A stretch of 36,945 bases of DNA from Rhodoferax sp. Lineage in GTDB: Bacteria > Pseudomonadota > Gammaproteobacteria > Burkholderiales > Burkholderiaceae_C. Made by a program: the position numbers and the translations under genes. The notes under the pieces were generated by a model. It searched no databases. It was not told where the DNA came from and worked only from the letters and a program-made list of their open reading frames with translations. Positions 1-36,945 of this stretch are shown here, piece by piece; position 1 is the first letter of the stretch, and every line of letters starts with the position of its first letter. The DNA lies in contig JAGOUM010000027.1 of the NCBI GenBank assembly GCA_018061265.1, forward strand, positions 1 to 36,945. Direction: 5' to 3'.

Positions 1-174
1 AATCCTGATGAGCGGCTCAACGCGGACCTCAAATACGCCCTGGGCTCCAGAGTGCAGGTGCGCACCAAAGACAAGCTCAAGGCTGTCACGCAAAACCACA
101 TGACCACCCTCGCCGCCAATCCGGCCAAAGTGGTGTCCTACTTTCAAGATCCGCGAGTCAAGTATGCCGCTTGA
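1..174 (+). mobile_element. IS630-type transposase, C-terminal fragment (5' end outside window)
   Basis: The frame is open from base 1 to a TGA at 172-174 and encodes 57 residues beginning NPDERLNADLK. This matches the C-terminal end of the DDE domain of IS630-family transposases, where the last catalytic acid sits in a PELNPxE-type motif. The beginning lies outside the window, so I cannot tell whether the element is intact. It is the first of two unrelated transposase pieces abutting the left edge of the hydrogenase genes, which suggests repeated insertion there. Family assignment is from remembered similarity. Confidence 0.75.
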
Positions 175-217
175 CGTTCATTACTTTGTTGCCGGGTGAA
201 TAGTTTCATTCAGCCAA

Positions 218-231
218 GGTAACCTGTTACC
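218..231. repeat. Short perfect inverted repeat between the two IS fragments
   Basis: GGTAAC and GTTACC face each other across two bases in the gap between the IS630-type stop codon and the IS3-type OrfA start. It could belong to an IS end or be chance. Nothing else in 175-342 looks coding. A sequence starting TGCCCTAGTTTTCCGGAC at 284 resembles the TG-beginning terminal repeat of an IS3 element, but no partner end is visible because the right part of that element is missing. Confidence 0.3.
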
Positions 232-342
232 AACCCTGCCTCTGTGCGCTGGCGAACCCAATCGACATTTCGAGGGCTTATCTTGCCCTAGTTTTCCGGA
301 CTCATTAGCTAAAGGAAAATTTCAGACATTGGAGAAGACGAA

Positions 343-621
343 ATGAGCAAGAGAAACGATGGACAAGCCCGGGGCAAATATACGCTGGAATTCAAGCTTG
401 AGGCAGTGCGCCTGGTCAAAGGCGGTCAAGCCGCCGCTGTGACGGCCAAGGTGCTGGGCATACCGAATCAGACACCGGACAACTGGGTGCGACTGAGCAA
501 CAAAGGACAACTCAAAGGTGCAGGTGACAAACCCGTCTCGCCTGAGCAAATGGAGCTGGCGCGCCTGCGTGCCCAACTGGCCCGTGTGACGATGGAGCGC
601 GACATCCTAAAAAAAATGTGC
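343..621 (+). pseudogene. IS3-family transposase OrfA, truncated at its 3' end
   Basis: The ORF starts at ATG 343 and shows the usual OrfA layout: an N-terminal helix-turn-helix (FKLEAVRLVKGG, then TAKVLGIPNQTPDNWVR) followed by a leucine-zipper-like stretch ending MERDILKK near residue 91. Intact relatives continue with roughly KATAYFAKES and then need a frameshift into OrfB. Here the homology ends after DILKK, and the same frame continues into rubredoxin sequence. The catalytic OrfB is absent, so the element cannot move on its own. The exact break, somewhere in 610-640, cannot be fixed from one sequence. Confidence 0.75.
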
Positions 622-723
622 AAAGAACTGGTGGCACGCGGCACTCCTTTTGCCGACCTGCCAGCTCATTGGCGTTTCCCGCAATGTGTTAGCGCAGCCG
701 ACCAGTTCATGGTGGTGCTGTGA
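622..723 (+). pseudogene. hupI: Remnant of hydrogenase-associated rubredoxin HupI
   Basis: From about 622 the frame reads GTPFADLPAHWRFPQC, then AADQFMV, to a TGA at 721-723. This is the C-terminal third of the rubredoxins encoded in uptake-hydrogenase operons, whose consensus is GTPF-DLP-W-CP-C---K-QF. The N-terminal CxxC knuckle has been lost to the IS3-type fragment. The first Cys of the second pair is Phe (TTC at 676-678 where TGC is expected), so even this half could not bind iron normally. The stop overlaps the GTG start of the next gene as GTGA, the tight coupling typical of hupI-hupJ. A chimeric 126-residue OrfA-rubredoxin product could be made but is unlikely to work. Confidence 0.75.
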
Positions 724-1265
724 ATGCTGGGACGACGAGCCCAATCGCTCAGCACGCGGATTACATGCTGAAACAGCGAGTGACTGTACTGGAGGCGCTG
801 TTTGACGACATTGCCAACACTCGCATGCAGGGTGTGCTGATCAAAAACCTGGCGCTCAAGGTTCAGGCTGTTGATTTTGCGCCGGTTCCTCAACAACCTG
901 ACATGATGCAGGGTGTGCTGATCACGCCATGGTTCATGAACCTGGTGCGCCTGCCGCTGCGCAATGCACCCGCCTCAGCCCAGGTGCTGGCAGAGCGCCA
1001 GAAGGCCACGCGCCAGGTTGGCAACACCGACTTTGAATTCATTGGCTCGTTCGAGGTGACAATCGGCGCTTTTGAAGTCTGCTCGCTGTATTCGCCCATA
1101 TTTTAATTTGCCGACCACGCCGCGGCAACGGCCACCGCGCAAGAGGTGTTGAACCAATTGCACCGGCCAACGCCCGAGCCCGCCAGAAGCGCACCTGCCG
1201 TGCCAAGTCGGCGTGGGTTTTTACTCGGCCGCAGTGCCGGTGGCTCTCCGGGTGCCCCGAAATGA
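720..1265 (+). pseudogene. hupJ: HupJ/HybE-type [NiFe]-hydrogenase assembly chaperone with in-frame stop
   Basis: The reading frame from GTG 720 encodes a HybE/HupJ-family protein. It shows RMQGV near the start, GVLITPWFMNLVRLPL in the middle, and FEFIGSFEVTIGAFEVCSLYSPIF before a TAA at 1104-1106. The same frame stays open after the stop and reads FADHAAATATAQEVLNQL, the expected C-terminal continuation, to a TGA at 1263-1265 that overlaps the hupK start as ATGA. Related proteins have Glu between F and FAD, so a GAA to TAA change is the simplest explanation. A protein ending at 1106 would lack about 50 residues. HybE-type proteins assist hydrogenase small- or large-subunit assembly. This copy is probably inactive unless the stop is read through or the truncated form suffices. 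Confidence 0.78.
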
Positions 1266-2365
1266 GCGGCTTTGGCGGTTTGAACGGCAGCTACACACTG
1301 CATCCAGGGCAGGTGCTCAGCATCACTGGTCATCGTCTAGTACTGGGTCAGGGCTTGCCGGCCCGACTGCTTCTTGGACAAAGTGGTGAACAGGTGGAGC
1401 GCACACTGGCCGCGCTGTTTACCCTGTGTTCCCACGCGCACCGGCGTGCGGCACGCATGGCGCTTAATGCAGCACGCCTGCCCGATCAGACGGCACTGCC
1501 CGAGCCGTCTGATCAGTGGCGGACGCTGGAGACCGCGCGCGACCATCTGCGCAGCATGGCGCTGGACTGGCCGCGTCAACTCGCGCTATTAAGTCAGTCC
1601 AGCCATAAAACCCAAGCGCCAAATTTGCCTCTAGCCGAGGATAGTATTGCGCTACACGCTATTGATAGTGGATTGTTGAACTGGCTCAAGGCTTGCCCGC
1701 TGCCCCTGATTCAACCCGCACAGGCGTTGACCGAAGCGCAAACGCAAGAGGCGCAAATGGCGCTGCGCACTTGGCTTAAAGAGCACGTGTTGCTTGAGCC
1801 CCTAGAAGACTGGCTGGCTCAACACCGTGCACCTGAGGCGCTAGCGCACTGGTGCCAAAGCCGGGCCGCCGACCTGGCACAAGACATTGCCACCCAAGCA
1901 GGATTTGCCCAATTCCCGACCTGGAAAGGCCAGTGCCGGGAAACCGGCCCTTGGACGCGCCTGCGCCATCGCGAATCGGCGACAAATGCCCAGGGCAATG
2001 CTGCGCCAAGCATCTGGACACGGCTGAGTTCGCGCTGGATGGAGCTGATGGAACTGGTCTTTCTTGCCACACAGCGCACTGGCAACGCAGCACTCGCAAG
2101 CGGCGCCCTGAACCTCGCCCCCGGCCAAGCCATCGCCTGGGTCGAGATGGCGCGCGGCCTATTGCTGCACTGGGTACAACTCGATGAGCACGGCAAAGTG
2201 GCCGACTACCGCGTCATCGCCCCCACCGAATGGAACTTTCACCCTGACGGAGCGCTGGCCCGCGCCGTGAGCGCTTTGCCCCCCGATGACACGGCTTCTG
2301 CATGGGTTTTGGCCGCTGCTTATGATGCGTGTGTCGAATGCCGCGTGGCGGTCAGCTCAACTTAG
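1262..2365 (+). CDS. hupK: HupK-type hydrogenase maturation protein
   Basis: This 367-residue protein resembles HupK, a degenerate relative of the hydrogenase large subunit thought to act as scaffold or chaperone for the Fe(CN)2CO centre. The motif LFTLCSHAHRRAA near residue 58 corresponds to the large-subunit L1 region, with only one of the two Cys kept. The C-terminal part (ARGLLLHWVQLDEHGKV, then APTEWNFHPDGALARA) mirrors the large-subunit segment before the distal cysteines. The start overlaps the hupJ stop, and hypB begins 24 bp downstream. Residues about 113-140 use unusually AT-rich codons and coincide with a dispersed repeat. HupK acts on membrane-bound uptake hydrogenases, whose structural genes are not in this window. 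Confidence 0.8.
   Translation: MSGFGGLNGSYTLHPGQVLSITGHRLVLGQGLPARLLLGQSGEQVERTLAALFTLCSHAHRRAARMALNAARLPDQTALPEPSDQWRTLETARDHLRSMALDWPRQLALLSQSSHKTQAPNLPLAEDSIALHAIDSGLLNWLKACPLPLIQPAQALTEAQTQEAQMALRTWLKEHVLLEPLEDWLAQHRAPEALAHWCQSRAADLAQDIATQAGFAQFPTWKGQCRETGPWTRLRHRESATNAQGNAAPSIWTRLSSRWMELMELVFLATQRTGNAALASGALNLAPGQAIAWVEMARGLLLHWVQLDEHGKVADYRVIAPTEWNFHPDGALARAVSALPPDDTASAWVLAAAYDACVECRVAVSST
1621..1670 (+). repeat. Dispersed CTCTAGCC/ATAGC-type repeat, copy inside hupK
   Basis: The stretch has CTCTAGCC, then TATTGCGCT, then GCTATTGATAG, the same order of cores seen in several gaps of this window. It lies inside an open coding frame (LPLAEDSIALHAIDSG), and its AT-rich codons stand out from the surrounding GC-rich gene. 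It is probably an in-frame insertion into a variable linker of HupK. Confidence 0.4.
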
Positions 2366-2389
2366 AACGATCAAGACAAGGAAGACAAC

Positions 2390-3337
2390 ATGTGCGTAGT
2401 TTGTGGATGCGGCAATACCGCTGATGCGTCGGGCACCCCGGGCGTGACCGTACAACCTGGCACCGGTGACCTGCACTTTGGCGCAGGTGCGGCCAAGGTA
2501 TCGGTGCCCGGCATGAGCCAGGAGCGTGCCATCAAGTTGGAGGCCGATGTGCTGGGTGCCAACAACGCCATTGCCGCTCAAAACCGTGCCCACTTTGCCT
2601 CGCATGGTGTGACCGCCTACAACTTGGTCTCCAGCCCAGGATCAGGCAAAACCACGCTGCTGTGCGCCACCATCGAAGCCCTGCGTCAACGCCAGCCCGA
2701 GCTGGCCGTGGCGGTGATCGAGGGTGACCAGCAAACCAGCTTTGATGCCGATCGCATCCGTGCCACCGGTGCACCCGCGATTCAGGTCAACACCGGCAAA
2801 GGCTGCCATCTGGACGCGCCCATGGTGGCGCAGGCGTTTTCCAGACTGGATTTGCATGCCAGCGGCCACCACCATGATCATGGTGGCCACGGCCATGTCC
2901 ACAGCCACCCGCACGAGCATGCCCACGAAAAGCAGGCGTTGTTGTTTATCGAAAACGTTGGCAACCTGGTCTGCCCGGCGATGTGGGACCTTGGTGAGAA
3001 GGCCAAAGTAGCGATCCTCTCGGTCACCGAGGGTGAGGACAAGCCGCTGAAATATCCCGACATGTTTGCCGCCTCCAAATTGATGGTCTTGAACAAGATC
3101 GATCTGCTGCCGCATGTGTCGTTTAACGTGACGCGCTGCAAGGAGTTTGCGCACCGCGTCAACCCGGGCATTGAGATTCTGGAGCTGTCGGCCACCACGG
3201 GTCAGGGCATGGGCGCTTGGTTGGACTGGTTGCTGGCGGAGCCGTCTGCAGCAGCGGCGGTCAACGCTGATCCGGTGGCGGCGCGGATTGCGGCATTGGA
3301 GGCTGAGCTGGCGCAGTTGCGGGCGCTGCCGGCTTGA
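2390..3337 (+). CDS. hypB: HypB, nickel-binding GTPase for hydrogenase maturation
   Basis: HypB hydrolyses GTP to drive nickel insertion into the [NiFe] large subunit, normally with HypA. This 315-residue protein starts with the CxxCGC metal motif (Cys2, Cys5, Cys7). It carries a P-loop SSPGSGKTT at about 81-89, VIEGDQQT at 109-116, the metal and switch region [10 protein letters not shown] at 134-143, [12 protein letters not shown] at 186-197 and NKID at 235-238. Oddly, the His-rich nickel-storage stretch sits inside the G domain at about 156-179, just before the [11 protein letters not shown] strand, instead of near the N terminus. The RBS is AAGGAAG, a few bases upstream of the start. hypA, its usual upstream neighbour, is missing. 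Confidence 0.95.
2855..2926 (+). other. Internal His-rich loop of HypB
   Basis: Codons 156-179 of hypB encode 12 His in 24 residues ([19 protein letters not shown] and so on). In most His-rich HypB proteins the cluster lies between the N-terminal Cys motif and the G domain. Here that region (residues 8-45) has only one His, and the cluster sits between the helix [10 protein letters not shown] and the strand [10 protein letters not shown]. The role is inferred to be nickel storage or buffering. Confidence 0.75.
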
Positions 3338-3364
3338 TCTGATTTTTGATCTGGATTGATGATG

Positions 3365-3420
3365 TTTTTGGGCTCTAGCCCTTTTATTGATTGCGCTAAT
3401 CACTACTTTTTCAATAGTGT
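3365..3420 (+). repeat. Dispersed CTCTAGCC/ATAG-type repeat, copy after hypB
   Basis: The sequence has GGGCTCTAGCCC followed by TTTTATT, then GATTGCGCTAATC, then CACTA and TAGTG arms. It begins 28 bases after the hypB stop. The GGGCTCTAGCCC hairpin followed by T-rich sequence may weakly terminate hypB transcripts, which is inference. Confidence 0.45.
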
Positions 3421-3613
3421 TTGGTTTTCCCCCAGCCCTCTCGCCCCGCCGGGTGCGTGGGAGCTTAACAGCCCTATGTGGCTCTTCCGGGTAGTTCACA
3501 AGACGCTGCACTTTGGGCGGGATGGGTCGGTGCTCCGTTGGCGAGAACTTCTTGGAGGTTTTCCAAAACGTCCGATGAAACTCGGTCCCAACTCCAGTCG
3601 CGTTGAAGCAACT

Positions 3614-3690
3614 TTGGGGTCGGATCCCGATTCGACCCCATGGCGTCAAGTTCGTCGGATCAGTTCATTCGAATCGGGCTCTGACCCCAA
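3614..3690. repeat. Inverted pair of REP-like 20-mers upstream of hypF
   Basis: The 20-mer TTGGGGTCGGATCCCGATTC at 3614-3633 recurs on the opposite strand at 3671-3690 as TTGGGGTCAGAGCCCGATTC, with 18 of 20 bases identical. The first copy is part of a perfect 8-bp-arm hairpin (TGGGGTCG at 3615-3622, CGACCCCA at 3633-3640). GGGGTCAGA-type sequences recall, from memory, REP-like elements mobilised by Y1/RAYT transposases. No such transposase is in the window. Confidence 0.55.
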
Positions 3691-3753
3691 TTTTGCGGGC
3701 CATCGTTCACCAAACTCGCAAGACCTGAAGATCTCAACGAAGAATGTCCACCC

Positions 3754-4881
3754 ATGGCCCTGATCCTGGCTTTCGGCGCTTTCCTGAAAAACACCGCCTG
3801 CTTGTTTGACACGCAGGCGCCTGAAGATGTGCGCTGGTCCAGCGTCCACGGCGACCTGTCCGACCCGGCGGCCTGCGTTGCCCTGCGCGAATCAGTGACA
3901 CAGCTGATGGCGCAAACGCACAGCCCCATCGCCGCCGTCGCGCACGATCTGCACCCCGACTTTTTCAGCACCCATCTGGCGCTGCAAACCGCCGCCGATC
4001 TACAGGTGCCTGCCATCGCGGTGCAGCACCACCACGCGCATGTTGCCGCTGTCGTGGCCGAACACGGTTTGAACCAGCCGGTGCTCGGCCTGGCGCTGGA
4101 CGGTGTCGGACTGGGCAGCGACGGCCTAGCCTGGGGCGGGGAATTGCTGCGTGTTGACACTGGCGGGTTTAACCGGCTGGCGCATCTGCAACCGCTGGCC
4201 TTGCCCGGTGGCGATGTGGCCGCGCGCGAACCCTGGCGCATGGCTGCTGCTGTGTTGCACGCGCTTGGGGCCACCGATCAAATCTTGCCACGCTTTGGCC
4301 CGGTGGTGGGCGAGCAAGCCGCCAAAACCATCACCACCATGCTAGCGCGTAACCTGAATTGCCCGCTGACCACTGCGGCTGGACGCTGGTTTGATGCGGT
4401 GTCGGGGCTGCTAGGTTTGTGTGTGCGGCAAGAATTTGAGGCGCAGGCGGCCATCGCGTTGGAGGTTGCCACCGCGCGCCACCTGCAAATCCATGGGAGC
4501 ACGACAGTCAACACCCGTCTGTGGAACATCACCGCCGATGGCGTGGTTGACCTGCGCCCCTGGCTGCAAGAGCACCTGCTAAAGGTGGACACACACAACC
4601 CCGCCGTCGTCGATGAAGCCGCGCTTAGCTTTCACCTGACCCTGGCTGATGCCCTGAGCCAGCACACGACTGCCCTGGCACGCGCCCAAAAGATCACCGA
4701 CGTGGCGCTGGGCGGTGGCTGCTTCTTCAACCTCATCCTGAAAGAGGCCATCGTCTCGCAGCTGGAGGCCGCAGGTTTGAATGTGTTGCAAACCCGAAGC
4801 CTGTCATGCGGCGACGCCGGACTGGCGTTGGGGCAGGCCTGGGTGGCTTGTTCCAGCCTGCCTGTGAGCCTTGACCTGTAA
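3754..4881 (+). CDS. hypF: Short-form HypF carbamoyltransferase (Kae1-like domain only)
   Basis: HypF makes the thiocarboxamide on the C-terminal Cys of HypE from carbamoyl phosphate, the source of the CN ligands. Full-length proteins are about 750-800 residues. This one has 375 and covers only the C-terminal Kae1/YgjD-like half. Visible motifs are GAFLKNTACLF at 8-18, the metal-binding HHHAH near 93-97, LALDGVGLGSDGLAWGGELL and GGGCFFN near the end. The acylphosphatase, zinc-finger and YrdC-like parts are absent, and the 416-bp gap upstream holds no trace of them. Ralstonia eutropha HypF1 is, from memory, a naturally short functional form in the same gene order, so a native short form is as likely as truncation. 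The stop lies inside the brnT operator. Confidence 0.88.
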   Translation: MALILAFGAFLKNTACLFDTQAPEDVRWSSVHGDLSDPAACVALRESVTQLMAQTHSPIAAVAHDLHPDFFSTHLALQTAADLQVPAIAVQHHHAHVAAVVAEHGLNQPVLGLALDGVGLGSDGLAWGGELLRVDTGGFNRLAHLQPLALPGGDVAAREPWRMAAAVLHALGATDQILPRFGPVVGEQAAKTITTMLARNLNCPLTTAAGRWFDAVSGLLGLCVRQEFEAQAAIALEVATARHLQIHGSTTVNTRLWNITADGVVDLRPWLQEHLLKVDTHNPAVVDEAALSFHLTLADALSQHTTALARAQKITDVALGGGCFFNLILKEAIVSQLEAAGLNVLQTRSLSCGDAGLALGQAWVACSSLPVSLDL

Positions 4882-4899
4882 CTACACTGTAGTTACAGT
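4871..4899 (+). promoter_or_regulatory. Predicted sigma70 promoter of brnTA overlapping the end of hypF
   Basis: TTGACC at 4871-4876 and TACAGT at 4894-4899 are separated by exactly 17 bases. The spacer and -10 contain the palindrome listed separately. Transcription would begin near 4905-4907, at or just before the brnT ATG, so the mRNA may be leaderless; no Shine-Dalgarno sequence is visible. The promoter lies over the last codons of hypF and could also drive hypC, hypD and hypE downstream. Confidence 0.55.
4877..4897. promoter_or_regulatory. Palindromic operator, likely BrnA binding site
   Basis: Nine-base arms TGTAACTAC and GTAGTTACA are perfect reverse complements around ACT. The site fills the promoter spacer and overlaps the -10, as expected for an autorepressor site. 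BrnA-type antitoxins carry a ribbon-helix-helix and repress their own operons, so BrnA (with BrnT) is the likely binder. The binder is inferred. Confidence 0.6.
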
Positions 4900-4906
4900 T
4901 GAAACG

Positions 4907-5191
4907 ATGAATGCACTTCACTTTGAATGGGATGAGGCAAAAGCCAGTGCCAACCTCAAGAAACACGGAGTTGGCTTTGACGAAGCAAAGTCTGTCTTTC
5001 TGGACGATCATGCTAAGTTGATCCCCGATCCGGATCACTCCATTGATGAAGAGCGCTTCGTTCTATTGGGATATAGCTCAATCTTGAAGCTTCTTGTGGT
5101 CTGTCATTGCTATCGTGCAGAAGGTCGGGTGATCCGCATCATCTCAGCGCGAAAGGCAACACGACAAGAAACGCAAATTTACGAGAGGTGA
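4907..5191 (+). CDS. brnT: BrnT-family ribonuclease toxin
   Basis: The 94-residue protein has the BrnT signature from FEWDEAKASANLKKHGVGFDEA at the N terminus through LLVVCHCYRAEGRVIRIISARKATRQE at the C terminus. BrnT is a RelE-fold ribonuclease that slows translation under stress and is neutralised by BrnA. ATG 4907 is chosen over an in-frame TTG at 4871, because the family begins at this point and the TTG lies in the promoter. brnA follows six bases after the stop. Codon use and GC content are lower than in the surrounding hyp genes, consistent with acquisition by transfer into the maturation operon. Confidence 0.88.
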   Translation: MNALHFEWDEAKASANLKKHGVGFDEAKSVFLDDHAKLIPDPDHSIDEERFVLLGYSSILKLLVVCHCYRAEGRVIRIISARKATRQETQIYER

Positions 5192-5197
5192 TAAGCC

Positions 5198-5407
5198 ATG
5201 CGTGCCGAATACGATTTTTCCAAAGCAGTGAAGAACCCTTACGCTGCGCAGCTCAAAAAGCAGATCACCATTCGTTTGGATGAAGAGAGCCTCAGCTATT
5301 TCAAAAGCATTTCTGCCGATGTCGGCATTCCGTACCAAAGTCTCATCAATCTGTATCTCAGGGATTGCGCAACGTCCAATCGCAAACTCAATCTGGAGTG
5401 GAAATGA
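5198..5407 (+). CDS. brnA: BrnA-family antitoxin
   Basis: The 69-residue protein starts MRAEYDFSKAVKNPY and contains a ribbon-helix-helix core, QITIRLDEESLSYFKSI, followed by YQSLINLYLRDC. This is the usual BrnA layout of an N-terminal toxin-wrapping segment and a DNA-binding C-terminal part. The order toxin then antitoxin is normal for BrnTA. GAGAGGTGA, overlapping the brnT stop, serves as RBS. The protein should bind BrnT and the palindrome upstream of brnT. Confidence 0.85.
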   Translation: MRAEYDFSKAVKNPYAAQLKKQITIRLDEESLSYFKSISADVGIPYQSLINLYLRDCATSNRKLNLEWK

Positions 5408-5603
5408 TGTTGAACTATTTCGTTGAGCTGTGTCGGGCAGGTCGGCGCTTTGCGATGTCGGATTTCCAGCGTGGCTTCTCCGCTCCCGAAAGGGCGGGCA
5501 CAGGCTACAGCCTCCATCAGGTGGGGCGCGACAGAATTTCACATCAAAATCTTGCTCTAGCTCCTCTGGAATAAGTGCAGGCAGCTATTTTATTGATAGC
5601 ACA
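5408..5603. other. Non-coding or decayed stretch after brnA
   Basis: Short frames cross this stretch but none has a recognisable product or RBS. Its last 55 bases are a dispersed repeat copy (5546-5600). I see no other structure. Confidence 0.4.
5546..5600 (+). repeat. Dispersed CTCTAGC/ATAGC-type repeat, copy before the VOC remnant
   Basis: The sequence has TTGCTCTAGC, then AATAAGTGCAG, then GCTATTTTATTGATAGC, whose GCTAT and ATAGC arms form a small hairpin. It ends three bases before the ATG of the glyoxalase-family remnant. The core order matches the other copies. Confidence 0.5.
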
Positions 5604-5860
5604 ATGATGCCAACCCTGAAGATCACTGAAATCAAAGCGTTTGTTCCCTCAAAGGACTTCGAGCTTTCCAAGCAGTTCTACAAGGATCTTGGATTCATGA
5701 TGGCCTCTGAAGGGGGTGGCATCATTTGCAAAAGAGTGGCGTGCTCACAAAGTACGGGGTCAGAGTCACGGCGTTGGAAGACCAGTCGTGGCGTATGCGG
5801 GACTTCTGCCTCTTCGATCCGTCGGGTGTTCAATGGCGCATTGGGCAGAATACCGACTAA
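5604..5860 (+). pseudogene. Glyoxalase/VOC-family protein, internally deleted and frameshifted
   Basis: From ATG 5604/5607 the frame encodes a normal VOC-family N terminus (KITEIKAFVPSKDFELSKQF, then GFMMASEGGGI) up to about 5730. From about 5741, in another frame, comes a matching C terminus (VLTKYGVRVTALEDQSWRMR, then FDPSGVQWRIGQNTD) ending TAA 5858-5860. Together they give about 83 residues against 120-130 for the family, so roughly 40 residues are deleted along with the frame. The metal-binding or substrate residues of the middle strands are gone. It is unrelated to hydrogenase maturation and probably arrived with brnTA. Confidence 0.75.
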
Positions 5861-5967
5861 ATCGGAATTGAATCCCGTGTTACCCATAACAACCATCCCG
5901 TCCTTCCAACGGACCGACTCGGTGGCCGCTCAATTCCAGCTTTGAATACATCCAAAAGGACCCCATC

Positions 5968-6207
5968 ATGTGCCTAGCCCTCCCCGCCCGTGTGGTGGAA
6001 CTGTTACCCAATCAACGTGCCGTGGTCGATCTGGGTGGCGTGCGCAAAGAAGTGTCGATTGACCTGGTCGATGACGCGCAGGTGGATGACTACGTCATCA
6101 TCCATGTCGGTTATGCCATCGGAAGGATTGACCCCGAAGAGGCGGCGCGCACGCTGGCGCTGTTTGCCGAGCTTTCTGAGGCTCAAAATGCCACCCAGCC
6201 CTTATAG
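5968..6207 (+). CDS. hypC: HypC hydrogenase maturation chaperone
   Basis: The 79-residue protein begins MCLALPARVVEL, with the essential Cys2 that remains after start-Met removal. It continues as the small beta-barrel HypC/HybG fold (VDLGGVRKEVSIDLV, then DYVIIHVGYAIGRIDPEEA). HypC partners HypD to build the Fe(CN)2CO unit and carries it to the large-subunit precursor. hypD follows 17 bp downstream. The presumed maturation operon is interrupted upstream by brnTA and the VOC remnant. Confidence 0.95.
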   Translation: MCLALPARVVELLPNQRAVVDLGGVRKEVSIDLVDDAQVDDYVIIHVGYAIGRIDPEEAARTLALFAELSEAQNATQPL

Positions 6208-6224
6208 ACATTGCACGTGCAGCT

Positions 6225-7364
6225 ATGAAATACATTGACGAATTTCGCGACGGCGACGCTGCCCGGCGGGTTGCTGCCACCATCGCCGCCGAGGCCCGGC
6301 CGGATGTGGCCTACAACTTCATGGAGTTCTGCGGTGGCCACACGCACGCCATTTCGCGCTACGGCATCAGTGGCATGTTGCCCGCCAATGTGCGCATGAT
6401 CCACGGCCCGGGTTGCCCGGTGTGTGTGCTGCCGATTGGCCGCATCGACCTGGCTATTTCGTTGGCGTTGGAGCGGGGCGTGATGCTGTGCACTTACGGT
6501 GACACCATGCGCGTGCCGGCATCCGACAACCTGTCGCTGATCAAGGCCAAGGCGCGCGGGGCCGACATCCGTATGGTGTATTCCGCGGCTGACGCGCTGA
6601 AACTGGCCGAACAAAATCCGGAGCGCGAAGTGGTGTTTTTTGCCATTGGTTTTGAGACCACCACGCCACCCACCGCGCTGGTGCTGCGCGAGGCACAGGC
6701 GCGCAACGTGTCCAACTTCAGCGTGCTGTGCTGCCATGTGCTGACGCCTGCGGCCATCACCCACCTGCTGGAGTCGGCGCAGGCGCGTGAAATGGGGGCG
6801 GTGCCGATTGACGGCTTTATCGGCCCGGCGCATGTCAGCATCATCATTGGCTCTGAGCCCTATGTGCACTTCGCCAAGACTTACCACAAGCCGGTGGTGA
6901 TCACCGGCTTTGAGCCACTGGATGTGATGCAGGGCATTTTGATGCTGATGCGCCAGATGAACAGTGGCCGCGCCGAGGTCGAAAACGAGTTCTCACGCGT
7001 CGTCACGCCCACCGGCAACCAGGCGGCACAAAAAGTCATGGCGCAGGTGTTTGAATTGCGCCAAAGTTTTGAGTGGCGCGGCCTGGGCGAAGTGCCCCAC
7101 AGCGCCCTGAAAATCCGCCCCGAGCTGGCCGCCTGGGACGCTGAAGTCAAGTTTGACCTGACCTATGCCAGCGTGCCCGACCATAAACAGTGTGAATGTG
7201 GCACCATTCTGCGTGGCATCAAGCGCCCGGCCGATTGCAAGCTCTTTGGCACCGTCTGCACGCCCGAGACGCCGATGGGCTCGTGCATGGTGTCCAACGA
7301 AGGCGCGTGCGCCGCACATTATTCTTATGGTCGGTTTCAGGATATTGAGTTGGTAACAGCATGA
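6225..7364 (+). CDS. hypD: HypD hydrogenase maturation iron-sulfur protein
   Basis: HypD is the scaffold on which iron receives two cyanides from HypE and one CO. The 379-residue protein is the usual length. It has FCGGHTH with Cys36, GPGCPVC with Cys64 and Cys67, and GFETTTPP. The C-terminal cysteine cluster for the [4Fe-4S] centre follows (QCECGTILRG, then PADCKLFGTVCTP, then GSCMVSNEGACAAHY). All expected catalytic cysteines are present. The stop overlaps the hypE start as ATGA. Confidence 0.96.
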   Translation: MKYIDEFRDGDAARRVAATIAAEARPDVAYNFMEFCGGHTHAISRYGISGMLPANVRMIHGPGCPVCVLPIGRIDLAISLALERGVMLCTYGDTMRVPASDNLSLIKAKARGADIRMVYSAADALKLAEQNPEREVVFFAIGFETTTPPTALVLREAQARNVSNFSVLCCHVLTPAAITHLLESAQAREMGAVPIDGFIGPAHVSIIIGSEPYVHFAKTYHKPVVITGFEPLDVMQGILMLMRQMNSGRAEVENEFSRVVTPTGNQAAQKVMAQVFELRQSFEWRGLGEVPHSALKIRPELAAWDAEVKFDLTYASVPDHKQCECGTILRGIKRPADCKLFGTVCTPETPMGSCMVSNEGACAAHYSYGRFQDIELVTA

Positions 7365-8416
7365 CAGCCAAGAAAAATTACCTGCGTCCGATTGACTTCA
7401 AACACGGACGCATCGACATGACGCACGGCGCCGGTGGCCGCGCAGCCGCGCAACTGATCGACGAACTGTTTGCCGTCGCGTTTGACAACGAATATCTGCG
7501 CCAGGGCCACGACGGCGCCCTGCTGCCGCAGCCGCAGGGCCGGCTCGTGATGGCCACCGACGGCCATGTGATCTCGCCACTGTTTTTCCCCGGTGGTGAC
7601 ATTGGCTGCCTGTCGGTGCACGGCACGGTCAACGACGTGGCCATGTCGGGTGCGGTGCCTCTGTACCTGGCAGCCAGCTTCATTATTGAAGAAGGTTACC
7701 CGCTGGCGAACCTCAAACGCATTGTCGAGTCGATGGCCGCCGCCTCCCGTGAGGCTGGTGTCCCAGTCGTCACCGGCGACACCAAGGTGGTCGAAAAAGG
7801 CAAGGGCGATGGTGTCTTCATCAGCACCACCGGGGTTGGTGTGGTGCCCGACGGCATGTTGATTGACGGTCGCCAAGCCAAGCCAGGGGATGCGATTCTG
7901 GTCTCAGGCACTTTGGGCGAGCACGGCGTGGCGGTGATGTCGTTGCGCGAGTCACTGGAATTCGAGACCGCCATCATCTCCGACACCGCCGCGCTGCACA
8001 CGCTGGTGCAGGCCATGCTCGCAGCGCTACCCAATCCAGGCGATTTGCATGTGCTGCGCGACCCCACCCGCGGGGGTCTGGCCACCTCGTTGAACGAAAT
8101 CGCTCGCCAGTCTCAGGTCGGCATGAGTCTGGTCGAAGCCGACATCCCAGTGCTGCCGCAGGTTGAAGCCGCGTGCGAGCTGCTGGGCCTGGACCCGCTG
8201 TATGTGGCCAATGAAGGCAAGCTGATTGCCATCTGCGCGCCCGAGGTGGCTGACAGCCTGCTGGCCGCCATGCGCGCCCACCCGCTGGGGGCAGCGGCCA
8301 AACGCATCGGCACGGTGACGGCCGATGACAACTGCTTTGTGCAAATGGCCACACGCTTTGGCGGACGGAGGGTGGTGGACTGGCCCAGCGGCGAGCAGTT
8401 GCCGCGCATTTGCTAA
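7361..8416 (+). CDS. hypE: HypE carbamoyl dehydratase
   Basis: HypE is a PurM-like ATPase that dehydrates the thiocarboxamide on its own C-terminal Cys to thiocyanate and passes cyanide to HypC-HypD iron. The 351-residue protein shows MTHGAGGRAAAQLI at 20-33, VHGTVNDVAMSGA, VVTGDTKVVEKG, DPTRGGLATSLNEIA and NEGKL. It ends in the obligatory PRIC with Cys351. It looks fully functional and overlaps hypD by four bases. Confidence 0.96.
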   Translation: MTAKKNYLRPIDFKHGRIDMTHGAGGRAAAQLIDELFAVAFDNEYLRQGHDGALLPQPQGRLVMATDGHVISPLFFPGGDIGCLSVHGTVNDVAMSGAVPLYLAASFIIEEGYPLANLKRIVESMAAASREAGVPVVTGDTKVVEKGKGDGVFISTTGVGVVPDGMLIDGRQAKPGDAILVSGTLGEHGVAVMSLRESLEFETAIISDTAALHTLVQAMLAALPNPGDLHVLRDPTRGGLATSLNEIARQSQVGMSLVEADIPVLPQVEAACELLGLDPLYVANEGKLIAICAPEVADSLLAAMRAHPLGAAAKRIGTVTADDNCFVQMATRFGGRRVVDWPSGEQLPRIC

Positions 8417-8429
8417 TGGTTTTAGCGTG

Positions 8430-8616
8430 ACCCCGTGGCCCGACGTGGTGGGCATCATCTTCAGCGGGCGCACCGATTCACAGGGCATCATCGCCAGTAT
8501 CAACGAGGCGGGCGTCGATCAGTTCGCGTCCAAGCCCTGGATGCCCGACCACCGGCTGTTGGCCTTGGCCAATGCGGTAGAAGCGCGAACCCTGCAACTG
8601 CAAATCCAACACCTGA
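8430..8616 (+). pseudogene. hoxA: Remnant of HoxA/HupR-type hydrogenase response regulator
   Basis: A 62-codon stretch reads WPDVVGIIFSGRTD, then GIIASINEAGVDQF, then SKPWMPDHRLLALANAVEAR. This matches the second half of the receiver domain of NtrC-type hydrogenase regulators HoxA/HupR (SGYTD-EDII-GINEAGIYQYI-KPW). The conserved receiver Lys is present as SKPW. The phospho-acceptor Asp half before it and the AAA+ and Fis-type DNA-binding domains after it are missing. It starts 14 bp past hypE, where hoxA lies in several related loci, so it is a deletion scar of the native regulator. No start codon or RBS serves it. Confidence 0.7.
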
Positions 8617-8788
8617 TCTGGCGCTGCGCATGTGCTCAATCACCCGCAGGGTGGCGCAGTTCTTGTATGGTGGCTGCCTGCCTGTGAATCGTGATCCGGG
8701 CCGCCAGAAGCATTGGCACGTAAGGGCGCGCCGTTAAGATCGCGCCTACTTCCATAGGCGAGCCAACCGGTATTCAAGGGAACCATCG
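8617..8788. other. Gap after the hoxA remnant with a GC-rich hairpin
   Basis: No gene is visible. GGCGCG at 8725-8730 and CGCGCC at 8741-8746 form a hairpin, but no T-run follows, so it is at best a weak terminator. AAGGGA shortly before the ATG at 8789 is the RBS for the next gene. Confidence 0.4.
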
Positions 8789-10411
8789 ATGAAGCGCATC
8801 TTGCTTGGCATAGTTATCTGTTTCATCGGCCTGGCCCATGCACAAACACCGCCACCATCGGTTGATGCGCCTGGCACCCACGCTGGTGCCTCGGAGTCGA
8901 CGGTACGGGTCCTGAACCGGGAGATTTTCAGCGTCCGCTCCAGCCTTAGCGGTATTTCAGCCGCTGACCGTGCCCGACGCGCAGTCACCCGCATCAAGGA
9001 ACAACTGGAACAACCCGGCCCAAACAAGGTCACGTTAGTGCCCGACAGCATCGGAATTCTGGTCCAGATTGATGGCGAGACATCCTTTGCGGTGACTCCT
9101 GGCGATGTTGACCTGTCCCACGACGAAACTCTGCAGTCGCGGGCCAACGCCGCCAAGGCCGCACTGGAAATCGCCATCAACGAAAGCCGCGAAAGTCGCA
9201 ACGTGCATTTCCTGCTGATCGCCGCGCTCAAGGTAGCGCTGGCAACCCTGGTTGTGCTGGTCTTGATTCGGCTGGCTCTGCTGACTCGCCGAAAACTCCT
9301 TGCCGCGATGCTCAGTGCAACCCAGCGGCATTCCGAACGTCTTCAGCTGGGTGGTGTCAAACTGGTCCGCCACGAGCGCGTGGCGATGGCGGTTCGTATG
9401 GGCTTGAACACGGTCTACCGTGTTTTCCTGTTCATCCTGGTGTACAACTGGCTGAGTTTTGTGCTGTCGTGTTTTCCGTACACCCGCATCTGGGGTGAAA
9501 CACTCCATACATTCTTGATCAGCCTGCTTGCCAGCATGGGCTTGGCAATCCTGCATGCCGTGCCAGGTCTCGTCACGGCCGGCGTGATATTCCTCTTGGC
9601 CAAATGGGTGTCCAACCTGCTCCACGGTTTCTTTGAACGGGTGCAAATCGGTCAGATTCAGCTGACCTGGCTCGATGCGGACGTGGTTGCACCAACGCGG
9701 CGAATTGCCAAAACCCTGGTCTGGCTGTTTGCGCTGGCAATGGCCTATCCCTATTTACCGGGCTCTGATACCGAGGCATTTAAAGGCTTGTCTGTACTGG
9801 CAGGTCTCATGATCTCCTTGGGCGCCTCGAATCTGGTTGGCCAAGCAGCAAGTGGCCTGATCCTGACGTATGGCCGCGTCTACCGCAAAGGTGAATACGT
9901 GCGTATCGCTGATTCCGAGGGCACGGTGACCGAGGTGGGCATGTTTGCCACACGCATCCGCACCGGCTTGGGCGAGGAGCTCACCATTGCCAATTCAAAG
10001 ATCATGGAGCACACCACCACCAATTACTCCCGCGTAGTCAAAGGCGGGGGGTTCGTACTCGACACCAAAGTCACGATTGGTTACGACACTCCGTGGCGTC
10101 AGGTCGAAGCTTTACTGATTGAAGCCGCCAAACGCACCGAGGGAGTCGTGACGGACCCCAAACCGCTGGTATTTCAGACGGCCTTGTCCGACTGGTACCC
10201 TGAATACCGGCTGGTGTGTCAGGCCATTCCTGCAGAACCCCGCCCGCGCGCTTTGATTCTGAGTGCATTACATGCCAACATTCAGGACATATTCAGTGAG
10301 TATGGCGTTCAAATCATGTCACCGCAGTACTTTGAAGATCCAGCGGAGCCCAAGATTGTCAAACCCGACAACTGGTACGCAGCGCCCGCTGTGCGACCAG
10401 AAAAGCCATAG
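8789..10411 (+). CDS. MscS-family mechanosensitive channel
   Basis: The 540-residue protein starts with a signal peptide (MKRILLGIVICFIGLAHA, cut before QTPPP) and a periplasmic segment to about residue 140. Several membrane helices follow (FLLIAALKVALATLVVLVLI, then VFLFILVYNWLSFVLSCF). The MscS pore and beta domain begin with LMISLGASNLVGQAASGLIL and continue with GEYVRIADSEGTVTEVGMF and ELTIANSKIM. Such channels release solutes on hypo-osmotic shock. This longer periplasmic form is common in Burkholderiales. It stands alone after the hydrogenase locus. Confidence 0.88.
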   Translation: MKRILLGIVICFIGLAHAQTPPPSVDAPGTHAGASESTVRVLNREIFSVRSSLSGISAADRARRAVTRIKEQLEQPGPNKVTLVPDSIGILVQIDGETSFAVTPGDVDLSHDETLQSRANAAKAALEIAINESRESRNVHFLLIAALKVALATLVVLVLIRLALLTRRKLLAAMLSATQRHSERLQLGGVKLVRHERVAMAVRMGLNTVYRVFLFILVYNWLSFVLSCFPYTRIWGETLHTFLISLLASMGLAILHAVPGLVTAGVIFLLAKWVSNLLHGFFERVQIGQIQLTWLDADVVAPTRRIAKTLVWLFALAMAYPYLPGSDTEAFKGLSVLAGLMISLGASNLVGQAASGLILTYGRVYRKGEYVRIADSEGTVTEVGMFATRIRTGLGEELTIANSKIMEHTTTNYSRVVKGGGFVLDTKVTIGYDTPWRQVEALLIEAAKRTEGVVTDPKPLVFQTALSDWYPEYRLVCQAIPAEPRPRALILSALHANIQDIFSEYGVQIMSPQYFEDPAEPKIVKPDNWYAAPAVRPEKP

Positions 10412-10436
10412 CGCAGTGCCCCGTGGTTTTCGCGGT

Positions 10437-10556
10437 CTACCGAATACCGGGGTCCGTTGCGCCATCAAATCCGAGCTTGGCAAGCAAGGGCAGGTCTTGC
10501 CGGTTCTACACGCCCAACGCAATGACGATGATGTCAAAGCCACCCCGCCATTGAGG
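10437..10556 (-). pseudogene. Possible fragment of an EAL-domain C terminus
   Basis: On the minus strand the frame reads GGFDIIVIALGV, a TAG at 10506-10508, then NRQDLPLLAKLGFDGATDPG and a second TAG. The spacing and wording resemble the end of EAL-type domains (GVE---DL--L--LGFDGATGPG), with TAG where a Glu codon would sit. It lies between the MscS gene and fmdB. The match is short and from memory, so this is tentative. Confidence 0.35.
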
Positions 10557-10615
10557 CAGGTCATCGACGCAGGGCCTTGACCGATCGATAATTGCCAATC
10601 TTTCGGAGTCAAACC

Positions 10616-10840
10616 ATGCCCATCTACGAATACGCCTGCCGCGACTGTAACCATCGATTCGAAGCCCTGGTGCGCTCAGACACCACGCCCGAATGTCCAC
10701 AATGCCACTCGATCCAGCTCGAAAAACAGCTGTCTGTCTTTGCCACCACCGGTGCCAGTGCCAGCGTGCCTGACCTGCCCCCCAGCCCTTGCGGCAGTGG
10801 GGCATGTTGTATGCCAGGCGGCGGCTGCGGTTTTCAGTAG
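10616..10840 (+). CDS. FmdB-family zinc-ribbon protein
   Basis: The 74-residue protein begins MPIYEYACRDCNHRFEAL and has a second CPQC pair, giving the CxxC...CxxC zinc ribbon of FmdB regulators. A Gly/Cys-rich tail with four Cys (CGSGACCMPGGGCGFQ) ends the protein and may bind another metal. ATG 10616 is chosen because the family starts MPIYEY; an upstream in-frame start at 10592 has no support. The function of this family is mostly unknown. Confidence 0.88.
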   Translation: MPIYEYACRDCNHRFEALVRSDTTPECPQCHSIQLEKQLSVFATTGASASVPDLPPSPCGSGACCMPGGGCGFQ

Positions 10841-10842
10841 CA

Positions 10843-11739
10843 CTACAAACCCCGCTGCCAGGCCGGGCGCAGGTGCGCTGACTGCGGTGCGTCTATTGCT
10901 GCTTGCACCTGCGCCAGCAGTCGGGCCTTGTCAGCGCCCAATGTCCCCTTGAGCACCAGCCAATTGGACGCATGGTCGCTGCGAAACACCGTGCGTCTCA
11001 AATCAAGCTGCTGCAGCAACAACTTCATTTCCGCAAACAGCTGCAACTGCGTCAGCGGCTCCCAACCCGGAAAACCAGCTCGAAAACGTGCCTCTCCCTG
11101 CGGAAAACTCACCACCAGCGTCGACAGGTACTCGGGTTGTGTCTGGTTCATCAGCCGGGCTGATTGCTGCGCATGCTGGTTGGACAACTCCGGCCCGCCC
11201 AGCCCATTGAGCAACATCACCGAGCGGCTGATGCCCGCAGCAGCCAGCTTCTCCAGCGCATCGGCGGTTGAGAGGTAGGTTTCACCCTTGCTGACCCGCG
11301 ACAGAACTTCGTCGTCACCCGACTCTGCCCCCACATAAACCAGCGACAAGCCCGCATCGCGCAGCGTCTGCAAATCGGCCACCGATTTGTTGCGCAGATT
11401 ACGCGGCAGGCAATAACTGGAGACGCGGCGCACCGCGGGCAAGTGCTGTCGAATGGCTTGCAGTACCACCAGCAGGCGCCGCGTGGACAGCGCCAAGGCG
11501 TCGCCGTCACCCAGAAAGACCCGCTGCAGCCGGTGTCCGAATTTCGCGCCACTGCTGACAATACTCTGCAGCAGTTCGGCCTCGCCGCGCGCGGCGAACT
11601 TCTTCTGCGGTGCGGTGTACATCTCGCAATAGGTACAGCGGTTCCATGAGCAACCGTTGGTCAGGGGCAGGATCAGCGACTCGGCCTCGCTGGGAGGGCG
11701 AAACACGGGTTCAATATAGTGAATGGGAAATTCTTGCAT
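10843..11739 (-). CDS. Radical SAM protein of unknown substrate
   Basis: From ATG 11739 the product has 298 residues. It contains the radical-SAM cluster CSWNRCTYC (CxxxCxxC), FLGDGDAL as the strand-2 region, YVGAESGDDEVLSRVSKG and GLGGPE. The fold resembles HemN-like or Elp3-like radical SAM proteins with a B12-independent core. Start MQEFPIHYIEPVFRPP fits the family; another ATG at 11775 is possible, and neither has a strong RBS. It ends two bases past the fmdB stop, convergent. It is divergent from the TSUP gene, and the two 5' ends nearly touch or overlap. Confidence 0.85.
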   Translation of the reverse strand: MQEFPIHYIEPVFRPPSEAESLILPLTNGCSWNRCTYCEMYTAPQKKFAARGEAELLQSIVSSGAKFGHRLQRVFLGDGDALALSTRRLLVVLQAIRQHLPAVRRVSSYCLPRNLRNKSVADLQTLRDAGLSLVYVGAESGDDEVLSRVSKGETYLSTADALEKLAAAGISRSVMLLNGLGGPELSNQHAQQSARLMNQTQPEYLSTLVVSFPQGEARFRAGFPGWEPLTQLQLFAEMKLLLQQLDLRRTVFRSDHASNWLVLKGTLGADKARLLAQVQAAIDAPQSAHLRPAWQRGL

Positions 11740-11773
11740 AGGGGGGTTGCTGTCTGGCGGCGACAATCCTGCC

Positions 11774-12538
11774 ATGATGCCTGAATTCTGGACCCATGCC
11801 CCGTTGTTGTTTGCGGCTGCCTTCTGTGCCGGGGTGCTCAATGCCATCGCCGGGGGTGGCAGTTTCCTGACCTTTCCGGCACTGATTTTTGTCGGCATTC
11901 CACCCATCACGGCCAACGCCACCAGCGCTCTGGCCGTCAGCCCTGGCTATCTGGGCAGCACACTGGGGTTTCGACCCGAGTTGGCCAAATTGCCCACGCA
12001 GCGCCTGCGCCGAGAAACTCTCATCGCTGCCGGCGGCGGAATCGTCGGAGCTTTGCTGTTGCTGGTAACACCAGCTGGCGTGTTTTCAAGCATCGTGCCA
12101 TGGCTGTTGCTGTTTGCGACCGTGCTGTTTGCACTTGGCCCGGGTATCGCCAAACGCGCCACGGCACACACCGGTGCCGACTCTGGACTGTTGCGCTGGC
12201 GCGAACCCGGGCTCGCGCTGGTGGCCGTTTACGGTGGCTACTTCAATGGTGGTCTGGGTATATTGCTGATGGCACTCTACGCAGTGACCGGAGAGTCCCA
12301 TCTCAACACCGCCAACGCCCTGAAAAACCTCAATTCACTGGTGCTCTCCTGGCTTTCAGTGGCCGCCTTTGTGGTGGCCGGTGTGATTGCCTGGCGCGAG
12401 GGCGTGCTGATGATGCTGGCGGCCAGCCTGGGCGGCTACTACGGCGCACGCTGGGCGCGCCGGTTGCCAGTGCAATGGGTGCGGTCCGGCGTCATTGGCA
12501 CCGGGTTGGTGATGAGCGTGGTGTTTTTTATGCGCTGA
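11774..12538 (+). CDS. TSUP-family (TauE/SafE) membrane permease
   Basis: The 254-residue protein is hydrophobic throughout, with about eight membrane segments. It has the TSUP repeats LNAIAGGGSFLTFPALIFVG and the related GGYFNGGLGILLMALYAV halfway along. TSUP proteins are thought to move sulfonates, sulfite or other organic anions. Two ATGs at 11774 and 11777 both fit. It lies divergent to the radical SAM gene, and the substrate cannot be read from the sequence. Confidence 0.88.
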   Translation: MMPEFWTHAPLLFAAAFCAGVLNAIAGGGSFLTFPALIFVGIPPITANATSALAVSPGYLGSTLGFRPELAKLPTQRLRRETLIAAGGGIVGALLLLVTPAGVFSSIVPWLLLFATVLFALGPGIAKRATAHTGADSGLLRWREPGLALVAVYGGYFNGGLGILLMALYAVTGESHLNTANALKNLNSLVLSWLSVAAFVVAGVIAWREGVLMMLAASLGGYYGARWARRLPVQWVRSGVIGTGLVMSVVFFMR

Positions 12539-12555
12539 CTTACGCCTACAAGATC

Positions 12556-12780
12556 ATGAGCAAAAAGTTTCCAGACAACCCGAAGAATCCCCAGCGCATT
12601 TGCTGGGGTTGCGACATCTATTGCGCCGCCGATGACATGCGTTGCGGCAACGGCTCAGACCGTACCCCTCACCCGGCTGAACTGTTTGGCGAGGACTGGC
12701 GCAACTGGGAGCAGCCTCAAGCCTCTTCCACTCAGCCAGCCGAGCTGCCGGTCATTCGGCCAGGCAGCGACACTGAATGA
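12556..12780 (+). CDS. DUF3079 small Cys-rich protein
   Basis: The 74-residue protein starts MSKKFPDNPKNPQRICWGCD and continues YCAADDMRCGNGSDRTPHPA and LFGEDW, matching the DUF3079 family seen in proteobacteria. Four Cys (CWGCDxYC and MRCG) could bind zinc or a cluster. It starts 17 bases after the TSUP stop and ends 19 bases before the ATP-grasp gene, so co-transcription is likely. No function is known to me. Confidence 0.8.
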   Translation: MSKKFPDNPKNPQRICWGCDIYCAADDMRCGNGSDRTPHPAELFGEDWRNWEQPQASSTQPAELPVIRPGSDTE

Positions 12781-12799
12781 ATTTCAGAAAACTTGCAGC

Positions 12800-14095
12800 G
12801 TGAAAACACTGGTTTTATTCAACTACGACTGGGACCTGGCCGGCTTTGCCCGCAACGCCCAAGCCTGGCCGCACGATGTAGCAGGCTTCGATCTGTTCAG
12901 CTTTCCCAGCAACGCGCATCTGGCCTGGTTTGACATGACGCGTTTTGTTGACCGGCTGGCGCGTCAGGCCAAGCGGCGCGGCTGGACCGCAGTGGTCTCC
13001 AACCATGAGCAGTTTGGCGCACTGGCTGCGGCCCTACTGGCTGAACGTATGGGCTGGCCGGGCACACCGGTCCATGCTGTGCTGGCCTGCCAACACAAAC
13101 TGCACGCGCGCGAAGTCATGGCACAAGCCTGCCCCGATGCCAATTGCGGCTTTTCGCGCCTGCCCGCGCGTTATGGCGACCCGGCACCCGAGGGCTTGCG
13201 CTACCCAAGTTTTGTCAAACCAGTCAAGGCGGCGTTCTCGGTGCTGGCGCGCACCGTGCACAGCCGCGACGAATTGCACACCCACACCCGCTTTGGCTTT
13301 TGGGAACTGTGGGTAATTCGCCACCTGGTCGAGCCGTTTGAGCGCATCGCGCGCCAGCGTCTGCCACAGGCCGGTACAGCGCACAGCCTGATGCTGGAAG
13401 AACCGGTGCCCGGCGCACAGTTCAACCTAGACGGTTATGCCTTTGCGGGCGCGGTGCATTTACTCGGGGTGGTTGATGCCATCCATTACCCGGGCACCCA
13501 GGCGTTCATGCGTTTTGTTTATCCCAGCACGCTGGCAGCAACGATTCAAGCACGTGCGCTGGATGTGGCGCTACGCTTTCTAACAGCGGTTGGTTTTGAC
13601 CACGGCCTGTTCAATATGGAGTTTTTTTACGATGCGCCGACCGACCGGCTCACCGTGATCGAGTTCAACCCGCGCATGGCGGCGCAGTTTTCTGACCTGT
13701 ACCTGCGGGTGCTGGGCATTGACTTGCACCGCCTGGCGCTGGCGCTGGCCCACGGACAAGACCCGGCCGGCGTGCCCCGCAGCGCGCCCACCGCTGGGGC
13801 AGCGGCCAGTTTTGTCTACCGCAGTTTTTCTGAGACGGCGGTGGTGCGCCTGCCAGATACCGCCCAGCAACAAGTGCTGGCGCAGGCTTTTCCGGATGCC
13901 TTGCTGTTTTGCTTTGCCAAGACGCCCAGCCAGATCGCGCGCGACTTCAAATGGCTGGGCAGCTACCGCTATGGCATCTTGCACCTGGCTGCCGCTGACG
14001 CACAGCAGTTACAAGCCGACTGCCAGCAGGCCAGCGCCTTGCTGGGCTGGCCCGCCCCGTATGCCGATGTCGTGGCGCAGCAGGGCTTTGGCTGA
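12800..14095 (+). CDS. ATP-grasp domain protein
   Basis: GTG 12800 is chosen because the protein then begins KTLVLFNYDWDLAGF, a Rossmann-like first strand. The frame is open further upstream, but that part overlaps DUF3079. The 431 residues include SNHEQFGALAAALLAERMG, a likely ATP-binding Lys in YPSFVKPVKAAFS, and the metal-binding Glu and Asn of MEFFYDAPTDRLTVIEFNPR. The ATP-grasp order fits carboxylate-amine ligases of the carbamoyl-phosphate synthase or D-Ala ligase type. The substrate is unknown. The YHS lipoprotein gene follows after 46 bp. Confidence 0.8.
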   Translation: MKTLVLFNYDWDLAGFARNAQAWPHDVAGFDLFSFPSNAHLAWFDMTRFVDRLARQAKRRGWTAVVSNHEQFGALAAALLAERMGWPGTPVHAVLACQHKLHAREVMAQACPDANCGFSRLPARYGDPAPEGLRYPSFVKPVKAAFSVLARTVHSRDELHTHTRFGFWELWVIRHLVEPFERIARQRLPQAGTAHSLMLEEPVPGAQFNLDGYAFAGAVHLLGVVDAIHYPGTQAFMRFVYPSTLAATIQARALDVALRFLTAVGFDHGLFNMEFFYDAPTDRLTVIEFNPRMAAQFSDLYLRVLGIDLHRLALALAHGQDPAGVPRSAPTAGAAASFVYRSFSETAVVRLPDTAQQQVLAQAFPDALLFCFAKTPSQIARDFKWLGSYRYGILHLAAADAQQLQADCQQASALLGWPAPYADVVAQQGFG

Positions 14096-14141
14096 TCTGG
14101 CATATTCACGCCCTGATTGCATCTTTACCGGAGAACACACG

Positions 14142-14741
14142 ATGAACCCCTTGACAACATTAAAACGCCTGGCCGGCGTGGCGCTGATCGCTGCGTCGCT
14201 GGCGGGCTGTAGTGCCATGACCGCGCAAAACCCGTCTGGCAACTACAAGCCGGTGAACGCGGTGGCCGACGACCCCGAGGCGCGGCTGCTGCTCAAAGGT
14301 GCCGATGTCACCGCCTATTTCACCCAGGGCAAATATGTGCAGGGCAGCGCGCAGTTTCGCAGCAACTACGAGGGCGTTGACTTCAGGTTTGCGTCTGCCG
14401 AGGCCAAAGCCTTGTTCGATGCGTCGCCCACCCAGTACCTGCCGCAGTACGGCGGCTATTGCGCCAACGGCCTGGTGTACGGCATTCCCTGGGGAGGGGA
14501 CGCCAACACCTGGAAGATGATCAACGGCAAGCTGTACATCTTCGGTGGACAGGGCTCGCTCGATGCTTTTATGGTGGACGAAAAGCAAAACCTGGCGCTG
14601 GCCGACAAATACTGGAACGAAGAGGTCAAGGGCAACAACAGCTTTGTGCAACGCAGCAAGCGCCTGATTCTGCGGGTACCGCATTACAAGAGTGGCGAAG
14701 AACTGGCCAAGCTGGTGGCTGCGGCCAAAGCCAAACCGTGA
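14142..14741 (+). CDS. YHS-domain lipoprotein
   Basis: The 199-residue protein has a lipoprotein signal peptide (LAGVALIAASLAGC, lipobox LAGC with Cys at about 24). A YHS-type domain follows: DVTAYFTQGKYVQGSAQFRS, FRFASAEAKALFDASPTQYL, QYGGYCANGLVYG. YHS domains are often linked to metal binding; this secreted type typically has YDPVAYF near the start, here GADVTAYF. GGAG upstream serves as RBS. It sits between an ATP-grasp gene and a patatin-like gene on the same strand. Confidence 0.85.
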   Translation: MNPLTTLKRLAGVALIAASLAGCSAMTAQNPSGNYKPVNAVADDPEARLLLKGADVTAYFTQGKYVQGSAQFRSNYEGVDFRFASAEAKALFDASPTQYLPQYGGYCANGLVYGIPWGGDANTWKMINGKLYIFGGQGSLDAFMVDEKQNLALADKYWNEEVKGNNSFVQRSKRLILRVPHYKSGEELAKLVAAAKAKP

Positions 14742-14778
14742 GTGCCTTACTTTGGTGTGTTGCACTTTGATCTTGAGC

Positions 14779-14834
14779 AAAAATGCGCTCTAGCCCAATT
14801 ACGTACAGTGTTTATAGCTACAACTTATGTAGCC
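14779..14834 (+). repeat. Dispersed CTCTAGCCC/ATAGC-type repeat, copy before the patatin gene
   Basis: GCGCTCTAGCCC is followed by ACAGTGTTTATAGCTAC and a further TATGTAGCC. It shares CTCTAGCCC with the copy after hypB. It lies in the short gap before the patatin start, so it may separate expression of the lipoprotein gene from patatin. Confidence 0.45.
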
Positions 14835-14847
14835 GTTTGAGGCGCTT

Positions 14848-15738
14848 GTGAAACGCCGCACGGCACTTGCTGCGCTGGGACTGGGCGTCGCTGCCGCTCA
14901 GTGGGGCTGCTCGCTTGGGCCGCGTGACAGCGCTGAAGACCTCGACACCCCCGCACAAAAGCCAACGCTCAGGAACTACCCCGTCGCCTGGGTGCTGAGT
15001 TCGGGTGGGCCGCGCGGCTTTGTCCACGTTGGTGTGCTTAAAGCCTTGTTTGAGTTGGGTCTCAAACCCGATCTGGTGGTGGGCAGCTCGGTCGGCGCTT
15101 TGGTGGGCTGTCTGGCCGCCGCCGGTGTTGGCATGGCGCGTATCGAGGCGCTGGCGCTGGAGACCTCAATGGCCAGCCTGTTTCGGCTTAACTTTTCGGG
15201 CGATCTGTGGCTCAATGGGGCGGGTTTGGCTGCGCTGGTGAACGAGACCGTGGCTGACCAGCGCTTGCAGCAGTTCGCCACGCCATTTGCGGCCGTCGCC
15301 ATGCGCCAGCACCCACAGGAACTGGTCGCCTTCAACTGGGGCAACGCCGGCCTGGCGGTGCAGGCCGCTTGTGCGGTCGAGGGTCGGCTGGCACCCGTGC
15401 GCATCGCCCAGAGTGACTATCTCGACGCAGATCGCCTCAGCCCGCTGCCGGTGCGACTGGCCAGGCAAATGGGTGCCACCAGGGTGCTGGCCATTGACGC
15501 CTCAGCGCACGAAGACAAGGCGCCTCCCACTGCCACCGGTTACGGTGCGTCTGACCTGCGCAAACGCGAATCGACGCAGGCCGACGCGGTGCACGCCGAC
15601 ATGGTATTGCACCCCGAGTTTGGCTACTACACCGGTGTCAGCCGCGAGTACCGCGAACGCACCATCGCTGCGGGTTACCAGCAAACCCTGCTGCAAGCGC
15701 AAGCGCTGCGCCAGTTGCACGCTATTCTATCTGCATGA
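14848..15738 (+). CDS. Patatin-like phospholipase, predicted exported lipoprotein
   Basis: GTG 14848 gives a 296-residue protein. Its N terminus, MKRRTALAALGLGVAAAQWGC, combines a twin-Arg-like RR with a lipobox-like Cys. The patatin core shows the oxyanion region SSGGPRGFVHVG (GGxRG), the nucleophile motif GSSVG, and ACAVEGRLAPVRI. The usual catalytic DG[GA] appears as YLDADRLSPLPV, with the Asp kept but Gly replaced by Ala. Such enzymes cleave lipid acyl esters, and membrane anchoring is expected. It overlaps the next gene by four bases (ATGA). Confidence 0.83.
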   Translation: MKRRTALAALGLGVAAAQWGCSLGPRDSAEDLDTPAQKPTLRNYPVAWVLSSGGPRGFVHVGVLKALFELGLKPDLVVGSSVGALVGCLAAAGVGMARIEALALETSMASLFRLNFSGDLWLNGAGLAALVNETVADQRLQQFATPFAAVAMRQHPQELVAFNWGNAGLAVQAACAVEGRLAPVRIAQSDYLDADRLSPLPVRLARQMGATRVLAIDASAHEDKAPPTATGYGASDLRKRESTQADAVHADMVLHPEFGYYTGVSREYRERTIAAGYQQTLLQAQALRQLHAILSA

Positions 15739-16352
15739 TGGACTTGCACGACATCCAACGCGCCCAGGCCATTTTTCAGGCGACTTTTGACGTGTATCCG
15801 GGTTTGGTGATGCTGGCCTATCTGGCACTCTTCACTTTGATCACTGCCATGTGTCTGCCCGGTGCCGCCGTGTTGATGCTGCTGGCCGGAGCCAGTTTTG
15901 GCTTGGTTTGGGGCAGTGTTCTGGCGACGCTGGCGTCCACCGCCGGGGCGACTTTGACCATGCTGGGGGCACGCTACTGGTTGCGCCACCGGGTTGAACG
16001 GCGCTACGGCGCGCGCCTGGAAGTATTTAACCAACGGCTGCAAAGCGAAGGTGCGCTGTACCTGTTGTCGCTGCGCTTGCTGCCTGTCATTCCGTTTGTG
16101 CCGGTCAACCTGATCAGTGGATTGACACGATTTGACGGTGCGACTTTTTTCTGGGTAAGCGCACTGGGCATGCTGCCAGGCACTGCCTTGTACGTGTACG
16201 CCGGCGTGTACCTGGCACAACTGCAGTCGATCGATCAACTGCTGTCGCCTCGTAGTGCGGCCATTTTGATGGCTCTGGGTGTGCTGCCACTGCTGGCAGC
16301 GCTGTTGCAGCACAGGCGTCAGGCCGCGGGCAACTCAGTCAGGGCAGGCTGA
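15735..16352 (+). CDS. TVP38/TMEM64 (VTT) family membrane protein
   Basis: The 205-residue protein has four or five hydrophobic helices and the VTT/DedA-like core AMCLPGAAVLMLLAGASFG, then RLLPVIPFVPVNLISGLTRF and FWVSALGMLPGTALYVYAG. The family is linked to lipid scrambling or transport of undecaprenyl carriers. It is translationally coupled to the patatin-like gene, suggesting both act on membrane lipids. Confidence 0.88.
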   Translation: MMDLHDIQRAQAIFQATFDVYPGLVMLAYLALFTLITAMCLPGAAVLMLLAGASFGLVWGSVLATLASTAGATLTMLGARYWLRHRVERRYGARLEVFNQRLQSEGALYLLSLRLLPVIPFVPVNLISGLTRFDGATFFWVSALGMLPGTALYVYAGVYLAQLQSIDQLLSPRSAAILMALGVLPLLAALLQHRRQAAGNSVRAG

Positions 16353-16479
16353 CCCCAGCCAAATCCACCGGACACACCTCCAGGAGAACCTGACAAAATC
16401 AATCGGACGTGAGCCAATCCAAGCGGCTAGACATTAAAGCGCTTCGCCCATCCATTCACCGCTCTATAGGGAGTCAGCC

Positions 16480-18249
16480 ATGCGCGCCTTGAGTATTTCA
16501 ACCCGGCTGAAACTTGGCTTTCTGCTGATAATTTCAACCTTTGTGGTCTTGTCGGCGGTCGCCGCGCTAAAGATGGAAGCCGTTTCTGGAGCCACCCAAA
16601 AAATGGAAGTGCAGACCAGTTTGTTGCAACTGGCAGGACGTTGGCAGGCCAATGTCAAGCAAAACTCTGCCCGGGCACTGGCGATCGCCTACAGTGAAGA
16701 CGCGACCTTGTTCCAGTTTTTCAAGGAATCAGCGGACGCGGTCACCCGGGAGACGACCGAGATTCAAAAGGCGGTACTCGCTCAGGTGCAAGACGAGGCT
16801 GGCCGAAAAGCGGCCGATCAGATTGGTGTTGTTCGCAGTGCCTGGCTGAAGGTTCGGGATGAGATCAACGCGCTGAAAGCCGCGGGTGACACCCAAGGTG
16901 CCAAGGCAGTGGCACAGAGCAAGTTTGTGGCAGTGACCGATCAGTATGTGCAAGTGACCCAGGTTTTTCTGGACGACCAGGTGAGGGATATCCACGAAAC
17001 CAATCAACAGATCTCCGCCATGTTTCAGCAACTCTATGTGGTTGGTGCCTTGTTGTTGCTGGTGTGTGTTGCCATTGCCGTGTTTGTCAGCTGGAGTTTG
17101 TCGCACGGAATTTCCCGGGGCATCGAGAGCGCCCGTGCGGCAGCCCAACGTATTGGTGAGGGGGACCTGAGTCAAGCCTTGCCACAAAACCGGGCCGATG
17201 AAATTGGCCACCTTTTTGCATCCCTGACCAGTATGCAAAACAGTCTGATCAAGGTGGTGGCGCATGTTCGCCAGGGCAGTGAGAGTGTGTCCACCGCCAG
17301 CTCGGAGATCGCCCAGGGCAACCAGGACTTGTCGGCCCGCACCGAGACACAAGCCAGTGCGCTGGAGCAAACCGCTGCCAGCATGGAGCAGTTAGGCTCT
17401 GCGGTGCGGCAAAACGCGGACCACGCCAGACATGCCAGCCAACTGGCCACCAACGCCAGCGCGGTTGCCCAACAAGGTGGTGACGTGGTAGCGCAGGTGG
17501 TGAGCACCATGAAAGGCATCAACGATGCGTCGCGCAAGATTGCCGACATCATTGGTGTGATCGACGGCATTGCCTTTCAGACCAACATCCTGGCACTCAA
17601 CGCGGCCGTTGAGGCAGCCCGTGCTGGTGAGCAGGGCCGAGGTTTTGCTGTCGTGGCCGGTGAGGTGCGCACGCTGGCGGGTCGCAGTGCCGAAGCCGCC
17701 AAGGAGATCAAAGCCCTGATCAATGCCAGTGTGCAGCAAGTCGACCAAGGCACAAGCTTGGTCGATCAGGCCGGACAGACCATGCAGGAGATTGTGACCG
17801 CCATCCAACAGGTGACCGATATCGTGGCTGAAATCAGTTCTGCCAGTAATGAGCAGAGTCTGGGTGTCAGTCAGGTGGGCGAAGCGGTGACCCAGATGGA
17901 CCAGGTCACCCAACAAAATGCGGCGCTGGTTGAAGAAATGGCCGCGGCCGCCGGCAGCCTGAAGAATCAGGCGCAGGACCTGGTTCAAACCGTGGCTGTT
18001 TTTAATCTGGGATCCGGCAACTCCATTGGTCGGTCTGTTCCACCCGTGTCAGCGACGCATCGTCGACCTGCGCCGGCTGGCAAAACCCCAAGCGCCAGCC
18101 AGCGCATTGGCACCAACAAGTCGCCTGCGCCAACCCGTATCCAGCCCTCCAGATCCAACAGCACGGCGTCTTTGGCCGCGCCAGCGACCAAACCTGCGCC
18201 CGCTGCCGCCGCGGCGGCTGGAGGGGACGGCGACTGGGAGACCTTTTGA
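16480..18249 (+). CDS. Methyl-accepting chemotaxis protein
   Basis: This 589-residue receptor has TM1 at about 8-30, a four-helix-bundle periplasmic sensor (31-184), TM2 at about 185-207, a HAMP domain and the signalling rod. The rod tip is highly conserved ([20 protein letters not shown] near residue 363). The Ala/Pro-rich linker ends in DWETF, equivalent to the NWETF pentapeptide that tethers CheR and CheB in Tar and Tsr. The ligand is unknown. It stands alone and is convergent with ttuD. Confidence 0.93.
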
Positions 18250-18264
18250 CGCTTCCGTTCTGGC

Positions 18265-19557
18265 CTAACCAATCAAAATCGCCCGAAAGTCGTTCACGTT
18301 GGTCAGCGTCGGGCCGGTGATGACCGAGTCGCCCAGGGTCTGGAAGAAGGTGTGTGCATCGTTGTTGTCCAGAAAACTACGCGGGTTCATGCCGTTGCCC
18401 CAGGCGCGTTCAAGCGTGTCGGGGGTGAGCAGGGCACCGGCAATTTCTTCGGCACCGTCCACCCCATCGGTGTCGCCCGCCAGTGCGTAGATGCAAGGTG
18501 TGCCCGCCAGCGCCACGGCCAATGCCAGCAAAAATTCGACATTTCGCCCGCCCCGACCTTTGCCCCGGATTGTCACCGTGGTTTCACCGCCGCTAAGCAG
18601 GACACATGGTCGTGCAAACGGCTGACCCCGCAATGCCACCTGGCGCGCCACGCCACCAAGCACCTTGGCCACATCACGGGACTCACCTTCCAGGCTGTCA
18701 CCCAGAATGTACGGAGTGAACCCCGCCGCCTGCGCCACCCGAGCCGCCGCTTCCAGCGCCATTTGAGGTGCCGTCACCATGCGCACGGTGCTGTTTTGCA
18801 GCCGGGCATCATCGGTCTTGACGGTTTCTCCGGCACCACTCTCCAGCAAAATGCGCGCTGCAGCAGGCAGCGCAATCTGGTAGCGCAGGCAAACCGCCAG
18901 CGCATCTTCACAGGTGGTGGTGTCACCCACCGTGGGGCCAGAGGCGATGTCCATCGGCGAGTCGCCCGGCACATCCGAGATCAGCAGCGTGAGCAGTTTT
19001 GCCGGATAACAGGCTGCAGCCAACCTGCCACCCTTGATGCCGGAGAGGTGCCGCCTCACACAATTCATCTCAGAGATCGTTGCACCTGAGGCAAGTAATG
19101 CGGCGTTGACAGACTGTTTATCTTGCAGAGTCAGTGCCTCACCCGGTTCGATCAGCAAGGACGATCCCCCGCCTGAAATCAGCGCCACCACCAGATCGTC
19201 GGGTGAGAGATTGGTCACGCGATCACGGATGCGTTGCGCCGCCAGAAGCCCGGCGGCGTCGGGCACCGGGTGCGCAGCCTGGATGATTTCGATGTGCCGG
19301 CATGGCACCTGGTAGCCATAACGGGTGACCACCAGACCTTCGAGCGGGGTGCTGTCCCGTGCCGTCCATAAATCTTCAAAGGCGCGCGCCATCGCCGCTG
19401 ACGCCTTGCCCGCACCAATCACGATGGTGCGGCCCTTGGGTGGCTCGGGCAGGTGTGCAGCCAGGCACAGCGCCGGTTGGGCGGCAGCCACGGCCGCGTC
19501 AAACATCTGGCGCAACAGGGCGCGGGGGGCGCTTGTGGCATTGTCGGCAGTGGTCAT
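18265..19557 (-). CDS. ttuD: Glycerate kinase (MOFRL family, TtuD type)
   Basis: The 430-residue protein matches the DUF4147/MOFRL glycerate kinases once called hydroxypyruvate reductases. It has VIGAGKASAAMARAFEDLW, VALISGGGSSLL, DVPGDSPMDIASGPTVGD and, in the C-terminal MOFRL domain, GGRNVEFLLALAVAL with GDTDGVDG. The family phosphorylates D-glycerate, commonly to 2-phosphoglycerate. It is the last step of the glyoxylate route encoded with gcl, hyi and glxR. GGAG precedes ATG 19557. A 125-bp gap with a repeat separates it from glxR, so it may have its own promoter. Confidence 0.9.
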   Translation of the reverse strand: MTTADNATSAPRALLRQMFDAAVAAAQPALCLAAHLPEPPKGRTIVIGAGKASAAMARAFEDLWTARDSTPLEGLVVTRYGYQVPCRHIEIIQAAHPVPDAAGLLAAQRIRDRVTNLSPDDLVVALISGGGSSLLIEPGEALTLQDKQSVNAALLASGATISEMNCVRRHLSGIKGGRLAAACYPAKLLTLLISDVPGDSPMDIASGPTVGDTTTCEDALAVCLRYQIALPAAARILLESGAGETVKTDDARLQNSTVRMVTAPQMALEAAARVAQAAGFTPYILGDSLEGESRDVAKVLGGVARQVALRGQPFARPCVLLSGGETTVTIRGKGRGGRNVEFLLALAVALAGTPCIYALAGDTDGVDGAEEIAGALLTPDTLERAWGNGMNPRSFLDNNDAHTFFQTLGDSVITGPTLTNVNDFRAILIG

Positions 19558-19613
19558 GTGGCGCTCCAGGTGAGACTAGGCTCAATTATCAGCAGATCCT
19601 CAGAATACATGGC

Positions 19614-19666
19614 AAAAAGGCATCCAGCCCAACTCCAACAAACGACCATTGCTACTGAATTGATAA
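19614..19666 (+). repeat. Degenerate dispersed repeat between glxR and ttuD
   Basis: CATCCAGCCC is followed by AACAAACGACC and TTGCTACTGAATTGATAA, a weak match to the core order of the other copies. It fills most of the gap between glxR and ttuD. Confidence 0.3.
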
Positions 19667-19682
19667 GGCCAGGCCGCGCGCC

Positions 19683-20582
19683 TCAGGCGCCAACCACCTC
19701 ATGCCGACCCATCAATTCGAGCGCCTTCACCAGCGCCGAATGGTCCAGCTCGGCCATGCCGTTGGCCGCACACACCTGCATCAGCTGCGCCGCAGCGGCG
19801 GTTTGCGGCAACGCCAGGCCGAGTTCACGCGCGCCTTGCATCGCCAGACCGAGGTCTTTTTGGTGCAGTTTGATCTTGAAGCCGGGGTTGAAGGTGCGCT
19901 TGATCATGCGTTCACCGTGCACTTCGAGGATGCGGCTGGAGGCAAAACCGCCCATTAACGCGGCGCGCACCTTGGCCGGGTCGGCACCGGCCTTGCTGGC
20001 AAACAGCAGGGCCTCACCCACGGCTGCAATGTTGAGTGCGACGATGATCTGGTTGGCTACCTTACAGGTCTGGCCATCGCCATTGCCACCGACCAGCGTG
20101 ATGTTTTTACCCATTAGGTCAAACAGCGGTTTGACGCGCTCGAAGGCCACTTGGGTCCCACCCACCATGATGGTCAGGCTGGCGGCTTTGGCACCCACTT
20201 CACCGCCCGACACCGGCGCGTCGAGGTAGTCGCAACCCAGCGCGTTGATCTGTTGCGCAAAAACCTTGGTCTCGATTGGCGAGATGCTGCTCATGTCGAC
20301 CACGGCTTTGCCTGTGGTCAAACCACTGGCCACACCGTTCTCGCCAAACAGCACCTTGGCGACATCGGGCGTGTCGGGCAGCATCAGAAAGATGATGTCG
20401 GCCTGCTGCGCTACTTCCTGTGCGCTGGCGCAGACCGTGGCACCGGCGTCGGTCAACGCGGCGGGGGCCGCGCTGCGCGTGGCAATAAACAGGCGGTGTC
20501 CGGCGGCGATCAGATGGCCGGCCATGGGCGTGCCCATGATGCCCAGACCGATAAAGCCCAGGCGTTGGGGGTTGGTGCTCAT
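19683..20582 (-). CDS. glxR: 2-hydroxy-3-oxopropionate (tartronate semialdehyde) reductase
   Basis: The enzyme reduces tartronate semialdehyde to D-glycerate with NAD(P)H. The 299-residue protein has the Rossmann motif GFIGLGIMGTPMAGHL, the substrate loop DAPVSGGEVGAKAASLTIMV and the catalytic Lys in CKVANQIIVALNI. This is the beta-hydroxyacid dehydrogenase pattern of GlxR/GarR. Its position after gcl and hyi favours this over 3-hydroxyisobutyrate dehydrogenase. GGAG precedes ATG 20582, and hyi ends 39 bp upstream. Confidence 0.92.
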   Translation of the reverse strand: MSTNPQRLGFIGLGIMGTPMAGHLIAAGHRLFIATRSAAPAALTDAGATVCASAQEVAQQADIIFLMLPDTPDVAKVLFGENGVASGLTTGKAVVDMSSISPIETKVFAQQINALGCDYLDAPVSGGEVGAKAASLTIMVGGTQVAFERVKPLFDLMGKNITLVGGNGDGQTCKVANQIIVALNIAAVGEALLFASKAGADPAKVRAALMGGFASSRILEVHGERMIKRTFNPGFKIKLHQKDLGLAMQGARELGLALPQTAAAAQLMQVCAANGMAELDHSALVKALELMGRHEVVGA

Positions 20583-20621
20583 TGCGATATCTCCATAGTT
20601 TTCAAACGGGGTGATGGCATG

Positions 20622-21416
20622 TCAGCAATCGCAACCGTTGGGGTCAAGTCGTTCTCGCCAGCCCAAACCGGCCAAGGTGGTGGTGAGTGGCTTGTACTCG
20701 CAGCCGACCCAGCCGCTGTAGCCCAGCTCGTCGAGCAGCGCAAACAGGTAGCGGTAATTGATCTCCCCCGTACCGGGCTCGTGGCGGCCCGGGTTGTCGG
20801 CGAGCTGGATGTGACCGATGCGCGAGAGCCGCTTTTGCAGCGTGGCGGCAAGTTCACCCTCCATACGCTGGGCGTGGTAAACGTCGTACTGCACAAAGGC
20901 GTTGTCAGCGCCTACCTCGTCCAGAATCTCCAGCGCCTGCGAAGTGCGGTTGACGTAAAAGCCGGGGATGTCAAAGGTGTTGATCGGCTCCATCAGCAGA
21001 CGCAGCCCGGCGGCGTTCAGCTCGGCAGCGGCAAAGCGCAAGTTCGCCACCAGGGTCTGGCGCAACAACGCATCGGGCACACCTGCGGGTGCTTTACCGG
21101 CCAAACAGTTGAGCTGCGATACACCCAGCGCCTGCGCATAGGCAATGGCCTGGGGCACCCCGGCGCGGAATTCTTCAACCCGCGCCGGGTCACAGGCCAT
21201 GCCGCGGTCGCCCGCGTCCCAGTCGCCAGCGGGCATGTTGTGCAGCACCAGGCGCAGGCCGTGGGCATCCAGTCTGGCTTTGATCTCTTCGGCTTTCCAG
21301 GCGTAGGGGAACAAAAACTCCACCGCGGTAAAGCCGGCGCTGGCGGCGCGCTCAAAGCGGTCCAGAAACGGCACTTCGGTAAACAGCATGGTCAGATTGG
21401 CAGCAAATTGCGGCAT
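20622..21416 (-). CDS. hyi: Hydroxypyruvate isomerase
   Basis: Hyi interconverts hydroxypyruvate and tartronate semialdehyde. The 264-residue TIM-barrel protein starts MPQFAANLTMLFTEVPFLDR and has the family stretches TAVEFLFPYAWKAEEI, LLMEPINTFDIPGFYV and QYDVYHAQRMEGEL. It ends near YSGWVGCEYKP. The start at 21416 is fixed by a strong AGGAGAA upstream; the longer open frame has no RBS. gcl ends 31 bp before. Confidence 0.93.
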   Translation of the reverse strand: MPQFAANLTMLFTEVPFLDRFERAASAGFTAVEFLFPYAWKAEEIKARLDAHGLRLVLHNMPAGDWDAGDRGMACDPARVEEFRAGVPQAIAYAQALGVSQLNCLAGKAPAGVPDALLRQTLVANLRFAAAELNAAGLRLLMEPINTFDIPGFYVNRTSQALEILDEVGADNAFVQYDVYHAQRMEGELAATLQKRLSRIGHIQLADNPGRHEPGTGEINYRYLFALLDELGYSGWVGCEYKPLTTTLAGLGWRERLDPNGCDC

Positions 21417-21447
21417 GGTTTTCTCCTGTTGTGGTTGTTTTGATTGA

Positions 21448-23238
21448 TTATTCCAGCAGTCCGGCGGCCACCAGGCCCTCGCGGCCAGCCGGGTGCAGGC
21501 ACTCGATGTCTTCAAACTCGTTGATGGCGTTGATCTCGGTGCCCATGGCAATGTTGGTGACTTTTTCCAGAATCACCTCCACCACCACCGGCACGCGCAG
21601 CTCACGCGCCATGGTTTGCGCCTGGCGCAGCGTGCCCTGCAACTGCGCCGGATCGGTCACGCGCAGCGCCTTGCAGCCTAGACCCTCCACCACTGCCTTG
21701 TGATCGACACCGTAGCCTTGCAGCGTGGGGTCGGTGACATTTTGGTTGTCAAAGGCGAGCTGCACGCAGTAGTCCATCTCAAAGCCGCGTTGCGCCTGGC
21801 GGATCAGACCCAGGTAGCTGTTGTTGACCAGCACTTGCACATAAGGCAGGCGGAATTGCGCACCCACCGCCAGCTCTTCCACCAGAAACTGAAAGTCGTA
21901 GTCGCCGCTCAAGCCGACCACGGTTTTGGTCGGGTCAGCCGCCACCACGCCCAGCGCGGCGGGAATCGTCCAGCCCAGCGGGCCGGCCTGGCCGCAGTTG
22001 ATCCATTGGCGTGGGCCAAACACCTTGAGAAACTGCGCGCCGGCGATCTGGCTCAGGCCAATGGTCGAGACAAACACGGTGCCGCGGCCAAAGGCTTCAT
22101 TCATTTCCTGATACACCCGCTGCGGCTTGATTGGCACATTGTCGTAAGACGTCTTGCGCTGCATCAGCTTCTTGCGCTCGGCGCAGCGATGGGCCCAGTC
22201 GCTGTAGTCGCTCAGGCGCTTGGCATCGCGGCGTTCGCGCGCCACCTGCACCAACAGCTCCAGCGCCGCTTTGGCATCGCTGACGATGCCCAGGTCGGGG
22301 TTGAACACGCGGCCAATCTGCGTCGGCTCGATGTCCACATGGACAAATTTGCGCCCTTGGGTATAGACCTCGATCGAACCGGTGTGGCGATTGGCCCAGC
22401 GGTTGCCAATTCCCAAACAAAAGTCTGATGCAAGTAGTGTGGCGATGCCGTAGCGGTGGCTGGTTTGCAGGCCGCACATACCGGCCATCAGCGGGTGGTC
22501 GTCGGGCAGCACCCCCCAGGCCATCAACGTTGGAATGACGGGCACGCCGGTCAGCTCGGCAAACTCCACCAGCAAGTCCGCCGCGTCGGCATTGATGATG
22601 CCGCCCCCGGCGATGATCAGCGGCTTGCTCGAGGCGGCCAGCATGTCCAGCGCCTTTTCGATCTGTTTGCGTGTGGCCGCAGGCTTGTAGGCGGGCAGCG
22701 GCTCGTAGGTGTCGATGTCAAACTCGATCTCGGCGAGTTGCACGTCGATCGGCAGGTCAATCAGCACCGGCCCCGGGCGGCCCGAGCGCATCAGGTGAAA
22801 CGCCTGCTGGAACACGCGGGGAACGAGCGCCGGTTCGCGCACCGTCACCGCCCATTTGGTCACCGGCTTGGCAATGCTCTCGATGTCCACCGCTTGAAAG
22901 TCTTCCTTGTAGAGACGAGCCCGCGATGCCTGGCCAGTGATGCACAAAATCGGGATACTGTCTGCGCTGGCCGAATACAGTCCGGTGATCATGTCGGTGC
23001 CCGCCGGGCCGCTGGTGCCAATACACACGCCAATGTTGCCGGCGCGGGCCCGGGTGTAGCCCTCGGCCATGTGCGAGGCACCTTCCACATGGCGCGCCAG
23101 CACATGGGCGATGCTTTGACGTTCGCGCAGTTGCGCATACAAGGGGTTGATGGCGGCGCCGGGCACGCCAAAGGCTTGTGTGATACCTTCTTTTTCCATC
23201 ACCAGCACGGCGGCCATGGCGGCTTTCATCTTGGGCAT
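21448..23238 (-). CDS. gcl: Glyoxylate carboligase (tartronate-semialdehyde synthase)
   Basis: Gcl joins two glyoxylate with loss of CO2 to give tartronate semialdehyde. The 596-residue thiamine-diphosphate enzyme has the usual three domains. The active site reads [17 protein letters not shown], with Val where most relatives have the catalytic Glu, a hallmark of Gcl. The TPP motif begins [20 protein letters not shown] and runs to [18 protein letters not shown] precedes ATG 23238. It is the first gene of the pathway operon and divergent from a LysR gene. Confidence 0.96.
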
Positions 23239-23341
23239 GAGGGTTCTCCAGTGGATTCAAATCGGGTTGCGGGTTGGGCTTGGGAGTGATCGTCGTGCAA
23301 TGGATGCGCGGGTGGAATGCCGCACTGGCGCATTTAGTTCA

Positions 23342-23356
23342 TTCCATGGTGGAATA
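23342..23356. promoter_or_regulatory. LysR-type T-N11-A box between gcl and its regulator
   Basis: ATTCCATGGTGGAAT is a perfect inverted repeat (arms ATTCCA and TGGAAT) containing T-N11-A. It lies 44 bp before the regulator ATG and about 100 bp before the gcl ATG. This is where a LysR protein would autoregulate and control the divergent operon. The binder is inferred. Confidence 0.6.
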
Positions 23357-23400
23357 CCAGGCTGCTCTTCACATCATCCAGTTGGTCAACAGGAAGCCCC

Positions 23401-24306
23401 ATGGAACGAATTCAAGCCCTCAAACTGTTTGTTCGCGTCGTTGATCTGGGCTCATTCAGCAAGGCCGCTGCCGAGCTGGGTATCGGCCAACCCGCCGCCA
23501 CCAAACAAGTCAGCCGCATGGAAGCGCACTTGGGCGCGCGCCTGCTGCACCGCAGCACGCAGGGTGTGACACCGACCGAAATCGGCCTGCTGTACTACGA
23601 CAAATGCAAGCTGATTGCCCACCATGTGGATGAAGCCAGCTCGGTGGCCGCGCTGCTGCAAACCCAGATTCAAGGTGCCCTACGCATCAATACTTCGGTA
23701 GCGTTTGGGCGGCGCGTGCTGGCACCACTGGTGCTGCAGTTCATGCGCATGAACCCGCAGGTGCAGGTTGACCTGAACTGCGAAGACCGTTATGTCAACA
23801 TGGTCGAGCAGGGGGTCGATGTGGCCATCCGCATGGGTCGTCTGGCCGACTCCACTTTGGGTTCGCGTTTTCTTGGCCTGAACCCCTGGGTGGTGGTGGC
23901 ATCGCCGGACTATCTGAAACGCTGTGGCACACCGCAGTCACCACACGATCTGGCTGACCATCAGGCACTGATCTACAGCACGGTGCAAGGCGATGCGCGC
24001 TGGCATTTTGGTGACGCCGTCGGGCAGACGCAGTCGGTGGCGGTGCGCGGCCAGCTGCGCTCCAACAACCTGTCGTCGCTGATGGAAGCAGCGCGCCTGG
24101 GCTTTGGCGTGGCCGCGCTGCCGCAGTACGTGGCGTACCCATCGATGGCCAACGGATCGCTCGTGAGTGTGCTCGATACCTGGCAATTGCCGCAGCAGGA
24201 GATCCATGCCGTGTTCCCGTCGCCGCGCATGGTGCCTGCCAAGGTCACGCAGTTCATCGCCTGGCTGCAAGGTCAGTTCGGGTCACTGTGGTGGCGCAAG
24301 GTTTGA
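23401..24306 (+). CDS. LysR-family transcriptional regulator
   Basis: The 301-residue protein has an N-terminal winged HTH (LGSFSKAAAELGIGQPAATK, then VSRMEAHLGARLLHRSTQGV). A type-2 periplasmic-binding-like effector domain follows from about residue 90 (GALRINTSVAFGRRVLAPLV, then GLGSRF-like and LRSNNLSSLMEAARLGFGVA). It resembles the CrgA/DmlR-type LysR group. It is divergent from gcl-hyi-glxR-ttuD and probably controls them in response to glyoxylate or a related acid. Confidence 0.9.
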   Translation: MERIQALKLFVRVVDLGSFSKAAAELGIGQPAATKQVSRMEAHLGARLLHRSTQGVTPTEIGLLYYDKCKLIAHHVDEASSVAALLQTQIQGALRINTSVAFGRRVLAPLVLQFMRMNPQVQVDLNCEDRYVNMVEQGVDVAIRMGRLADSTLGSRFLGLNPWVVVASPDYLKRCGTPQSPHDLADHQALIYSTVQGDARWHFGDAVGQTQSVAVRGQLRSNNLSSLMEAARLGFGVAALPQYVAYPSMANGSLVSVLDTWQLPQQEIHAVFPSPRMVPAKVTQFIAWLQGQFGSLWWRKV

Positions 24307-24308
24307 GC

Positions 24309-24360
24309 ATCAAATAGCGTTCCAGCGCATACAAGCAAATTGATTTATGCTACAGTTATT
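24309..24360 (+). repeat. Dispersed repeat copy downstream of the LysR gene
   Basis: AAATAGCGTTCCAGCGC is followed by ACAAGCAAATTGATTTATGCTACAG, related to the copy below icd (shared TTCCAGCGC). It fills the start of the 164-bp gap before the large sensor kinase. Confidence 0.4.
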
Positions 24361-24470
24361 GTGGCGGCGTCAACCCATCTGAGACGTGCTTGGGCAATGG
24401 TCGGGTCTATAAAACTGCATCGTTTGGCCCTATGATCCCCGGCTTACCTTCCTTCCCGCCTGATTGACCA

Positions 24471-27400
24471 ATGTTGATCAACCCCAAACTGCAGTCACGC
24501 TTCACGGAGTTCAAGACTTCCGGGCTGTTGCCGTCGCCCAAAGGGGTTGCCCTGTCAGTGCTTCGGCTCACCCAGCGGGACAAGACCACCTCGGGCGAGC
24601 TGGCCCATGCCATTGAAGCCGACCCGGGTTTGGTGGCCCGTCTGATCAAGTTGGCGAACCATTGCCAGTTACCGGGTGCGCGGCCAACCCTGGCGATCCG
24701 TGACGCGATCACCCTGCTTGGGCTCAATGCGGTTCGGGGTCTGGCGTTGGGGGTGTCGCTGATGGCACAGCGCCAGTCCAGCCCTTGCCCCGGTTTTGAT
24801 TTCTCGTCGTTCTGGTCGCGTAATCTGGCCTGCGCGGTGGCCATGCGAACCTTTTCAATGCAGGCAAGAGTGCTCCAGGCCGACGAAGCCTTCACGCTGG
24901 GCCTGCTGTGCCAGGTTGGTCAATTGGGGCTGGCCTCGCTGTTCCCCGAGCGCTATGCGGAGCTGCTGGGTCCTGGCAGTCACGGCACCTTGCTGGCCAG
25001 GGAGCGTCAAACCTTTGAGTTTGACCATTCCGATCTGACGGCGACCCTGCTGCTGGACTGGGGTTTTCCGGAGAGTTTGGTCACACCCATCCTCTACTAC
25101 GAAAGTGAGCAGTCACCTCAGCCGGATGAGAACCAGCGCACCGTGCGTCTGACGTGGCTGCTACAGCTGGCCAGCCAAACCGCAGACATCTGCATGGCTG
25201 AAACCTCGTCGCGTTCCGTGTTGATGCCAAAGCTGGTGGCGCTGGGCAACGGGCTCGGCTTTGCCGATGCCGAGCTGATGGGCTGGTGTGACGAGGTGGT
25301 TCGCGATTGGACCGACTGGAGTCGTCTGCTGAATGTGGCGTCGCAAAACTTGCCGCCGTTTGCCGATTTGTTGCAACAGGCCACCACATTGCCTCCAGCA
25401 TCCGCGGCGCCCGGGGCCGGCGCAATGGCCGCACCTGCTCCCACGGCCACCACCCCGTGTCGGGTACTGGTAGTGGCTGCCAACGCCGCATTGCGCAGCC
25501 AGATCAGCGAAAAGGTACGTCTAGGTGGTTACGCCTGTCAGGAGGCAGCCAGTCCAGCACGCGCGCTGGCACTGGCCCGGCAGACTCCCCCGGAACTGGT
25601 GTTGATTGATCAGGCATTGCCCCAACCCGGTGGCTTGGACCTGGCCACTGCGCTGCGTCAGCTGCCAATGGAGCAGCCCCTGTTTTTGGTGCTGTTGACC
25701 AACGCCAGCCATCTGGCCCTGGCGCAGCAGGCTTTGAGCGGCGCAGTGGACGACGTGCTGGACAAGGCAACTGCGCCAGACACCTTGTTGCTGCGTCTGC
25801 TGGCCTGGCAGCGGGTGGTGACCTTGCACCGCCAGCGCCATTCGGAGCATTTACAGCTGCAACAGTTCTCGGCCGAGTTTGCCAAGCTGAACCAGCGCAT
25901 CGAAGAAAGTCGACAAAAAGAACTCGAAAACGAACAGCGCATGGAACTGGCGCTCAGCGGCAGTGACCTGGGCTGTTGGGACTGGGACGTTGGCAGCGGC
26001 GTGGTGGTGCTCAATGAACGCTGGTGCTCGATGCTGGGTTACCGTGCCAAAGAGATCACACCCACCATCGATACCTGGCGTCAGCTGTCGCACCCCGACG
26101 ATGTGGCCCTGGTCGAGGCGGCCATGAAGCGCCACCTTGGTTTCAAGACGCCAGTTTACGAAAGTGAACACCGTTTGCGCCACCGGCTGGGCCACTGGAT
26201 CTGGGTGCTGGACCGGGGCCGGGTGGTGGCGCGCGATAGCGCTGGCAAGGCCCTGCGTGTGGTGGGCACACATATGGATATCACCGAGAAGAAGCTCGCG
26301 CAAGAACGGCTTGAACGCAGCAATGTGCTGCTGCAAAGCATTCTGGACAACATTCCAGTGGGATTAAGCGCGTTTGATGGCGAGCTGCATCTGGTGGCCA
26401 AAAATGCCCGCTTCCAGGCCAGCCTGGACTTGCCCGATTCGCTGTTTGAAACCCGGCCAAGCACCTTTGAGCGCATCATCCGCTATAACGCAGAGCACGG
26501 AGAGTACGGAGAAGGTAACCTGGAAGCCAAGGTGGCGGCCTTGATTGAAAAGGCCCGACATCCAACACCCCACCATTTTGAGCGCGTACGTGCCAATGGC
26601 ACGGTGCTTGAGATCCGTGGCGCGCCCATGCCTGGGGGCGGCTTTGTCACGACTTACTCCGACATCACCGAAAGCAAGCGCGCAGCGGCCCAGGTCGAAC
26701 AAAGTACCCTGCTGCTGCGCGGCGCCATTGACGCCATCGACGAAGCATTTGCACTCTTTGATCCTCAGGACCGACTGGTATTGTGCAACGACAAATACCG
26801 CAAGCTTTATGCAGCGACAGCGGACCTGATCGTGCCGGGTGTTCAGTTTGAAGACCTGGTGCGGGCCGGGTTGCAGCGTGGTTTGTACCATGACGCCGTC
26901 GGTAACGAAGAGGCTTGGCTGGCCGAGCGCATGGCAGCCCACCGGTCGGCGGACACCACCGTGATCCAGCGCTTGAAGGATGGGCAGGCGCTGCGCATCA
27001 TTGAGCGTCGGCTGGCCGATGGCAGCATTGTGGGGTTCCGTGTAGACATTACCGATCTGATGCGCGCCACCGAAAAAGCACACGCCGCCAACCTGGCCAA
27101 GAGCCGCTTCCTGGCCACGATGTCGCACGAGATCCGCACACCCATGAACGGCATTCTCGGGATGGCGCAACTGTTGCTCAAACCCAAGCTCAGCGAAACC
27201 GATCGACTCGAATACGCCCGCACGGTGTTGAGCTCCGGGCAATCCTTGCTGACCCTGTTGAACGATATTCTTGATCTGTCAAAAATTGAGGCGGGTCGCT
27301 TCCAGTTGGATTTGACCCGGGTCGAGCCCGAGCATCTGCTTCAGGAAACACGGTCGCTGTTCTCGGGTGCGGCCAGGAACAAGGGTTTGCAAATCAGCTT

Positions 27401-28268
27401 CCGATGGCGCTCCGGGTCCGGCTTGGCCTATCAGGCCGATGGCCACCGCCTGCGTCAGATGTTGTCCAACCTGGTGGGCAATGCGATCAAATTCACGTCT
27501 CAAGGACATATTCTGATTCAAGGCCATGAACTTGAGCGTGACGAGCACAGTGCATTGCTTGAGTTTTCAGTGACCGACACGGGCATTGGAGTGGCCGCTG
27601 ACAAGCAGGCCACCCTGTTTGAAGCCTTTTCGCAAGCCGACAGCTCGACCACCCGTCAATATGGGGGTTCGGGTCTGGGACTGTCGATCGTCAAACATTT
27701 GGCCGAACTTTTCGGAGGCGATGTGGGTGTGCACAGTGTGCCGGGTCAGGGGTCACGATTCTGGTTTCGGATTCGTGCCACGTTGAGCACGGATGGTGTG
27801 GTGGCCCGGTCTCATGCGGTGCCACCCGTGGTCAGCCCAGCAAATCTGTCTCAACAGTTCAGTGGGCGCGTTTTGGTGGCCGAGGACAACAAGGTCAACT
27901 GCCTGGTGATTCAGGGCCTGCTCGAGACACTTGGGCTCCAGGTGCAGCTGGTGGAGAATGGCCAGTTGGCAGTGGAGGCACTGGCTCAAGGTGAGCCACC
28001 GGCGCTGATCCTGATGGACTTACAAATGCCTGTCATGGACGGCTATACCGCCACTGAGCGTATTCGGCAAGCCGAGCAAGACCACGGCCGTCGCCGTGTT
28101 CCGATCATTGCCCTGACCGCCGATGCGTTTGAAGACGACCGCCAGCACTGTCAGGCCGTCGGCATGGATGGCTTCCTGACCAAGCCGGTTGCCCTGGCCG
28201 ACTTAAGACAGGCACTGGCACCCTGGCTTGGAGGTGCCGGGGCTTCGCGCCAAGACACTGCTTTTTGA
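24471..28268 (+). CDS. Hybrid sensor kinase: HDOD, receiver-like, three PAS, HisKA, HATPase, receiver
   Basis: This 1265-residue protein starts with an HDOD domain at about 10-205 (AIEADPGLVARLIKLANHC). A receiver-like domain follows at about 330-445, lacking the paired acids of the first loop but keeping LIDQALPQPGG and a Lys. Three PAS domains follow near 488-610, 616-740 and 745-865. HisKA has FLATMSHEIRTPMNGIL with His886. The HATPase shows NLVGNAIKF, DTGIGV and GGSGLGLSI. The C-terminal receiver has RVLVAEDNKVN and LMDLQMPVMDG with Asp1183. No membrane segment is visible, so it is probably a cytosolic sensor. HDOD at the N terminus of such a kinase is uncommon. A partner regulator or target gene is not adjacent. 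Confidence 0.9.
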   Translation: MLINPKLQSRFTEFKTSGLLPSPKGVALSVLRLTQRDKTTSGELAHAIEADPGLVARLIKLANHCQLPGARPTLAIRDAITLLGLNAVRGLALGVSLMAQRQSSPCPGFDFSSFWSRNLACAVAMRTFSMQARVLQADEAFTLGLLCQVGQLGLASLFPERYAELLGPGSHGTLLARERQTFEFDHSDLTATLLLDWGFPESLVTPILYYESEQSPQPDENQRTVRLTWLLQLASQTADICMAETSSRSVLMPKLVALGNGLGFADAELMGWCDEVVRDWTDWSRLLNVASQNLPPFADLLQQATTLPPASAAPGAGAMAAPAPTATTPCRVLVVAANAALRSQISEKVRLGGYACQEAASPARALALARQTPPELVLIDQALPQPGGLDLATALRQLPMEQPLFLVLLTNASHLALAQQALSGAVDDVLDKATAPDTLLLRLLAWQRVVTLHRQRHSEHLQLQQFSAEFAKLNQRIEESRQKELENEQRMELALSGSDLGCWDWDVGSGVVVLNERWCSMLGYRAKEITPTIDTWRQLSHPDDVALVEAAMKRHLGFKTPVYESEHRLRHRLGHWIWVLDRGRVVARDSAGKALRVVGTHMDITEKKLAQERLERSNVLLQSILDNIPVGLSAFDGELHLVAKNARFQASLDLPDSLFETRPSTFERIIRYNAEHGEYGEGNLEAKVAALIEKARHPTPHHFERVRANGTVLEIRGAPMPGGGFVTTYSDITESKRAAAQVEQSTLLLRGAIDAIDEAFALFDPQDRLVLCNDKYRKLYAATADLIVPGVQFEDLVRAGLQRGLYHDAVGNEEAWLAERMAAHRSADTTVIQRLKDGQALRIIERRLADGSIVGFRVDITDLMRATEKAHAANLAKSRFLATMSHEIRTPMNGILGMAQLLLKPKLSETDRLEYARTVLSSGQSLLTLLNDILDLSKIEAGRFQLDLTRVEPEHLLQETRSLFSGAARNKGLQISFRWRSGSGLAYQADGHRLRQMLSNLVGNAIKFTSQGHILIQGHELERDEHSALLEFSVTDTGIGVAADKQATLFEAFSQADSSTTRQYGGSGLGLSIVKHLAELFGGDVGVHSVPGQGSRFWFRIRATLSTDGVVARSHAVPPVVSPANLSQQFSGRVLVAEDNKVNCLVIQGLLETLGLQVQLVENGQLAVEALAQGEPPALILMDLQMPVMDGYTATERIRQAEQDHGRRRVPIIALTADAFEDDRQHCQAVGMDGFLTKPVALADLRQALAPWLGGAGASRQDTAF

Positions 28269-28344
28269 CGAAGCGCTTCACCTGTTGCGCCAATTGCCAG
28301 TTCCTGCCTTCTGGCCAAAGGGCAAGATCCTGCCAGCTACCCGG

Positions 28345-29193
28345 TCAGCGCTGAGTCGCCACCCCTTGTTGAGCCAAACCGGCTCGTATCAACCATGAAA
28401 ACACCGAATCAACCGTCACGGTTTCGATGCGGTCACTGAAGCGTTTTTCGGCCGGGTGGTCGTCAAAGGCGACATTCGCCGCTGTGATGCGACCGCCCAG
28501 CCGGGTCAAGGCACCGATGCGCAGCACACTGGGCTGGTAGCCGCGGCTTCGCAACCAGGTCTGCGCTTGGAGGCGGGTTACCGGGCTGGCGTCAGACTCT
28601 GGCAACATCGACGCGGCCAGGGTCTCGATGGCCCATTGGTTGGACTGCTGGTATTTTTCCCCCCAAGCGTAACTCACCATGCTGTAGGGCTGGCGGTGCA
28701 GTTGAGCGGTACGGGTCGGGTCGTGCAGCAGCGCCAGCAGGTGCGCCTGTACTTCGGGGCTGGGCTTCACCCATGCCGCCTCAAAGCGCCACAGGTCGTC
28801 CATGAAGAACTCTGCCAGACCTTGGCGGTACAAATGCGCCACGTCGCTGCCACACTGGTTGAGTTTGTGCAGCACGCGCCAAACCGGGCGGCCAGTCTCG
28901 TTTGCCTGGCGGTACGCCAGGCCAAGATGGGAGTAGCGCAACCCATACCGGCTCAGGTCCTGACCGGCCCGGGCCAGCACAACCACCTGCGCAGCACTGG
29001 CATTGAGAGCGTGATGGGTACGCTCAGCCAGGTTCAGAGCTTGCTGCACCGTCGATGCACTTGGCGGCTGCCGGGAATCGCAAGGGCGTCCGGCGTGGGC
29101 CGTCGCTGCGGCCATGGTCAGCCCACATCCCAGCGTCAGTGTCACCAGGGTGCGCAGGCTGTGCCGCAGTGCGGCTGGGTGCCGCGGGCTCAC
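28345..29193 (-). CDS. DUF2145 family secreted protein
   Basis: The 282-residue protein has a cleavable signal peptide (LVTLTLGCGLTMAAATAHA). It contains RYSHLGLAYR, LNQCGSDVAHLYRQGLAEFF and PYSMVSYAWGEKYQQSNQWA, typical of DUF2145 proteins as I remember them. The invariant-looking H, C, D and N/Q residues suggest a papain-like or NlpC-type fold, which is inference. GTG 29193 overlaps the stop of the upstream small gene (GTGA), so the two are translationally coupled. Confidence 0.75.
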   Translation of the reverse strand: MSPRHPAALRHSLRTLVTLTLGCGLTMAAATAHAGRPCDSRQPPSASTVQQALNLAERTHHALNASAAQVVVLARAGQDLSRYGLRYSHLGLAYRQANETGRPVWRVLHKLNQCGSDVAHLYRQGLAEFFMDDLWRFEAAWVKPSPEVQAHLLALLHDPTRTAQLHRQPYSMVSYAWGEKYQQSNQWAIETLAASMLPESDASPVTRLQAQTWLRSRGYQPSVLRIGALTRLGGRITAANVAFDDHPAEKRFSDRIETVTVDSVFSWLIRAGLAQQGVATQR

Positions 29194-29642
29194 CGGGTCA
29201 CCTGCTCGTTGTACAGCAGGGCACGTCCAAGTTCGTTGGGGATGAAGGCAATCACCTGTCCCGCCGACGACAGCAGCATGCCTGTGCCGATCACGCTCAC
29301 TGTCGCCAGTGTTCCCGCCGCCACGGATGTGGCTGCAAAGCCCCGCGCCAACACTTCCACGCTGACCTGGGTGCCGTCCGAGGCACGCTCCAATAGGTAC
29401 AGGCTGCCTTTGGCGGTGACGGTGACTGCCTTGACGACCAGTACCGCGCCCGCCGTAGACAATACCACCGGCAGAGCCACCACAGTGCCAGCCGCACTGG
29501 CAACCATGACCGAGGCCACTGGCAATGCCGAGACCGCACTCAGCGCCGCGGTTTCGCTATGCGCTTTGACATCAAATGAGGTACTAGCGCTTGTCAGTAT
29601 TACGCTGACAGCTATACTTAATTTAGCTATTTGGCCTTTCAT
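29190..29642 (-). CDS. Small secreted or membrane protein of unknown function
   Basis: The 150-residue product starts MKGQIAKLSIAVSVILTSAS and is probably exported, with cleavage near DVKA/HSE. The rest is Ala/Val-rich with two or three hydrophobic stretches (VMVASAAGTVVALPVVL, GTLATVSVIGTGMLLSSAG). I recognise no domain. GGAG before ATG 29642 supports this start. The first 25 codons coincide with a dispersed repeat, so the signal peptide may have arisen from repeat DNA. It overlaps the DUF2145 gene and lies 3 bp from the YiaAB gene. Confidence 0.7.
   Translation of the reverse strand: MKGQIAKLSIAVSVILTSASTSFDVKAHSETAALSAVSALPVASVMVASAAGTVVALPVVLSTAGAVLVVKAVTVTAKGSLYLLERASDGTQVSVEVLARGFAATSVAAGTLATVSVIGTGMLLSSAGQVIAFIPNELGRALLYNEQVTR
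29571..29635 (-). repeat. Dispersed repeat copy inside a signal-peptide coding region
   Basis: On the plus strand the order is AAATGAGGTACTAGCGC, then GTCAGTATTACGCTGACAGC, then TATACTTAATTTAGCTATTT. The CTGTCAG and CTGACA arms form a hairpin. These cores match the other copies, but here the DNA is codons 3-24 of a gene on the minus strand. Confidence 0.5.
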
Positions 29643-29645
29643 GAC

Positions 29646-30125
29646 TTACTCCAGATCGGTGCTGGTACCCGACATGCGGCCCGGTAGCCGCGCCTCGATC
29701 AGGTCCGCCTCATGGCGGTCACGCAGGGTTTTGGCCAGGGTGAAGCTGCAAGTGATCAGGTACAGCCAGCTGACCCCCAGGAACGCTTTGTAGGTTTCAT
29801 TGAGCTCCATACGCAGCAAGCCCCATGTGGTCAGACCCATGGCAGCCACAAACCCGCCCCAGACCACAAAGCCAAACATCGGACTGTCGTTGACGCGTCC
29901 CTCGACGCGTGACTTTTCGGTGTCACGCACGTACTTGGCCAGCACAAATGCCGCCGACAAACAGAAAAAGTACCCCATCACCATAAAAGCGCGCGACAAA
30001 TCATCGCCGGGCAAATAGGCCAGCCCGACCGCACACAGAAAGACGGCCAGGCCAAACGAGATCCAGACCTGCATCACCCAAGGTTTGGAATCACGTTGAA
30101 TCAGTACTTTGCCAGTGACTTGCAT
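29646..30125 (-). CDS. YiaA/YiaB-type inner membrane protein
   Basis: The 159-residue protein has four hydrophobic helices arranged as two pairs (VWISFGLAVFLCAVGLAYL, AFMVMGYFFCLSAAFVLAKY, then FGFVVWGGFVAAMGLTTWGL and AFLGVSWLYLITCSFTLAKT). Each pair is followed by a KYVRD or KTLRD motif, the duplicated YiaAB two-helix domain. ATG 30125 has GGAG upstream and is preferred over the longer frame. It is first of three close or overlapping minus-strand genes. The function is unknown. Confidence 0.85.
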   Translation of the reverse strand: MQVTGKVLIQRDSKPWVMQVWISFGLAVFLCAVGLAYLPGDDLSRAFMVMGYFFCLSAAFVLAKYVRDTEKSRVEGRVNDSPMFGFVVWGGFVAAMGLTTWGLLRMELNETYKAFLGVSWLYLITCSFTLAKTLRDRHEADLIEARLPGRMSGTSTDLE

Positions 30126-30222
30126 GGTTTGCTCCACAATTTGTTGAAAGTGGCGCAAGCGTAAGTAAACACGACCCACACTGCAGCAAATATTGCAACC
30201 AGTTTATGTTTTTCGGACTTGA

Positions 30223-30241
30223 GGTATCGTTTAACGATACC
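30223..30241. promoter_or_regulatory. Perfect palindrome upstream of the YiaAB gene
   Basis: GGTATCGTTTAACGATACC has 9-bp arms around one base, about 100 bp before the YiaAB ATG. No T-run follows on the minus strand, so it looks more like an operator than a terminator. A weak TTGAAG box overlaps its upstream side on the minus strand. The binding protein is unknown. Confidence 0.4.
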
Positions 30242-30257
30242 TTTCTTCAACGAAGCC

Positions 30258-30305
30258 AAAATAAAAATAGCTTCCAGCGCTTGTTGATCAAACGCTGGAA
30301 GCTAT
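30258..30305 (-). terminator. Rho-independent terminator of icd, built from a dispersed repeat
   Basis: ATAGCTTCCAGCG (30267-30279) and CGCTGGAAGCTAT (30293-30305) are perfect 13-bp arms with a 13-base loop. On the minus strand, 42 bases after the icd stop, the stem is followed by TTTTATTTT, a standard terminator tail. TTCCAGCGC and AGCTAT are also cores of the dispersed repeat, so a repeat copy appears to serve as the terminator. Confidence 0.75.
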
Positions 30306-30346
30306 CGCCTTTATAAGTGCCGAGCCAGCCCGGCCGGGGCAGATGG

Positions 30347-32584
30347 TCAGGCCAGTGCGGCGTCAATCACCGCATTCAGGGTCGCGCTCGGGCGCATCAC
30401 CGCAGTCACCTTTTGCAGGTCGGCCAGGTAGTAGCCGCCAATGTCGGCCGGCTTGCCCTGCACCGCCTTGAGCTCTTCGGTGATTTTTTGTTCGTTGTCT
30501 GCCAGTGCCTTGGCCATGGGCGCAAAGTGGGCTTGCAGCGCGGTGTCATCGGTCTGCGCGGCCAGTTCCTGCGCCCAGTACATGGCCAGGTAGAACTGGC
30601 TGCCACGGTTGTCGAGCTGACCGGTTTTTGGCGAGGGATTTTTGTTATTGTCGAGCAGCTTGCCAGTGGCTGCGTCCAGTGTCTTGGCCAGAATCTTGGC
30701 TTTTTCGTTGCCGGTCTTCAGCCCCATGTCTTCCAGGCTGACGGCCAGCGCCAGGAACTCACCCAGTGAATCCCAGCGCAGGTGATTTTCTTCCACCAGC
30801 TGCTTCACGTGTTTGGGGGCCGAGCCGCCAGCGCCGGTTTCGTACATGCCACCACCGGCCATGAGTGGCACGATGGACAGCATCTTGGCACTGGTGCCCA
30901 GCTCCATGATCGGGAACAGGTCGGTCAGGTAGTCGCGCAAGATGTTGCCGGTGACCGAGATGGTGTCAAGCCCTCGGATGACACGCTCCAGCGAGTAGCG
31001 CATGGCGCGCACCTGCGACATGTGCTGGATGTCGAGCCCGGTGGTGTCGTGGTCTTTCAGGTACAGCTCCACCTTTTTGATCAGCTCGTTTTCATGTGGG
31101 CGATACGGGTCGAGCCAGAACAGTGCGGGTGTGTTGGAATTGCGCGCACGCGTGACCGCCAGCTTCACCCAATCGCGGATCGGCGCGTCCTTGACCTGGC
31201 ACATGCGCCAGATGTCACCGGCTTCAACGTCTTGTGACAGCAGCACTTCACCCGTGGCAATGTCAACGATGTTGGCCTGGCCGTCTTCGGCAATCTCAAA
31301 GGTCTTGTCGTGTGAGCCATATTCTTCGGCTTGCTGCGCCATCAGGCCCACATTGGGTACGGTGCCCATGGTGACCGGGTCAAAGTTGCCGTTGGTCTTG
31401 CAGAAGTTGATCATCTCCTGGTAGATGCGGGCAAAGGTGCTCTCAGGCATCACTGCCTTGGTGTCTTTCGGGCGACCATCAGCTCCCCACATCTTGCCGC
31501 CAATACGAATCATCGCGGGCATGGAGGCATCCACAATTACATCGCTGGGCGAATGGAAGTTGGAAATGCCCTTGGCCGAATCGACCATGGCCAGCTCGGG
31601 ACGGTGTTCGTGGCAGGCGTGCAGGTCAGTTTCGATTTCTTCGCGCAGTGAAGCCGGCAGGTCGGCGATCTTTTCATACAAGTTGGACATGCCGTTGTTG
31701 ACGTTGACACCAATCTCCTCAAACAGCTTGGCGTGTTTCTCAAATGCATCCTTGTAGAAAATACGCACACAATGGCCAAAGACGATCGGGTGCGACACCT
31801 TCATCATGGTCGCCTTGACGTGCAGCGAGAACATCACACCGGTCTGGCGTGCGTCTTCAAGCTGCTCTTCATAGAACTCGCATAGCGCTTTTTTGCTCAT
31901 GAACATGCTGTCGATGATCTCGCCGGCCAGCAGTTTGGTCAGTGGCTTGAGCACGGTGGTCTTGCCACTCTTGCCGACCAGTTCCATGCGCACGTCACAG
32001 GCTTTGTCCAGCGTCATGGATTTTTCGCCATGGTAGAAGTCGCCCTTGGTCATGTGCGCCACGTGAGTACGCGAGGCCATGCTCCACTTGCCCATGCTGT
32101 GCGGGTTCTTGCGTGCAAATTGTTTGACCGCCATCGGCGCACGCCGATCCGAGTTGCCTTCCCGCAGCACCGGGTTGACCGAGCTGCCCAGGCATTTCGA
32201 GTAACGTGCCTTGATGGCCTTTTCTTCATCGGTCGCTGGGTTTTCAGGGTAATCGGGAATGTTGAAGCCTTTGGACTGCAGCTCCTTGATCGCGGCAGTA
32301 AGCTGCGGCACCGAGGCACTGATGTTGGGCAGCTTGATGATGTTGGTATCGGGCTGCAGCGTCAGGCGACCAAGCTCTGCCAGGTTGTTGGGCACCTTCT
32401 GGGCGTCGGTCAAGTAATCCGGAAACTCACCCAACACACGCGCCGCCACCGAGATATCGCTCTGGGCCACCTCGATACCGGCGGGCGCTGCAAACGCCCG
32501 AATCACCGGCAAAAACGCGTGCGTCGCAAGCAAGGGGGCCTCGTCGGTGAGGGTGTAGATGATCTTGGATTTCTGCGATGTCAT
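30347..32584 (-). CDS. icd: Monomeric NADP-dependent isocitrate dehydrogenase
   Basis: The 745-residue protein is the single-chain type of isocitrate dehydrogenase, which oxidises isocitrate to 2-oxoglutarate in the TCA cycle. It begins [20 protein letters not shown] and contains [54 protein letters not shown] and [19 protein letters not shown], all typical. GAGGA precedes ATG 32584. Unlike the dimeric Icd it is not regulated by AceK. It is divergent from the CofD-like gene. Confidence 0.96.
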
Positions 32585-32678
32585 GGGTGTCCTCGCTATT
32601 GTTGGGAGGCAGAGTTTAGCGACGCAGGCGTTACGGGAAGATTACAAGCCGCGCGTGCCGAACCCTAGAATCCACCCT

Positions 32679-33821
32679 ATGAAACGCATCGTCATGTTCG
32701 GGGGAGGCAGCGGCAGCCGCGACATCACCATGGCGCTGTGTCGTCAGCGCGATGTCATCACCCGGGTGGTGCCAGCCTGGGACAGTGGCGGAAGCTCCAA
32801 GGCACTGCGCGAACGACTCGGCATTCTGGCCATGGGGGACATTCGACAGGCCCTGATGACGTTGGCGCACGGAGAGAACCGGGTGAGCAGTGTGGTGCGA
32901 TTTTTTAACGCGCGGCTGTCGGAGGCCGCCGACCCCGTCGATTTACTGGGCGAGTTTGACTTTTACGCCAGTGGCGCCCACCCCTTGCTGGCCACCATGA
33001 CGCCCGACATCCGCGACGCGGTGCTGGACTGTCTGCAGGTTTTTCGCGACCACGTGGGCGCTGACTTTGATTGGCGGCGCGGCAGCATCGGCAACTTTGT
33101 GCTCACCGGTGCTTATTTGGCACATGGGCGCGACATCAATGCAGCGATTGCGATTTTTCGCAAACTCTGTGGCATTGAGGCCCAGGTGTGGCCGTCCACC
33201 ACGGCCGATGCGGTGGCGCTGCATGCACAGTTACGCGACGGCAGTGTGGTGCACGGGCAAGACCGGGTAACGGCGCTTGCACCCGCACTGGCTCGCTTGG
33301 GCATTGGCCATGTGCAACTGGCGCTGGCCGACGATCACGCCAGTGGCGCGCTACCGCTCGCTAACCCGGCGGTGCTGAAGGCCATTGCCGAGGCAGACCT
33401 GCTGGTGTTTGGTCCGGGCAGTTTTTTCACCAGCACGCTGGCGCATTTTGCAGTGCAAGGCATTGCCCAGGCCGTGGCTGCAACATCGCCAGACGTGCCC
33501 AAGGTGCTGGTTGGCAACATTCTGGAATGCCCCGAAACTACGGGCCGCAGTCTGGCCGAGCTGGTTCGTGCGTTTGAGCAGGCCGCAGGGCCCGAGGTGC
33601 TCACGCATGTGCTGGCCAATCGCAGCTGGGTGCCGTTTGCCCGCGTGGTGACCGGTTTTCGCTACCTGGCCGAGGGTTTGCTAGCGCCAGCGGTGCCGGT
33701 CAAGGTGCTGTTTGATGACTATGAAGACCCCTGGCGGCGCGGCAAACACGACGCCGACAAGGTGGTGGCGACGCTGAGTGTGCTGCTGGCGGCAAAGGAG
33801 AGCTTGCAAACCGTCCCCTGA
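32679..33821 (+). CDS. CofD/YvcK-like protein
   Basis: The 380-residue protein begins MKRIVMFGGGSGSRDITMAL and has VVPAWDSGGSSKALRERLG, MGDIRQALM and FGPGSFFTSTLAHFAVQGIA, the nucleotide and phosphate-binding layout of CofD and YvcK proteins. CofD proper transfers phospholactate in F420 synthesis, but no other F420 genes are here. The GSGSR and WDSGGSSKALR wording resembles, from memory, the CofD-related family of the GAK cluster. None of its partners is adjacent. ATG 32679 is taken as start, although the frame is open upstream. Confidence 0.78.
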   Translation: MKRIVMFGGGSGSRDITMALCRQRDVITRVVPAWDSGGSSKALRERLGILAMGDIRQALMTLAHGENRVSSVVRFFNARLSEAADPVDLLGEFDFYASGAHPLLATMTPDIRDAVLDCLQVFRDHVGADFDWRRGSIGNFVLTGAYLAHGRDINAAIAIFRKLCGIEAQVWPSTTADAVALHAQLRDGSVVHGQDRVTALAPALARLGIGHVQLALADDHASGALPLANPAVLKAIAEADLLVFGPGSFFTSTLAHFAVQGIAQAVAATSPDVPKVLVGNILECPETTGRSLAELVRAFEQAAGPEVLTHVLANRSWVPFARVVTGFRYLAEGLLAPAVPVKVLFDDYEDPWRRGKHDADKVVATLSVLLAAKESLQTVP

Positions 33822-33874
33822 GCTTGGCACCCCGACGCCCGCTGCGGCCATTCAACCGTTCGTCTAAGGTTCGA

Positions 33875-36800
33875 TTAGCGCAACATCGCTGCCAGTTTCA
33901 AAAGCTGCTGGTCGCACAGGCTGCTAAACCGCGCCATTTGTTGTGACAGCGCATCGGTCTGGCCAAGCTGTTTGGAGCGAACCATCGTCGCCGTGAGCGC
34001 ATGGATTTCAGCGTGCAATGGCACGAGGGCCTGGATTTGCACGGCATTTTCAGCATGATGCTCTTGCGCATGGTTGAGCCATTGCCCCAGATGGCTCGTC
34101 CGACAATCCAGCGGTGGCACGTCACTGCGCTCGCCTTGCAGATAGCCCGTCACACTGGCAATCCAGGCGCGATGCTCCACCCAGGCGTGCAAAATGGGCA
34201 TGTTCTCTCGCTTGATCGGCGCCCGGCCAAACCAGGCCACATCCGGACGCCAGGTTGCCAGCCAATTGGGTATGGCAGCAGCCGGCATGGGGCGCGCGAT
34301 GGCATAGCCTTGTACCAGCGGGCAGCCAAGCTGCAGCAGAACCTCGCCATGGGCCAGGGTCTCCACCCCTTCGGCGATCGCCTGCCGGCGAAATGCGTTG
34401 GCCAGACCGAGTATGCCGTCCAGAATTGCCAGATCGTCTGGGTCTTCCAGCATGTCGCGCACAAAGCTCTGGTCAATTTTCAGCATGCCAGCGGGTAGAC
34501 GCTTCAGGTAGGTGAGCGATGAATAGCCAGTACCAAAGTCATCGAGCGCGAAACCGACCCCCAACTCCTGGCAAGCCAGGATCACGCTGGAAACATGGGC
34601 AATGTCTTGCAGTGCGCTGGTTTCCAGCACTTCGAGTTCCAGGTCGCCAGCCACGACGCCGGGGTGTCTTGAAAGTTGCAGGCGCAAGCGATCGACAAAA
34701 TCCGCTTGCTCCAGGTGGATGGCATCAATGTTGACGCTGACCGGCAGCGCCAGGCCGGCAGCCTTCCAGGTCTCGATCTGCGTCAAGGCGGTATCGAGCA
34801 CCCATTCGCCAATGTCGATTGCCAGTGAATGGTCGGCAATCAGAGGCAAAAAGCTTGCAGGCGGCAACATACCCTTCTCGGGGTGCTGCCAGCGGATCAG
34901 GGCCTCAGCGCCGATGACAACCCCCGTGCGCATATTCACCTTGGGCTGGTAGAAGAGAACGAATTCCCGCATGTCCAGCGCCTGCTTGATTCGCTCTAGA
35001 GTTTCATGGTGACCGCGCACACTGCGATCATGCTCGGTGTCGAAGACGTGATAGCGATTCTTGCCCTCTTGCTTGGCCTGGTACATCGCCTGATCGGCCT
35101 GGCGCAGCAGTTGATCGGCTTCGACGGATTCGACCTGGGGATAGAACGTGACCCCCAGACTGGCGGAGACCTGCAGGGCGTTGCCATTGTCATAAACCAG
35201 TTCGGCGGCGGCGGCGATCAAGCGCGACAACAAGGGTGCTGAGGACTCGACATCCGGCAAATCAAGAAGAATGGCAACAAATTCATCGCCCCCCAAACGC
35301 GCCAGCGTATCACCCTCGCGCAAGGTTTTTTTCATGTGCCCTGCCAGTGCAGTGAGCAAACGATCACCCACATCATGGCCAAACTGGTCATTGATGGCCT
35401 TGAATCCATCGAGGTCAATGTACGTGACCGCCAGCACTTTGTTGTGGCGCTGCGTTTGTGCCAGCGCCTGGTGCAGGCGGTCCGCAAGCAGGACGCGGTT
35501 GGGCAACCCGGTCAGCGCATCGAAATGGGCAATGTGTTCGAGTTGCTGCTGGTGGGCCTCGCGCTCGGTGATGTCATGGCCAATCCCGAGAACGCCAACC
35601 AACCGGCCATCGGGCGTGCGCATCGGTATCTTGGTGGTCTCCAACAAGACGCGCCGGCCATCGCTGGCATAGGTGACCCACTCCTCGTTGCGGGTGGCCT
35701 TGCCATTCGCAACGGCAGCGCAGTCGTTTGCACGAAAAGCATCCGCCAAGGTCTTGGGCACAAAGTCGTGGTCGGTCTTGCCGACGATGTCGGTTTCCGT
35801 TGCGCCAAAGAACCGCTCAAATGCCGGGTTACAGGCCAGATAAGTTCCATCGCCATCCTTTAGCCAGATCAGATCGGGAATGGTGTTCACCAGGGTTTGC
35901 AGGTGCAAGCGCTCGGTTTCCAAAGACTGCCGGGTTTGACGTTGCTCACTGATGTCCAGTCCAACGCCCAGCAGGTAGGTTTGGTCACCAATGGTGCTGC
36001 GGCGCCCTAAAAAATGGTAGGGCAATTTGTGGCCATCCTTGGTCCGGACATCCGCTTCGACTTCGGCTCGCCCCTGGCTGAATACCCCTTGAATGGCTTC
36101 CACCACTTTGCGTTGGTCATCCCCGGCAAAAAAGTCAGTGGCCCGCATGCTTGTCAACTCGGCATCGGTATAGCCGGTGAGTTGGCTGAACTGACGGTTC
36201 CAGCGCACAAAGCGGCCGGCCGTGTCGAACAAATAGAACACGCCGGGCAGCGCATTCAAGACGTCTTCAGAAAACTGCTTCTCGTAAAGCAGCGCGATTT
36301 CAGTTTGCTTGCGCTCTGAAACGTTGACAGAATAGCCCGCCGCAAGCAGTGGGTGCCCCTCAGCGTCACGCTTCACCACACGGCCAACCGATTGAAGCCA
36401 GTGGTAGCCGCCAGCGTTGTCGATGAAACGGTACACAAAATCGAAACCGTGAGCGTCGTCGCGATGAAGTGCCTGTGAAATACTTTCATTGAACTGCGCG
36501 TGGTCATCCGGGTGCACACGCGCCTGCCAGCCTACCAGCGTATCTGGGGCATTGGCCTGATCCAGACCCAGACTGACCATGTCGCTGCCATCGTAGCCAA
36601 GTTTGCCGGTGGTGAAGTCCATTTCCCAAAGCAGGATCTTGGATGCGTCCAGGGCCATGGCGAGACGACGTTCTTCCCGCTTTTGCTCAGAGACATCTCG
36701 AGCAAATCCGACACTGCCCACCACCGTGCCGGCATCGTCAAAAACCGGCGCCTTGTAGGTTTCAAACCACCGTTGCGTACCCTCGGCATCGACGATCACC

Positions 36801-36945
36801 TCTTCGACGTTCTTCTTTTTTCCGGAAGCGAGCACGGCCCTGTCGTCGGCTCGATAGCCTTCGGCCAAGTTGGCTGGCGCAATATCGAAGTCATTTTTGC
36901 CAACCACGTCGTCGGCGCTGCGCTGACCGAACAGCGTCACGAACC
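33875..36945 (-). CDS. Multi-PAS GGDEF-EAL protein with C-terminal zinc-binding (CZB) domain, 5' end cut
   Basis: At least 1022 residues are encoded and the frame is still open at the window edge. Four PAS domains precede a GGDEF domain with an I-site (REGD) and RLGGDEFVAI. An EAL domain follows with GAEALIRWQHPEKG and DDFGTGYSSL. The last 100 residues contain AWVEHRAWI, then LDCRTSHLGQWL and PLHAEIHALTA. This His, Cys, His pattern belongs to CZB domains, which regulate the E. coli cyclase DgcZ with zinc. Both cyclase and phosphodiesterase motifs look intact, so it may make or degrade c-di-GMP. The true start is outside the window. Confidence 0.88.
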   Translation of the reverse strand, partial: FVTLFGQRSADDVVGKNDFDIAPANLAEGYRADDRAVLASGKKKNVEEVIVDAEGTQRWFETYKAPVFDDAGTVVGSVGFARDVSEQKREERRLAMALDASKILLWEMDFTTGKLGYDGSDMVSLGLDQANAPDTLVGWQARVHPDDHAQFNESISQALHRDDAHGFDFVYRFIDNAGGYHWLQSVGRVVKRDAEGHPLLAAGYSVNVSERKQTEIALLYEKQFSEDVLNALPGVFYLFDTAGRFVRWNRQFSQLTGYTDAELTSMRATDFFAGDDQRKVVEAIQGVFSQGRAEVEADVRTKDGHKLPYHFLGRRSTIGDQTYLLGVGLDISEQRQTRQSLETERLHLQTLVNTIPDLIWLKDGDGTYLACNPAFERFFGATETDIVGKTDHDFVPKTLADAFRANDCAAVANGKATRNEEWVTYASDGRRVLLETTKIPMRTPDGRLVGVLGIGHDITEREAHQQQLEHIAHFDALTGLPNRVLLADRLHQALAQTQRHNKVLAVTYIDLDGFKAINDQFGHDVGDRLLTALAGHMKKTLREGDTLARLGGDEFVAILLDLPDVESSAPLLSRLIAAAAELVYDNGNALQVSASLGVTFYPQVESVEADQLLRQADQAMYQAKQEGKNRYHVFDTEHDRSVRGHHETLERIKQALDMREFVLFYQPKVNMRTGVVIGAEALIRWQHPEKGMLPPASFLPLIADHSLAIDIGEWVLDTALTQIETWKAAGLALPVSVNIDAIHLEQADFVDRLRLQLSRHPGVVAGDLELEVLETSALQDIAHVSSVILACQELGVGFALDDFGTGYSSLTYLKRLPAGMLKIDQSFVRDMLEDPDDLAILDGILGLANAFRRQAIAEGVETLAHGEVLLQLGCPLVQGYAIARPMPAAAIPNWLATWRPDVAWFGRAPIKRENMPILHAWVEHRAWIASVTGYLQGERSDVPPLDCRTSHLGQWLNHAQEHHAENAVQIQALVPLHAEIHALTATMVRSKQLGQTDALSQQMARFSSLCDQQLLKLAAMLR

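Follow-up and report, generated by a model that had tools for sequence, protein, structure and literature searches.

An in-frame fusion of IS3 remnants and the end of hupI at the head of a hup-hyp gene cluster in Rhodoferax sp.

Rubredoxins bind iron via two CxxC knuckles, and the fusion of OrfA and OrfB of IS3-family elements normally requires a frameshift. Regarding the hydrogenase accessory proteins, a passage of one published account describes HupK/HoxV as a scaffold binding the precursor of the cofactor and assigns it to gene clusters of bacteria whose hydrogenase is expressed in the presence of oxygen (PMC3534401), and according to a passage of another the HypF1 protein of Cupriavidus necator has one of three canonical domains (PMC9100943). 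Our literature search returned no paper on point for IS-linked hup loss, judged by title, and none joining hupI, rubredoxin, hydrogenase and hupK.

The DNA analyzed here, referred to as the window, is the whole 36,945-nucleotide stretch of one Rhodoferax sp. contig (JAGOUM010000027.1, our C93); the assembly comprises 261 contigs at 89.5% completeness. The following features were recognized at its left end:

1 to 203, plus strand: end of an IS630-type element (3' end of the transposase gene, and right end), inside which the contig starts; contig C152 has a copy with 98.5% identity over 203 bp
204 to 277, no strand: stretch of 74 bp between two IS remnants, nearly matchless in the genus
278 to 615, plus strand: putative IS3 left end, and orfA up to its A-run, with the ATG at 343 and HTH_Tnp_1; 84% DNA identity over 318 bp to L043, the nearest IS copy
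616 to 642, plus strand: 27-bp interior piece of IS3 orfB (MCKELVARG), with DNA matches in G075, G013 and G101
643 to 723, plus strand: last third of hupI by PF00301 and by alignments to hupI genes of the genus, with a Cys-to-Phe change at 676-678
720 to 1262, plus strand: hupJ (HybE-type chaperone; PF11939, E 7.9e-26), broken by a TAA at 1104-1106 that is GAA in G002
1262 to 2365, plus strand: hupK, with 40 codons missing in frame near 1860
2390 to 3337, plus strand: hypB, intact (TIGR00073)
3754 to 4881, plus strand: short hypF, the C-terminal Kae1-like part alone, judged by profile ranges
5968 to 8416, plus strand: what we take, from a reading of the ORFs and not from a family search, to be hypC, hypD and hypE, intact

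The ORF at positions 343-723 (126 residues) is a three-part fossil with two joints. Residues 1-91 belong to IS3 OrfA, residues 92-100 (MCKELVARG) come from the interior of OrfB, and the remaining 26-27 residues are the final third of rubredoxin HupI. The original prediction of an in-frame fusion between IS3 OrfA and the last third of HupI was thus borne out by Pfam domains, alignment and synteny. It had also placed HupI straight after the OrfA ending MERDILKK, from residue 94; the HupI tail is real, but residues 92-100 match OrfB, which rules out a direct OrfA-to-HupI joint and sets the beginning of HupI at about residue 100. Pfam searches identified HTH_Tnp_1 at residues 9-80 (E 4e-9) and Rubredoxin PF00301 at residues 97-122 (profile positions 22-47 of 47), the latter above cut-off both in the whole ORF (E 1.1e-5) and in the tail alone (E 7.2e-7). 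The NCBIfam model transpos_IS3 matched residues 16-98 (profile 1-86 of 369, E 1.4e-13) with a score below its cut-off because just the first quarter of the model is present. The IS3 OrfA hallmark, a helix-turn-helix followed by an A-run, is present, and the OrfB catalytic core is absent, nine OrfB codons being left. The putative left end of the element was set at 278 by visual comparison with where related copies start; no inverted repeat of at least 14 bp was found in positions 1-800, and none was reported in two related IS copies either. No right end is visible because hupI directly follows the orfB piece.

By family, alignment and synteny, the tail of this ORF is assigned to HupI. Its alignment with HupI proteins of the genus and with the hup cluster of the relative G002 agrees with the prediction, the identity to G002 HupI being 76% over 29 residues. 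At the DNA level, positions 634-1880 align with hupI-hupJ-hupK of G002 over 1249 bp at 80% identity, so the rubredoxin match is not due to chance. The contrary assignment, that the tail belongs to IS3 OrfA relatives, was examined in 58 IS loci, and the tail was not found there. In 38 of the 58 the similarity to the ORF stops at residue 91, and in 52 no later than residue 93; the six matches extending to residues 101-117 are weak and, in several cases, gapped or run through stop codons. The tail alone (residues 100-126) gave a best E value of 0.13 against the same loci, which speaks against an origin of the tail in IS3 OrfA.

The predicted replacement of a metal ligand was confirmed as well: Phe112 (TTC, 676-678) stands at the first Cys of the second CxxC pair, and both pairs are present in all nine HupI proteins of the genus that were aligned. 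These proteins were obtained by searching 22 fetched relative loci and the window; twelve loci matched, which became nine genomes (G002, G004, G010, G022, G041, G044, G045, G075 and G084) after three duplicates were dropped. The other ten relative loci, including the hupK-carrying stretches of G007, G012 and G021, gave no HupI match. With the first pair missing and the second reduced to FxxC, one of the four iron-binding Cys residues is left, so the ORF is not expected to form a normal rubredoxin iron site.

The IS3 piece could be traced to its source in some detail. Searching positions 540-760 against 89 genomes of the genus gave separate DNA matches at about 612-646 in G075, G013 (three copies) and G101 (E 1.2e-5 to 6.9e-4), those of G075 and G013 being located a few hundred bases downstream of the orfA match on the same contig. 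In four of six IS copies examined by script the orfB motif lies at an identical distance; of the remaining two, L127 carries a variant and L125 gave no anchor. The orfB ATG is placed 275 bases after the ATGGAGCGC anchor in those four copies versus 24 in the window, so that 251 bases are missing. This deletion puts OrfA in frame with OrfB, and it is flanked by A-runs, a run seven bases long in orfA and a run five bases long, including the A of the orfB ATG, in G013 and G075. OrfB starts with MCKELVARG, MWKELVARG or MWKELLARG in the IS copies, and with MWKELLGRG in L127; the window peptide is identical to that of one G013 copy. Eleven distinct IS sequences were compared at the orfB site, and as they were picked by a pattern on the first bases, the later bases alone are informative. 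Base by base, five of these IS sequences agree well with the window up to about 642, and seven of eight hupI sequences do so from about 639 on. The joint between IS and hupI is located within about 634-643, where the two have a few bases in common, and the HupI part corresponds to residues 54/55-80 of the 80 of G002 HupI, plus the stop codon. Nowhere else in the assembly does the IS3 stretch have more than short, weak matches, which places the joint outside repeats.

Two of the genes that follow are also damaged. With the internal stop masked, the homology of hupJ runs past it to the normal end at 1262. All 16 of the other genus genomes aligned have the 40-residue stretch that is missing from hupK, and G037, of the same taxonomic order, has part of it (G011 and G033, which did not pass the script's cut-offs for length or E value, were left out of this count); the G002 counterpart of the stretch lies between imperfect direct repeats. 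A second HupK gap of 17 residues was dropped as a lesion, as that stretch varies in length. Compared with G002, Nei-Gojobori dN/dS ratios were 0.255 for hupJ, 0.299 for hupK and 0.215 for hypF, and low for hypB (0.063), hypC (0.106), hypD (0.055) and hypE (0.057); the Yang-Nielsen method gave 0.264, 0.481 and 0.268 for hupJ, hupK and hypF, and 0.064, 0.048 and 0.047 for hypB, hypD and hypE. Relative-rate tests, in which outgroup matches below 50% identity were dropped, showed no excess change on the window branch against G002 for hupJ (p 0.18-0.61 in four tests) or hupK (p 0.087 and 0.85). The sole value below 0.05 among 22 uncorrected tests was that of hypF, a gene that our account counts among those retained, with G010 as outgroup (p 0.024; 0.29 with G004). 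The decay of hupJ and hupK accordingly rests on the lesions and not on rates, and both genes may be less constrained everywhere.

Some smaller differences were observed along the hyp genes. The His-rich stretch of HypB (2830-2930) is shorter than that of G002, the proteins having 315 and 374 residues. The hypF counterpart of G002 is of the short type as well. Between hypF and hypC the window carries a BrnT/BrnA-type toxin-antitoxin pair at 4904-5407 (PF04365, E 4.5e-27; PF14384, E 3.3e-8), followed at 5430-5945 by a remnant that we named by eye as a glyoxalase-like gene, part of which matches a longer G002 ORF (L031 10222-10734) before the frame is lost; Pfam gave nothing for it at E 0.001. 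The same interval in G002 is shorter than 500 bp and mostly a glyoxalase-like ORF. Downstream of 8416, hypE is followed in the window by an ORF resembling, by eye, a mechanosensitive channel, and in G002 (L031 13567-15027) by an ORF like a response regulator and genes that probably encode a regulatory hydrogenase. The downstream side of the hup-hyp cluster thus seems to have been lost or moved too.

The presence of hupS and hupL elsewhere in the genome had been proposed as a check on the original prediction, and neither was found in the 89.5% complete assembly. PF14720, the HupS-type domain, gave no match in it; this family was found in 49 of the 89 genus genomes, a tally that mixes uptake-type and regulatory-type small subunits. 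PF00374 detected just HupK and a Hox-type large subunit on contig C234. The C234 matches were ruled out as HupL because this subunit follows hoxF-, hoxU- and hoxY-like ORFs, as HoxH does, and precedes a hoxW-like ORF (hoxFUYHW; the names rest on family knowledge, and Pfam supports those of the large and the small subunit); the third PF00374 match was HupK. The hypA gene is also on C234, beside the Hox genes. HupH gave no match in the assembly and was found in four of four relatives (G002, the genome of the query, G004, G010 and G022). Such absences should be read with the assembly in mind, since at 89.5% completeness and 261 contigs hup genes could be absent from the assembly alone. Indeed, the G002 contig starts inside hupL and its sole PF14720 match is regulatory-type, so a contig break can hide HupS. 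In G002, a large-subunit-like ORF at C19 16914 was dropped as HoxH, since the adjoining PF14720 match before it favours a regulatory pair (HupUV/HoxBC). The sole clear HypF of the Rhodoferax assembly is the short form; a weak HypF-profile match on contig C141 (15062-15622, L131; profile 191-376, E 9.4e-8), which covers another part of the profile than the short hypF, could be a YrdC/Sua5-type protein.

The most probable account, to which we give a probability of about 85%, is an IS-associated decay of the hup operon in which the hyp genes were kept for the Hox hydrogenase. An IS3-family element would once have been located in or beside the hup operon and would have lost the 251 bp that separated the A-run of orfA from an A-rich site in orfB. 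A second deletion would have fused orfB with the inside of hupI, at the cost of the IS right end and of the initial two thirds of hupI. Once the upstream hup genes had disappeared, the leftover hup-only genes would have decayed, as in the metal Cys of hupI, the stop in hupJ and the 40 codons of hupK. By contrast, hypB, F, C, D and E would have been kept because a second, NAD-linked hydrogenase (hoxFUYHW and hypA, on C234) still needs them. The damage to hupK fits the loss of an uptake hydrogenase, given the scaffold role described for HupK/HoxV in a passage of PMC3534401. That the locus marks the removal of upstream hydrogenase genes, as had been claimed, agrees with the failure to find HupS, HupL and HupH; the removal itself we infer from their absence in this incomplete assembly. 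The order of these events, the part of the IS in the upstream loss and the service of the hyp genes to Hox are likewise probable deductions from the arrangement. The mechanism is an ordinary one, since IS remnants, deletions at short repeats and pseudogene decay are events of a known kind.

An alternative is that the IS3 element was inserted after the hup loss and was for the most part a bystander in a pseudogene region that was already old. IS copies tend to gather in decaying regions, the sequence keeps no record of the order of events, and positions 204-276, to the left of the IS, match nothing informative (besides itself, one 26-bp match in G087 among the 89 genus genomes). Yet the IS fragment runs straight into the interior of hupI and has lost its own right end, which means that the IS took part in the last deletion at least, and we consider this course of events possible, though unlikely. 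An assembly or binning artefact, in which an IS fragment was misjoined to the hup contig, is considerably less probable. The assembly is fragmented and incomplete, the contig starts in a repeated IS630 copy and no match spans the joint in the other 88 genus genomes, at most nine candidates per genome having been scored at first look. The window and C152 copies of IS630 (for which the NCBIfam match is weak, E 0.061) diverge after position 203, and this repeated copy with a different flank explains the contig break; with the contig end 342 bp upstream of the ORF in such a copy, the extent of the upstream loss is something we infer and do not see as a whole deletion. Nevertheless, the DNA in which the joint lies is matched elsewhere in the assembly by short, weak stretches at most, there are two separate joints, both at shared bases and with a few tens of bases between them, and hupJ and hupK carry independent lesions downstream, all of which argue for a true genomic arrangement.

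We also considered whether the fusion does anything. The ORF is open, in frame and overlaps hupJ as the intact hupI does in G002, so it might be read as a working protein in which a DNA-binding OrfA has gained a new tail; alternatively, the IS remnant might be read as a promoter for the hyp genes. However, OrfB is gone, one of the four metal Cys is left, hupJ and hupK just downstream are damaged, and a simple sigma-70 scan of positions 1-2600 gave nothing above shuffles, with one promoter-like site, on the minus strand, against 0.7 expected; such a role is therefore extremely improbable. That the fusion ORF or the IS remnant was kept for some purpose, for example starting hyp transcription or translation after loss of the hup promoter, as a recycled control element, is hardly more plausible. 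Under the preferred reading of an IS-associated hup decay, no function of the chimeric ORF is expected. The locus would then illustrate one route by which an uptake hydrogenase is lost and shared maturation genes are retained, and how a chimeric ORF of transposase and accessory gene may lead annotation astray.

Compared with HupI of uptake [NiFe]-hydrogenase operons, the tail of the ORF shares the G002 identity given above and its place before hupJ-hupK with a matching short hupJ overlap, but it is without the first two thirds of the protein and the first Cys pair, and Phe opens the second pair. Relative to IS3-family OrfA/OrfB, as modelled in transpos_IS3, the window keeps OrfA to the A-run and nine OrfB residues, and differs in having lost the internal 251 bp and all that lies past the ninth kept OrfB codon, right end included. 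The window shows the same gene order as the hup-hyp cluster of G002, hupI-hupJ-hupK-hypB-hypF-hypC-hypD-hypE, whereas everything upstream of the hupI end and the response-regulator-like ORF after hypE are missing, and a BrnT/BrnA pair follows hypF. Finally, the HypF of the window resembles HypF1 of C. necator, as described in a passage of PMC9100943, in being short and having, as judged from profile ranges alone, one canonical domain.
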